Source: Trichosporon coremiiforme
Lineage: Eukaryota; Basidiomycota; Tremellomycetes; Trichosporonales; Trichosporonaceae
Length of the DNA stretch: 64,000 nucleotides
Direction of reading: 5' to 3'
NCBI GenBank assembly: GCA_039545355.1
Contig: BCJJ01000016.1
Coordinates: 372,001 to 436,000 of the forward strand
Translations under genes and position numbers: made by a program
Notes under the pieces: model-generated
The model's input: only the letters and a program-made list of their open reading frames with translations
Database searches by the model: none
Told to the model about the DNA's origin: nothing
In this document: positions 1 through 64,000 of the stretch, one piece after another
How the letters are laid out: each line of letters opens with the position of its first letter
Position numbering within the stretch: position 1 is the stretch's first letter

Positions 1-2206
1 CCGACAACAAGCAACTCGATGCTCTTCTGGGTTACATGGCGAAGCGATGTCCTCCGAGGAACCTGCACGTCAAGCTGTCCCCCGACACGGAGGAGCTGTT
101 CGAAGCCATCCGCGACTTGCTTATCACTGTGCGGCTCGTCCTGCGTGAGAAGAACGCGGATGAGCTCATTCAAGACACGATGTGGATGACCTGGAAGGAG
201 TCGAGAGATGTCGACGGCTCAGCGGCTCGACACATTCGCACATTGACCATGCTCTTCGTCACGAGTCCGGAGGTCCGAGCGCTCCTGACCGAAATCCTCG
301 TCGTCGGTCGTTCGATTCTGAAGGAGAAGAGGTCGAAGGAGCGCAAGTTTGTCATTCCGGTGCCCGACAAGGAGAGCCAGCCGATTGAGGATCGGATACC
401 GGGCGCGTACCTTGAGGAGGACTCAGACTCCGACGACGACAGCTATGAGCACGCCGTTGATGCCGTTGATCCGCGACTGTTGAGGCTGGTCAAACTGTTC
501 AAGAAGGCTGTGTAAGCTACCCGCCTACCATTGAAGCTGACGTCAGATCGAGCTTGCAGCTGTCAGACGGATATCTCGAGGCTATGTCGTGGCTGCTCGA
601 CACGTTCCAGTACTACGAGCGCGAAGCGGCCGAAAACCCCGACAACTCACCATTCCTCAACAGTACGAGAGAGCTACTTAGCCGCGTCATCACAATCATG
701 GAGCGTTTTGCCAATGGACGCTCGTTATCAGGGGTGCAGGGCTCAATACTGCAGCTGTACCGCAAGTTTCTGTACGACCCGAACTTTGCGGTGCTCGGTA
801 CGGATACGGACGCGTACCTGCGGCGAGTCCTCCTGGAGCGCGGGTTCTTGCAGCATGAGAACTGCGTACCGCAAGCGGAGGAGCTGTGGGATCGGTGGAA
901 CCAATGGTTTGCGGATGAGCTGAACCGGGCACAATGGAACGTCTTCTTCGTTGCCGTTTCAACCTGGCTCGGCGTCAAGGAGGACGACCCCGACCCGGAG
1001 GTGTGGTTCCCCGATGACCCGGTGACGAGCCGCCTCGAGACCGACTCGCGGCGAGTGGGGGCTCTGCTGCTGGGAAAGAAGCGGGTCGTGTGGTCGGATA
1101 TCTGCCGCCTGATCTTCCCCTCGGTGTGCGGCTGGGGATACGTGACGATACCACGTTTCGAGGTTTGCTCGCCGAAGATTGAGCTCGTGCTGGAGAACAT
1201 CCACCTGTCGCTCGCGAACGTCATTCCCACCCTGACGACGTACAAGTCGCAGGACATCTTCAAGTTTACGCCCTTCGACGAACTCGACGACTATTGCGCG
1301 AGCAGGAATCGGAAGCGCGTACAGCTGCGCCTAGACCAAATCCAGGCTGATGCCCGCGACCTGCTCGCCAGTGTGCGCGTCAAGCGCTTCTCGCTCTTCG
1401 AACAGGGCAAGGCAGACATCACCCTCTCGCGCAACGGCATCGTTGTCGAAATCGACGTTGAGATCAACTTCGACCCGGGGGCCCAGCGTGTGCTCGAGAT
1501 CCACGAAGCAAAGGTCACCGTCGACGAGATGCGCATCGTTGCGCGAGGGACGGGGCGCGACTACCTCTTCCGCCTGTTCCTTCCGATGGCGATGCCGTTC
1601 CTGAAGAGCCTCATATCGACGAAACTTACGAAGAAACTGAACCAGCTTCTCGAATGCATAAACCGCGAAGCTGTCATCATTCGCGACCGGACCCAAGCAG
1701 AGGATGCCGACGTTAAGGGCGCCGCCATCCGAGTCATGTCTCGCCGCTGGGACGAGGTCAAGAAGGAGTCGCTCGCGTACAAAGAATACAAGGCCACAGT
1801 CGAGGAGAGTATCCGAGCAGGAAAGGAGACGCCGACAGAGGAACAGCGCAAATGGCGACCGATTCTCAAGAGTGCCAAGTTCAGCTCGCGCATCGAGGAC
1901 GCGCTCCGGCCCGACGTCAGCGCATACCCCGAGGAGAGCCTGCTGTACCGCCGAGCAAAGGAGGAGAAGCTCGCGCGAGAAGCGGGCGACAAGGAGCCTA
2001 CGTGGCGCTCCCCCGTCTTTTCATTCGCATGGGCCAAGGTGCCCACCGGAAGACGAAATAGAAATAGACCCAGTGTTGTAGAACAGTCCCGCACGCCTAC
2101 CCGGCAACTTGAGCCATCCCGATCCTCTACCCAGCATCTAGAGCAGTCCGGAACATCCACCCCGCAACTGGACCAATCCCGAACCTCTACTCAACAACAA
2201 TTGTAG
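1..2206 (+). CDS. HAM1-like domain protein, 5' partial
   Basis: Coding sequence already open at the left edge (reading from base 3), so the start lies outside the window. Two exons fit: up to 511 and 547-2206, joined across a 35-bp intron (512-546) with donor GTAAGC, branch CTGAC and acceptor TCAG. A longer intron (510-559) also keeps frame. The protein resembles fungal proteins with HAM1-like N- and C-terminal regions, which have lipid-binding BPI/SMP-like character. The C-terminal core (about 1300-1700) carries alternating strands with RVKRFSLFEQGKADITLS followed by EIDVEINFDPGAQ, typical of that fold. An acidic patch (EEDSDSDDDSYE) precedes the intron. The last ~45 residues are four imperfect ~11-residue repeats of the type LEQSRTSTQ. 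Family assignment is from memory of the motif pattern; the exact role is unknown. Confidence 0.7.
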
Positions 2207-2335
2207 CTCATGTGTATACTCCTAGACATTTACATTCCATGCACTATCTAATACGTGTCTATTACTTCGGAAAACGAGCGCGTGTATGACTCTAGACTCC
2301 TACTGACAACTCCTGCACAACGCCACGGGACAGGT

Positions 2336-4021
2336 CTAGTGCTTCTGCCCGGCAAAGAACTTGGCACCCATGTCCATGAGCGCGGCCGCACCACCACCGT
2401 GCTGCTGGTTGCCACCCTGCTGGTTCTGGCCACCCTGCTGAGGCTTGTTGAGGAACGAGGACGCGAGCTTGAACGCAGTGTCCATTCCGCTAGAATGCTG
2501 CTGCGGGCCCTGGCCATACTGCTGGTTGCCGCCCGAGGCGCCATAGGAGCCAGACTGCTGCTGGTTGTTCGAAGGCTTGTTGAGGAACTGCCCGGCGAGC
2601 TTCATCGCCGAGTCGAGGCCGCTCGACTGGTGCTGCTGCTGGCCCGACGGGTTGCCGCCGCACCCGCCGGAGGCGTTCTGGTTCTGCCCGTGGGTACCGG
2701 ACTGGTTCTGTCCGTAACCGCCCGACTGGTTCTGGCCATAGCCTCCAGAGCTTTGGTTCTGGCCGTAGCCAGAGCTTTCAGACTGGTTCAGCCCATATCC
2801 ACCGGACTGCGATTGGCCGTAACCCCCAGGCTGGGACTGCCCGTATCCACCGCTGGACTGGTTCAGGCCGTAGCCGCCGCTGGACTGGCTCTGGCCATAG
2901 CTGTTGTTGGAGTGGTTCTGGCCATAGCTGTTGTCGGACTGGCCGTAGCTGTTGTTGGACTGGCCGTAGCTGTTGGACTGGCCGTAGCTGTTGGACTGGT
3001 TCTGACCGTAATTGCCATTGTTGGAGTAGCCGCCCTGACCAGAAGACTGCTGGGGCTTGCTGCCGCCGCCAAGAACGCCAGACAGCATACTAGACAGTCC
3101 GCTTCCGTGCTGCTGGCCCTGCTGCTGCTGCTGGTTTCCGTGGCTCCCGCCGCCGAGGAACGACGCGGCAAGACCACCGACAACGCCGCTGCTGTTGTTG
3201 GGCTTGTTGCCGCCGATACCCATCGCGCCAAGGAAGCTGCCCATGTGGTCCTGGGGTGTCTCCTGGGGAGCCGGCTTGCCCATGAACTGCCAGTCAGTTG
3301 GGAAAGCGTCGTGGCAACTCACAGAGTAGATCTTCTTCTTGATCATGAGCTGGGTGAACGTCTGCGTAGCGGCAGCAGCGACATCGGCCTGGTTGTTGCC
3401 TTTGCCGCTGCTCATAATCTGACGGTCAGGTGAATCGATAAAAAGAAAGCTCACCTTGGCAACTTCGCGCGAGATCAGGTCCACAACCTTCTCGAAGGTG
3501 TCCTTTTGTCTGGGCGGCTGTGCTTGGCCAGCGCCTCCGAGCAGGGAGCCGAGGTTCGAGCCGAGACCTCGCGACTGCTGTCCGGTCTGCTCTTTCGCAG
3601 CCGTGCCGTAGAGGTCGGTAACGTCGTTCGCGAGGTTGCCGTTGTTGCCGCCGCTGCCGAAGATGCGGTCAAAGACCTCCTTGCCAGCAGCAGCACCGGC
3701 GTCCTGGTCCGACATACCGCCACCCTGCTGGTTGTAGGCGCGGTTGTGGGCCTCGTTGACCTTGTTCTCGTCGAAGGTGGCGGCGTTCGTGAGTCCGCTC
3801 AGGCCACTGACGAACGAGCCCAGTCCCCGCGACTGCGTCTGCGGCTGCGAGTCGGGGACAAGCACGGCCGAGAGGTTCTTGGTGATGATGTCGTTCACGC
3901 CGCCGCCGCTGCCGGTATCGGGCTGCCCGTAGTTGTTCGAGCCACCGGGGGCATCGTGGCCGGCCTTGTACTGATTGTACAGGTTCTGGGCCGTGGCAGC
4001 GTAATGTTGGAAGTTGGACAT
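2336..4021 (-). CDS. Prion-like Q/N/G/Y-rich protein
   Basis: A 549-residue protein starting at the ATG at 4021 (MSNFQHYAATAQNLY). Exons are 4021-3455 and 3418-2336; the 36-bp intron 3419-3454 has GTGAGC, CTGACCGTCAG and phase 0. The N-terminal half (~230 residues) is an ordered alpha-helical-looking region with conserved-looking blocks (GKEVFDRIFGSGG, DTFEKVVDLISREVAK, ADVAAAATQTFTQLMIKKK). The C-terminal half is low complexity, built from repeats such as NSYGQS, GGYGQNQ and SGGYGLNQ, like FUS/EWS-type prion-like domains. Similar Q/G-rich proteins with a conserved N-terminal domain are common in basidiomycetes and mostly uncharacterised. The intron is in frame and stop-free, so retention would add 12 residues. 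Function unknown; a condensate or stress role would be inference only. Confidence 0.8.
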   Translation of the reverse strand: MSNFQHYAATAQNLYNQYKAGHDAPGGSNNYGQPDTGSGGGVNDIITKNLSAVLVPDSQPQTQSRGLGSFVSGLSGLTNAATFDENKVNEAHNRAYNQQGGGMSDQDAGAAAGKEVFDRIFGSGGNNGNLANDVTDLYGTAAKEQTGQQSRGLGSNLGSLLGGAGQAQPPRQKDTFEKVVDLISREVAKVSFLFIDSPDRQIMSSGKGNNQADVAAAATQTFTQLMIKKKIYSVSCHDAFPTDWQFMGKPAPQETPQDHMGSFLGAMGIGGNKPNNSSGVVGGLAASFLGGGSHGNQQQQQGQQHGSGLSSMLSGVLGGGSKPQQSSGQGGYSNNGNYGQNQSNSYGQSNSYGQSNNSYGQSDNSYGQNHSNNSYGQSQSSGGYGLNQSSGGYGQSQPGGYGQSQSGGYGLNQSESSGYGQNQSSGGYGQNQSGGYGQNQSGTHGQNQNASGGCGGNPSGQQQHQSSGLDSAMKLAGQFLNKPSNNQQQSGSYGASGGNQQYGQGPQQHSSGMDTAFKLASSFLNKPQQGGQNQQGGNQQHGGGAAALMDMGAKFFAGQKH

Positions 4022-4433
4022 GGTGGGTTGATGCGGAGGGGTGAGACAGCGCGACAAGAGTGTTTTGATGGCCGCTAGGTGTGCACTGCTCTTGGCTTCG
4101 GGTGCGGGGGCCCGCACAGCATTTACGTAAGGATCGTCGTTTCGCCACCAGGGATCTCACATCAGCACTGCATCCGACACACGTTACAGCCAGCCATAAT
4201 TCATGTTACTTAGCCACAGCCCGATTGATGAAGGGTTGTAGCACGCTACGTGAACCCTTGATCCTGTCCTTGGTCCAGGGGGTTACTGGCTCTGCGAGTT
4301 AATGTTCATCGTTCTCCCACGATATCAAGAGACTCTCTCGATCAGTGGGTGCCAATCCTCCTACTATGTCCTAATCTTCGCAGACAGAGTCCTGTGCCTG
4401 GCGGGCAACCTGCAATCAGCATAGTCTTCGGAC
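4022..4433. other. Intergenic: 5' flank of the prion-like gene and of tRNA-Pro
   Basis: About 410 bases between the start of the prion-like gene and tRNA-Pro. Reading frames run a short way upstream of the chosen ATG, but the sequence there is not protein-like. No gene seen. Confidence 0.6.
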
Positions 4434-4563
4434 GTTCTCGTGGTGTAGTGGTTATCATACTCTCTTAGGGTGATCTAACATCTTGAGCTTTGCCTCCAAC
4501 GGTCTCTGGTTCGCCAGTGATCTTGCTTGGGAGTGGCCCCGGGTTCAAATCCCGGCGAGGACC
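4434..4563 (+). tRNA. tRNA-Pro(AGG) with intron
   Basis: Acceptor strands GTTCTCG (4434-4440) and CGAGGAC (4556-4562) pair over 7 bp with one G-T, followed by discriminator C. The A-box region reads TGGTGTAGTGGTTATC, and the T-arm is CCGGG-TTCAAAT-CCCGG. The anticodon stem CTCTC (4460-4464) pairs with GGGAG (4529-4533). The loop reads TT-AGG-G, giving anticodon AGG at 4467-4469. A 57-base intron (4471-4527) sits at the canonical place, one base after the anticodon. A T-run follows directly (4565-4571), as expected for a Pol III terminator. Confidence 0.88.
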
Positions 4564-4855
4564 CTCTTTTTCTGCTGCGTACTGCGTCAGGAAGTGTGCG
4601 CAAGCTCTCCTGACGGTTGGAGGAAGGGAGGACGAAAACATTGGAGGAACGCAAAATCGACGAATAAAAAGAGCTTGCGCCACTGACCCTCAGGGCTGTG
4701 ATTACGTAATCTTAAACGTCAAGGGCGCAAGTGGAGGAGGGGCGCTGATAAGATACAGGGAAATCTCCAGGTTGGGCGCTCGTTCCTCAAATCTCAAGCG
4801 ACCGGCCGCCCAGGTCGCAAAAGAATTGGCGTAAGGGAGTATGTTACTACTCGCT
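4564..4855. other. Intergenic between two tRNA genes
   Basis: About 290 bases with the T-rich Pol III terminator of tRNA-Pro at its left end. Nothing else recognised. Confidence 0.6.
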
Positions 4856-4959
4856 TGACGAGAGTGGGATTCGAACCCACGTCCGAAGACTGCGGAGACG
4901 ACTGCTCGGAGGAGCAGATCACCTTAACACAGCGCCTTAGACCGCTCGGCCATCTCGCC
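4856..4959 (-). tRNA. tRNA-Leu(AAG) with intron
   Basis: On the minus strand the gene begins GGCGAGATGGCCGAGCGG and ends TCTCGTC plus discriminator A; the acceptor stem is complete (GGCGAGA/TCTCGTC with one G-T). The anticodon stem CTGTG pairs with CGCAG. The loop TT-AAG-G gives anticodon AAG (complement of 4923-4925). A ~26-base intron (4896-4921) follows the base after the anticodon. A long variable arm with a TTCG loop and the T-arm TGGG-TTCGAAT-CCCA are typical of class II tRNA-Leu. Confidence 0.88.
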
Positions 4960-5344
4960 TTGATGGTAAGGATCGGCAGGGAGCAGTTATCGACGCTCGG
5001 CGCCTACGGCCGTATTGGTTCGGGCGTTCAGAGGGCGTCGGTCGAGAGATAAAGGCTTAGGAGACGACAGAGTTGGTGCAGACGCAAGGAGTGAGTGGAG
5101 AGGGTCGGAACTCGAGGGCTTGGTGATGCTGTCCACTGCTCAAGGTGAGGGCCGATGTGGCCGCTTTGCCAGAGCCGTCAAGCAACTCAGGTCAGCGACG
5201 CCCCATACACTGCGGCATAAGCGATGACCCCGCTTCAGTACGGTCAACTACGAGCTCAATCGGTACATTCGTTCAATCTTCAACTACATTCGGCGAACTG
5301 GAATATCGTCGCTCGGGACCAGCCCTCGCATCCAGAGAGAAGCT
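4960..5344. other. Intergenic
   Basis: About 385 bases between tRNA-Leu and the 3' end of the small secreted-protein gene. No gene or element recognised. Confidence 0.5.
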
Positions 5345-5779
5345 TCACTGGCAGACGATCTTCTTCTTGCCCTCGGTGTGGCAGTTCCCCCAAGTAGCCC
5401 AGTTATTGTATCCTCCATCACCCTTATTCACGATCTCGCCCTACCCATCAAAAGCAATGACTCGGAACTGCTGCTCGGGCCCCAGGCCCTTGACGGACCA
5501 CGGCTTGACGTGTTCCTCATAGTTGGTGCGAATGTGCCCCTCGATGTGGACACGGAACTTGTCGTGGTTCGCCTTCCAGATGAAGAGGTTGGCGCTGGGG
5601 AACCGGCCCCGGACCTCGTCGCGTTTCTGACGTACCCAGTCGCTCACGTTCTTGACTTCGATCCAGCCCGCGACGGTATTGCCCGCCGAGACGGGGTCGA
5701 TGCTGACTCCCACTCCTGCGGGAGCGGAGAAGACGGAGCTGGTGAGGGCCAGAGTGGCGAAGAGCTGGGTGAGGCGCAT
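5345..5779 (-). pseudogene. Small secreted protein gene interrupted by an in-frame TAG
   Basis: The ATG at 5779 opens a secreted-protein frame with a clear signal peptide (MRLTQLFATLALTSSVFSAPA). It runs 112 codons to TAG (5441-5443). The same frame then stays open to TGA at 5345 and contains a protein-like end (WATWGNCHTEG... then IVCQ). The total is 145 codons including the last stop. A relative of this protein lies at 39840-40210; there the aligned codon is TGG (FEGWG versus FDG-stop-G), so the TAG looks like a Trp-to-stop change inside a conserved region. I found no intron that would remove the TAG and keep frame. It could be a recent pseudogene, a truncated functional form, or a read-through or edited mRNA. 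Function unknown. Confidence 0.6.
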
Positions 5780-6655
5780 GGTTACTGGTCTATGTCAGTG
5801 TGGCTATAGCAGTGAGTGACAATTAGATCTTCTCACACTGTTCGAGGAGGCTATGTGTTGAGTGGTTGTCTTGTTGCCGGTAGCTGGTTTCCTCGTATGG
5901 TGGCGAGGAATGATCTTGCCGGAGACTATGTACACCTGCTCGGCCTGTTATATCACCACCCAGATGGCTGCTGCTTGAGCAAGCTCTCGGCTTCGTCGGA
6001 GCTTGTTGGCCACCGGAACTGATATCCTCCTCGTCAAGCGCAAGTCAACCCCCGTCAACTCCCAGATTCCGTCGGAGTGCGGGAACAAAGGCGCCGGGCA
6101 ACTTCTAACCCCAGCGACGACTTCCGCCCCAGTCGGCCTGATAATCTGACACAGAGGAGAGCGGTGTAAATATGTTGTCGGCGCATCTCTCGACGATCCG
6201 AACATGTCAGTGACATGGCGGAGTGGCGCGTGGCGAAGTGCGGTTCCCCTCATCCACGTCGTAGCTCTGCGTTTAGTTCCGCCGAAACATGGCAACCTGA
6301 GCTCGTCTGATACCATGGTGTTACAGGGGTATGGTACAGTGTCATTGAAGAGTAGAGTCGTGAAACGTAGTGAGGAACGAATCCCGGCCTTGGTGGATGA
6401 TGACCGCTCAGATGAGACACGAAACGAGGCTGTGAAGTTGAGACGGCCAGCGTAAAGTTAATCCGGATTTCGGTAAGAGGGCTCTCATAACGACGGTGCG
6501 TGCCGAAACCCGGCACTGATGCTTGAGAGGTGATTATGATGCATTGATTGGCTACGGGGATTAGCAGCATTGCTGTGGTACAAAGGGAGGGAGGGGTATA
6601 TTGGGTGTTGGATTTAGCTAGCCTACTTTCTTCATCGCTCAGTTTGGGGCACCGC
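5780..6655. other. Intergenic
   Basis: About 880 bases between the 5' end of the secreted-protein gene and the 3' end of the coiled-coil gene. Frames here are short and not protein-like. Nothing recognised. Confidence 0.5.
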
Positions 6656-7699
6656 TCACCCAGTGTTGGTATCCGCCGTTTTCTCGTTGATATTGGTGAT
6701 ATACGCATCAGCACGCTTACGGAGGCGTGGGTCGCTCGTCTTGGCCTTGAAGCGGTCGAGCCAGGACGAGACCCGCTGCAGCACCTTGCCATCCTCGGTC
6801 GGCAGGGGTCCGCCACGGAGCGCGAGCGACATGGCAGTCACCTTGACGAACATGGAGTCGCTGCGGGCACGCTCCGCCTTGAGCTGGGTGGAGAGTGTGT
6901 TGAGCTTCTCTTGCTTGCGGCGGAGGTCGTCGTTCAGACGTTGCTCGACGCGGCGCAGGGTGGTGTCAGCCCCATCCTGGAAGCCGGGGAGGGGCTGGAT
7001 CGGCTGGGCGATGGTGATGCCGTTCATTCTGGGTGACGCAGTGCGCTTCTCGAGAGCCTCGCAGGTACTCTCGAGAGACTTGGTGCGGGTCTCTAGGGCC
7101 GTGAGACGCTTGTGCGACTCCACCTTGAGAGTCTGGAGGTTGACAGCGTTGACATTGCGCTGCACGACGCTGAGCGAGTCGCCCGAGTTCATGCGGCGCT
7201 CGAGGTCGTAGCAGTGGTTGGTGGTGACGTCCAGCCTGCGCTCCAGGTGGCAGATTGTCTTGCTGATGTTGCCACTGTTGCAGAGGCAGTTGTCCTTGAT
7301 CTCGTCGAGCTGCGCCTCAGCCTCGGCAGCTCTCTTCTCGGCCTGCTTGGCCTTGGTTTCGACACGCTCCAAGGCCAGAGACAGGCTGAGCTGCGTCGCG
7401 TTCACAGCCTCGATGTCTCTCTCCAGATCGGCCCTAACCTTTGCCACCGCACTGGCCACCGCGGTGGCGGTTGCGGACGCCGCCTTCAGCTGCGATTCAC
7501 GCACAAGCTGCGTGAATGATGTGGCGAAGACCGCGGCGATGTCGTGACGCGACAGAGCCGAGGGTGTGGCTGGGGTTGCAGGGCTGCTATCGGGGGTCGA
7601 GAAGTTGTCCTCCGAGTTGTCGTCGGGAACGACAACAAAACCATCCTCCTCAACCTGTGCGTCAGACATAACCGCACTGATACCCAAGGTAGGTTTCAT
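6656..7699 (-). CDS. Coiled-coil protein of unknown function
   Basis: A single-exon frame ending at TGA 6656-6658. Possible starts are the ATGs at 7789, 7699 (MKPTLG) and 7669 (MSDAQVEEDG). I prefer 7699 or 7669 because the segment upstream is rich in Pro/Leu/His and looks like untranslated sequence. From MSDAQ the protein is ~337 residues: an acidic, Ser/Thr/Pro-rich head (DDNSEDNFSTPDSSPATP), then long heptad-rich helices (ERVETKAKQAEKRAAEAEAQ; LTALETRTKSLEST). A short Cys segment (DNCLCNSGN) lies between them. No catalytic motif or membrane segment. I do not recognise the family; structural or scaffold roles are only inferred from the coiled coil. Confidence 0.7.
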   Translation of the reverse strand: MKPTLGISAVMSDAQVEEDGFVVVPDDNSEDNFSTPDSSPATPATPSALSRHDIAAVFATSFTQLVRESQLKAASATATAVASAVAKVRADLERDIEAVNATQLSLSLALERVETKAKQAEKRAAEAEAQLDEIKDNCLCNSGNISKTICHLERRLDVTTNHCYDLERRMNSGDSLSVVQRNVNAVNLQTLKVESHKRLTALETRTKSLESTCEALEKRTASPRMNGITIAQPIQPLPGFQDGADTTLRRVEQRLNDDLRRKQEKLNTLSTQLKAERARSDSMFVKVTAMSLALRGGPLPTEDGKVLQRVSSWLDRFKAKTSDPRLRKRADAYITNINEKTADTNTG

Positions 7700-7789
7700 C
7701 TTGATAACGAGTGATGGAGAATGAAAGTGGATCAGAGGTGAAAGAGTCAATGGAAGAGTCAATGGAGACGACGGGATGGCGGAGAACAA

Positions 7790-8336
7790 TGATGAGTTGA
7801 AGGCTGAGACGTTGGGGCGAGGGCGTTGCAGCGTGAGAAAGACGAGGTGTGTGTCTCAAACGTGCACCGTTGTGTGCCGAGATCCATCACCATCCTCGCG
7901 TGCGTCGCACACTGGCGGACCTCCACATCTCGGGGTCTCGAGAGGTTGAGCGTCGCGGGACGCGGGTGGTCTCCGATACTCTCATGCGTAGACCTTGCTG
8001 AAGAACGGGGCACTGCCACTTGACCTCGTCGTTCAGCTACACGTGACATCCGCGGCGAAGGCAAGGTCAATCGACTTCTTGACTCCATCGAGGTTGGAGG
8101 ATGCCTTCGCTAGTTTCAAAGTTTCCCACGGCGTCGCTCACCCAGCTCAACTATCGTTCAGGTATGACCCCGGCACCATGTGTCGGAGAAGGCCCCTCCT
8201 AGTTTCAAGGCCTCCCACGGCCACCCACCACCCTGCCACCAGCCCCTCATAAAGTCAGCGCTGTCAGTATCTATGTCGTTTCCACGCTGGTCAGTTAGGC
8301 GCCGCTCTTCCTGCAGGTTAAGAATACATCGCCAGC
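7790..8336. other. Intergenic region holding two dispersed-repeat copies
   Basis: About 550 bases between two minus-strand genes, so probably the promoter of the coiled-coil gene and the 3' flank of the membrane protein gene. Apart from the two repeat copies (8092-8132 and 8182-8221) nothing is recognised. Confidence 0.6.
8092..8221 (+). repeat. Dispersed ~43-bp repeat, cluster 1 (2 copies)
   Basis: Copies at 8092-8132 (GGTTGGAGG...GCTAGTTTCAAAG...TCCCACGG) and 8182-8221 (GTCGGAG...CTAGTTTCAAGG...TCCCACGG), both on the plus strand. They match the family seen on the minus strand at 38.0-39.1 kb and on the plus strand at 55.1-56.2 kb. Both copies translate to an SFKxSHG-type peptide, but in different reading frames of the region, so one joint protein is not implied. 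Confidence 0.85.
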
Positions 8337-9433
8337 TTACTGCATCTTCTTCTCGACCGTGACCTCCTCGACGACGTTCGGTCCGATGTCCCCGACGTCA
8401 GTCTGTTTGTACACATGCCTGATCTTCTCGTACAGGATGCACTCCCAGAAAGCGTCGATCGCGCCGAATCCGAACAGCACCGTCCACAGAATCCACTTCA
8501 GGCTCGCGCCGAGTGGCGTATCGTGCTTCTTCAGCTGCGAGGCCATGTACGCCGGCTCGATGAGGAAGTGCATGATCGCCGCGAACCAGCCCGTAATCGC
8601 GAGCGTGTACCGTCCCAGAACACGGTCGATCCACGCACGGCACGCATCGGCGATGGAGCCGGGAGCATAGGCGCAGAAGAACCAGCCGAGGAGAGCGACA
8701 CCGGCAGGGAGGATGAAGGGGAACATCGGCGGGCGCTTGAAGTAGCGAATCGGAGGGACTTCGGGCTGCGAGGTTAGCTTCGTAGGACTGTGGCTAGCTA
8801 GATGCCGGAAACGTCTCTCTCCGGCAGTGCTTCTGCGGGAGTGCTTAGAAGCAAGCTAGTGCTTAAGTTTCGTGGACTGCACATGGATGTGCAGAATCCG
8901 AATACGGAGCCAGCGAGCATCCTCTGGCTCCAACAATCGCTGGACTCACCACCTGGTACTTGGCGTACGCCTCCTTCTTCCATCGAAACATGAGCGGGCG
9001 CGCCTCGAATCCGCTCTTGAGGGGCGGGTCAAGAGGAAGCTTCACGACGACCTCCTCCTTCTTGGGGTGCGGGAAGGTCGCGAACTGGATGTACGATCCG
9101 TCCTTGCCAAAGATCTGGATGTAGACATCGCCGAGGTTGCCCTTGAGGCCGAGGCGCTGCTTCAGAATGGCTGGTGGTCAGCTTCTTCGCCTCTCAAACG
9201 TAGCTGCTTATCTCGCCATGACCGCCAACTCACCAGTGAGCACATCGGGCTGCGCGTTGAAGATCGAGATCGTCTTGAAGCTGCGGTCAGCTTGAGCGCG
9301 AGGAGAAAGCTTACACGTCGACCTGGTCCTGCGGGACGCGCTGCATAGTCCCGTTGATGAGAAGGTGGGTGATGCAGAAGTCGGAAAGATTGCTCGTGCA
9401 CTGAACGATAGCGCGTCCAGCGGCCTGACGCAT
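8337..9433 (-). CDS. Multi-pass membrane protein, TMEM254/DUF4499-like C-terminus
   Basis: Modelled exons: 9433-9315, 9280-9234, 9170-8950, 8765-8337; ~270 residues from the ATG at 9433. Introns are 34 bp (9281-9314), 63 bp (9171-9233) and 184 bp (8766-8949), with CTGAC or CTAAC branch points. The N-terminal ~130 residues are soluble and mixed alpha/beta (CTSNLSDFCITHLLINGT; GNLGDVYIQIFGKDGSYIQF). The C-terminal part has three or four hydrophobic segments, including GRYTLAITGWFAAIMHFLIE and WILWTVLFGFGAIDAF, which recall DUF4499 (TMEM254). The frame stays open upstream of 9433 (AWIDPGWRIWPA) to 9469. There either an intron ends (branch ACTGAC, acceptor CCTAG) or a TAG separates it from an ATG at 9487. 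The true start is therefore uncertain. Confidence 0.65.
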
Positions 9434-9487
9434 AGCCGGCCAGATCCGCCAGCCGGGATCAATCCACGCCTAGGTCCGGTCAGTCAT

Positions 9488-9793
9488 GGTGGGGAAGGAA
9501 TGTTTTGGCGACCCGTCTCTCGCATCTCCGAATAATCTGATAAGGAAAAATCGCGCATGCACCTGCGGCTTTGACACGAGGACGGTGGGGGAGCTGCGTG
9601 CTGCACCCTCCCTCATCAGCTGCAGCGAACCCCGTGACTGGCGTAGCACACGGGTGGAGACGTAGGAGACTGGGGGTGCAAGGCACGTCGCGGAGGCCGA
9701 GGGTGCGGCCTGCGGCCGACATATGACGTCTGGATTTCACCGGGCTCGGATTCGGCACTTCTCCATCGTTCTCTCTCTCCACTGTCCGCCACC
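9488..9793. promoter_or_regulatory. Divergent promoter region (membrane protein / JAC1)
   Basis: About 300 bases between divergently transcribed genes, with pyrimidine-rich sequence (CTCTCTCTCC near 9771-9780) just before the JAC1 start. No specific operator recognised. Confidence 0.45.
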
Positions 9794-10623
9794 ATGTTTC
9801 TTCGCCGTGCCGTCGCGCGGCCCGCCACCCTCATCTCATCAGCAGCACGCGTCCCGGCCGCTCGCCCGTCCTTGCGGTTAGCGGCGCAGGTGCGCTTCAA
9901 CTCGGGCACGAACGTGCCCCCATCCCAGGTCAAGCCGACGCGGCCGTGTCCGTCTTGCGGCAAGCCGATTCCGTATCCTGCCTCGCCTTGTCCGAGCTGC
10001 GGGGGACTCGTGCCCATTCCCCCCGGACTGTCGCTGCACTCGCTGCTTGGCGTTAGTGACCCTATTCCCGTGGGCGAGCCGCACCCCACGTTTAATGTTG
10101 GAGAGGAGCTGAAGAAGCTTCCGAGCAACGGCATGGACTTGGAGCCGCGCGATCTTCGCAACCGCATGCTTCGGCGTCAGCAGGACCTGCACCCCGACCG
10201 GCACCATGGTGATTCGCTCGCCGAGGACCTTTCGGGACGTATCAACAAGGCATACGAGACGCTCGCTTCGCCCCTAAAGCGTATCGAGTACATTGTGAGT
10301 TGTTACTCTGCGTTCGTTCAACTAATGTCCAGCTTGAACAGTACGACATGGCGACGGACGAGACGGACAAGGTCGACAACCACGACCTGCTGATGGAGAT
10401 TCTGGAGGCGCGCGAGACGCTAGAGGAGGCAGACGGAAAGGAGGTCGAGGAGCTGCGCCAGGACAACCAGGCCAAGGTCGACGACATTGTGCACCAGATC
10501 TGCCAGCTGCTTCACGAGAAGGAGCCCGATCTGCACGCCGTGAAGCGCCTGGCCGTCGAGCTGCGGTACTGGGTCCAGCTCGAGAACGCGGCCAAGGCCA
10601 AGCTCGACAAGATGGGCCACTAG
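9794..10623 (+). CDS. JAC1: Mitochondrial J-protein co-chaperone for Fe-S cluster transfer (Jac1/HscB)
   Basis: Exons 9794-10294 and 10333-10623 give 263 residues. The 38-bp intron has GTGAGT, branch ACTAAT and acceptor TCCAG, phase 0. The first ~35 residues are Arg/Ala-rich with no acid (MFLRRAVARPATL), a good mitochondrial targeting sequence. Two CPSCG knuckles (about residues 53-75) form the zinc-binding tetracysteine seen in HSCB-type proteins. The J domain follows with the catalytic HPD (DLHPDRHHGD) that stimulates Hsp70 ATPase. The intron interrupts the RIEYILEQYD segment, matching the HscB signature. The C-terminal helical region (HDLLMEILEARETLEEA onward) is the scaffold-protein-binding domain. 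Length and order fit the family well. Confidence 0.93.
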
Positions 10624-10762
10624 GAAGGGTCATCATGTATGGGTCTAGAGATGCATGCGTCTAGATGGATCGCACAAGATGCGTCATGCGGGATGGGTGT
10701 GTGTGTATAAAGGAAAAACTAGAAGAACAACAATATCTCTCTATCTACATTGGATTGGGGGT

Positions 10763-12030
10763 CTAGTCGTCAAACTTGATCGAGTGCGACTCGAGCGTGA
10801 TCAGGCCGCCGCCGTACGAGCCGCGCTTCTTCTTGTTCTTCTCCTTGCGGAAGCCGTCGCCGCGGGTGACGATCAGGTCTCGCGACGCACGGGCACCGAA
10901 GTCGTTCGGGTTGGCTCCGTTGCGAATCTATCAGGTCAGCTCTGGACGGGTCAAACTGGGGGTATGAGAGTTACTCACGTGAGCGTCAAAGCTGTTGTCC
11001 ATGAGACGAGCGTCGTGGAAGGTGACGTTCTCCTGCTTGATACGCTCGAAGCGCTGGCCCTGTCCGCCCTTCGGCTTCTTGCCGCCCTGGGGAGTCGAAG
11101 TGCCGGAGGGGGTGAAGGCGGGAGTCGAGACAGACGAGGACGAAGCAGAAGTCGACTCCTCCTTGACGCGCTTCTTGGCGGGCTCGTCGGAAGACGCAGA
11201 CGACGCAGAAGACGAGGGCGAGCGGGCACGCTTGGCGCCAATGCCGGCCTTCTTGGGCTCCTCCTCCTCAGACTCGGACGAGGAGTCGCTGTCGGAGGAC
11301 GAGTCGCTGTCGGAGGACGAAGACGAAGAGGACGAAGAAGAAGAGGACGAAGAAGAAGACGAGGAGGAGGACGAAGACGAAGAAGACGACGACGAAGAGG
11401 ACGACGACGACGAAGAAGAAGAAGACGAGTCGCTCTCGTCACCGCTGTCGCTGTCCGAGTCAGAGTCCGAGTCTGAAGACGAGGAAGCCTCCTTGTCGCT
11501 CTTGGGAGGAGGGAGGGTCGACGAGCCGGAGGAGCCGGTGTCCTCGTCATCCGAGTCCGAGTCCGAGTCAGAGTCCGAGCTGGAGTCAGAGCTGGAAGAC
11601 TCGTCGTCGCTGTCGCTGTCCGAGTCGGAGCTCGAGTCGCTGTCGCTCTCGGGAAGCGGAATCTTGGCGGCATCCTTGACGGAGATGATGCCCTCGACGG
11701 TCTCCTTGCTCTTGGAGCTGGACTTGGAGCTAGCCTTCGAGCTGGCAGAAGAGCTGGAGGAGCTGCTAGAGTCGGAGTCGGAGTCGGAGTCAGAGTCAGA
11801 ATCGGAGCTCTTCATCTCCACATCCTCCTTGGCGCCATCGGTGCCCTTGGCCCAGACGCGCTCAAGCTCGCCCTCAGTGCCCTGGGTGGCACTGGCTTCC
11901 TTCTCGAAAGCCTTGACCGAGCGGGTGAGGCCGCGGGAGATGAGGTAAGCGAGAACGGCCGCGTCGAGGTCTGATACTTGTCAGCTTACAGCCACCGTTC
12001 CTTCAGCTTACCCTTGTTCTGTCCGGACAT
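10763..12030 (-). CDS. SRP40: LisH-domain, Ser/Asp-rich SRP40/Nopp140-like protein
   Basis: Exons 12030-12012 (19 bp), 11970-10979, 10927-10763; 391 residues; introns of 41 and 51 bp. The tiny first exon reads MSGQNK and joins in frame to DLDAAVLAYLISRGLTRSV, a LisH motif. The middle ~230 residues are runs of Ser broken by Asp/Glu (SDSDSDSDS, then an uninterrupted poly-Ser tract), typical acidic casein-kinase-2 target repeats. The C-terminus (RFERIKQENVTFHDARLMDNSF and NDFGARASRDLIVTRGDGFR) is the conserved SRP40 C-terminal domain. Such proteins are nucleolar chaperones in snoRNP and ribosome biogenesis. The Ser codons form an AG/AC-rich microsatellite, so the opposite strand carries a long acidic shadow frame that should not be annotated. 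Confidence 0.9.
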
Positions 12031-12352
12031 GGTGGCTATGTTGATTGCCGTGTGACGTGAACAACAAATCTTCGATTATCTGTGGACGGTGGTCGAGTGA
12101 CCTCCACCGGAGGGAAGATCGCGGTAATCTTGAAATTTATTTGTTTCCGCGTGATTCCTGGGGAATAATCCCATCGGCTGAGGATAGCGCGCCCATGATC
12201 GCCCCAAGGCACCCCGCACGTGACCCAACCCCGGCCCACTGGCCCGAACAAGGGCAAGCACAGTGGTCCGGCGCGTCATCTTATGGGGAACGAGGGGTGA
12301 ATCCAGCATCGCACTGTTGCGCACACCACCACCACAAGACCACCCGCCCATC
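12031..12352. promoter_or_regulatory. Divergent promoter region (SRP40-like / acyltransferase)
   Basis: About 320 bases shared by two divergent genes. A CACGTG-like E-box core occurs near 12217 (CGCACGTGACC). No TATA box or operator assigned with confidence. Confidence 0.4.
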
Positions 12353-14584
12353 ATGACCGGCTTCGGCTTCAGCCACCAGCCGCTCGTCAATATGTTCGGA
12401 AGCGGCGTCACCAGCTTCTTCCGCAAGATCGAGGTCTACGGCAGCGAGAACGTCCCAGAGGAAGGCCCGATCATCTTGTGAGTTTGACTCCTCGCAAGTG
12501 GAGGCAGTCAGTCTCATTGTTCGGCTATCTGCCTCACTCAACGCGTCCACTCGCCACAATGTTATCAGCCTCTGTCTCTTGCACACATGTACACAAACAC
12601 AAGATGCTGCCCCCCAAACTATTCCCCATGACGTGAGACAACTGACACGACAGTGCATGCACACACACGAACATGGCCATTGACGTGAGTTGGGTCCACT
12701 GGCCACCAGACTTTTGCCGCCGAGCAGAACTTAGCTGATCTCGTTAGCCGGCCGTGCTCTCGTACACTGTTCCCCACGGCTACTCGCTCCACTACTGGGT
12801 CAAGGACTCGCTGTTCCGAAACCCCGTCATGCGAGCCGTAATGCAGAATGCTGGTAACATCCGTGCGTATCTTCGCCCCCGCCGCGTGACTTTCGCCCCG
12901 GCGACCCTGGGTGCCACTCGGTCCCGAGGTGACAGTCACGTCGGCATGCATTGTTAAGGCAGCACTGACAGACCCAGCCGTTGACCGCAAGACGAAGAAC
13001 AACCAGAAGCTCTTCAAGGGCACCTTTGAGGGTGAGCTGGATGGACGGGTTCGAAAGCTAACAAGCAGCCATGGCCGCGGGCGAGTGCATTGGTCTGTTC
13101 CCCGAGGGCACGTCGCACACGAACCCGCGCCTGATCCCGCTGAAGGACGGACTCGCGTGGTCGGCGCTCGAGTACCTGATCTACCTGAAGGGCGGCGACG
13201 GACAGGAGCCCCACAAGGGCAAGCCGGTCACAGTCGTACCGGTCGGCATTGCGTACTGCGACAAGAGCAAGTACCGGTCACGTCTGGTCATCACGTACTG
13301 CCCACCGATCACGACGGACCGGTACGAGAAGGAGTTCCTGAGCGGTGGCGATGCGGCGAAGAAGGCGGCCGTGAAGCGCCTGACGCGCGACATTGAGCTC
13401 GAGCTGCACAAGACGACCGTGAACGGACCTGACTGGTGAGTAGGAAGGAAGTGCTGTAGCTGACAGACAGGGAGACGAACTATGCCGCGGACATGGCGCG
13501 CGAGCTGCTGTGGAAGTACGACCGTGATCTCGCGCTGGCAGACTATGTCGACGTACAGCAGACGCTGGTAGACCTCCTCAGCACGAACGACCCGCGGATC
13601 GAGAAGCTCAAGCAAATGCTCTACACGTACCGCCAGCTTCTGGTCGCCTCGCGCCTGTCGAACGGTGCGCTGACAGACCTGCCGCTACAGCGCAACCTGG
13701 ACCCGAACAAGGTCGTGCCCCTGCCCGGACGGATCAGGACGCTCGCTATTCTGATCAAGGACACGTTCATCTCTCTCATTCAGTTCCCGCTCTTCGTCGT
13801 GCCGTTCCTGTTCAACATTCCACTTTACATCATCGGCATGCTCGGCGCAAACATGGCGGAGAACGAGCTCGAGACGCAGGCGCAAATGAAGGTGTTCCTG
13901 GGCATCTTCATCTCCTTTTTGCTGTACCCGATCTACTTCTTCATCTTCCTCTGGATGTTCCGCACGGTGCCCCTCGGTGGCTTGTTCGCCGCCGGTGTCG
14001 TCTGGCTTTTAAGCAAGTATCACGCGGCGCTGATTGACCGCAACTACGCCGGTCTGAAGAAGCTCGTGGCCGCGTGGCGCGTGCTCATCGGTGTCTGGCT
14101 CGGCTCCCGCGTCGAGATGAATCTGAACAGCTTCGTGGACCGCGCAGCTTCTTACGCGCCCAACCCGCCGCAGGTCGCAGGCCTCCCAGCAGGCAAGGAG
14201 GCGGAGAAGTACGTGCGTCCGGAGAAGCTCCCCTCGCGCGTGCTTGTGCGGCACGTGCTGCGCCAGCGCGTCCAGGCCGCGCGCGCGCTGACGGACACGC
14301 TGCTCGAGCTCGAGGCGGCCGACGCAAACGTCGACGCAAGCTTCTGGCTCGCGGAGCGGTATGGCGGCGACGTCTTGCCCCTGAGCAAGGCCGAGATGGA
14401 GCTGCCGGCGTACGAGCGCCCGTGGCCCAAGGGCCGCCGTGGGGCGCGCGAGGTGGTTGCGTTCCTCCGTGGTCGTGGGGCAAGGCTCGGCGGCACGATG
14501 GGCGGCGAGAGCGAGTACTGGGCCAACGCTAGTCGGGCGGCCGAGACGCCGGGGCTGGACAAGGTCGAGTTCAAGATGGAGTAG
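12353..14584 (+). CDS. GPT2: Glycerol-3-phosphate/dihydroxyacetone-phosphate acyltransferase (Gpt2/Sct1 type)
   Basis: Six exons give 601 residues: 12353-12477, 12654-12684, 12748-12862, 12978-13031, 13069-13435, 13471-14584. Introns are 176, 63, 115, 37 and 35 bp; exon 2 is only 31 bp but carries the catalytic block. That block, CTHTNMAIDP (residues 44-53), is the His-x5-Asp motif of Gpt2/Sct1-type PlsC enzymes. Block 3, FPEGTSHTNPRLIPLKDG (about 119-136), binds the substrate phosphate. Downstream are hydrophobic segments (FPLFVVPFLFNIPLYIIGML, FLGIFISFLLYPIYFFIFLW, GGLFAAGVVWLL), placing it in the ER membrane. It would catalyse the first acylation step of phosphatidic acid synthesis. It is somewhat shorter than the yeast enzymes, mostly at the C-terminus. 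Confidence 0.92.
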
Positions 14585-15436
14585 GTGTCCGAGCGGAGTG
14601 CGAGCGAAGCGAGCACGGAGCGAGGACGCACTGCTTAGCGACAGCGCTGTAAGCGCTGCCAGTCGTCGACCCACCCCCTTTTTACCAGCGCCTAGCCATA
14701 GCCCTTTTACCACTCAGTCTATGTCTTGACGTTCTCTTCTCTTTCAGTTAATCACAGTGCCTCTCATTCCAATGCCCGTATGAATAATAGATGAGATTGT
14801 CCCGATCAAGCGTCCAGCGTTGCATAGCGAATGCAGTGCGGCGAGCGTCTGTCTCAACGTGCAACAGAGGGTGGATCAAGATGTTGTAACATAAACTATG
14901 ATGCGTTGAAAGATGACTGTTGGGTCTGTTATTAATATTCCGAACGAACTGAGCGCTTGTTTCGATCACCCGGTGTTGGAACGCGGGTGTCTTTAGACTG
15001 GGCGGGGTGGTGTCCATCGGCCGGCTGTGCTGCGTACAACGTGCTGCGTCAGCAGCACCCCAGTACTGCAGTACAAGTTGTGCACACTGCAAAAAGCGCA
15101 GTGCGGGCCCAGCCACAGGTTTGTTGGAAACCCGGGCCGTTACAGAACGACCAACCTACCCAGAGCGTCTGTTGGAAGACAATAACACATGCTTTTACGA
15201 TGAACCTGTTGGAGGAATGATGTGATGCTTTGTTTGGATGATGGGAGCGCAGGGCCCATGAGTCAGGCCGTTAGCGACCTCCTTCGCGGGGGTCGCACGC
15301 GGGTATGTTGGGTTTTCTATTACTTCTCTTCTTTCTTCTTACGCCTTCATTCTTCACAGGGGGCAGTTGGACAGAGGGCGAGGTGGACAGGGAGGCTGAG
15401 TCTCACGCCTCGGGCCGCCCTCGCGCCTGACGGCGC
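14585..15436. other. Convergent intergenic region
   Basis: About 850 bases between two genes that converge. Contains short CAGTACTGCAGTAC-like palindromic words near 15060-15075 but no gene. Confidence 0.5.
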
Positions 15437-18400
15437 TCAAGCATACTTCTGCATAAAGTCCTCGTGGAACTTCTCAATCTTGTCCATCATGTCCTCGGCC
15501 CCTGGGGCCAGGCACGTCACGCGGAGATGGTGCGTGCCGTCCCTCTGTCCGAATCCCGATCCGGCGACCGTGCAAATGCCCGTCGCGTCCAGGAGCGCAA
15601 GGGCGTAGAACACGTCGGCTTCCTTGCCCGCCTTGCGTGCCGCTTCCTTCGCCTTGGCCGGAATCTCGAGCGTCGGGAACAGGTACATTGCCCCGTCTGC
15701 TGGCTGGCACTGGACTCCGGAGAGGCGGTTGAATCGTTCGGCCATGTAGGCGGAGCGCTGGCGCATGCCGTCGTGAATCGCGGCGGCCTCCTCCTTGTAC
15801 GTCTGGTAGCTCGGAGATCCTTCGGCGGGAGGAGAGACCAACAGGTCGACGCCGACCTGGCCCGAAGTGGGCGCGCAGAGCGCAATCGACGCCATCTTTT
15901 GGAGCAAGTCCTCGACGTCAGAGTCGAGATTGACAGCTTCCAGATAGCCTCCGCGGCGGCCGCATTCGCCCGACACGCCCTTGCTGATAGAGTGCAGAGA
16001 TACCAGCTCGACCTCGTCGCAGATTGGCTGGGGCATGGAGCGCACGACGCGCTTGAAGCTCGCGAACGGGCGGCGGGCGGGGTCGTACACGTTGGTCTGG
16101 TAAACTTCGTCGGCGAGCAGGAGGAGGGATTCGTCGTAGCACAGCTGCACGATTGCGCGCATGTCGGATTCGGAGAGGCAGGAGCCCGTGGGGTTGCCCG
16201 GGTTGATGACGACGAGCATCTTGAGGGGCGTGCCGGCGCTCTTGGCGCGGGCAATCGCCGCCTTGACGCTGTCCACGTCGAGCGCCCAACCACGAGACTC
16301 GTCGAGGTGGTACTCGACCGGCGTAGCCTCGAGGTGCGCCAATGTGGCAGTGTAGAGCGGGTACTGGGGAATGGGGATGAGCGCTCCGTCTCCCGGCCTA
16401 AGTGCAATGCCCATGAGCATGGCGACGGCCGGCGTCGCGCCGCCAGTGAGGTAGATCTGATCGGGGTCGGCGGGGAAGCCGTCGCGACGCTGGAGGAACT
16501 GCGCGACGCGCTTGCGGATGGGCAGGCTGCCCTTGGAGCCAGTGTAGGCACCAATGGAGCCAAACTCGGCCACGAGCTGCGACGCCTTCTCGAGCGCGTC
16601 GGCGGGGAAGACTTGCGACGCGACGGGATGCGTGATAAGAGCGGGGTACTCGACGAGCGCGGCGACTTGGCGCCAGTACGTCAGCGGTCGCTGTCCCAGA
16701 ACCTTGTCCTGCGGATTGCCAATGTTGCAGTACGTGATGTGCTCAAAGGGCAGCGTGTTGCCGCCCGCGAGCTCGCCCGACAGCTGTGCCGCCAGGTCGT
16801 CGGCCTTGATTGACAGCTCGCCGCGGACAGCGTACTCGACCGCCTGGACGACGGGGTTCACCGTGTCGGCCGTGAGCGCCTTGTGCCTGCTGCCGGGGGA
16901 CGAAGTGCCCGACGAGCTAGGGGAGAGGTTGAGACAGCTGTCGTGAATGACGTTGAGGGCCTTGACGGCGTCCTTGTTGGCAATGACGCACGAAATGTTG
17001 ATCTCGGACGCGCCCTGCGAGATCATCTCGAGGTTGATGTCGGCACGGGCGAGCGCGCCAAACATTGCGCTGGCGGATCCAATGGCGTTGCGCATGTTGC
17101 GGCCGACGAGCGAGAGAATCGCCATGTCGTGCGACACGGTAATTTCGCCAATCTTCTCGAGGTCGCGCACTAGGCGCTCCAGGCGCCGCGCGTTGCCAAA
17201 GTCCTGCATCGCCATCGAGACGTGCACCTCGGACGTGGAAATCAGGTCGACGACGACGCCGGCGCGGTCGAGCGTGCCAAAGATGCGCGCGAGGAAACCG
17301 TGCGAGATGGTCTTGCGGTTGCTGTGAATGTTAAGGACGAGAATCTGGTCCTTGATCGTCACGGCCGTGGGGAGGCGGTCGCTCTCGTGGTTCGGGTCGT
17401 GCTGGGGCGGCTTGGTGTCGAGGCCGCGGGGGAACTCCTGGTCGGGCAGAATAATGGTGCCCTGGCCCTGGGGGTTCTCGACGTTCTTGATGCGAATGGG
17501 GATGCGCGCACGAATGACCTGCTCCATCGTGAAGGGATGAATGACTTCTGAACCATAGTAGGTCAACTCGGCGGCCTCATCGGGCGTGATGCTGGGCACG
17601 AGGCGGGCAGACGGCACCTTGCGCGGGTCAGCCGTGAAGATGCCGTCGACCTCCTTCCAAACCTGCAGCTCCGAGGCGCGCGTACCAACGGCACAAAGAG
17701 CAGCGCAGAGGTCGGTGTATCCGCGCCCGATCTGGGCGAGAAGCGAGCCCGGGACCGGGCCGAAGAAGCCCGTCACGACGGGGATGCGCGTGCCGCACTC
17801 GCGCAAGCGCTCGCCGAGGCGCAAAGCGAGCTCGTCGTAGAACGCCTGGCCCAGCTGTGACACGCCCTGGTCGCCGCTCGCGGTCAGGCCCGAGTCGGTG
17901 ACGGACGACATGGCCGCGTCGACAATGTTGTCGAGCACGACGAGCTCGGCGTCCACGCCGCGGTCGCGCAGCGCGGCCGCCACAATCTTGCACGCGAGGC
18001 GCTCGCCCGTGCCGATAATCGAGTCCTGAGATCTGGGCGAGATCTCGTCAATGATCTGGAAAAGTCAGTACACGTACACAGCATGTGGGGCGCTCGGGCC
18101 AGGCCAAACCAAGGCTGTGTCACTATTGCCCGCCTGGCTGACGTCAAACTTACATGAGCAGCGCTAAGGAAGGATCGGAGAGCCTCGCAATCACGCTCAA
18201 TCTCCTCCTCGAGCTCGTCCCGGAGGGGACCCCGGCGGAGGGCCTGGCGGGCGGCGTCGAGGTGTCCGCGCTTGATGGTGTCGACAGTGGTGTGGAAGCG
18301 GGGCTCGAAGCTCTCCTCCTTGGCGGTGGGCGTGTCGGGCCCACTGTCCGAGGGCGAGCGGGTACGTCCGCTGAGCGGCTGGAAGGGCGATGGCGAGGCA

Positions 18401-19100
18401 CATCGGCTCGAGTCGTCCTTGGCGTCCTTGAGGCTGGAGAGGGACGAGATCATGCTCTGGGAGAAGTATCCCGACCCCACGCGCTTGGGGTACAGCGGCG
18501 TCTGAGCGCCAGACGCCGACGTCGAGTTTTGCCTCGCGCTGGCGGGGGCGAGAGCCTCGCGCGACGCCTGGAGCAGGAGATTCGTTGTGCCGAGCGCCTT
18601 GGTCTGCGTGCTGCGCGCACTGCATACAATCGCAACCTTGTTATTCGGGAGGTACGACCTGGGGCGTTAGTGGCCTGGACAATGCGGGGGCAGTGGGGAG
18701 GCGATGGCCCGATGAAACCGGTGCCAGTCGAGTCGGTCAGGTCGGCGAGCGACACGAGCCGGTGAATGCCGGGCCTGGTAGCAGGTGGCAGACGCGCGAT
18801 GGGCTCTCTTTTTCATATCCGGGGTGACGGAATGATGTGATCGATACCAGACAACGACTTTTCCTCGCCATGGCAAGTACACTTTGCCGCCACTGGCACC
18901 GATGGCGAGTACAACATGCACTAGTGTACTCACTCTACGATCTCTGTGATGGAGTCGAGCGACTTGCCGACGCTGGTGCCACCATATTTTTGGATGAGCC
19001 AGGGAGTGTTCTCATCTGCCGAGTTGCGATAGAGGGGTTCCTCGTAGTAAGCGTCCTTGGGGGTGGAGGCGCCCGAAGACGGGGACATGGTGGTGACCAT
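15437..19100 (-). CDS. HOM3-ALT1: Bifunctional aspartate kinase-alanine aminotransferase fusion
   Basis: Exons 19100-18934, 18658-18154, 18055-15437 give 1,096 residues; introns 275 and 98 bp. Residues 1-~598 are a full fungal aspartate kinase: KYGGTSVG (38-45), VAIVCSARS, GFFGPVPGSLLAQIGRGYTD, WKEVDGIFTADPRKVPSARL, ELTYYGSEVIHPFTMEQVI. Two ACT domains follow (VVDLISTSEVHVSMAM, ~493; INLEMISQGASEINISCVI, ~563), the usual threonine-sensing part. After a ~16-residue Ser/Gly/Pro linker, residues ~616-1096 are a full-length alanine aminotransferase: EYAVRGELSIKADDL, ITYCNIGNPQ, VVINPGNPTGSCLSESD, LLLADEVYQTNVY, and HSISKGVSGECGRRGGY with the PLP lysine at ~916. The junction lies inside one uninterrupted 2.6-kb exon. 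The kinase catalyses the first step of Thr/Met synthesis; the transferase exchanges alanine/2-oxoglutarate for pyruvate/glutamate. The transferase half lacks its own targeting peptide. I do not recall this fusion from other fungi. Confidence 0.93.
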
Positions 19101-19920
19101 GGCCTGTGTCTTCTTTGTTTTGGTAAGGGGGAGTGGGGTGGGGGTGGAGAGAGAGAGAGATGGAGAGAGAGAGATGGGGTGGAGTCGGCAGTGGTGGTGG
19201 TGGTGGGTGTGGTTGGTGGACTAGCCGAGGGGTGAGCACAGCGGATGCGGGGTCTCTCTGGATCGTCTGGAATTGGAGGATGGGTATTCGAGGTATTCGA
19301 CTCGGGCGATAGGCTAATACGCTCAGGGCCCAGGCGCAGACAAGGAGGGGCTCAGCGGTTCAGTCTGCCTTGCAGCCAGTAGCGCAGTCGCGAGCATGGT
19401 GCACCTCAGAGGCCCGTCATGTCGGCTGTACCGAGCGGCCCAGGGCCAGGCAGGGCTCAGGAACCCCAGCGTTGCAAGTGTTCGACTCGACTCTTGCTCT
19501 AGCTCTAGCTCAGAAAAAAAACGGCGCCTCGGCCGGACTCTGGCCCGCGTCACGTGACTCATCCCTTGCCTCCCTTGCTCCCCCTTGTGCGGGGTAATTC
19601 GTATGCCCTGTCTTCTCTCTGCTCCGCACTCGTCCAATGATCGGGCGAATCTCGTGCTCCCGATTCCGCGGTTGCTCCTGATAACGCGGTCGTAAAGGGA
19701 CGAAACAACCTTGAGACCAGGTATGGCGATCGACGTGGACGAGTGAACAGCCAACACACGAAACACTGGCGCTCACACACACACTGCTTACAGGCTGGCC
19801 TAGATCTTGAGGATCAGATGCACACAGACCACCCGCAAAAAGTAATCAGTAGTTTAACCGAGAATCAAACGTTGCAACGACAGAACGGCACTTTGCATCA
19901 CCTAACCTAGCAGCAAAATC
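19101..19920. promoter_or_regulatory. 5' flank of the fusion gene, with GA-repeat tract
   Basis: About 820 bases upstream of the fusion gene and downstream of the next minus-strand gene. A GA-rich microsatellite (19147-19176; pyrimidine tract on the transcribed strand) and a GGTGGTGGT run (about 19189-19206) lie within 110 bases of the start codon, consistent with a pyrimidine-rich fungal leader. No other element recognised. Confidence 0.5.
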
Positions 19921-22900
19921 TCATCTCTCCGAGCGGCCCGTCCCGGCCCCGGCTCCGGCTCCGGCTCCAGCTCCATTCTGGTTCTGGCTATGGCTCTGGT
20001 TGACCTGGTTGCTCTGAGGCGTCGCGTTCGAGTTCTGGTTCTGGTTCTGATGCTTGTTACGTAACGAGAAGAACCGGAAGCTCGAGCTCGCCTTGCGCTC
20101 CGTGCCGCTTGCTTCGGGCTCGTCGCCCTTGCTGGACGCAGGGGCGGACGCGGCCATCCACTCGCTACCCGGGGCGCGGTTGAAGAGCTCCTCGGCACTG
20201 AGCCCGTTGGACGTTGCCGACGTCGAGTGGGACAGACCCAACGGCTCGCCGCCCAGGTCATTCTTCAAGCCAGCCGTAATCTCGTCCAAGCCACTGATAC
20301 CATTGCTCGTGTTGCCAGACCAGCGCGCCTTGTTTAGCAGAGGCCACTTGAGCGCCTTCTTCTCGGACGCGCTGGGGGCAAAGGCAGACTCGAAACCCGG
20401 CAGTGGGAGCGAGTCGCTTGACCCGCGGCCCACCGTTGGGAACATGTTGAACGAGGACAGATTGTCGGATGAAGAGGGCGCGCCCGAGAACCACCGGCGA
20501 GAAGGCAGGGAACCCATGTGCTGGAGCGTGTGCGTGCTCGTCGAGTTGGAGTGCGTCGAGCTGGCCGAGTTGGACAGGCGCATCGTTGGCGTCATCCGGC
20601 GGGGCGGGCCATCGCTACCATCCTGAGTACGCCAGGGGGGAGAGTCCTCGGCAGAGTCAGAGCTAGAGTTGTCTTGCGGGCCGGGCTGGACGCCTTCCGA
20701 TACGGCATCGCGCAGAGTCATGAACAGCGAGTCGTCGTCCTCGGGCGCAGCGTCAGAAAGCCCACTGTCCAACGGAGTAACGTCGCCTTCAAGCGAGCGC
20801 ACCAGGCCCTGCGGAAGCCAGCTGTCGGGGAACGAGGTAGACATGGGACCATTGATTGGCGATCCGGCGTCCTCGAGGGCCGAGGCGGGGGCTTGCTGAG
20901 TGTTGATTGACGGACGGCGAGAAGCGAGCGAGCGAGTCGTGCCGACAGCTCCGGAACCGACGGCGCCAGGGCCAAAGTTTTCAAAGCCAGAGACGTCGCG
21001 CTGTGCCGGGGGCTGCTTTAGGCTGTCTGATAAGCTGCGGTACGAGGCATTGTTTGGGTGAGGGCGAGAGAGATGTCCGTAGCCAGACGTGGCAGACTGC
21101 GCAGGGCGGGCCGTGTACGACTGGTCCAGCATGGGCATGCCAGCTTCAGCCATGTACGCGGCAGCCTGCGACGCCCACTCCGAGTCTGCCTGGTTTTGGC
21201 GCTGGCCATGCAGGTAGGTCTCGGAAGCGGCAGCTTCATAGGCGGCGGCCATCAGCATCATCTCCTCTTCGGGAGCAATCTTGCGGGCATCCTCGGCAGC
21301 GGTTTCGGCCGACTTGAGCTTCTCCTCGGCTTCGCGGACTTGCTGAGAAAGATTGCTGTTCGAGGTCTCCACAGACGTGATTTCCTCTTCGAGAGCGCCG
21401 AGTTCTGCAGTCTTGGACTTGACGGCGTCACGCGTGTCCTTGATATACTGCTGTCCTTCTTCCTTTACAATGGCAATGTTCTTCTTGCTCTGTTCCATGT
21501 TACTCTTAAGTTCGTCTATTTCGCCGAGCGCCGCGGCAATCTTCGAGTTTAGCCCGTCACGAATCGACTCGATGGATTTTAGCTTCTTCTCGGCTTCGCG
21601 TCGAGCTCCTTCAGCTTGACGCTTCTGATCCTCGAGAGTCTTGGACTTTGCCTTTAGATCCTGACGTTCCGCATCGTCATCCTTTCGCCTGCGCCGCAAG
21701 TCATCTAGCGTAGATTGCAGATGGGTTTGCGCCGCAGACACTGACTCGTCGTGGGCATCGAGCTGCGCCTGCAGCTCGGCGAGCACACTGTGAGCCGAGG
21801 CGAGTTCGGCTTTTAGGGCCGTCAAGACGGGCGAGCTGATGTCGGCATTGGGATCAGTCGTGGGCGGGGTCGGCGGGGCAGCGAGGTTGGCAAAGGAACC
21901 GCGACGCGACCTCGATTCGGTCGTCAGTGTCGTTGTAGACGGAGTCGAGTGGAGGGGAAGCAGGTCGGTAAGATCCTTGGCCGAGTCATTCTTGAATAGG
22001 AGCTTGGGCACAAGCGCAGACGTTCGGGCTGGGGCGTCAGCTAACTGCAACAATCCGACAGCTGCAAACTCACAAGACAGGGATTCGTCCTTGGGCATGA
22101 CCGCGCGCATCTCGAGGATGCCGGGCTTGTCCAAGGCGGCATTCTTCTTTCGTCCCTTGCCCGAGCGGCGCGAGGAATGGAGCACTCTCCAAATCCACTG
22201 AAACAGCTCGGGCACCTGTCCGAGAACAAACCAGTGCCCCAAAACGCCCAGGTAGGCAACGGCAGACTCCGCGGACGGGGCACTGGATGCTTGCTTGGAT
22301 GATTTCGCGGGCACAGGATCGGACAAGTAGGCTGGAGCGCCCGGCGCACCAGCAACGGCGAGGGCGAAGAAAAAGTATGATCGATAGTTGAGACTGGGGG
22401 TCCGCAGGGAGATGGCAACATGGTTTGCAAAGCGAAAGGGGGCAATCGGCGGCGTGTCCGCACCGCTACTCGTCCCACTGCCGCTCGCGCTTCCCTTACC
22501 AGTCCCGTTGGTCGAGTTTTGGCGCTCCTCCGGGTCGTCAGACGACGAGCGAATGTGCGCCAAGTGGCGGCGAAAGGCGAGCTCGGTCAGGTAGGCGCAG
22601 AATGATGACTCGTTTGGCTTCGTGACCGCGACTGCATCGTTAGCATGGCGCAAGGCAATGTTTGCGTGTCGCGCGCGACTGCTAATGGCCGATGGCGACG
22701 CGGGCGTTCCGCGGAGCAAACAATGTTGCGCAGCACACAAGGGTCAGGACTTCATTTGATCTTTTGGTCGATCGATCACGCGGGCTACCCGCATGGATCC
22801 GAGTGTGCCAATGCAACTCCCCCCACCGACTCGCGCCGCACGCACAACAAGGCGCAGCAAATTACTCACCAAGTACGAGGAGCAGACTGAGCGCAATGGC

Positions 22901-23056
22901 CCACGCCATAAGGCGTCGGACATCGTCAAACGATCCATGTACCCATGGCGGTGTGGCACTGTTATCAACATTGCCCCCTGCCAAGCCCAGAGCCGCGACT
23001 GCTCCGCGAGAGCGGTCGCGGAGAGCACTAAGCCCGCCGAGGAGCGAGGACGGCAT
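19921..23056 (-). CDS. Large coiled-coil protein with N-terminal membrane segment
   Basis: Exons 23056-22870, 22631-22074, 22028-19921; 950 residues. Introns are 238 and 45 bp; the 45-bp one (22029-22073) is in frame and stop-free but has GTGAGT, GCTGAC and CCCAG, so I treat it as an intron. Near the N-terminus is one strong hydrophobic stretch (LMAWAIALSLLLVLVAV). A second hydrophobic area follows (YRSYFFFALAVAG, YLGVLGHWFVLGQVPELFQW). Residues ~290-480 form a long coiled coil (LKAKSKTLEDQKRQAEGARR, EELKSNMEQ-like heptads). The rest is Ser/Pro/Asn-rich and ends in NQ and GA repeats (HQNQNQNSN, GAGAGAGAGAG). The layout suggests a membrane-anchored tether or scaffold, but I do not recognise a family. 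Confidence 0.75.
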
Positions 23057-23834
23057 GGGCTGGCCGTCCAGCGCTTTGGCGGAGGGGGGTCGGGGCAGGT
23101 GAGGAAAGGGGGGAGGGGCGGAGTGGTCAGATGCGCGGAGTCATTCGCTGGCGGTGATCGGGAGGGGAAAGGCCGGACCAAGGTCGCACGGGGAGGGGGT
23201 GAACGCTTCGCTGTCCGGCGATCGGGGAGTGTCGGACGGCGAGGGCGGGGGTTGGGTGCGACGGCGACGGGGTGATGGTGTGTGGAGCAAGCGACAAAAG
23301 TGGTTTGGTCTCGCTAGTTGCAAGTTGAATGTTGAATCAAAGTTGGAGTGTAATAATGGTGATCCCTTTAGTGCCAAACCTGTTAGAGACGCAGGCGAAC
23401 TGGCTTACGGTTCTACAGGCTCGCGCGGCTCGAGGCTCGGCCCAGGGATTAGGGCGAGCGAGTGCAGACCTGCACACCCGCACCCGACCCAGCACGAGGC
23501 CCCTCGTGCTTCATCCGCTGGATTCCAGGAGTTCTACGCCACATGTCCGGATTTACCGTAAACTCCGTCCTGCCAGGCTGAGCCTCCCCTCCCACCGCAG
23601 CGAGCGCTGCACTGCGACGCTCGCTGGTGCTGCTGCTGCTCGACGGGCTCATGCATGGCTTACCGACGCTGGACGTCGATCTTTGAGACATTGCATAGCG
23701 ACCACCCCCCGCCGACAACAACAAAAGCGACTCGTCACCCCCTTCCTCTCCGCCCTTTCGCTCCCCCACCACTTTCTTTGCACCGTTCGTGTCCTCGACT
23801 CCATCCCTCTCGATCTCCCGATCTAACAATACAG
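23057..23834. promoter_or_regulatory. Divergent promoter region (coiled-coil protein / NDUFB3)
   Basis: About 780 bases between divergent genes. The stretch just before the NDUFB3 start (about 23710-23820) is strongly pyrimidine-rich on the coding strand (CCTTCCTCTCCGCCCTTTCG), as typical fungal leaders are. Confidence 0.45.
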
Positions 23835-24205
23835 ATGCCCGGCTCTCTCTTCCGCGACCCCTGGGGACCTAGGGAGGCTTGGCGCAAGTCCCCCATCTTT
23901 TCCAACAAGTCCATGTTTAGGTGCGTCTAAAAGCATGCGGTCGTGACGAGCGGACAGCGTGGACTGGACGTTATCGGTGCCATTGGTGCTCGACACTGTG
24001 GAACCAATAAACTCGCTGGGATTACCGACGACCTGCAACCGTCCGACCTCCACAACCGCCATTGTCGATCGCAAGCTCTGCCTTTGGAAGGACAACTAAG
24101 CTGACCCACAGGAACGCCCTCCCCGGCTTCGGCATCGGCCTCGGAGCCTTCGTCGTCTACGTTATCTACGACGACTTCATCGCCCCCAAGAAGAGCCACC
24201 ACTAG
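23835..24205 (+). CDS. NDUFB3: NADH:ubiquinone oxidoreductase B12/NDUFB3-like subunit
   Basis: Exons 23835-23920 and 24112-24205 encode only 59 residues across a 191-bp intron (branch GCTGAC, acceptor CACAG). The pattern DPWGPREAWRKSPIFSNKSMFRN followed by ALPGFGIGLGAFVVYVIYD is the DPWxxxExWRxxPxF...LPGxGxGxGAFxxYxxYD signature of the B12/NDUFB3 accessory subunit. There is one transmembrane helix. It belongs to the membrane arm of mitochondrial complex I; import does not need a cleavable presequence. The tail APKKSHH is short and basic. Confidence 0.85.
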
Positions 24206-24598
24206 GTGCACCTAGAATAATGTATGGATAGGATTTGCAGCATCGCAAGTCGTTCGGCAGTGTTCGGGAGGTCTGGAACTGGCCCGCTGTGTCCCTTGGT
24301 GTGGGAGGAAGGTCTCTCGTGTTTCGGAGAATCGACGATTCAGTTCTTGTCCTGGAGTGGATGGCTCGGCACCAACACGACTCGAGGGGAAGAAAGGTCC
24401 GCAATGGCGAGCGCGTCGCATGATCAAGGGGCCTTTACCCTATAGTCTACGCCGGGCGCCAGTCCCGGCCCTGTGGAGAATTGAGACGTACAGCCACATA
24501 CATGCTTACATATTACTGACGAGAAAGACTAGTCGAACAATGAGAGGGGGGTTTACTAATAATACAGAAATCTGATCGACCACGATGCTAAAGCAAGA
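24206..24598. other. Convergent intergenic region
   Basis: About 390 bases between the 3' ends of NDUFB3 and the GRDP-like gene. No gene seen. Confidence 0.5.
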
Positions 24599-26229
24599 TC
24601 ACCAAGGCATCGTCGTCCGCCTCACAGGGTTGGGAGCATGATGGTTCTTGGGCGGATGGACGAGGTACTCCTTGTTAAACCTCTCCTTCCACAGGTGCGC
24701 CGTGCGCTTGATGCCGACGGTGTCCATGCGCGAAATGCGCTCGTCAAACGGCTCGCCAAACAGTTTCTCCGTTTCCTTCCTGTACCGCTCGCCCTTGAGC
24801 TCGTGCGTGCGCCACACGAGCTCAATATCAATGTCCGGGACGAGATGCGCGTGGTTGCCCACATGTGCGACGAGGTCGAGCCAGGCATGATAGCGCACAA
24901 TGGCGCGCTGGATCGGGGCAATGTCATGACTGAAGTCGGTGCGGAACCACTCCAGCGCAGAAACGCTGTCGATAATCTTGCTCTGCCGCTGCACCGCCGC
25001 CGAAATGTCCGCGACTGTCCAGCCAGAAATGGACGGGATCACGCGCAACTTGCCACTCTCCGGAATGTGGGGCAGGTGTCGCGGCAATGCGTGTTTGCGA
25101 TACGCCTCTGCGGCGGCGTGGAGGGGAAACTTGACGGACTTCAGCGCCGCGTACGTGCCCCGGTTCGTGTCGGCGGCGAACTGGGGCGGGTTCAGGAGAT
25201 GCGCGTGCCAGCACATCAACACTGACAAGGGCGGGAGCTCGTCGGGCGTCAGCTCCTTGTACCCGTCCGAGGTGGATTGGCGGTGCGGATGGCCGGCGTG
25301 GGAGGCGCCGCGCCCAATGGGCACGCGTGGCGGTGGCGATGGACCGTTGCTGCTTGTGCTCGTCGGCGTGCCCGGGGAGGCGGGACTGCCGGGGACGCTG
25401 AAGCTGGTGGGCTCATACGTGCTCGGCGAGGTGCAGACGTCTCCTGCGGGAATATAAGTGGGCGACGTCGGAGACTGCGGCGACGGGTCGAGAATGAGGG
25501 GACTGGCATCTGAGCCTTCGGCAGTATTGCTTCTTGACATGGGCGCCGAGGCGCACGCCCGTGTCCGGTCGGACCGGTGCTGGAGCTGGAACGGGAGCAC
25601 ATTCTGCGCCCACTGCTCGTACTGCATGGCCGCTTGGTCGAAGATGCGGTGCGACGAGTTGGACCCGTCGGACCCGTCCTTGTGCGACAGGTCGTGGAAG
25701 GCGTGCAGCAGGTCCAGGTGGTCGATCACTGGGGTCAGTCGGCGTCTATAGATAGCATTGTGGAGGGGTGGGCCGCAGAGGGCAGGTGACGAATGCAAGA
25801 ATGCAGAAACGCTCGTGGATCATGGGGTGCATCGAGGCGCCAGCATGAAGCGGCTCCTGGTTGCAGCTGCTCGGCGCCCGCCGGCACTAACGGCCACCGC
25901 CAGTCAGTCGCCCAGCAGAGCGCCCGAGGCCGAGGCAAAGTGCCAAAGTGCCGCAACAAGCAGTCCATGCAGTGCAGACCAATGACTTTCGCATGCTTCC
26001 TCGCCCCCTGTCCTCGCATGAGAACCAGTTGCCACGCCCAAAAGGCACTGGGAAAGCGTTACTCACCGTCCTGGACCGATACGAGGGGTTTGACGAGATA
26101 CTTGCCAATCTGCATGCGGTCGGGCAGATGGGTCGTCGGGTTGTACTCGCTCTCGGGCATGTCAAGCACGCTCGGGGTGCGCTTCCGCAGCGACCCAAAC
26201 GTGAGTCGGGGGAGGGTTGGTTTCCTCAT
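24599..26229 (-). CDS. GRDP-like (DUF1399) protein
   Basis: Exons 26229-26067 and 25728-24599; 430 residues; intron 338 bp ending with branch ACTGAC and CCCCAG. The joined sequence reads VQDVIDHLDLLHAFHDLSHK. The motifs SVLMCWHAHLLNPPQFA and DIDIELVWRTHELKGERYRKE are the paired His/Trp blocks of glycine-rich-domain-containing (GRDP/DUF1399) proteins, where they read roughly WHxHxLNPxxF and LVWHTHxLxxxxY. In the second block the central residue is Arg instead of the usual His (WRTHE). Between them is a Ser/Thr/Pro-rich low-complexity insert (about residues 110-225). The role in fungi is not established; plant relatives affect development and stress responses. Confidence 0.8.
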
Positions 26230-27554
26230 TACAAAAGGCGTCGAAGCGTTACGGGAGGCGCTAGATATTCGCGTGCCGTGATAAAGGCTGGGAAGCTTGT
26301 TGTCGCACGAACAAGGCTCCACGGAGAGCTGCAACGATATGCAACTCGATTCGAGCAGAGTATGACTCCGTCGCGTCGCGAAGATCTGTGGATCTGCTCG
26401 GGCTCGGTCGCTGCGTCGGTTGCTGACCACGATCTGGATATTGGGGCCAGAAACTTTCGCTAACTCTCTGGCTGGGCTGGTGGCGTCGTCGAATTTGTGC
26501 AGTGTCGAGGTCTCTCGGTCTTTTACTGCAATTCTGTGACTTTCCTCTTGTCACGATGTAAACCGTGCGATCGTCGCTGGGGGCCGTCGTAGTGACGATA
26601 AGAAGGTGGTTTGCAACGAAGAAGCAACAGGACCAAACAGCTCAGAAGCCTGAATTAGCTATCTGCCGAAGCAATGCAGGACGTCCCCACCCCACCCAAG
26701 GCTGAGGTCATGACTAAATCTGACTGCAGTTGCGGGGTAGGTGAACGGCTCCGGAGGTCTCGGCTCGCTTGCAGCGCTTCAGCGATTCAGCAGCCTGCAA
26801 TCTGCGTCCGGACTCCGAGCCGGGCTCCTGGGCTTGGGCCGGTGACTGGCCCGTGGCTGCCTGGCTGCCGAGGGAGCCGGAGTGGTTACGTCGTCCCTAC
26901 GTTCTAGGTTATGGCCGCATTTGTCCGCGCGTCCGCGGGCGTTGGCTTTCTTCATCAGTGGGCTATTCTTACAGCTGCATTGGTGCAACCAATCAAGCAT
27001 GCTGATCTTCGTGCTGAGTATCATTGCACGACTTATCTTGTTCTGCTTGAAGCATGCACTCTTCGTTATAACGAACAGCAAAACAGTCCGCCTCGGAGCC
27101 AGGTTCCTCCACTGACGAATGTCACCTGCCGTGCCTGGATGTCACCACCCGCTCTACGGCCACCAGACCTCCACCAGCCAGGCCAGCCCGTCAGTCTGTG
27201 CTCTCGCCACAACCAAGCACGAAAACTAGCTTCCAGTCACATCGGCAGCCATGCACAGACACGCACAGGCTTGGGTGCTTAGAGGGGCTAGGCCTCTGCG
27301 AAGCGAGGAGCATCTGAATGAGGAACGACACGAAATGGCTGGAGGCGATCAAGGCTCTGGCACGAAAACCGACGACTCGCAGAGGAAGCGGAGCACCACA
27401 ACGCCACCATCTAATCGGCCATGCCTGGGCAGAGATCTGTCTGTGGCTCAAGCCTCTTAAGATCCAGATACCAGAGATGACTGATGACTGACAAATGTAT
27501 ACAAATAGGATTCCTCATACAACAGATCGGACGACGACGGTCCAAGTGATTTGA
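26230..27554. other. Gene-free region
   Basis: About 1.3 kb between the 5' end of the GRDP-like gene and the 3' end of the G-patch gene. All frames are short and unlike protein; no tRNA, repeat copy or mobile element recognised. Confidence 0.5.
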
Positions 27555-28949
27555 CTAAGCGTTCAGAGCCGCCAGCAGACGCTTGCGCTCCTCGCGCTCC
27601 TTCTTGTCCTTCTGCGCCCACTTCACCTTGCTTTTCGCTGGGTGTTGATGTGCGCCCTTTTCGCGACCAGCACGCCGTTGAGCACGTCGGATTTCGGCAT
27701 GCGTGTGCGTCACCTTCTTGTCGACCTGACCACTGCCCAGTCCCCTGCGGTCGAGCTTCAGGGCGGTCGCAACGGGCTCTGTTCGCCCAGGTCCGTAAGG
27801 ACGTCCCTCTTCTTCCTCCAAGTCTGCCAGCTCGAGCTCGTCAACAGCAGAAAGCGGCTCGAGCGATGCTCGTGGCGATCGCGATCTGGAGCGCCCGGAT
27901 CCCTCTGGTGTCACTGTGCAGGGTCGGCTGCTGGCCAGAGAAGGGTCTTGGGGTCGACCAAGGCCGCCCCCACCCCATCCCAAGCTTGACAGCCGAGTAT
28001 ACCCCACGTTGTCGGGACCGATTGCGTATGAAGGTCGAGGGGGTGGTCGTGACGAGGCACCGGTGATGTTGAGCATGCCGCCTATTGATGACGATTTCTT
28101 CGGCGGCGGCGGCGCCGAGTCAGGAGCCGTAGCATGCCTCTTGGCGAGGGCACGCCGAATGAACCACTCCGATGCTGGAATGCGCAGCGGCGCAGGAGCG
28201 GTGTCAGCCGCGGGTGTGGACAAAACCGACTGCGAAGCTGAGGAAGTCACAGATTGCTGCGAGGAATTCTCTGTCGAAGGCAAGTGTGGGGGCGAAAGCC
28301 AGGACTTCGTGTCCAGTTTGACGTCGACGGCGGTATCTATCAATTGAGCTGCTTGGGGTGCAGCAAGCTCAAGATCAGGCGCGTCGTGCTCCTTCTTGAC
28401 TTTCCATTCAGGAGCGTGTCCCTTGGCAGTAGCCTTGATTGCGAGATTCCGGTACCAATTCGCCAGGTCACTGCCAGGCATCTTCCCTGTATCTTGAATG
28501 GGAGTCGTCTCTTGGTCTTCCTCGATTTTGACGTCGACCCCAAATCCTTCCTCTTCACCTCGCTCGAACCCCGTTTTCACGATGTCAGGACGCACAAACA
28601 CAGGCGGGGGCTTGTGCGACAGCGTCGAGGCATGACCCGTGTTCCACGCCTTCCACTCCTCCCACGATGAATAGGTCTGCGGGACACGGTTTGGGGTTCC
28701 TCGTGAAGGTCGTGGTCGATTGTCGAAATGCTCGATTTCATCGCCACCAGGATAAGGCTTCGACTTGATGACGACAGGTTCGGGGAAGAACCCAAGACCC
28801 CTACGACGCGAAGGCCCTACGGTGGGCGGGTCGTCCGCATCGTCGCGTGGCTCCATGCTACGCCAGGGAAGACGCCGTATCGGAGTGGAAAAAGTCGAAG
28901 CGATGCGGTGGCGACGAGGTGGTGAATGCCCGAAAGGACTGGATGACAA
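27555..28949 (-). CDS. G-patch domain nuclear protein
   Basis: Single exon, 464 residues, MSSSPFGHSPPRR start. The segment NVGYTRLSSLGWGGGGLGRP (about residues 312-331) fits a G-patch (aromatic-x(4)-Gly-Trp-x(4)-Gly-Leu-Gly), with a second Gly block near RRGLGSGQ. Around it are a basic Arg/Ser stretch (GSGRSRSRSPRASLE), acidic EELADLEEEEG-like residues and a very basic C-terminal helix (KWAQKDKKEREERKRLLAALNA). Repeated acidic/Lys blocks (VDVKIEEDQE, EWKVKKEHD) resemble sumoylation-like PsiKxE sites. G-patch proteins generally activate DEAH helicases in splicing or ribosome assembly. The specific partner cannot be told from sequence. Confidence 0.8.
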   Translation of the reverse strand: MSSSPFGHSPPRRHRIASTFSTPIRRLPWRSMEPRDDADDPPTVGPSRRRGLGFFPEPVVIKSKPYPGGDEIEHFDNRPRPSRGTPNRVPQTYSSWEEWKAWNTGHASTLSHKPPPVFVRPDIVKTGFERGEEEGFGVDVKIEEDQETTPIQDTGKMPGSDLANWYRNLAIKATAKGHAPEWKVKKEHDAPDLELAAPQAAQLIDTAVDVKLDTKSWLSPPHLPSTENSSQQSVTSSASQSVLSTPAADTAPAPLRIPASEWFIRRALAKRHATAPDSAPPPPKKSSSIGGMLNITGASSRPPPRPSYAIGPDNVGYTRLSSLGWGGGGLGRPQDPSLASSRPCTVTPEGSGRSRSRSPRASLEPLSAVDELELADLEEEEGRPYGPGRTEPVATALKLDRRGLGSGQVDKKVTHTHAEIRRAQRRAGREKGAHQHPAKSKVKWAQKDKKEREERKRLLAALNA

Positions 28950-29785
28950 CCGGGGTGATTACGATGGTGCTGTGAAGTAGACAGCGCGCGGCCCTGAACT
29001 AGGGCCAGGATTAGCGGAAGCAGATTGCGGTTAAGGTGGATCGTGGCTGATTTTGAGTGCGTCTAACGCGAGGGCTTTTGAGGATGACACTTGGACTCGG
29101 TCCGAAGCGTAGTGGGTTTCGAGGACGATTGGAGTTTGAGGTGTGCTCCAGCCGCGCTTATCTCTGGGCGTTACAGAATAAGCTCTGTGGCATGGCTGTC
29201 CAGGACTCCAGGCCCGCAATGCAGGATCCAAGATGCAGGACACCCTCGTGCCCAGGACTGGGTTGGCTGTGTAGCCAAGTGTGCCAGGCTCCGTGCGCTA
29301 CGCTCCGAGTCGATCTGGCTGAGCGCCAACTCGTCACTGCGACGCCAACGTAAGAACCACTAAGACGAGCAACGCTGCAGGGTCAGTGGAGGAATCGAGG
29401 TTGGGCGGTCATGTTCTCCCCTCCGCTGTCCGTCCCCGCTATAGCCGCCTCCCACCTCCCCTCCCCGGATCCCCAGAACTTCAGAGCACCCCTTCCTTCC
29501 CCGCAAACGACGCCGCACGACACACGACGCACGATCGCACTACCTCCTCTCGTGCCGCTGCCGTACCTTATTCTCCGCCCGATCCCACCTTCCTCCACAA
29601 CCCTCCACGCCTGGGAGCGTGAGTGCACCCAGACTCACCCAGGCATCCGTGCTTCACCTCTCTCTCTCGGCATCCTCCCACCCTAGACCAATACTTAACT
29701 ACCCCTCAACATGACCCACGCTCCATCTTCCACCCACTTCCTTCTCTTTTCTCCACCTCACACTCTCTCTTCGTCATAGCTGACG
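28950..29785. promoter_or_regulatory. Divergent promoter region with pyrimidine-rich leader
   Basis: About 840 bases between divergent genes. From about 29410 to 29785 the plus strand is C/T-rich, the expected leader of the next gene. No other element recognised. Confidence 0.45.
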
Positions 29786-30829
29786 ATGGGCGCGGTCTTC
29801 TCCGCCCCGTGTCGCCGTCGCCGCAGAGCGGCTTCGGTCGTCATCTCGCACCCGAAACCCCTATCTCGCTCCCCCTCGGGCATGTCCTATATGAGCTCCC
29901 GCCCAGCGTCATTCGTGTACCGCTCCCGTCGTCGGTCAAGGGAATCTCGACCAACGTCACAAGTCTCAGTCATATTCGACGACAGTATGAACAATACCTC
30001 GAACAACAGCTCGAACACTGCGACCTCGTCACCGAGACACTCCAAGGACAGCAGTCACACGCTGGCTTCGATCTCCGACATTGACCGCGAGCTGGGCTCG
30101 CAGGAGCAGCTGTTGGACAAGAGTCAGGGTAACCTCCGCAAGAGCCCGAGTGCGAATTCGGTGGCGTCGTCGCTTGCTTCTCAGCGAGCAAATCGATCGA
30201 CGCTCCCCGATGTCCCGGAGGAGACGGCACACACCGATGTGCCAGTCTCTGCCACGACAGACGTCACGTCTCCCGCTGAGACTGGTGCGCGGGCCGCTCC
30301 TCACAGCGTTGTACCTGGCTCGAACTCTACCGCAATCCTGACTGTGCAATCGCACGCGCCTACATACCATAGGGTTGGCACGTTCCGCAAGCGCGCCCGT
30401 TCGACGCGGCCGCCAACGGCTTCCACCTATACGCATACATCTATCCACTCGATCATCGACTCCCCGCCGTCTAAACAGTCGGAGCAGGCCCAGTCTGGCT
30501 GGCGCCAGTTTGCGGCCCAGAACAAGGCATCGCGGTATGCTCGGCCGTACGTTACATCGCACCCGGAACATAGAGCGCCGGACTCGTCGCAAATCTACAT
30601 CTCGCCGCCCAGTAAACTGCGCGAGGTTACCAACGCGACCAGGAAGCGTACTCGCGAACGACCGAATCACCTCCGTAAGGTCAGGCGAGTCGAAGGCTAC
30701 GACTGGATTCGGCCCGAAGACTTGGACGGCTTTGAGTGTGTGGACGGCTTCTCAACCAAGTCGGCGCAGTCTCTAGAACTGACCCCATCGCAATCGCTCA
30801 CCCCAATGACGACTACACTGTGTGTATGA
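29786..30829 (+). CDS. Ser/Arg-rich protein with possible myristoylation start
   Basis: Single exon, 347 residues. The start MGAVFSAPCRRRRRAA combines Gly2, Ser6, a nearby Cys and an Arg cluster, which fits N-myristoylation plus palmitoylation and plasma-membrane attachment. The rest is low complexity: Ser/Asn-rich (MNNTSNNSSNTATSS), Ser/Pro phospho-site-like blocks, and a basic segment (TNATRKRTRERPNHLRKVRR). A better-ordered end follows (EGYDWIRPEDLDGFECVDGF). No known domain. The codon pattern and length support a real gene; function unknown. Confidence 0.7.
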   Translation: MGAVFSAPCRRRRRAASVVISHPKPLSRSPSGMSYMSSRPASFVYRSRRRSRESRPTSQVSVIFDDSMNNTSNNSSNTATSSPRHSKDSSHTLASISDIDRELGSQEQLLDKSQGNLRKSPSANSVASSLASQRANRSTLPDVPEETAHTDVPVSATTDVTSPAETGARAAPHSVVPGSNSTAILTVQSHAPTYHRVGTFRKRARSTRPPTASTYTHTSIHSIIDSPPSKQSEQAQSGWRQFAAQNKASRYARPYVTSHPEHRAPDSSQIYISPPSKLREVTNATRKRTRERPNHLRKVRRVEGYDWIRPEDLDGFECVDGFSTKSAQSLELTPSQSLTPMTTTLCV

Positions 30830-32740
30830 GAATCTGAAGATCTCTTCCCTGCAACCCCCCTGCAATGAAATTGTCAAGCTCAAGCTGCGCGTTCACTTTG
30901 TTGTGCCGTAAAACAAAAAGTGAAAACCAATCTGGAAACCACACTACACGTACCACACCGCACTCGTTCGTCACATCCTTTCACGGCTACTTACGACAAC
31001 AGAAGCTGTCCGGTGAGGCTCTGTCCTTCTGCGCTTACAACGCAGCGTGGACCTCCTTCGCCCACACCATGTCGCGGCCGGAACACCCAAGGACATCTGG
31101 ACACTTGTTTACATTTCTCCAAGCCATCATCTCATCTGTATGTAACCCCCACGAGCTCGAATCCTCTGCCGCCATCTCTATACAGTATCAACAGAACTAT
31201 AGGTTGTCACCCCTCCCGCCCCGCTCCCACCTACAGCATGCATCTCTTTAACCTTGGACACGAAATTAAGCTTGCTTTGGTAGCGAAGGGTCAAAGAGCG
31301 ATCAACGTTCTTTCTGTGACAGCGATTGTCGTGCCTCTCTGTCTTGACATCGTGAACAGTGCCTGGCACTCTGGCTCTGATTGATTCATTGAGCAGTGCA
31401 TGAGCTTCAATTGGAAAGGCGGGCAACGGATCTCTTGTGTGCTAAGCAAGGGGTGAGCTATTGCGAGACTGTACAGAATGAATGGTTGCCCGTCACATCA
31501 GGAGGCTGGCGACGAGCAAAACACGGGTGGACGCCGTTGCCATTCCCACAAATGTAACGATGAGGCGAAGATGGCTCATCTCCCACCGGCGGCACCAGAG
31601 ACAACAGCGTGACACCTCTCTGACGTCTCAGAGGGTCGCCAGTGACGAGAAGCGTCGCTTCGAACATCAGTAGCCTCTGCAAGCGGCGTTTCAACTTGGC
31701 ACGCAAAGACAACGTCGGCCCCATGATTCTCATGACATGGGTACGGAGCAGCTTCTGCGGGTATTAGTCGACTCTGGGTCCAGGGTCGTACCAGAAACCT
31801 TATCGACACTACGCACATCGGACACGTTCTCTCGTCATGCGAGCTCCTGTGCAGCCGTGTCCGTTGTTCACATATCTTCGTGCACCGCATATTTGAACGC
31901 TTCGCTGTCGTTGCCATGGCAAATCACCCGCAACATCCCTCCGCTGGAAACACGACAAGCGCCGAAGCTCGGCGCCAGGGACGCCCCACTCGGCTACCTC
32001 GGTGACGAATGACACGATCGCAGCAGCTTGACACGACATCAAACCGAGTTTGCGCTCCAACGAACTCTGGAACTCTCCGTTCGATGTCGCGGGATCGTGC
32101 AAAGTCGTTGGTCTCGTACTGCTTTTGCATGAAAATGAGCCGGCGGCTCAGAAATATTCACCCAACACACCGCAGATCACTCATTGTACGCCACGATGGA
32201 GCTCCACAGCACGTGATCCGGGGTTTAACAATGACGTGTATCCCTTCAGTGTTTCAGTCGATTGTATGTGCCTGGCAGTGGGCGTTGTCAGAGCGCCGGA
32301 CGCTGGGCGTGCTGCGACTGGGCAAGCCAAGACACCTGGCCGCCGCCTGTACAGCCTGCACCGTGCTGTGGGCTGGGGCAACCCCACTCCAGAGCTCTCA
32401 ATCTCCGTCTCGCCGTCTTCTTGTCCTCACCACACTTCTCTTCGTCCTTCCAACCTTCGGCACCCCACGTTCCTTCAATCGGCACAGACGGTGACTGGAA
32501 GTCTGCGTGCGACCTCTTTTCTTGTCGATTCCATTCATCTGCCCCCACACGCTACCGCGACCGCGATACCGACTCAACGTTCGCCCCGCGCACTCGACAC
32601 CACACTCTCTCACTTCTAAGTGGGCAGCACTATCGAGCCTTTGTTGCTCACTCGTTCGACAGTCTGGACAAACCCCCGCTTCACAGGGCCCTGTGCATCT
32701 GTCTATACGCTCCTCCTAGCGGTTCAGCAAGGCTCCAGCG
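30830..32740. other. Gene-free region
   Basis: About 1.9 kb downstream of the Ser/Arg-rich gene and upstream of the PMP3-domain gene. From about 32390 the plus strand becomes pyrimidine-rich, a probable leader of the next gene. A CACGTG core sits near 32210 (AGCACGTGATCC). No gene recognised; a non-coding transcript cannot be excluded. Confidence 0.5.
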
Positions 32741-33994
32741 ATGGCCTACAACCATTACCTTCCGCAGAAGGTCGATCTCACCCCGAAGCGCCATCATGGA
32801 TTCCAGGTCGTCCTTTTCTTCTTAGGATGGCTCCTGCCGCCTCTCGGTGAGTTATCAAAAATGGTGCTTTTTACGTTGGGGGCTGTGTGCTTGCCGCACA
32901 GTTGGCCGGAGTGTTCGGCCGCCGCGCCGTTTCTTGCAGCGCCACCCCGTGCCGCACACTGTGCAAACCAACAAGGGTATGCGGGGCACTTTTCCGGTCA
33001 CGTAGAGTTTCGTTACTGACAGCGTCAGCCGTCGCCGTGCGCTTCGGAATCGGGAGGGACTTCTTCATCAACGTGGGTATCATCTCAGAACGAGGTCGCC
33101 GCTCGGCGCTCAACACGGTGCTTCGAACAATGGTGCCTTCGTGTCGGCACGCGGATCGAGATCCGCTTGCTTTATCGGGCCGTTTGGGCACCTCGTTCAC
33201 ACGACACGCGCACGAATGCCATGCTGACCCTTTAGATCATCTTGACGCTGTGCGGTTACATCCCCGGCCACGGCCACAACTTCTACATCCAGAACATCCG
33301 TAACAAGTGAGTACCACTTTAGCCAAGTGTCGCGAAATGGACACAAGTCTAACAACAGCTCAAACAAGGCGCGCACGCCCAAGTGGGCCATCCGCTACGG
33401 TCTCGTGAACAATGCAGAGCGGGAGCGCAAGGCGCGCAAGAGCCAGTGGGCGAAGCGCTACGACGAGCGTCTTCCCGAGTCCACGTTTGTCGGACAGGAG
33501 CTCGCCGAGGGCGAGGAGGGCCCTAACTACGTCCCGACGGTTCCTGGCCAGCAGAAGCGCAGGACGTCCGAGGGTCTCTGGGACCGCGAGGACGAAATCT
33601 ACTACAATGAGGGTGAGTCGAGGGTGGAGCGCAGCTGCCCGGGCTTGCAAAGGTAGCTAACCGTGCAGACGAGGCGCCGAACCAGAGCAACTGGCACTAC
33701 CCGATGAACTTTGAAGGCGCCGTTGGCGACGGTCGCAGCCGCCGCAACCGTCTGAACAGGACCGCCTCCCGTGGCAGCGACCGTTGGGAGCGCACCCGGA
33801 CCGCTCGCGCCGACACGGCCTCATCGCAGGACTCGTACGGATCGTACCCTCCCAAGGCAGCCACGGACGATGACGTGCCCGTCTGGGGCAAGGACTATGG
33901 TCGCCAGCGCCGATCATCGCGCGGTAGCGGTAGCGGCAGCAGCAGTGGTCGCCGCAACAATGACCCCGACGCCGTCTTCAGCCACGAATTCTAA
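32741..33994 (+). CDS. PMP3/UPF0057 membrane protein with long C-terminal tail
   Basis: Five exons: 32741-32846, 33029-33072, 33236-33306, 33359-33612, 33669-33994; 266 residues; introns 182, 163, 52 and 56 bp. The exon joins give FFLGWLLPPLAVAVRFGIGRDFFINIILTLCGYIPGHGHNFYIQN with no gap. This is the two-helix PMP3 domain (LPPLAVxxxxG...DFFINIxLTxxGYIPGHxHxxYI). The classic family is only ~55 residues long. Here ~190 more residues follow: a basic linker (RERKARKSQWAKRYDERLP), then a Ser/Gly/Arg/Asp-rich tail. Longer members in yeast include the vacuolar SNA proteins. The PMP3 part would sit in the plasma or vacuolar membrane and affect membrane potential and cation tolerance; the tail is presumably cytosolic and regulatory. 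Confidence 0.9.
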
Positions 33995-35152
33995 GCGTCA
34001 CTTGTGCGCGGCCTCAAACACGTCCTGACGTGAGCCACGATTGGTGGCGAACTCTAGAGGACACGCCCGCGACCCGACCAAGGACCGACTGTGGCGAAGC
34101 TGGTCCCGGGGACGCGGGCGAGAGAGGCGATACAGACGTATCGCCAGGCATCATTTCCCAGTCGATTTTCAATCATATCCACAGCCACTGTACATTAATT
34201 GATATTCCCATTACCGCAAGTATTTTAGTATCGTTAGGACCTGCACGTATGCATTGGTGATCTCAGCACGCTGTGACAGTGCTCGGCGTAACACGGAGAG
34301 GCAACAAGCAAGCGTTGCATGAAACGGTGCCGAAAATGGCGAAAGGAGGTGAGGGGAAGGCAAACAGGCAGGCACCTCGGGAAATGGATGGCGCTTGGGC
34401 GTGGGGTGACAGTGCACAGTGCGCCACCGTGTTCCGTGTGTCCCTGCCAGGCGCTCTGTGCGCCCGTTCCCAGGAGATGAGCCCCGCAGCGGGCTGCTCC
34501 CGATCCTTCTCATGCTATTGACGCGAGGTGACACGCTGCGGAGGGCGAAAACAAACGCGGCAGGCTCATCATATGCATCGTGACCGTTCTCGCCCTTAGA
34601 GACGGGCCATTCCGTTAATTTTGCCAGCCAGATCTTTTTATATCCGGTGTTGACTGGGATTGGGCGGCGACCACGCGATTACCAGCGAGTGGCCAAAGCA
34701 GTGGTCAAAGTCATCATTAACCGACGATCAATTCCTCGGTTAGGCTTTTCGTACACACTCCTAAGCAGCACCTTAACGCCAGCCTCCTGCAAGCGACTGC
34801 AAACTTGTTCATTCTGGTTCATACACACCCCTCCTCACGTCTCCTTCTTGCGTCTTGCACGTCGCTGCCGGCTATTATACACGACCCCCGCCCAACCCCT
34901 TGCATCCCCCCGTTCCAGACGATCGACATAGCACCGCCCAATTTGATTCGATTCGACCCCTGCCGCACTCCCTCCCCTTCCCCTCGTCCCGCCGGCGCTT
35001 TCGTCGGCATTGGTCCGATCGCCTATCGACCTTAACCTTCCTTCCAACAACCCACCTCGTGACACATCGTTCCATCTTTTACTTCAACATCACCCATTCC
35101 AACAACGTTCATCATTGGCGAAAACGACGACGCCTCGGCCGCGACCCCGACC
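33995..35152. promoter_or_regulatory. 5' flank and leader of the MAPK gene
   Basis: About 1.16 kb. A TATA-like TTTTTATATCC lies at 34635-34645. From about 34730 to 35150 the plus strand is strongly C/T-rich, consistent with a long 5' untranslated leader. No gene seen. Confidence 0.5.
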
Positions 35153-37760
35153 ATGCCTACGGCCATCAGCCCCCCTGCCTCCCCGGCGCCGCCATCGACC
35201 TCGCCAATCAAGGCAGTCCTCCCCCGCCGCGCCAAGGCTGTTGCTGCCGCTGATGGCATCGCCGCCGCCCTTCCCTCTGCCCGGCCGCAAAGCGCGACAA
35301 CCATCCCCGCGACAACAGCGAGCCTGACCACTGGCTCCACCGCCGCGAGCTCTGAAGTTCCTAGCCCCGCTGAAATCGAGAGTGGGGGTGGCCCATCAAA
35401 CACCTCTGCTTCCGGCTCTGGCGAGGCGCGTGATGCGGGATCAAGCGAGCTCGGCCCAAGTGGCAATAGCGACCTGGCCGTGCCCAATGTGCGATTGTCA
35501 CCCGCCTCGGTAGCTGCCGGCAGTGGCACGCCGGCTGGTGGAGCCGGACAACACGCCGCTAGTGCCGTGCCGACGCCCGTTGGAGACGATGCAGTCGGCA
35601 CTGCCACCTCGACGACTGCGTCTGGCCGTGCAACGCCAGCGACCACCCACGGCGCGAGCATGCTGGCGCAGGCGGCTAGGCGAGGAATGGTCGAAGAGGA
35701 CAAGGACGAGCATCCCCTGTCGGACCGGAAACTGGCTGAACGGTGAGTGTTTACGTCCCGACCACACAATCCTCCCTATCATCATTGCGTAATGCACTTG
35801 TGTGCTAGTTGTGCTGACTGAATGCAGGGGCTACCACACTATTCACGCCATGAACCACCTCTTCCACGTCCCGGACCGATGGCGCCTACTTCGACCCCTG
35901 GGACAGGGAGCATATGGCCTCGTCGTGTCCGTTCAGGACACGGTATCCGGAGAGCCCGTCGCCATCAAGTGCATTACGCGAGTCTTCGACAAGCCCATCC
36001 TGGCGCGAAGGGCGCTGCGTGAGATTACGCTGCTGAGACACTTTGGTGAACATGAGAACCTGACGGGTTTGATTGATCTGGACAATGTTTGGGACGGGTA
36101 CAATGAGATTTACCTCTACATGGAACCCATGGAGGCGGATCTGCACCAGATTGTGCGAAGTGGCCAGCCACTGAGCAACCTGCACATTCAATTCTTCCTG
36201 TACCAGCTCCTCCGCGGCGTCAAGTATATTCACTCGGCCAACGTGATTCACCGCGACCTGAAGCCCGGCAACCTCCTTGTCAATAGCGACTGCGAGCTAA
36301 AGATTTGCGACTTTGGACTGGCGCGAGGGTACCAGCCCGTGACTGGCGAGGCTCCCCAAAACGAGGAGCTCAGGATGACCGAGTGTGAGTGCACGGGAGC
36401 CCTACGCGAAACACGCCCGTGCTAGACGCGGCACTGCGCAGTGCCTGCGGTTCCGTGGGACCGACTGCTTCCGTTGAGCACAATACACTGACTGTTCACA
36501 GATGTTGCGACTCGATGGTATCGTGCGCCCGAGATTATGCTGTCCAACAAGCGGTACACGTCCGCCATCGATGTCTGGTCGATTGGATGCATTCTCGGAG
36601 AGCTTCTCGGCCTCAAGCCCCTGTTCAAGGGCAAGGATTACGTTGACCAGCTCAACCTCATCCTCAATGTGCTTGGCACCCCCGACGATGAGACGCTGCA
36701 GCGCATGTCGTCCGAGAAGGCGCGCATGTACATGGCCACCCTGCCCCACAGCGAGAAGCGCGACCTCGCCGAAGTGCTTCCGGGTGCCGACCCTTCTGCC
36801 CTCGACCTCCTTGCCCAGCTGCTGTCGTTTGACCCCTCAAAGCGCATCAATGTGGTGCAGGCATTGGAGCACCCATATGTCGGCGCTTACCACGACCCAT
36901 CCGACGAGCCGACGTGCGAGCCCTTTGACCAGTGGGAGCAGGTCGAGGGCCTCGAGACGACTGAGGAGCTCAAGGCTGCCCTCACAAAGGAAATCATCGA
37001 GTACCGGGCCGAGGTTCGAGGAATGGCTGAGCAGGATATGCTCGACGAGCTCGAGCAGCAGCGGCAGCAGAGCCAATCTCTCGCCGTCCAGCCTCCGGCA
37101 GACGTCAACATGTCCCAGGGCAAGCGTGTGGCTGACGAGGACCTCCATGTCGACGCGGCCAAGCGACAGGTTGTCGAGGACTCGGACGACGAGGACTCGC
37201 CCGTCGTCATCAAGTCCAAGCTCGGCCTCGCGGCACAGGCGGGACGGTCGCCGCGCATTGGCGGACGAAAACGACTCGAGTCGGACGCGTCCGTGCGTTC
37301 CGTGGCGTCGGTGGCATCCGCAGTCTCTTCTTCGTCGGGCGCCTCTGGCGTCCCCGGTTCGCAAATCGTTCCAGGCCCGCGGCACAGGCGCTCCTCTTCG
37401 CGGTCTTCAGTGCGCCGATCAATGAGCCTGTTTGGAACCGTCGGAGGCATGGCCGCGTTGGCGATGACGGCTGCCACGCCGAAAAAGGAGGAAGAGGACA
37501 CGACGTCGGAGGGCATATATTCGTCAATGGTGGAGCGGCGCAACCGCGCGGCCAGCAACACCACTGTGGACTCGCTGCGCCCTCTCATCCGACACCTGAG
37601 CACGACGTCGCTCGCAGACCTCGGCATCAAGAGTCCCGACGCGCTGACCGACGACGAGCCCTTGATCCGGCACTCGCCGCACCACTCGCCGCAGCCAACG
37701 GGAATCCGGAGAGGACGTTCGCGCAGCAAGTTTGAGGTTGGCGAGCCCGAGAGCGCATAG
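35153..37760 (+). CDS. SLT2: Cell-wall-integrity MAP kinase (Slt2/Mpk1 type) with N-terminal extension
   Basis: Exons 35153-35742, 35828-36384, 36502-37760; 801 residues; introns 85 and 117 bp. The kinase core shows the Gly loop GQGAYG (222-227), AIK lysine ([12 protein letters not shown]), the catalytic loop [11 protein letters not shown] in [11 protein letters not shown], the activation TEY (381-383, the Tyr codon split by an intron), and [41 protein letters not shown] and [16 protein letters not shown] point to the Slt2/Mpk1 branch rather than Hog1 or Fus3. It acts at the end of the PKC1-Bck1-Mkk cascade. Unusual features are ~200 Ser/Ala/Thr/Pro-rich residues before the kinase and a ~290-residue low-complexity tail with a basic [14 protein letters not shown] segment. 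A shorter form could begin at an internal ATG (MLAQAARRG, ~residue 170). Confidence 0.92.
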
Positions 37761-39595
37761 AGTGCGAAGCGTGCGTAGCCCGAGCAAGAGAGCAGCAGGA
37801 GCAGGAAGAAGTCACATGTAACGACAGCAAGCAACACGAAACCAACATTCAACGCATAGCATTCAGCAGTATCACCAGCCACGAGTCTTGAAGTCTTTGT
37901 CATTCCCATACAACACTAGATGAGCAGCATTCCTAGCATCCTATGCATTCAGGACCTTTCGTGCATGCTTCTTGGCGTAACCGAGGGTGGTATACTAAGC
38001 GCTGGGGAGTGAGCAGCTCGGGCCAACTTCTGTCCTCCCCGTCACCGTGCAACCGTGGGGGACGTTGAAACTAGCAGGGCCTTCCCTCCAGGTCCATTTG
38101 GCCCATGTGTGCGTGAGTGCGAATACCACCCGGACGTGGACGACGGGTCGGGCTGGGTGGCGAACTGTGTCGGTGCCCGTGGGAAAGCTTGAAACTAGCA
38201 AAGATGTCCTCCGACCTCGTTTGTCCAGAAGAAAATCGTAACGATGCGACCGTCTTGACTGTGGCAAAGAGCCTCGCCAAGCGTTTGCAAAAGCCATCCA
38301 CTCGCTGACGCACCGCTCGCCACTCAGCTGCGTTTTATGCAGGTTGCAGCGTCTCAGTTGTCATAGGATGCATGCGTGCCATGCATGCTGCGAGCAGTTG
38401 ACACCTGCACAGTGGCTGGGAGAGATGCTGCTATGCCACAGTGCCAACCCCGCATTCCTTCTCCAGCGTACAGGAAGAGACAGGTCCGTGAGAGACATTT
38501 AAACTAGCAGAGACTTCCTCCGACCCCCAATGCGCTCCAGAGTCCAGGCCGGTGCGAGTCCGATTGCGACGTGTGTGTGCAGAGTGGTGACCCGTATCCG
38601 TGGTTGTGTCACCTGCGCTCCTTACGACGCCTACCGTGAGACCCTGGGAGACGTTGAAACTGCAGAAGCCTTCCTCTGACTCGATTCTAGTCTGGTTGCG
38701 AAGACTCGTATGCTCATGGGTGCCACCAGTGGAGTTGTGTGTGAAAGAGTGCGAAGAGGTTAGATGTGTTGCCACGATTGGGTGGCCGTGGGAGAGGTTG
38801 AAACTAGCGAAGGCTGTCTCCAAAGTTTCGACCCCGCCAAACTTGTCGAGGTGCTCTTGCTCCCAAGAAGCAGTGTGGCAGTCGCTCCACACTCTCCGCC
38901 CACAGTTCTTCTCTCGCTGCGTCCTTCACAGTGTCTGCAAGGTTTTTGGTGCTTTTTACAACGTCCCAATGTCCCGGGACGCATTAAATCCTTTCATATG
39001 CCATGCCTCACCAGTGCATGCTATATCGGCTGATGAAGACCGCTGCCAAGACGAGTCACCCGTGGGAAAGATGAAAACTAGCAGGCGCTGTGTCCGACCT
39101 TGGGCGAGTACGCAATTGAAAACTTCTTCCACCAGTATGCCAGCGTATCCCATCAAGTAGTGCATGCTAGAGCCCGTTTACTCGTGCAATGCCACCGCAG
39201 TTGAACGCCACAGACTTTCAGGTCAGTGGACATCGCGCAGCACGCCATTTTCGCCACACTCTCACTGATCGCCGAACGGAGCTCCTGCGATGTCAGAACC
39301 TCGCACCGCAGTGTGCGCAAGGTGGCTGCAGGAGGCGGCTGTGTTCGGTAAGTGGCACAGTCACCTAGAGAGTACGCACGAGAGACTTGTGAAACTGGAG
39401 GGTGCCGCCGCCTGCGTCGCCAGGTGGCGATTTGCCTGCGCCTCATTCATGCCCTAGTCTACTGCACAAGGCTAGCGCTGGTCTACGCCTTCACCATTTT
39501 CCACCTTACCACCACCTCCAACCACTCCAGACCAACATCCTTCTCCTCTCGCTGCACTCTCCAACTCCCCTGCATCCCCGCGAGATCGAAAAAGA
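37761..39595. other. Gene-free region holding repeat cluster 2
   Basis: About 1.8 kb between the MAPK 3' end and tRNA-Val. Its main content is six repeat copies; otherwise no gene is recognised. Confidence 0.6.
38052..39102 (-). repeat. Dispersed ~43-bp repeat, cluster 2 (6 copies, minus strand)
   Basis: Copies at 38052-38092, 38176-38218, 38486-38527, 38642-38683, 38785-38830 and 39059-39102, all on the minus strand. Read on that strand, each has GGTCGGAG-like sequence, then GCTAGTTTCAA, then TCTCCCACGG. Spacing is 100-310 bp. Three copies (38486-38830) lie in one open minus-strand frame of ~150 codons and translate to ASFNLSHGH, CSFNVSQG and ASLNVSHG. The other copies sit in other frames or are followed by stops. 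Flanking sequences are only weakly similar to each other. Confidence 0.87.
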
Positions 39596-39683
39596 TGACC
39601 TCTGGCGGGGTCGAACCGCCGACCTTATGCGTAAATCTCGCAAGATGTTAAGCATACGCTCTAACCAACTGAGCTAAGTGGCC
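39596..39683 (-). tRNA. tRNA-Val(AAC) with short intron
   Basis: On the minus strand the gene starts GGCCACTTAGCTCAGTTGG (good A box) and ends in AGAGGTC plus discriminator A. The T-arm is GGCGG-TTCGACC-CCGCC. The anticodon stem TATGC pairs with GCATA, and the loop TT-AAC-A gives anticodon AAC. A ~14-base intron follows. The acceptor stem has one A-A mismatch at the fifth pair, so slightly reduced stability or beginning decay is possible. All other arms are intact. Confidence 0.82.
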
Positions 39684-39839
39684 TGAGCTGTTTGATCCTT
39701 CTCGAGGAAGGTTGCAACCGGCGCGGTGAATCGCTGGAACGAAAGTGAGCTGTGTTGGCTCTGATTCTGAAGAAGAATGTGTGCGAAGACGTCGGAGGGA
39801 TGCTGACTATGCTGCCTGTAATGTTTGAGACGTCTTTTG

Positions 39840-40210
39840 AGGGAAGGTCGCAAGCGAGGCGTTCTGATGTAATGTGGCAACTTCCAGTACGGGGCAATTG
39901 CTCCCCCGGGTTCGTAGACGCCGCATCGACATATTGCCTCTTATACGGCCCCAGCCCTCAAAAACGACTGTGTTGAAGTACTCCGTTCTGGCGCCGTCCC
40001 TGATGTCGAAGCCCACCGGTGTGACGAGGTTGGAGACCTCCCAGTTGAAGGTCCCGTGGTTTGCAAGGTGGATGAGGACGTTTTGCCGGGGTAGCTCTGC
40101 ATGGTCTCGTCCAGATGCCGCTCCACCTGCGCCACCCGGCTCTCTGCGGACGCGGGCGAGGTGCCGAGGTAAAGGAGACTAAGGGCGAGGAGGAGCTGTT
40201 TGCCGATCAT
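39840..40210 (-). pseudogene. Frameshifted paralogue of the small secreted protein
   Basis: Begins with a signal peptide (MIGKQLLLALSLLYLGTSPASA) at 40210. After ~43 codons the similarity to the protein at 5345-5779 continues only in the -1 frame: here QNVLIHLANHGTFN, there ANLFIWKANHDKFR. It runs through FDIRDGARTEYFNTVVFEGWG. A further frame change is needed to reach GSCHITSERLAC, which corresponds to GNCHTEGKKKIVC in the relative. Two frame breaks and no convincing intron indicate a decayed copy. It keeps TGG where the relative has TAG. Small secreted family, two Cys near the C-terminus, function unknown. Confidence 0.6.
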
Positions 40211-41015
40211 TATCGATGGGCTGCCTCAATCAGTGCATTTAGAGAGGAGTATTGACGGATTGATATGTCAAGTGTTTGCTGAGTGGGCAGGTTGCGCAGG
40301 CGGTAGTAAAAGAAGAAGGCTTGGGGTTTGCTGGAGTCATGTTCCGCACAGAGAGGCTCCTTTTATATCTTTTCGAGGAGTCATGCTTCGACTGGAACCA
40401 GTGACCCAACAAGCTCCGACATTTGGTCTTGGCCCGGGGAGCCGGACTCGTAACTGTGAGAGCCTGCCTCGGAACGAATGAAGCCGGGTCAGGCTGCCCA
40501 AGCATTGACTCCCGTCGCCAAGGTTGATTAGTGGTCGGCATCCGTGAAACGAACTCTTTGCCGGCAGCAAACAACCGTTGTGTCTGCAGTGGATGCCCTG
40601 TCCGCCACTGTGCCACATTCTCAGCTGTCGGCGCGGACGGGGGAGGACGGAGTCGAACCTGTAACGTTGCCGGATCGGGGATCCGTAGACGCGCGCGGGA
40701 GAGTGTGTTTTACGCAATTTTGTGCCGGCTGTGCCACAGTCGCGACGCGGGCATGGGCAGAAGACTGCAGGCACCGAACCGAATGCGGAGCGACGCCGAG
40801 CGACGATGACGGGGCTCGGACCGACGCTGATAAAGTGAAGGAGGCAATATGCATGGGCATGCTTACAACGTGGGATGGATACGGATTCTGTTGCTTTCGG
40901 TTGAATCCATGAAAGTTTGGATGAATGGGATCATTGTTTGCTGGTCAGTGGCCGGGTGAAACTACGACGAGGGAGGGAAAGTCCGCTTTCTAGATCATCG
41001 ATAAACAGCTGCAGA
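40211..41015. other. Gene-free region
   Basis: About 800 bases between the pseudogene start and EOS1. A perfect B-box-like word (GGTTCGACTCC on the minus strand, 40649-40659) occurs, but no tRNA fold supports it. Confidence 0.5.
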
Positions 41016-43239
41016 TTAAAGGGCAAGACCCGCCTGGTCCATGCGCCAGAAGAGCCACGCCGTCGTGATCAGGAGGAGAATGCCAATTTTCCACCCGACC
41101 TTGTACGCGACGGCGTCCCAGTCCCACCTGCGGCCCCAGGTGAAGACCTTCCAGCCCGTAAGACCCTCGGGCGGGGGACGGAACGCTGGCTTTGGGCTCG
41201 CCGCCTTGCCTCTGAAGGGCCCCGGGGTAACGTCGCCCGGACTGCCCGATTCCTGGAGCACATTGCTCGTGACCCACATTTGAATGCTGCGCGAGCCGCC
41301 CGTGGTCACGCCAATGCAAATCCACGCGAGCAGCGGACGCGCCGGACCCAGGAACCAAAGCGTCAGGTAGGTTGCGGGCCAGCAGAGGCACTGCAGCGAG
41401 ACCAATCGTGTGATGGTCGATGGGAGGGAGTAGTAGCTCCGCCAGCGGTAGGTGAGGCCATTTGTGAGGTAGAAGCAAAAGTGGGCTGTGAGCATTGCCT
41501 GGGATGTTAGCAGGGAACAAGAAGAATGGGCTTACCCAAGCCATGGCGAGAAGCATGTCGCCGCGGTGCACGGGACGCTTTACGCCTTCTGTAATGTTGC
41601 CCTGAACTAGGCGGTCGAGCTGCTCGCGGCTAAAGTCGACGCCCCACGGCCACGGGTCCTCCCACAAGTAGCCGGTACAGAGGGCGTGGGCGAGGACGGC
41701 GCAGCCCCAGAGCGCGGGAACAATGGCGAGAAGACGCAGCCCGATTAGTGACGAGCGCTGGAAGCGCGCCTCAATGCTCGCGGCACGAATGTCGACGATT
41801 CTCGGGCTGTCCTCTTCACTGTGCGCGCTGTCAAAGACGAGACCGAGTGCTGCAGCCGAACGGGGCTGGCCGATGGGAAGCGATCGCTGCCGTCGCCGCG
41901 TGCGAGGGCTAAACGAGATTGATCCGCTCGACGGAGAGTCACCGTCCAGGTCGTCGTCTGCGTCCTCACTCCCCGTCATGCCGCCTGGCGGACTGTGGAG
42001 AACCGGCGACTCGGCATCAGAGCTTTCCTGACTGCTGTTTCCGCCCGTACCAGAGCCAGGCGTCCACGTTGTCAGAGGAGAGAGGTGTGGCGCAGGCTGG
42101 CGTGGCGAGTAGCGTGCCGAGCTGTAGGCATTCAGCGGCGTCGTGAGCGTCTGAGCGCGAATCGGCGGTGTCTTGCGTCCCTGGCTCCGTCGCCTGACGA
42201 CATTGCCCTCTGTGCGCGCAGCTTCGCGCCGACGCTCCTGGTCTTGCTGAGTCGCCCAGCGCTCCACCGCCTTCGACCGGAGTGCCTGCAAGTCGGGCTG
42301 AGAGCGGGATCGGTTTTGCTGCGCCCGAATGCGCCCCGGCACAAAAGTCGAGTCCGAGTCAACCTCGGTGTCGTCCGACGACGCATTGGACGCCTGCGAG
42401 CTGATGCGCGATGTCGCCGGTGCCATTGGGCGCCGCGCCTGCACTGACGGCACGGCGGGCTGCGGGTGCGACGGGCCGCGCACGCCCCCGGCCCCGTTTG
42501 CACCAGCTTGTCCGTGGGCGCCCATTGGAAAGCGCATCACGCCGCCCGGCTGCGCATTTGGCGACAGGCCCGGCCCCAATCCACGCAGCGCAATTTCGGG
42601 CGAGATGTTCACGCTACCGGCTAGCTGGTTTGGTGTGTGCATCAGTCGTGGGTCGCCGAGGCGATGCTGCTGTTGCTGCGGGGGCGGGAACGTGTTGGCG
42701 TGCAGGGGACTGTTTCCGTTTGGCAGATGAGATGGGTGTTGTTGTGATGGTGAGCCTGGCAGGCCAGTGTGCGCCTCTTGGCCAATGTCGAGGGGTTGAA
42801 TCGTGGTGAGCGGGCTAAGACCGGCCGTCTGCGCCTTGCCCATTGGCGACGACGGGGCAGACTTGGAGTTTCGTCCGTCACCAAACTGCGCGAGCTTGAT
42901 CGAGGAGAGGACGGGAGGGTGTGGCCCGTCTCCACTAATGCTGGTGAAGGTGGGAAGGGCATGCTGGCGGAGACGCGGAGACTGGCGGGGAGAGGGCGCA
43001 GACAGTTTTCGCTGGTGCGTCATGTGTTGCTGCTGCTGCTGCTGCTGTTGGAGCTGCTGCTGTTGGAGCTGCTGCGCCTGCTGGAGGAGGAGCGCCTGGT
43101 GGACCTGCTGCACTTGCTGAGCTTGTTGCTGCTGTTGCTGCGGGGTGGGAGTGATGGACGTTGGCTCGGTAGCGTACGGCAGGTCTGGCAGGATGGCCGC
43201 GCCTCCCGAGAAGGAGCGCGGACGAGCCTCAAACGACAT
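41016..43239 (-). CDS. EOS1: Eos1-family N-glycosylation membrane protein with polyQ extension
   Basis: Exons 43239-41536 and 41498-41016; 728 residues; 37-bp intron (41499-41535) with GTAAGC, GCTAAC and CCCAG. The last ~240 residues hold the multi-spanning domain: LIGLRLLAIVPALWGCAVLA, AMLTAHFCFYLTNGLTYRW, LQCLCWPATYLTLWFLG, and SIQMWVTSN, matching the conserved LTNGxTYRW, CWPATY and QxWVTSN blocks of Eos1. Eos1 is an ER membrane protein linked to N-glycosylation and oxidative-stress tolerance in yeast. The ~480-residue N-terminal part is low complexity: polyQ (with several 5-8 Gln runs), then Ser/Pro/Arg-rich. The conserved domain may be the only essential part; the start at 43239 is the first ATG of the open frame. 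Confidence 0.85.
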
Positions 43240-44442
43240 CTCAGAGCATGGCGCAGAAGCAGCGGGTCACGATGAAGCAAGACAGTGCGGTGTTGTAAAG
43301 ATTGAGCCGGCGACACGAGTGGACGGCGACACGAGTGGACGGCGAGAGATGAGTCCACTAGTCTGTCCGCCGTGCTTGGCAGAGTTCTCTAGAGGTAAGC
43401 GCAGATTGCGATGGGCAGTGGACGGTGCGGCACGATCTAGAGGAAGAGAGTGTTGTTGATCAAAAAGCTGCTCGTGTCGAAAGCAGTTGAGAGAGATCTG
43501 ATTCGAAATACGAGTCGGTGTGGAAGTAGGAGTGAGCAATGGTATGGAGGAGAGCCGAGTCGAGCTTGTGTGTGTGTCGCGGTTGCAGATGGGGCTGGGT
43601 TGCGGGGAAGTGTGCTGGTGATATGGCGATGACGCTGCTGTGTGGTAGTGGACGGGGAGGAACGACGAGGTCAGATGACAGGTGACTGGTAACTGGCGGT
43701 GACGGTGATGCCTTGGTGGATGGCGGTCCAAACCTGAAACAGTGCAGGTATGCGGAGTGCGGCGGCGATGGTGGTTGGCTGAGCTTGTCGAGCTTGTCGG
43801 GAGCTTCTTGGCGGGCGACTGGTGAAGTAGCAAGCTTTGCTCAATGGAAAGGGGAGGTGTTGAGCGTATAGGCGAGACGACGAGTTAACGCTAGAGTATA
43901 CGATCGCGGTGAGGAACAGGTGGACAGGTACGCGGGGTGAGCTGCGGGGCAGGTCTTTTGGACCTGCACAATGAGGCTAGCCGAGAACTCGAGGGCACCA
44001 ACGACGAGCATCATTTGTACCGCATACGGCAGTTGACACTCAGGCACGCATTCGCTTCAACCTCCACCCAACCCACCTCCACCCAGCCACGCATCAGACA
44101 TCAGACACATGTGTAACTCTTTAATCACTCGCTTCCATACTCTCGGCACAAGTCCTATACGCTCAACGTCACAGACACCAGTTTCACTCGCAACGACCAA
44201 CCGACAAACTCTGGCGTGATCGACTAGGCGTCTGCGGGTCCAACACGTTCGCAATTCAATCGTTGGTCTGCCTCGGAGGAGCACCTGTACCGCCGTGAGC
44301 TCGGGCAACTCGGCGCCACCTAGATCCATCCCTCAACGGGTTGCTGCGCGCATTAGCCAGATCTCGATCCCACTCAAACCTCACGTGCGAGGTGAAACGG
44401 CCATAGCCCACACACCACTCGCACCAAGCACCTTTGGCCACT
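43240..44442. promoter_or_regulatory. Divergent region between EOS1 and SNF8
   Basis: About 1.2 kb between divergent genes, with A/C/T-rich leader-like sequence on the minus strand before EOS1. No gene recognised. Confidence 0.45.
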
Positions 44443-45189
44443 ATGCGAAAAGGGGCGGGCATCTCAGCCTTGCAGCGACACACGGCCACGGCCAGTTCCT
44501 ACTCGGCGCTCTCCTCGACCCTCTCAAGCCAACAACTGACCTCGCTCGAAACCTCTCTCGCATCCTTTCGCGACGAGCTCTCGCGCTTTGCGGCCCAGCA
44601 CGGCGCCGACATACGCCGCGACCCCGCCTTTCGGCACCAGTTTCAGCGCATGTGCGCCGCAATCGGCATTGATCCCCTTGCAGCGAGCGGGTCTGCGAAG
44701 CCGTCCTGGTTTGCCGACAGCTTGGGGTTGAGGGAGTGGACCTGTGCATTGGCCCTGCAGGTCGTGGACGTGTGTGTCTCGACGAGGGAACGGAATGGGG
44801 GCGTAATAGAGTTGGGCGAGTTGACGCAACGCGTGAGGAAGATGCGGGATACGGGCGCTGTGACGGAGGAGATTACGGAGGAGGACGTGCGCAAGGCCAT
44901 CGATACCCTCGAACCCCTCCATGCTGGGTATCGGGTCACGGAGGCGGGCGGGGTGACTTATGTCCGCACCGTGCCGCGGGAACTGGATACGGACCAGAGC
45001 ATGCTCCTCGTCCTTGCTTCTGAGACTGGAGGGCCGCTCACGGCCGGAGGCATACAGGAGAAGACGGGGTGGAGCCGGGTACGCGCCGAGACGGCGCTGG
45101 GCGACTGTGTCATGCGCGAGGGCATGGGGTGGGTCGACGATGTGGACGGCAGCGTGTGGCTCGTGGCTGCTGTGGATTTTGAGGATTAG
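44443..45189 (+). CDS. SNF8: ESCRT-II subunit Snf8/Vps22
   Basis: Single exon, 248 residues, start MRKGAGISALQR. The basic MRxGxGIxAxxR beginning is the hallmark of Snf8/EAP30. The following helical region contains LSRFAAQHGADIRRDPAFRHQFQRMCAAIGIDPLA, matching the family's fHkkyg.dI..dP.FR..F..mc..iGvDPLa pattern. Two winged-helix domains follow (GGVIELGELTQRVRK; TAGGIQEKTGWSRVRAETAL). It acts in ESCRT-II on endosomes, sorting ubiquitinated cargo and nucleating ESCRT-III; in the nucleus relatives can bind elongation factors. Length is normal for the family. Confidence 0.94.
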   Translation: MRKGAGISALQRHTATASSYSALSSTLSSQQLTSLETSLASFRDELSRFAAQHGADIRRDPAFRHQFQRMCAAIGIDPLAASGSAKPSWFADSLGLREWTCALALQVVDVCVSTRERNGGVIELGELTQRVRKMRDTGAVTEEITEEDVRKAIDTLEPLHAGYRVTEAGGVTYVRTVPRELDTDQSMLLVLASETGGPLTAGGIQEKTGWSRVRAETALGDCVMREGMGWVDDVDGSVWLVAAVDFED

Positions 45190-45280
45190 TAGACTTCTTT
45201 CTTGGTTGTATGACATACTCTTTTTATTCAGATCATCAAGTCCTGCATGCATCACTGTACAAAATTCTACAATCTTCAAA

Positions 45281-48200
45281 TCAATAGCCGAATGGGTTCT
45301 GCTGCTGCTGCTGCATGTACGGGTTGTAGCCCGTCATTTGGGGGCCCATGCCCATCATGCCCGTCTGCTGCATGCCCATGCCCATGTTGTTGCCCACCAT
45401 GCCGGTGGGCTGCATCATCATGCCCGTCTGCATGGGCTGCTGCATGCTCCCGTTGTAGCCAGTCGTGAGGGGCCGCAGCGCATCGTACTTGTTCGACGGC
45501 TGGGGATTCTCATTCTCGTTCTTGCTGAAGTCGGTCCGCTTCATGGCCGAGAAGATGTTTGACGGCGCAAACTGGTCACCAGAGCCAGACTGCTGCTGCT
45601 GCGGCATGCTTGGCGGCGGCGCCTGCATGCTCGCGACCGCGTTGAAGGACGTGTTCTGCTGCTGCTGGAAGCCAGGGAAGCCAGTATAGGCGGGCTGCAT
45701 TGGCTGCTGGCCAAAGCCACCGGGGGACATGCCCGGGGCGGACATTGGAGACATGTAGCCCGTCTGCTGGGGCATCATGTTGTTCGCCGTCTGGTGCGTA
45801 GGCACGAAGCCCGTCCGCGCCGGCTGGAGCGGGTTCAGGAGAGCCTCGTTGGAGGCGACCGGCGCAAGCGGGCCGCGAGGTCCGTTCATCGCCGTCATTT
45901 GAGGCTGCAGCTGCTGTTGCTGTTGCTGCTGCTGCTGGAGCTGGCTCATGGGTGTCGAGGTGTTGCCCGCACCGAGGCCATAGGCCGACGGAGGCGGCAT
46001 GTTGCTCGCCTGGCGCTGCAGGTCGGCGCGACCGGCGACGCCAGCCTGGGCAGCCTCGGCCATTTCGCTGCCTCCCGGGGGAGGGCCGGTAGCGGCAGGG
46101 CGCATGGACTGGATTTGCGCGAGCAGAGCATCCGTGCTGTTCCCCTTGGCAGCTGCGGGCGCGGGCGAGGGCGTCGAGACGGGAGGAGGAGCGGGCGACG
46201 CAGGCTTTGCGGTAGGCTTAATCGTCCATGCGTCGTCGTCAAAGCTAAACTTAGGCTTGGGCGGCTCCTCCTTTAGCAGGTCAACCTCCTTCTCGGGCGG
46301 CGCAGGAGGGGGAGGCGTCGGCGCTGCCGGGGGCGGCGACGGTTTGCGCACGGGCTCAGAGGGAGCAGGCGAAATCGAAGTCTTTGCCAGCTGCTCGGTG
46401 GCCGCGGTAAGGGCAGCGCCATCAACCGAGTCGGCTCCAGCAGTGTTTTTGCGCTCTGGTCGTCCGCGACGAGTATTGTTGGCGAGCTTGCCGTCGGGGC
46501 CGGTGAACAGTCCGGGTGCGGGGGCAGCCGGCGCCTTGCCAGCATTCTCCTGCTCCTGCAGTTTGCGGGCGTATTCCTCGTCCTGGTCAATCTGGCTCTG
46601 CTGCTCGGGCGTCTTCTTGCCATACTTGGCCTGGATAGCCTTGCGAACGCGAATCACGTCACCCTCGCGGAGGCCGAGCGACCGCATGGTGGGAGCGTCG
46701 AGGTCACCGAGAATTGACTCGTCGATGCGGTCGCGGTCAAAGTTTGAGGCATAGCGCGTGCAGTCGTCCACGTCACAGCCGGCCTCGAGGAAGAATGCAA
46801 ACCAGTCAAAGTGCTGCTTGGGTGGACGCTGCGAACGCTCTCGGCGGTGGTGCGACTCGTAGCTGACCTGCTGGGAAGGTCGGCGCGGCTGAGTCTTGGC
46901 GAGAGGAACATCGTCGTCGTCGACGGGAGGCGCAGAAGAGCGGTGCTTTTCCCGACGAGCCAGGTGCTTTCTGATCATGCCGGCGTCCTCGTGCGACATC
47001 TTCTCGATCGGAACTTCGATGATGACGCCATTCATCTTGTGCAGGCGGAGCTTGTTGCCGTTCATACCGAGGAACTCGGCTTCAACCTTGAACTGGCCCG
47101 TTCGGTCGCTCCACACGCGAGTTCGCGAGGGGTTTGGCTTTGGACGGTTATTCTCGCTGGGAGGACGCTCCGGGGCACCCTTGTTCTTGCCGCTGGGGAG
47201 GTTGCGGGCAGCGACCTCCACATCCTGGGCTGACGGGCGCTTGCTAACCTTGGGCGGCTCCATGCGGCGAGCAGCCTCGCGTCTGTCTGTCAGCTTGGGG
47301 TCGCAAAATCATATGCTAGCCATACTCACCGCTTGGCAGCCTCCATCTCGCGGGTGCGGCGCTCCTCGTCCTGGTGCGCCTGGAGGGCACGCTCACGCTT
47401 GGAACGCTCCTCACGCTCGACCTGCTCGGCAATGGCACGGTCAGCAGCCTCCTGGGCTTCACGTTCCCGAGCCGCAGCTTCGATGGCGCGGCGTTGCTCC
47501 TCGGCCTTTCGTGCCTGCTCTTCGCGCTGAGCCTCGGCTGCCGCGGCCGCTTGAGCGTGTCCATTCTGAGCGGGGCTCGCGGCAGCGGCACCGCCCTCTG
47601 CGATCTCAACGTACTGAGCCGGCACGACACCCTCCTGGCCGCGGGAGTTGCGGACCAGCCACCACTCGTCATTCTCCTTCTCAACAATGGTGAGGTTCTC
47701 GCCTTCAGACACAGTGAGTTCGTCGTCACCACCAGCTTCAAAGTCGTAAAGAACCACACAGGTCTCCTCACCAGCAGCTGGCGCAGCAACAGCCGGGGCA
47801 GCGTCCTCGGCCCAACGCACCGACTTGGCCTCTGCGGGAGGAGACACATTGTCGTCCTCCTCGGATGAGACTCCGCTGCCAGCGTTGGAGGACACTTGAA
47901 GAGTCTCGCCCGTCGCCTCCTTGCTTTGCCTGAGCTTGGCGATGACCTCTTCCGCAACTCCCGGCGACCCAGTGTTGAACACGAGCGGCTGACCAAGAGT
48001 GGCGATGGCGAGGTTGAGGACTTTGGACGACGTTCGCTCGACGTACGTGAGGTCCTCGATGGGGAACTGCTTCACTGGAGACTGTCTGTCAGTTCCACAC
48101 AGGTCGGTCAACTCACCTTGTCCATCTCCGAGGCGAAGAAGATCGCACCGTTGCCAACGCTGAGAGTGCCCTTCTTCTTTAGGCTACCCTCAACCTCCGA

Positions 48201-48853
48201 GATCGACCACATCTCCAGCTTGTCCTGACGCTTGAGCTCGCGCTGGTGCTCCGCGGAAGCCGCACGCTCCTCCTCGGCTGCACGTTGCGCCTCGACCTCT
48301 GCAGCCGATGCGGAAGCGCCCTCGACTTCCACCTCATTCGCTGCCTCCAGGGGCTCGCAATAGTTCTTGGGGACAAAGCCCAGTCGCTCGTCCCCACCCT
48401 CTACCCGCACGAGCAGCCACTCGTCCTCCTCGGAAAACACTTGCAGGGCGTCGTCTTCCGCCATCGACAGCTCCTCGGGGGACGTTGACTCATATTCGTA
48501 CAGGGCACGGGTCGAGTTGATTGGGGGAATCTGTCCGTTAGCTCGACGCTTCCCCGCCGCTAACGCACCTCTTCAACGTAAGTGCAGGGAATCAATCCGA
48601 TAGCTCCCTCGGCACCTCCGTCCTCCTTAAGCTTAGCCTTCCACCATCTGAATGACAAGACGTTTCCAAACACGCGTGGTGAAGCGGGGAAGCAATGTCA
48701 GCTCGAGTTTTATAGAACAGCACAATGGCCCACTCACTCGTCGTCGCCCTTCTCGATGATGTACAAGACCTGATCCTCCTTGAATGAAATCTCGTCTTCT
48801 GGGTCCTGGGCTGCATAGTCGTACAGCGCCTTCACGACGGCGACGTAGGCCAT
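45281..48853 (-). CDS. SLA1: Endocytic actin-patch adaptor Sla1
   Basis: Exons 48853-48738, 48647-48569, 48530-48117, 48081-47330, 47282-45281 give 1,120 residues; introns 90, 38, 35 and 47 bp. Domain order: SH3-1 (1-65, ALYDYAAQDPEDEISF), SH3-2 (about 70-130, ALYEYESTSPEELS), a Sla1-specific region, SH3-3 (about 308-355, VVLYDFEAGGDDELTV). A charged coiled coil (EREAQEAADRAIAEQVERE) follows. Then SHD1 (about 505-560, RVWSDRTGQFKVEAEF), which binds NPFxD signals, and a SAM-like SHD2 (about 611-672, FDWFAFFLEAGCDVDDCTRY). The tail is Gln/Met/Pro-rich with repeated QQTGY/QPTG motifs, the expected Prk/Ark kinase targets, ending NPFGY. It links cargo and clathrin to Las17 and Pan1-End3 at actin patches. 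Confidence 0.94.
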
Positions 48854-49326
48854 GGCGCCAAAGTGATGTGTTGATGTCTAGTGGTGTTGAAGTGGGCGGT
48901 GCAAGCGCGCGCGGTCGGGTAAGAACGATGGGTATGGTATAGCTGAATGCGAATGCGAGAGTGGAAGCGGTGTACAACGGCCCAAGGAACGAACGAGCTC
49001 GAGAAGAAAATGTTGGTGATAAGAGAGAGTGAACTCAATGTGCGAGGCCTGGCGTCCGGCAGCGTGTGCGCTGGCCGTCGACGCACGAACCGAGCACAGC
49101 ACCAGTGACATGACACCACCGCGATTGCCCTAAGAGTGGGGGTCGAATACGCCACACACGTGGTTCTCCCCGCCCCCCGCGTCCGCGCCAAGAACCGCAA
49201 GCGGCAGGCGGAGTCACCTTCCCTGCGCGCCTCTATGACGCTGGCCCGTTGCGATCTGCATGTTGTCCGGCCGATCCAAATAATACATGCTCCTCTGTCC
49301 TCGTCACTCTTGTCACCGCCGTCGCC
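48854..49326. promoter_or_regulatory. Divergent promoter region (SLA1 / RMD1-like)
   Basis: About 470 bases shared by SLA1 and the RMD1-like gene. No specific element assigned. Confidence 0.45.
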
Positions 49327-51440
49327 ATGTCTAGGCCAAATCAATCCCGGCCGCTGGGAAAGAGTCCCAAACCCGCCCCGCCCGTCCCAAACGCGCCGGG
49401 TGCTACTGGCGGGCCTATACCCCGTCGATCGGCGGGAACGCTGCCTGGCATTGCCCGTACAGCCTCGACACTTCGACAACTGTCTTCGTCACCCGGCGGC
49501 CCTAATACGCTCGCCTCGTTGCCGGCACACCTTCGCAATCTGTCTGCCCCCAAAGTACCGTCGCCACTGGGGCAAGGCACGCCGGGCCGCGCCATTCGGC
49601 AGTCCTTTCCAGCTCGTACTTCGAAGACGACGGAGAAGCATGTCTTTCTGCCCGAAGATCCCCAGCTGGCGCCCCTTCCACCTGGAAGAGGTTCAGGCGT
49701 CGAACCTCCACAGCGATCGGGAAGACCGCGGTCGCAGTCTTCTAGCAGTCTGACCCACCATGGTTCCTCCTCTCAGCTGTCGCGAAGTCAACAGCAGAGC
49801 CTGAACCCATATGACGAGCAGAGTGACGCTGAAAGGATGACGAAACGCGAAAGGCAGGAGAACGGCCTACCGCGACTCACGGCCTACAACACAGCAGAGG
49901 GCTATCGGCTCAAGCTGCTACAAGCCTTCCTCAAACGAGAACATGGTGTTGGAGTCGTTCGAGTGTTTGACGATTGCGTTTATGCCGTGAGTTGCGATGC
50001 GTCCGCCGAATGCTAACAACAGGTTTATAACTTGCCGCTTCTGCCCGGGTACGGTGCTGGAACGCGAGTCCGGTCTTCTCCAACTGTCAGATCCCCTGGC
50101 GGAACGTCCATGATGGAACAAATGACGCAGGCGGAAGAAGCCGGCTACGACGATGAATACTTCCCCGTCGTGCCCGAAGAATCTGCCCCACCCGTCACTG
50201 CTCCTCACGACCCCTCGGAATACATTCTCAGCCACTCGCCTCCTGAGCTCATGCCGATTCAGGAGGTAGACATGTCCATGGAGACCATCATGGAGCAACC
50301 ATCGAAGGAGACCGACGACCCTACCTCGCCAACTTCGGCCACGTCGAGTGAGGGGCAGCAAGCGGGGACTAGCTTGTCTCCGCCCTCTGACATGTCCTCG
50401 TTCAAGCGACCGGAACAGCAGCAGGGTGAAGAGGAACGCCAGGGTGTTCACATCCCTGGAACTCACATGTCGCCGACTCACCCCGGCTTCCTGGAGCATG
50501 TTCCCTCATCCGCCCTCTCTCCTTCCGAGTTGCATCGTTCGTCTCGCAGGCGGTATCCTTCGCCCACAAAACGCCGTCGCGATCGTTCGCAGAACCAGGT
50601 TGCCGAGGCTGTCTTCTTCTCATACGGCGTCAGCGTCTTCTTCGGCTTCCAGGCCGACGAGGAGCGCGAAATCATGGCTGATTGCGAAGCCGCTGGCGTC
50701 TGGCAGCAGGGCCTCGACGGGGACGACTGGGAGATTGAGGAGTTCCACTATATTGTAAGGTTACGCTGCCGACCAATGCTGACGCTCCTCAGTATGATGA
50801 CGACGCCGAGTCGCCCCGCATCTACAACGACATGTTCAGTGAGTATAGCTGTTACCGTCTCTTCGTGAACCAGCTGACGACAGCGTTCAAATCTCGTTCA
50901 CATCTGTTCAAGCTGTCGCTTGCGCATGCCATCGCACAGTCGACCAAGCTGTCCGTGTTTGAAAGCGCGATGCAGGAGTCTCTTGAGCTCACCTCGACAT
51001 TCCCAAAGGAGCTCAGCACGACGGGTCATCTGCAAATGAACCGTATCGAGGCGCTCAAGATGACGGGCCGTCTGTTCAAGCTGCGCATGGACGTGAACCT
51101 CATTAGCGGCGTGCTCGACACGCCCGAGCTGTTTTGGTCGGAAGCGTCCCTGTACCCCCTGTACGAGGCAATCAACCAGTACCTCGAGATTGGGCCGCGA
51201 GTGCAGGTGCTCAATGATCGTCTGTCCGTTGTGGGCGACCTGCTGGAAATCATTCACGATTACATCGACCAGCGTGCGACGCACCGAATCACGTGGATCA
51301 TCATCTGGCTTATCGTGGTTGCGTGCATTGTCGCATTCGGCGAAGTGCTCGCCCGACTGGTGTTCCATTCGATGCCGAGGAACAATGGCGAGTCTATGCT
51401 GATCCGTGCGACTCGGGCCGTTCTCGGCGTTCAGAAGTGA
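49327..51440 (+). CDS. RMD1: RMD1/Sif2-type DUF155 protein
   Basis: Exons 49327-49986, 50023-50754, 50793-50838, 50884-51440; 664 residues; introns 36, 38 and 45 bp. The third exon is only 46 bp. The N-terminal ~150 residues are Ser/Pro-rich. The conserved DUF155 core includes YNTAEGYRLKLLQAFLK, then VAEAVFFSYGVSVFFGFQADEE, and LSLAHAIAQSTKLSVFES... ETLELT-like, KMTGRLFKLRMDVNLISGVLDTPELFW, and VLNDRLSVVGDLLEIIHDYI. A C-terminal hydrophobic helix (WIIIWLIVVACIVAFGEVLA) anchors it. Yeast Rmd1/Rmd8 are implicated in sporulation and microtubule attachment; human RMND1 is mitochondrial. A Pro/Ser/Glu insert (about residues 250-400) splits the conserved domain. Cellular role here is inferred only. 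Confidence 0.9.
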
Positions 51441-52656
51441 AGGCCGCCCTGCACCCTGCCGAGAGGGGCGAGGTCGGGGGTCTACGGCCGCCGGCTGCCG
51501 GATGGTATCGTTGTAGCTACTTTTGCATTCAACCATCAAGTGTGACACGATGTATAATGCCTATCTTTATCAGTTGAGTTGGTTTCGCAGACATGGGTTT
51601 CAAAGAAAGCGAGAGGCGGCGTACTCCCCTCGCCGTGCGATGGTGGTTGAGCAATCAAGTGAAGCTAATGCATTCAACGGGCTCGCTGCACGTTGAATCT
51701 CGGGATGAAACGAGAATTACGTGAGATCAAGCTGTCGCAGGCGCGTCACCCACACGTGGAGTCAGTGTGAGGGGAGAACCAGGAAGAGGATAAGATTTAG
51801 AACGGGAAGGGGTGTGAATGAGTCTCGAGCACCATGGGCCTCGCAGCTGAGACGACTCCTTAAACTCTTCTCCTTGCACTTCCCCTGTTCCCCTACCCAC
51901 AACAATCCGGGCCACCAAACCCACCATGCACCACGCATCGCTTGAGTGTAAAGTGTACCTCGAGCGTTCAACGATTGACGACGTACCCACGGTGTGGAAT
52001 CCTTTGGGGGTGGGAGGGAGGGGGGAACAGGGGCTCAGGACTGCGCCCCCCCGCCGCTTTGCCCTGCCTTGGCCCGGGTCATCAGGCCAGTCCTGCAGTC
52101 CGGACCTGACACGAGGACGCTCATGAGCAAGTGCGTCACCGTCACTGTCGTGCCTTTTGTCGCACGTCGCGTCCCAGACTGGGTTCATGGGAGCTCTCGC
52201 GCAGTTCACTTTCCTCACCATACCCAAGGATCTGACAATCGTGAGCAGCTGTCCGTGATTGCCAGGGCGATCAGTTCCTGGCAGCCTGGCATGCCCAATC
52301 TGTGTGATCCTGCGACCTGATATGGCTTACGACCACCTTTAGTCCTGGGCATCGCCCAAGGGCACGGGCTTCACGCCGACGACGCACAGGTGCTGTTCTC
52401 GGCGTCCGCGCACATGTCGCGCCCTCAACTCTTGGTGTGCACCTCCGCTACATAAGACTAGAGTTTGTGCCTTATCTACAACCGTCTTCCTCGCTCTTCT
52501 CTAAACACTACTTGCACAGCTACTACTTCACCGTCGGATCAGCCCAAGACGACGTCTTCGCTCTCTCTCTAGCCGGCCATTATCGCATCCAACTACAAGA
52601 CGTGAGTGCCGACTTTCGCAACCCAGCTGACGTCCGAAAGATTCCCTTCCTTCGAC
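51441..52656. other. Gene-free region, 5' flank of the secreted protein
   Basis: About 1.2 kb. Near the right end is a likely 39-bp 5' leader intron (52602-52640: GTGAGT ... GCTGAC ... GAAAG) 16 bases before the start codon. Otherwise nothing recognised. Confidence 0.5.
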
Positions 52657-53088
52657 ATGATTCTTCCTTCCCTTCTCTTGCTCGGCGTTGCGGCGGCTGT
52701 GCCCCTCTCTGCCGAGAACTACGACTTCAGCGTGCGGTGCGAGCACGGCCCCTCCTCCGCCTCAGTCTCCCACGCTGGGGAGCCGGATACTGGCTGTGTG
52801 AACGTCGGTGCCGTGGGAGGTTGCTTCTCCTCGTGCCAGGCGCTGGCACACGACGCCTGGCAATGGGGCGCTGGCTGCAAGATGTACGTCTTCGCAGAGC
52901 GAGACTGCGGGGGCGACTACAGCTCGGTCGAGCTCTGGACGCCCCGCCCCGACTTTGAGCACCTCGCCGGACCATTGATGAAGCTGCCCTCAGAAGGTTG
53001 TGTGCGCTCCTACTCGGTCCACTGCCCCATGGGCAGCGTTCGCTGGCCAAACGGCGTCAAATCTGGCCTAGCACTCGTCATTCAGTAA
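52657..53088 (+). CDS. Small secreted Cys-rich protein
   Basis: 143 residues from the ATG at 52657. The start MILPSLLLLGVAAAVPLSA is a clear signal peptide. The mature part has eight Cys (RCEHG, GCVNVG, GGCFSSC, GCKMY, RDCGG, EGCVRS, HCPMG). The pattern CKMYVFAERDCGGDYSSVELW is reminiscent of small beta-strand, crystallin-like or effector-like secreted proteins. A longer frame opens 51 bases upstream, but it would bury the signal peptide. The upstream segment also fits a 5' leader intron. Secretion is well supported; function is unknown. Confidence 0.78.
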   Translation: MILPSLLLLGVAAAVPLSAENYDFSVRCEHGPSSASVSHAGEPDTGCVNVGAVGGCFSSCQALAHDAWQWGAGCKMYVFAERDCGGDYSSVELWTPRPDFEHLAGPLMKLPSEGCVRSYSVHCPMGSVRWPNGVKSGLALVIQ

Positions 53089-56000
53089 AGCATCTCAGAC
53101 ACGCACCAGTCGGCCCGGAGCCGTATAGTTACCCGCACCACCCGCAGATCAGCAAAGGATCCGATCAGCAAACAGCACCACGCGGTACACGGCGTGAACG
53201 ACAATCACTCGTTCCCTTCATCTGGCACACACACGCATATCAATCATCACTTCACCATTTGTATCTACATTCATCAGCATCGCGCACTGCGCACTTGTAA
53301 GGACCTCTGTATCGTCCCCACGACATGGAATGACATGACCACCTATTCTTGCTCCTCGTGTGCTCGCCTGTTTGTCCACTCGGCAGAGTCGTGTATCCAA
53401 GGGCGAAGCCAAAGTCGGCTGGGTCGGGTGCATCGCCGTGTGCTCTTGTCAAAAGTTGCTGCGCAACGATGAGCGGCGTACGCATTGCGAGTAGTGCTGC
53501 AAATGTGCAGAGTTGAAACTGTGCCCTTTGCCAGCCCCTGTTCATGACTTTTTGCTCATCGCCTGCGCTTTTTTCCGAGTACGTCAGTCCGAGAAGGACC
53601 AGAAGATGAACTCTGATGTTGGTGGGATCCTGGCGTGGAGCCCTCACACACACTGGCGAGCAGTGGGTCCGAAAGTCTGGGTCAAACTGCAGCCTAACGT
53701 AACATCGCGACCAGGCCACTGGTCGCCTCTTCATAACAGCTGAACCCAAACGCGCACCCTTGACGAGCCAACATAGCGCCGTGCTGCATGGAATACTGGG
53801 ACACAGAAGAACCGCCAGCGTCGTAAGCTTATCCCCTACCCCGCCTTTCACCACGTCGCGTCCAGTGGACATTGGACTCCGTGCTCGGTGACGGGCCAGA
53901 GCACGACCCACCTAGATTGCTCTCGACCGTCACATCCAGACTCCATCCGGTAAACCCATCAACATCGATCAGTGAGACCTCCCCTCACCACCAGGCTCCA
54001 CTCTGCAGGGTATCTCGGCATGCGATGCGCGACACGCAGGTCATGTCAGGCGTACGGGCCGCATCACCCAGAGGCACTGGGCAATGAAGAAACGAGATTG
54101 TGGGCTCAGGAACCGTCATCGGTCGGGGTTCTGTGCACCACGAGCCCTGACCCGTAAGGGCCGACCTTGTTTCATGTTCTCTGAGCTGTTGCTCTGATGA
54201 GGTGCCGACGACATGATCACTGCAGCACTTGTGCATCGGTCTGCACTCGTCGTCGTCATGCTACCACGTACGCCAAACGCAGTTGTATGCTTGTTATCGT
54301 CAACAGAGTTATCAAGCATCTCGAGCAAAGTCGAGGTGCCTGCAGAGCAAGACTTTGTCGCCTTCCCGTTCTGTCTTGCCATGAGCCCAAAGCACTGCAC
54401 CGCCGCATCACGGCTCGCGGCCTTACACCCCCGAGCCGAAGACTTTGGGTTCAATGGCTTCATTCAGTATCCGGCAGATCAGCAGATCGCTGAAGGTGTA
54501 GCGTCCTTCGCCCTTTGCCCATGGACAGATTTCCTAAACTTCAGGTCGGTCATACCCGGTGACCCACGCTGCGCGTCTAGCACTGGAGGTGCGGCTCAGA
54601 CAATATGCAGGCCCACTGCCCACAGAGCACTGTGACATGGTTTGCAGAAGTCGGTGCATGTGTGCGAGGAGGCAATATGCAAAGGCAGGGGAGGGCAAAC
54701 GGGCTGTTTCAGCGGCCCTAGTGTCAACATGAAACAGTACACAATGCGCACGCTGGGCAGGTCTGATTGACCATCAGTTCGTGTCAGTGTCTTCCACGGG
54801 CAAGCGCGTGTGCGGTCGCGCAGTCAGGCTGCGCGCTATAGCCACTGGAAGCGTTAGGACATCTTCTCGATCGCTTGGTGAGTGTGTGGCATGTGCGTGG
54901 CAGAGACTGCCACATATCCACGGGGGCGGGTCACAGTCGCGCAGTGTTCAAACCGTAGGCATGCTTCGCAGGACATGTCTACTTTCCTTGTCGTCGCTGT
55001 AGGGCTATCGTAAGTTGCACTGGCTTGCTTTGCGCGCTCTGGTAGTAACAGTGAAGTGACGAGTTGACTCCTTACGACACGCTGCTAGAGAACGGCTTCG
55101 CTAGTTTCAAGGTTTCCCACGAGTGTGTCCCCTTGGCACAACATATTGCGCTGCCCCTCGTAGCTCAGTCACACCGTACGCTTGCACTGTGTCCACTACA
55201 GTCCAGATTCAAGTGGACAGTAGTCTTAGTTCTCTGATTGACTGATGGAAACGGCAGAGCCCGTTGATAGGGTCGGACGTTGATGTGGCAAAATCCTGTC
55301 CCGGTCACCATGCGGACAGAGTTCGAGGCTACATTGTCAGTATGGTCCGGGTCGGAGACAGCCTTTGCTAGTTTCATCCTCTCCCACGGGTATGCCAGGC
55401 GGCAGTATGGCTCAATCGGAAGGTACGGTGCACTGTGTCCGCTTCCGCGTATAGTTTCGAATGGCATACAAGTATGGACGTCATGAGCCGTACTCTAAAT
55501 GACGGGTCGGAGGAAGGCTGCGCCGAGTTCAAGATCTCCCACGGTCATCACCCTAAGCACACGCTTCATCACGGTCGAGTTTACATTCAAGACGACTCGA
55601 GGTCGGAGACTGCCTTTGCTAGTTTCAATGTCTCCCACGGTAGATCCGGGTGTGCCCCATACCAGACACACGGAAGTGTGGGCGTCATGAACCAAACTCT
55701 GGATGAGGGGTTAGAGGATGGCTCCGCTAGTTTCCCGTTTTACCCACGGCTTCGAATGGTAGGGCGGTAGGGATAAGTTCGACATCTGTATTTCCTCGGA
55801 CCAATGCGAGGTTGGAGACAGCCTCTGCTAATATCATGGTTTCCCACGGGCACAAGTCCCACCCACTACACGACGAGTGGGACTGAGCATCCACCATGAT
55901 TGAGCTGCGCGGCCAGCGAGGCCAGCGAGGGCAAGGGTGCACAATTCGCGAGATTGGGAGCCGCCTCGTCCAGATTCATGGTCTCCCACGGGTGACACAT

Positions 56001-56420
56001 ACTGGCTCCCATAGTCTTATGCATGTTCAGAGTCTGTCCTTTGCTCTCTAATGCTGTCTAAACTCACCGAGATACAAGAACCAGAGAGAACACGGGTAGG
56101 CATTTGGTCACCAGAGTCGGCTCGACGCAACCTTTCATGTCAATGTTCGAGGTCAGAGCTCCCCTTCTCTAGATTCAAGGTTTCTCACGGGTGCCCACCA
56201 CTGCAGAATCCGTCTTCTGTCAATCGCAGCAGTGCTCATCATGAGGTATCGTGACAAAGTGTTGTTACATCGATAGCAAATATCTACTTCTCTTCTAGTC
56301 TTGCCCATGCCAGTGGTGATTATGATGGTGGTGGTGGTGGTGATACAATACTTCTCCCTTCTCCTTGACTGCCTTTCCTATCTCTCTAATGAGGACCCCA
56401 ATATCATGCGGCACGTGTCC
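53089..56420. other. Gene-free region holding repeat cluster 3
   Basis: About 3.3 kb between two converging genes. The right half (55.08-56.19 kb) holds eight repeat copies. The left half (53.1-55.0 kb) has only short, non-protein-like frames; nothing recognised. Confidence 0.6.
55083..56191 (+). repeat. Dispersed ~43-bp repeat, cluster 3 (8 copies, plus strand)
   Basis: Copies at 55083-55125, 55349-55390, 55504-55544, 55599-55640, 55707-55749, 55808-55850, 55951-55992 and 56150-56191. The shared pattern is GGTCGGAG, then GCCTTTGCTAGTTTCAA, then TCTCCCACGGG. Divergence grows toward the right end (GCTAATATCATGG, CCAGATTCATGG). Copies three and five also share ~35 bases of left flank (GGACGTCATGAGCC versus GGGCGTCATGAACC), so a unit of ~200 bp was duplicated there. 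Three copies lie in one ~111-codon open frame (EFKISHG, ASFNVSHG, ASFPFYPR). Confidence 0.87.
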
Positions 56421-58918
56421 CTAAGCGTGCGCAGACTGGGGGCTGCCGTGGTGCGTGTGCTCGTGCTCGCCCTCGTGCATGGCGCGGAGGTCCATGTCGC
56501 TGCGCGCGCGCTGAATCTCCTCGGACGCATCATACGTCGGCAGACTCGGGTCGAGGGGCACGACGAATGGCTCCGAGCTGTCGGTATACGACGGCACGCG
56601 CGAGAGCTCGCCGTCGCTGCCCCCAATCGAGAATGTGGCTGGGGCGCGGTGCGTGGATGGCCGCGCCGGCTTGGGCGGCGGGGCAAAGGACACGCTGGGC
56701 TCGCGGCCCGAGAATGCAGTCCCTGCCGCACCGGGGAGCGAGCTGAAGCTCCCATTGTGCCCATTCTGGGCCGAGAGGACGGGCGAGGTGTGGTTGCTGA
56801 CGTGGCTGCTGTGATGTCCGCTCGCCGGTCCAGAGGCACTGCCACGGCCAATCATGGACGACATCTTCAGGCCACCGGGCAGGTGGAACAGAGACCCGAG
56901 ACGAGTGCTGCTGTGGCTGTGGGTGTTGTGCGAATTCGAGTGCGAGCCGTGGTGCTCGCGCTCGGGCGACGAGGCGCGGGAACCCGCTCGAGAACCCGCA
57001 CGCGAGCCGGCGCGAGAGCCAGCACGCGAGCCGGCACGGCTGCCAAAACGAGACGCGCTGCTCGAGGCGATGGCAGAGTTGGACGCCGAGCCAAAGCTGC
57101 CGCTTCCGAGGGAGCGGAGCATGGCCTGCTCCTGATCGGTGAGCTGGCGTCGGGGTGGGAGCTCATTGTCGGGGGACGCGGGGCGGGAAGGAGGGCGAGA
57201 CTGGGGCGGCGAGGGGTTTGGCGAGTTTTGCGCGCTACGCAGTGTCGAGGCGCTCGAAAAGCCACTAAAGCCGCTGCTTCCGGCAGCCTCGGCAATGGCG
57301 ACACGATCATAGACGTGGTTGCTGTACGACGGGAGCTCGTTTTGCTGCACCTCTCCCTCCGTGGCGAGACCGAGGAGAAGGTTGCGCGCGGGGAGACCCG
57401 ACTGGTGCGCCTCCTGCAAGAGCGAGTGGTCCAAAATCGTAATCGGCAGCGCGCAGCGGAGCTCGCTCGTGTGTCCGTCCGCATTTGTGATTGCGCACGA
57501 CCACTTCAGCTTGTGCGTGACCTGCACCGGTTTCAGAGAGTGCGACGGCGTCGTCCATGGCGGGATCGGGACCATGAAGATTGTGTCAACCTCCTCGTCG
57601 CCGACCATGACATCCTCGGGGTTGGTCTCGGCGCGGGAACTTGAGGCAATGTTCGAAACCGACGCCGACGCCGACGCGGGCTCGGAACCATCAGGTGTCG
57701 GCACGCGATTGCTCGGCTTCCACGCCGCCGGGTTGCCGCCAATCCACGGGTGCAGCGGCTTCAGAATGTCTTGACGCTTGAGCACGGCCTTGTTGTCGCT
57801 AATCTCGTGACGCATGGTGATCACATCCTTCTCCTCTTGGTTCACGGACCCACGCGTGTTCACGAGCGAAAATTCCTTTAGCGTCGTCACGATTGAGCTA
57901 ACGCGCACACCCTTAGCAATGGGCATGAACTTTATTTGCACCGGGATATTGTCGCCGGCCGCGTACGCCTTGAAGGGGAGCGTGATGCTGTACATGATCT
58001 TGCCAGGCCAAGTGTTCTCAATCTCGAGCGTCTGGTTGAACTCGAGCGACTCGGACGTAAACGTCCGCGCAAGGTTGAAGCGACGCTGCGCATGGAGGTT
58101 GAAGCCCAGGCCGGCGCGAATGACAGTAGCGCGCAGCTTGTACTGGATGTCACCAGTGCCGGTCAGCGTCGTGATTGACGACGGCAGCGAGTTGTCCAGC
58201 GTGAATGAGAATGGATACGTGTGCTGTCCGGCTTTCAACAGGTGCGTCTTCCTCGACGGGTTGGCAGCGTGCAAAAAGGACCAGTCGTGGGTCAGGATTG
58301 GGTGGGTAAAGGAATGGCTGCTTCGTCAGCTCGGTCACTCGGCCATGCCTTGCCCGGCAACCAAGGTTGTCGCGATCACGCCTCGCGCACGCATGTGCAA
58401 AACTGGATCAAACCGGGGACGAAAACTCACTTTGAGCCGTCCGTGAACTGCACCTTGGCCTTGGCGGTCAGGTGAAGCTGGACGTCCTTGACGTTCATAT
58501 TCTCGGGGAGACGGAGCACGACGGCACCAGAGAGGTATGCCGAGTCCATCTCTCCTCCTTGTCCGCGAAGGATGAGATTGTCACTGTCGAGCACAATCTC
58601 GACGGGGTTGCGGTCAGAACCTCCGGGCGTGGGGTGGTACGGCTGTATCGTCGGGCTGTAGACGAAAGGGAAGGCGCTGCTAGACGCACTGCCCATGGTG
58701 CCGGGTGTCGGCGTTTCGGCGGGATAGCTGGGCGCAGGCTGATGAGGAGGGTGAGGGGAAGTCGCCTGCGAGGAAGACGCAGTGTGCTGGCTGGAGAAGT
58801 AGTCGTTCAGCGGATCGTCGGGGGTGATCGCTGAAGAAGCCATGGCGGACGAGAGGCCAGGCGATGCCGGGCGGCTGACCGCCGGCGTGTTCGTCCCAGA
58901 GCCTGTTCGCCACGGCAT
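56421..58918 (-). CDS. Alpha-arrestin (ART family) with PY-like motifs
   Basis: Exons 58918-58431 and 58317-56421; 794 residues; intron 113 bp (branch GCTGAC, acceptor AGCAG). After a Ser/Pro-rich head, the arrestin N fold shows AYLSGAVVLRLPENMNVKDVQLHLTAKA, joined across the intron to THDWSFLHAANPSRKTHLLKAGQHTYPFSFTLDNSLPSSI. The arrestin C fold follows (AYAAGDNIPVQIKFMPIAKGVRV). The tail has LPSY and LPTY, PY-like sites for the Rsp5 ubiquitin ligase. A tandem Gly-Ser-Arg-Ala tetrapeptide repeat (about 56968-57046) and a Ser/His-rich stretch are also present. Alpha-arrestins recruit Rsp5 to plasma-membrane transporters for endocytosis. It resembles the Rod1/Rog3 branch, but the exact orthologue is not settled. 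Confidence 0.9.
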
Positions 58919-61900
58919 TGTGGAGTGTGTGTGTGATCAAGGCCTGGGTGCTGCGATGCACTCAGGTCAGCAGGTGTGGAAGGGGCGGGACACGCTGTTC
59001 CCTTCGTCGGAATGTCTGGATTGGCGGGAGGTCGCCGATAATTCGTATCCGGTGCTTCGTGGTGATCAATGCTGAGTCAAGTGGAGTTACGCAAAAATGT
59101 TGGCGTTTCGGTGCCGATGCAGTGTATGAGTGTAGTTGTAACAAGAATAACAGAGATAGAGATGCGTGGATGGTGGAGCAGTGCTGGGTGGCCACTTTGA
59201 TTCTATTGCAAGCTTGGCGGCGCGGACAAATATTTCGGTCACGTCGGCAGTAAGGTTGAAGATTACGCTGATGCTGCGGTGTGGGCGCCTTCGGATGATT
59301 TCGACCCGCGTGGTGTCAGGTGTCGTGCCAGTCGTATCGGTATTCTCAAGCGAGCTCTTTGTCTCAGCCCCTGGGCGTGAATCGATTCTGAAAGGCAGGC
59401 GGCCTTGGCTTGACGACGGGGCAACAACAATGGGAGTGGAACAGATGAGTACGATGATGGCAGTGAAAAAGATGCATAGGTTGCGTGCTGAGGGTAGAGG
59501 GCTGACGGGATGCGGTGCGGGGTACCGGTGCGATAGGCAGCGGCGGGGACCGATTGCAACAAAGTGTGCAAAGATATGGCCGGCGAAGATAAACGGGGAC
59601 CCGAAATGCGTGCCCTGTCCCTTCGGGTCCTTGGCACAGTGGTGCGGCCAGATTCGCTCCGCCCAGCTCAGCCGCTGCTCCCTCCCAGCATGGCCACCCA
59701 GGCAGATTCCAATTGTGTCCCAGCGCCCTTGGCCCTGATGGCCCTGGCCGCTCTGCGCGCCCTGGCTCAGTCGTCAGTGGCGACCCTCCGATCCCAGTAA
59801 ACCTTCACTGCGCTGCACAACGATACCGCAGCTGGATCTCATCTCGTCAGCAAAAATGAGGTATGCATTCGGACCCGCCGACCATTCTTTACTCCGCTTT
59901 GAACTTTCTGCACGTGTGTACTACACAGAACGAAGTTTCTCGGTTAGGAGGCTTGTTCGGGTGGGAGCGCTGCAACCGCGGTGCGTACGGGGTTCGGGCC
60001 AGCCATGACCAAGACCGAAAAAGTTGCAAGCGAGGGTTCAAAGAGATCCCACTTTCTGCGGCTCCGGTGACTCACACAATCTGCAGCGTTGTTTCGGCCG
60101 TTCCCATGGTCATCTGCCCGATACGGAGTCCTCTGCAGTTCTGCATGCCACTGTACAGATACCCCGTCTTCCGGCCGTTTCGACTTGTTCCTGCACTCAA
60201 GTCGCGACGCGCTAGCATTAAAAGACCCACGATCGAGCGCAGCAGCCTCGGTACATTTTCGGCGAAACCGTCCGTGCGTGCTTGACAACGAGCAACAACA
60301 ACAACAAAGCGTCAAAACAAATCTTCACCATCCCGCCCAGCTGCCCAGCATGCTCGGGTTGTGTCAGGTGCAAGGGCTTACGAAATACCCTCTCTGGCGT
60401 AGCGCAATTGGACGCCAGAACACGTTGACGCAACTGCCGCTCATTGTCCTGAAGCATGCCGCATGCTCGCACCCAGGCATGCTCAGGCCCGCGGTGGTCG
60501 CCCCTAGTCGAGCGAGCCGTGATATCGCGGCTCAGTGGGTCAGTGCAGATCGGACGTTGCACGCCGCTCATTCCCTGGGTCATGGTCTCTGACCGCCGAG
60601 CGGGACACTCGGCAGGAGACGGCACTGATAAGAATACGTCGGCGTGCCGCGTCCTTTGGCTGGCCACCGCCACTGACGATGCGCCGATCTCACTGGACGC
60701 CCGGGAAGGGCAGGAGGGGTGTGAGGGGACCATGAGGGACATGAAAGACCGTGGCTTCCTTGCCGCGCCTGCCGCGCCTGCCGTCTCCGTCGAGTTCCAG
60801 ACTTGCGGCGAAGCGATCCTCCCGGCCAAGCCAGCCGCAGCCGGCCAGCCACGACGGTCGAGTCTGCCTATAGCGACACCGAGAACATTGCGTTTGGCGT
60901 TCAGCAATCCCACAGCCATTGGCCCAAGGCCAGCAGCAGCTTTTCATTGTCAATACTCTGATCCCCAAGCCCGGCTGGCGCCTGGCTTGCCTGGCCTTGG
61001 TTGCCGTGGACGCTGCCCCGCGTTTTGCCGTGTGCCGTGCGCCGCCGGTATCGAGTTCAATCGACCAGTCAACGTTGGCGCTGAGCGCGCCGAGGCGGCA
61101 TTGCACGGCACGGCAACCACTGCCTCCATATCCTTGCCGTCCAGCCCTGTACCGATCCAGCCTCGTGCAACCTCGTGCATGCCTGCATACCGTGCATCCT
61201 GACGCTGTCTGAAGCAGGCTGATTCCCACACGCGCGCCCCGCATTTCTCGCCCCGTCCACGGATGAGCAAACCGACCCCACATGTCCACCGAAGTGCACA
61301 GAAGGATGTTTTGGTTGGTCCCGCTCAGTTCACATGGACACATGCTCGACATGTGGTGCGGATAACGGCACGTTCGGTCCGTTTTTGAACATCGGCGTGC
61401 CTTGCAAACAGTACCGTATGGGCCATATGGTCGTCATGGGTTTTCCGTGTCGGTCCCCGAGTCGGAGAGTCCTTTCGGAAAGTTTCGTCTTGTTATTGTT
61501 TTTATTGACAGATCACACGACCGCATGGGCCCCATGACTCGCACTGTCGCACAAACTCGCACGACGCTCGCCTCGCACGATCATGATTCGGGACGGCACA
61601 GTAAGGATTCCCAACTCATAGCCGAGCATTACCCCGACATTAGTGTGAATGAACGATCCCAACTTGCCAACCTGCACAAAGACGTGGTTGGGCGCAACTT
61701 GTCCTCGAAGCAGAAAGATACAAGGCTACATAATTGCTACCTACGGCGCGGACGACGCATCTCGCCCCCACCGTCTACTCACACGACGCATTGCCCAAAA
61801 ATAAAATCGCAATGACGGAGCTGTTGGACTCTCGTAAACTCTTGTGAGAAAAAAAAACTGTGGACGTCCATGGTCCTCGGTCTACACCTCGACTTGCAGG

Positions 61901-61925
61901 CTACTGGCCTGCTCAGCCTAGGGGC
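58919..61925. other. 3-kb gene-free region
   Basis: Frames up to ~250 codons occur on both strands, but all are Arg/Ala/Pro-rich shadows of GC-rich sequence with no motif. An A-box-like word (TAGCGCAATTGG, near 60401) has no matching B box. Short local duplications such as TGCCGCGCCTGCCGCGCC (about 60761) are present. No gene, tRNA or mobile element recognised. Confidence 0.5.
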
Positions 61926-64000
61926 TTACTGCCAGTACAGCGTCTGGCAATCCTCCTTCGCAAACGCAATGCCGCACGCGGGGCACTTGCGCTGGCGCGA
62001 TGCAATTCGTGAATCGAGACACCTGGTGTCAGCTAGAACCGGTGATGACAGCACTCACTCCTTGCAGAAAGTGTGCATACACTTGACAATGACCTGCTGC
62101 TTAAAGTTGAGGTCGCAGCAAGAGCACTTGAGAAGTTTCTGTACGTCAGCCAAGCCCTACTGATAGACAATCAGACTCACCATGCACTTGTCGCGCTCGG
62201 CGATCGCCGTCTGCGCAGCGACATTGCCGTTGCCCGAGGCAGTCGCCGCCAACAACGTGTCCTGCTTCGTGCGCAGCTTCTTCACCGTCTTTTGCGCAGA
62301 CTCTAGATCCTCCTGCGCCTTGGTGCGCGCATTGCGGTCGGCAATAGCCTGCGAGTCGCGGCTCTTTGAGTGCTGCTGCGTTTCGCTGAGCACGCTCTGG
62401 CTGTGCTGCAGGCGGTGCTCTAGCTGTGCCTTCTCGGCGGTGATCGTGGCCAGCTGCGTCTGCAGCTCGAGCGTTGCATTCTTGAGCGTCGTCATGCCCT
62501 GCTCCTGCTGAGCCTAATGGTCAGTCAACACCGAATGACGGTCAACTTACAAGTTGATTGTTGAGAGCCTTTTCAACTTCCTGGGCACGCTCCAGGAGCT
62601 TGCTCTGCTTGTCGACGCTGCGCTGGGCAGTCTTGCACTCGGCCTCGATCGCCTCCTTTGCACGCATCGCCTGGAAGTACTTGTTGGCGGCCTTTGCCTT
62701 GTCCGTCTGCAAACCCTTGATCATGGCTTCATTGTCCTTGACGGCGAACACTTGGCTGCGCAGAGTCTGCTCGAGGCCGTCCCAGAGCTTGGAGAGACCC
62801 TCCACTTCCGTGTACAGAGCGTTTGTAGACTCTTCAGCCTCGGCGACCTTGAGCTCCAGCTTCCGCTTCGTTTCCGTCTCCTCCTCCAGGCGCGCGGCGA
62901 GCTGCTTGATGTCGTTGGCAACTTCGGGGTTCTCACCCAGCACGCGCTGGTACTTTTGCAGTAGACGCTTGGCAGACTCGAGCTCGGCGCGAACGGCCGT
63001 CTCAGCTGCCGCCGCCGCCGCCTCTCCAGCCGAAAGTGACTCAATCTGCGCTGTAAGAGCCGTGACTTGGTCGCTGGCTGCCGCTAGCCGTTCCTCGAGA
63101 TCCTTGATGTAGTCGCCATCGACGCCACCGTCCGACTTCAGGAATGCGAGATAACCCTCGGCACCGTCCTGCGCAGCGAGCTTGCCCTTGAGTCGTCGCA
63201 CTTCGGACACGAGGAAAACGATGCGCTCCTCCCGCGTCTTGCACAATGCCTCGAGACCCCTTGTTGTACGCTCCTTCTCGTTGTCGCCGGCGATGCGCTC
63301 ATTCAGCTGGCCTTGAAGATCGTCGCGGGCACCGCGGATGCGTGCAAGATCAGTGTCCTTCTTCGACATCTGCTGACGGAGCGTATCCACCTCTTGCCGC
63401 GACTCTGCAAGAACAGCCTCGCGAAACTCCAAATTGCTGTCACGCAGCTGATCGAGCTTTCGTTCCGACTGCTCAAATCGCTCCTGAGCGGCGTCTGCCC
63501 GGCTAATGCTGGCGGCTAGCTGCTGCAGATAGACTTGGAAGAAGGGCGCCTCGCGAAGAGCAGACTCTGGGGGGTGATGGGCCTTAATGTTAGCAAAAAA
63601 AGCTCTGGTCGCACGACTCACGAGAACCTTGATGCGATCTAGCTCTTGCGTCAGATTGACATTCTCAGACTGCGCGTCCTCCAGCTGCTCTTGTCGCGCA
63701 GCAAGCAAGCCTTCGAGCTCCGTGACGCGATCCGCCACATCTTCCGACGAACTCGCCACCTGAGGGCTTCCCGCCTTGCTCTCCGAATCCGCGGCTGCTG
63801 GATTCGGTGTCGAGTGCCCAGAGCCGTTGGCTATCGGCTTGGCAGCGACGGCTGTCGACTCTCGCTGCGCCCGCAAACTCTCTCGCTCCTTGTCAAACTC
63901 CATCCGCTGTCGATCCAGTCGCTTCTCAGCACGCAAAAGTTCGCTCTGAACAGTGTCGCGCGCCTCCCGCAATCGATTAATCTCAGACTGTTGCCGAGAT
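61926..64000 (-). CDS. BRE1: Histone H2B E3 ubiquitin ligase Bre1, 5' partial
   Basis: The gene runs off the right edge. Exons on the minus strand: from the edge to 63622, 63582-62551, 62513-62181, 62138-62059, 62022-61926; introns 39, 37, 42 and 36 bp. The spliced end carries a C3HC4 RING: CSCCDLNFKQ, VIVKCMHTFCKEC, RKCPACGIAF, finishing DCQTLYWQ, the Bre1/RNF20 RING and tail. The long upstream part is coiled coil (KLLERAQEVEKALNNQ; ERLAAASDQVTALTAQIES), as needed for dimerisation and Rad6 binding. It monoubiquitinates histone H2B and thereby promotes H3K4/K79 methylation. The 39-bp intron 63583-63621 is in frame and stop-free; I treat it as an intron because of GTGAGT, GCTAAC and TTAAG. Confidence 0.93.

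Follow-up and report, generated by a model that had tools for sequence, protein, structure and literature searches.

To our knowledge, known fusions of aspartate kinase (AK), which catalyses the first step towards threonine and methionine, link steps within one pathway. Their partners, homoserine dehydrogenase and diaminopimelate decarboxylase, are other enzymes than alanine aminotransferase (ALT). In oomycetes, the excerpted text of PMC2705460 describes an AK-homoserine dehydrogenase fusion and a dihydropicolinate reductase-diaminopimelate aminotransferase fusion, and none of the oomycete fusions in that excerpt joins AK to an aminotransferase. A search of the open-licence literature returned no description of an AK-ALT pairing, or of an AK in Trichosporon with such a fusion. 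Here we describe a gene from a 64,000-nucleotide window of the Trichosporon coremiiforme genome (contig BCJJ01000016.1) in which AK and ALT are genuinely fused in one chain.

The gene lies on the minus strand, to which all features below belong unless stated otherwise, and is modelled with three exons and a product of 1096 aa; splice sites were placed by GT-AG signals, reading frame and the agreement of two gene copies, the second being on contig C2. Exon 1 (18934..19100) opens with the start codon, encodes residues 1-55 and ends two bases into codon 56, at a GTGAGT donor; it includes the kinase motif KYGGTSVGKS (residues 38-47, 18989-18960), and 154 of its 167 bases are identical in the C2 copy, gap-free and with the frame kept. 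Intron 1 (18659..18933, GTGAGT...CCCCAG) is followed by exon 2 (18154..18658), which encodes the remaining kinase N-terminal part and a Ser/Pro-rich insert, and by intron 2 (18056..18153, GTAAGT...TTCCAG). Aligned to the C2 copy, the introns contain 61 and 17 gap columns, respectively, and the exons 0. Exon 3 (15437..18055, 2619 bp including the stop) encodes residues 225-1096, which cover the bulk of the kinase and its ACT region, a linker of 16 residues (LSPSSSGTSSPGSRHK) and the ALT in its entirety. The original prediction of a single 2.6-kb exon is thus correct from residue 225 to the end, but residues 1-224 reside on two upstream exons. The predicted continuity of the AK-linker-ALT frame was confirmed by a minus-strand open frame of 875 codons (18064 to 15437), within which five Pfam families were found in one frame (AA_kinase, 95.7 bits; ACT_9, 101.4 bits; ACT_7, 50.7 bits; ACT, 45.4 bits; Aminotran_1_2, 153.9 bits). 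At the protein level, AK and its ACT domains (residues 1-600) are joined by a linker (residues 601-616, 16880..16927), the Ser/Gly/Pro segment of ~16 residues that had been anticipated and which has the same length in the C2 copy, to a full-length ALT (residues 617-1096, 15440..16879, supported by Aminotran_1_2 and PDB alignment). The codon of its PLP lysine, the SKG lysine K916, lies at 15982-15980.

Even with its exon-3 part alone, the AK half scores 287 bits against the NCBIfam model TIGR00657 asp_kinases (cut-off 208.7). Both K-x-GGTS and GRG(Y/G)(T/S)D are present, as KYGGTSVGKS at residue 38 and GRGYTDLCAA at residue 334, aspartate kinase motifs as in S. cerevisiae Hom3. Among the C-terminal ACT domains, ACT_9 (PF22468; 16940..17116, residues 317-375 of the exon-3 frame) reaches 101.4 bits against a 27-bit cut-off, ACT_7 also exceeds its cut-off, and the Pfam family ACT is matched in two stretches. 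The Ser/Pro-rich insert occupies about 89 residues (88-176) of the kinase N-terminal region in exon 2 (approximate coordinates 18399-18133); with a dN/dS of 0.038 between the copies, it is conserved to a degree near that of the catalytic parts and is possibly regulatory.

The window belongs to a 42.0-Mb assembly of 134 contigs. The second gene copy, on contig C2, is fused identically and has the same three exons and 1096 codons. The two products agree at 1058 of 1096 residues (AK 588/600, linker 13/16, ALT 457/480), corresponding to 98.0% identity in the AK half and 95.2% in the ALT half, and 2914 of 3288 coding bases are identical, with indels in both introns and none in the exons. A diverged copy with the same fusion rules out both a false join in the assembly and a frame that is open by chance. 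Furthermore, blocks of C2 are collinear with window positions 4917-37967 on either side of the gene (74-85% DNA identity in the stretches compared), which indicates a large duplicated block rather than a local copy. The separate ALT and aspartate aminotransferase genes are also paired, at 95-96% protein identity. T. coremiiforme and T. ovoides are hybrid genomes with parental protein divergences of 7% and 17% according to the excerpted text of PMC6642101, and the paired genes and duplicated block fit a hybrid Trichosporonales genome; should each block come from one parent, the fusion predates the split of the parents.

Comparison of the copies by the NG86 method demonstrated that purifying selection is acting on both halves. 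Over the whole gene, dN is 0.029 and dS 0.519 (dN/dS 0.056). When the insert is left out, AK (510 codons) has a dN/dS of 0.038 with differences by codon position of 13/6/137; for ALT (480 codons) it is 0.063 with differences of 25/15/164. By protein identity between the copies (95.2% versus 98.0%), the ALT half is changing somewhat faster than the AK half, which weighs against the bifunctional reading given below. Exon 1 yields a dN/dS of 0.139, and the linker 0.124 (dS 1.33) over 17 codons, too few to carry weight. Synonymous divergence is uneven along the gene (dS about 0.38 in AK and 0.69 in ALT, versus 0.31 between the mature parts of the two separate ALTs), which could stem from gene conversion, codon bias or expression. 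A chance open frame in GC-rich DNA, in a region where long antisense frames do exist (e.g. 460 codons at 15431-16813, plus strand), was ruled out by full-length homology and by the dN/dS of the minus-strand frame.

The proposed genome search for a separate HOM3-type gene detected no AK sequence outside the two fusions when the assembly was queried with the full-length protein. In profile searches, both of the genome-wide ACT_9 matches are the fusions themselves, and the eight AA_kinase matches fall at six places, i.e., the two fusions, a pair on contigs C8 and C22 and a group on C3 and C4. Of the six matches outside the fusions (L011-L016), family scoring covered L011 (from the C8/C22 pair) and L014 (one exon, from the C3/C4 group) and assigned these to acetylglutamate kinase and glutamate 5-kinase, respectively, and a separate AK elsewhere was rejected on these scores. 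As a stand-alone AK was not detected in the assembly, the fusion would carry the whole AK function. Within the C8/C22 pair, L011 and L012 have identical scores (97.7 bits) over the same profile span and are more alike than other pairs, maybe from loss of heterozygosity. The homoserine dehydrogenase domain has three matches in the assembly, a pair on C28 and C11 and a third on C6 (C6:1117951-1118574).

The parallel search for an ALT1-type gene did recover separate ALT genes, on C11 and C23, each encoding 517 aa in two-exon models. Their N-termini (MFSAMRSRASLLSG... and MLFSAMRSRAPASLLG...) contain 7 and 5 K/R and 0 D/E in 33 residues and look like mitochondrial presequences, with targeting judged here from residue composition rather than by a predictor; the fusion begins MVTTMSPSSG..., with 2 K/R and 5 D/E in 35 residues. 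After the presequence, the separate enzymes continue with MTHKKALTLESINP, which aligns to RHKALTADTVNP just past the fusion linker, so the fused ALT begins at the start of the mature separate enzyme. It had been proposed that fusion deprives the aminotransferase of its own mitochondrial targeting; the fusion indeed lacks a presequence, but the cell retains a mitochondrial-type ALT as the separate pair. Given the presequences of that pair, the fused ALT is an additional, probably cytosolic copy.

We consider it likely, judging from sequence, that the AK-ALT fusion is a bifunctional cytosolic enzyme that ties an ALT to the sole detected AK at a 1:1 dose. A HOM3-type fungal AK with C-terminal ACT domains would have gained a complete ALT behind a short Ser/Gly/Pro linker, the acquired enzyme lacking a mitochondrial presequence and probably having arisen by duplication within the ALT lineage of the cell itself. 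Both activities would be present, the protein would reside in the cytosol, and the AK half would still be subject to ACT-mediated feedback by threonine. Joining the two may chiefly serve to fix their dose at 1:1 and to place a cytosolic ALT beside the enzyme that opens threonine and methionine synthesis. The AK and ALT reactions are without a shared intermediate, and the likeliest metabolic logic would be nitrogen supply: ALT could exchange amino nitrogen between alanine and glutamate, from which it could reach aspartate through the separate aspartate aminotransferases, and AK would use that aspartate.

A bacterial source for the join was also considered. Among 50 bacterial AK loci (L019-L068; 501,614 bases, mostly with 5-kb flanks), none carries the AK-ALT join, and all 50 match the AK half only. 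A class I/II aminotransferase occurs near AK in one of the 50 (27% identity, ~3 kb away); this lone neighbour was taken as chance, and a bacterial origin of the join was rejected. Viral contigs returned no match to the fusion. The AK half itself is 44-50% identical to 35 of the 50 bacterial AKs (mostly deltaproteobacterial, SAR324 and myxobacterial) and 26-35% identical to the other 15, a likeness that offers a lead on the origin of the fungal-type AK.

The preferred reading of a bifunctional enzyme depends on the state of the ALT half. This half aligns over its full length to barley ALT (3tcm, 419.3 bits) and human ALT2 (3ihj, 419.2 bits), its top two PDB matches among the best 60 of 98 matched sequences. 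Its identity is 57% to the separate ALTs, 44.7% to human and 44.6% to barley ALT; the separate ALT on C11 is 47.4% and 43.7% identical to human and barley, so the fused and separate enzymes are about equally conserved relative to these references. Against the prokaryotic NCBIfam model for ALT (NF006230, cut-off 534), the fused half scores 147.4 bits, below the cut-off; the separate ALT, represented by its last exon, likewise falls short at 126.6 bits, so this model is not decisive for eukaryotic ALTs.

As an alternative, the ALT half could be a structural or ligand-sensing appendage (binding, e.g., PLP, alanine or pyruvate) that aids kinase assembly or regulation. The separate ALT pair, human and barley ALT have 155 columns in which all agree; 15 of these are altered in both fusions, and the phosphate-loop region beside the cofactor, around TGGATPAV, differs from all four compared ALTs by S765T and G767A; Y807H is a further change. 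In the mirror comparison, the fusions agree with human and barley ALT in 154 columns, of which 15 are altered in both separate ALTs. A precedent for such an appendage is yeast ScAlt2, which, in the excerpted text of PMC5960717, has intact catalytic residues and binds PLP but has lost ALT activity; activity of the fused half is consequently not readable from its motifs. Alignment with human and barley ALT nevertheless places K916, NPGNPTG (842), ADEVYQ (872), SKG...ECGRRGG (ECGRRGG at 921) and the C-terminal HLR arginine (HHLRVT, 1066) in the fusion. These are cofactor and carboxylate motifs, and together with KYGGTSVGKS and GRGYTDLCAA they bear out the expectation that both halves keep their key motifs. 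Against an appendage speak this retention, the ALT dN/dS of 0.063 and an overall conservation equal to that of the separate ALT. The kept lysine and motifs and the similar conservation argue for a working aminotransferase, though they do not prove it, and we regard a purely structural or sensory role as unlikely.

The ALT half could also have switched substrate and form, e.g., aspartate from oxaloacetate, feeding AK directly. Among the rivals, this would best give the pairing pathway sense, and barley ALT is able to form aspartate with about 10% of the efficiency that it has for alanine (excerpted text of PMC5960717); this is weak support, and the sequence around the PLP lysine, SISKGVSGECGRRGGY, is the same in the fused and separate ALTs. 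Moreover, two aspartate aminotransferase gene pairs (C4/C2 and C8/C22) already exist, so the fusion is not required for aspartate, a point that also tells against the bifunctional reading, and the idea that the fused ALT stands in for a missing aspartate aminotransferase was rejected. A switch of substrate therefore appears quite improbable. The PF00155 search that accompanied this analysis scored 9 of 59 candidates, the fused and separate ALTs not among them, and does not constitute an aminotransferase count; an unpaired aspartate-aminotransferase-like frame (38% identity) was observed at C36:110164-111051 within a 674-codon open frame.

We think it very improbable that the fused gene yields separate products, through protease cleavage of the linker or alternative transcripts. 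The linker is flexible, Ser/Pro-rich and the fastest-changing part of the protein (13 of 16 residues kept), as might suit cleavage, but neither copy shows a stop, a frameshift or a change of length there, and the frame lacks an ATG between residues 568 and 770, which makes an ALT translation start near the linker impossible. An assembly or sequencing artefact merging two genes has a practically negligible chance, being ruled out by two diverged copies (2914/3288 coding bases) that are both fused, on different contigs and with collinear flanks.

If the fusion is a bifunctional enzyme, threonine bound at the ACT domains might alter how the attached ALT assembles or how active it is, such that alanine, glutamate and pyruvate exchange would follow the threonine pool. 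We hold this extension to be doubtful, a long shot from domain architecture; if true, two old enzymes would together provide a new kind of cross-pathway allostery. Independent of such control, the sole detected AK is joined to an aminotransferase of another node, with selection seen on both halves, and the locus offers a clean test of what drives the fusion of enzymes that have no intermediate in common, whether dose, location or allostery across pathways. Relative to animals, AK is fungal-specific, so its architecture has practical value for work on inhibitors in this group, which includes opportunistic pathogens. The fusion also bears on metabolic models of oleaginous yeasts, in which AK and ALT figure as separate reactions.

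Among known systems, ThrA, MetL and the plant AK-homoserine dehydrogenases are built like the fusion, with AK and ACT domains N-terminal and a second enzyme of amino-acid metabolism C-terminal in one chain. Their partner belongs to the same pathway, whereas that of the fusion is a PLP aminotransferase at the alanine/pyruvate node, and Homoserine_dh is not one of the five Pfam families matched by the exon-3 frame. The AK/diaminopimelate decarboxylase architecture (NF006515) likewise combines an N-terminal AK with a C-terminal PLP enzyme; the fusion matches this model at AK positions 110-467 of 861 (172 bits, below the cut-off of 802), and its own C-terminal enzyme is a fold class I aminotransferase (Aminotran_1_2) rather than a decarboxylase. 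The oomycete fused enzymes are eukaryotic fusions from the same metabolic area as AK-ALT. With HOM3, the single fungal enzyme, the fusion has the kinase and ACT architecture in common, but it ends in an ALT. Among the eukaryotic ALTs (human ALT2, barley ALT; yeast ALT1/ALT2), the fused half aligns over its full length with the human and barley enzymes (45% identity) and shares their key motifs; unlike the eukaryotic ALTs, it has no presequence and is instead attached to the C-terminus of an AK.
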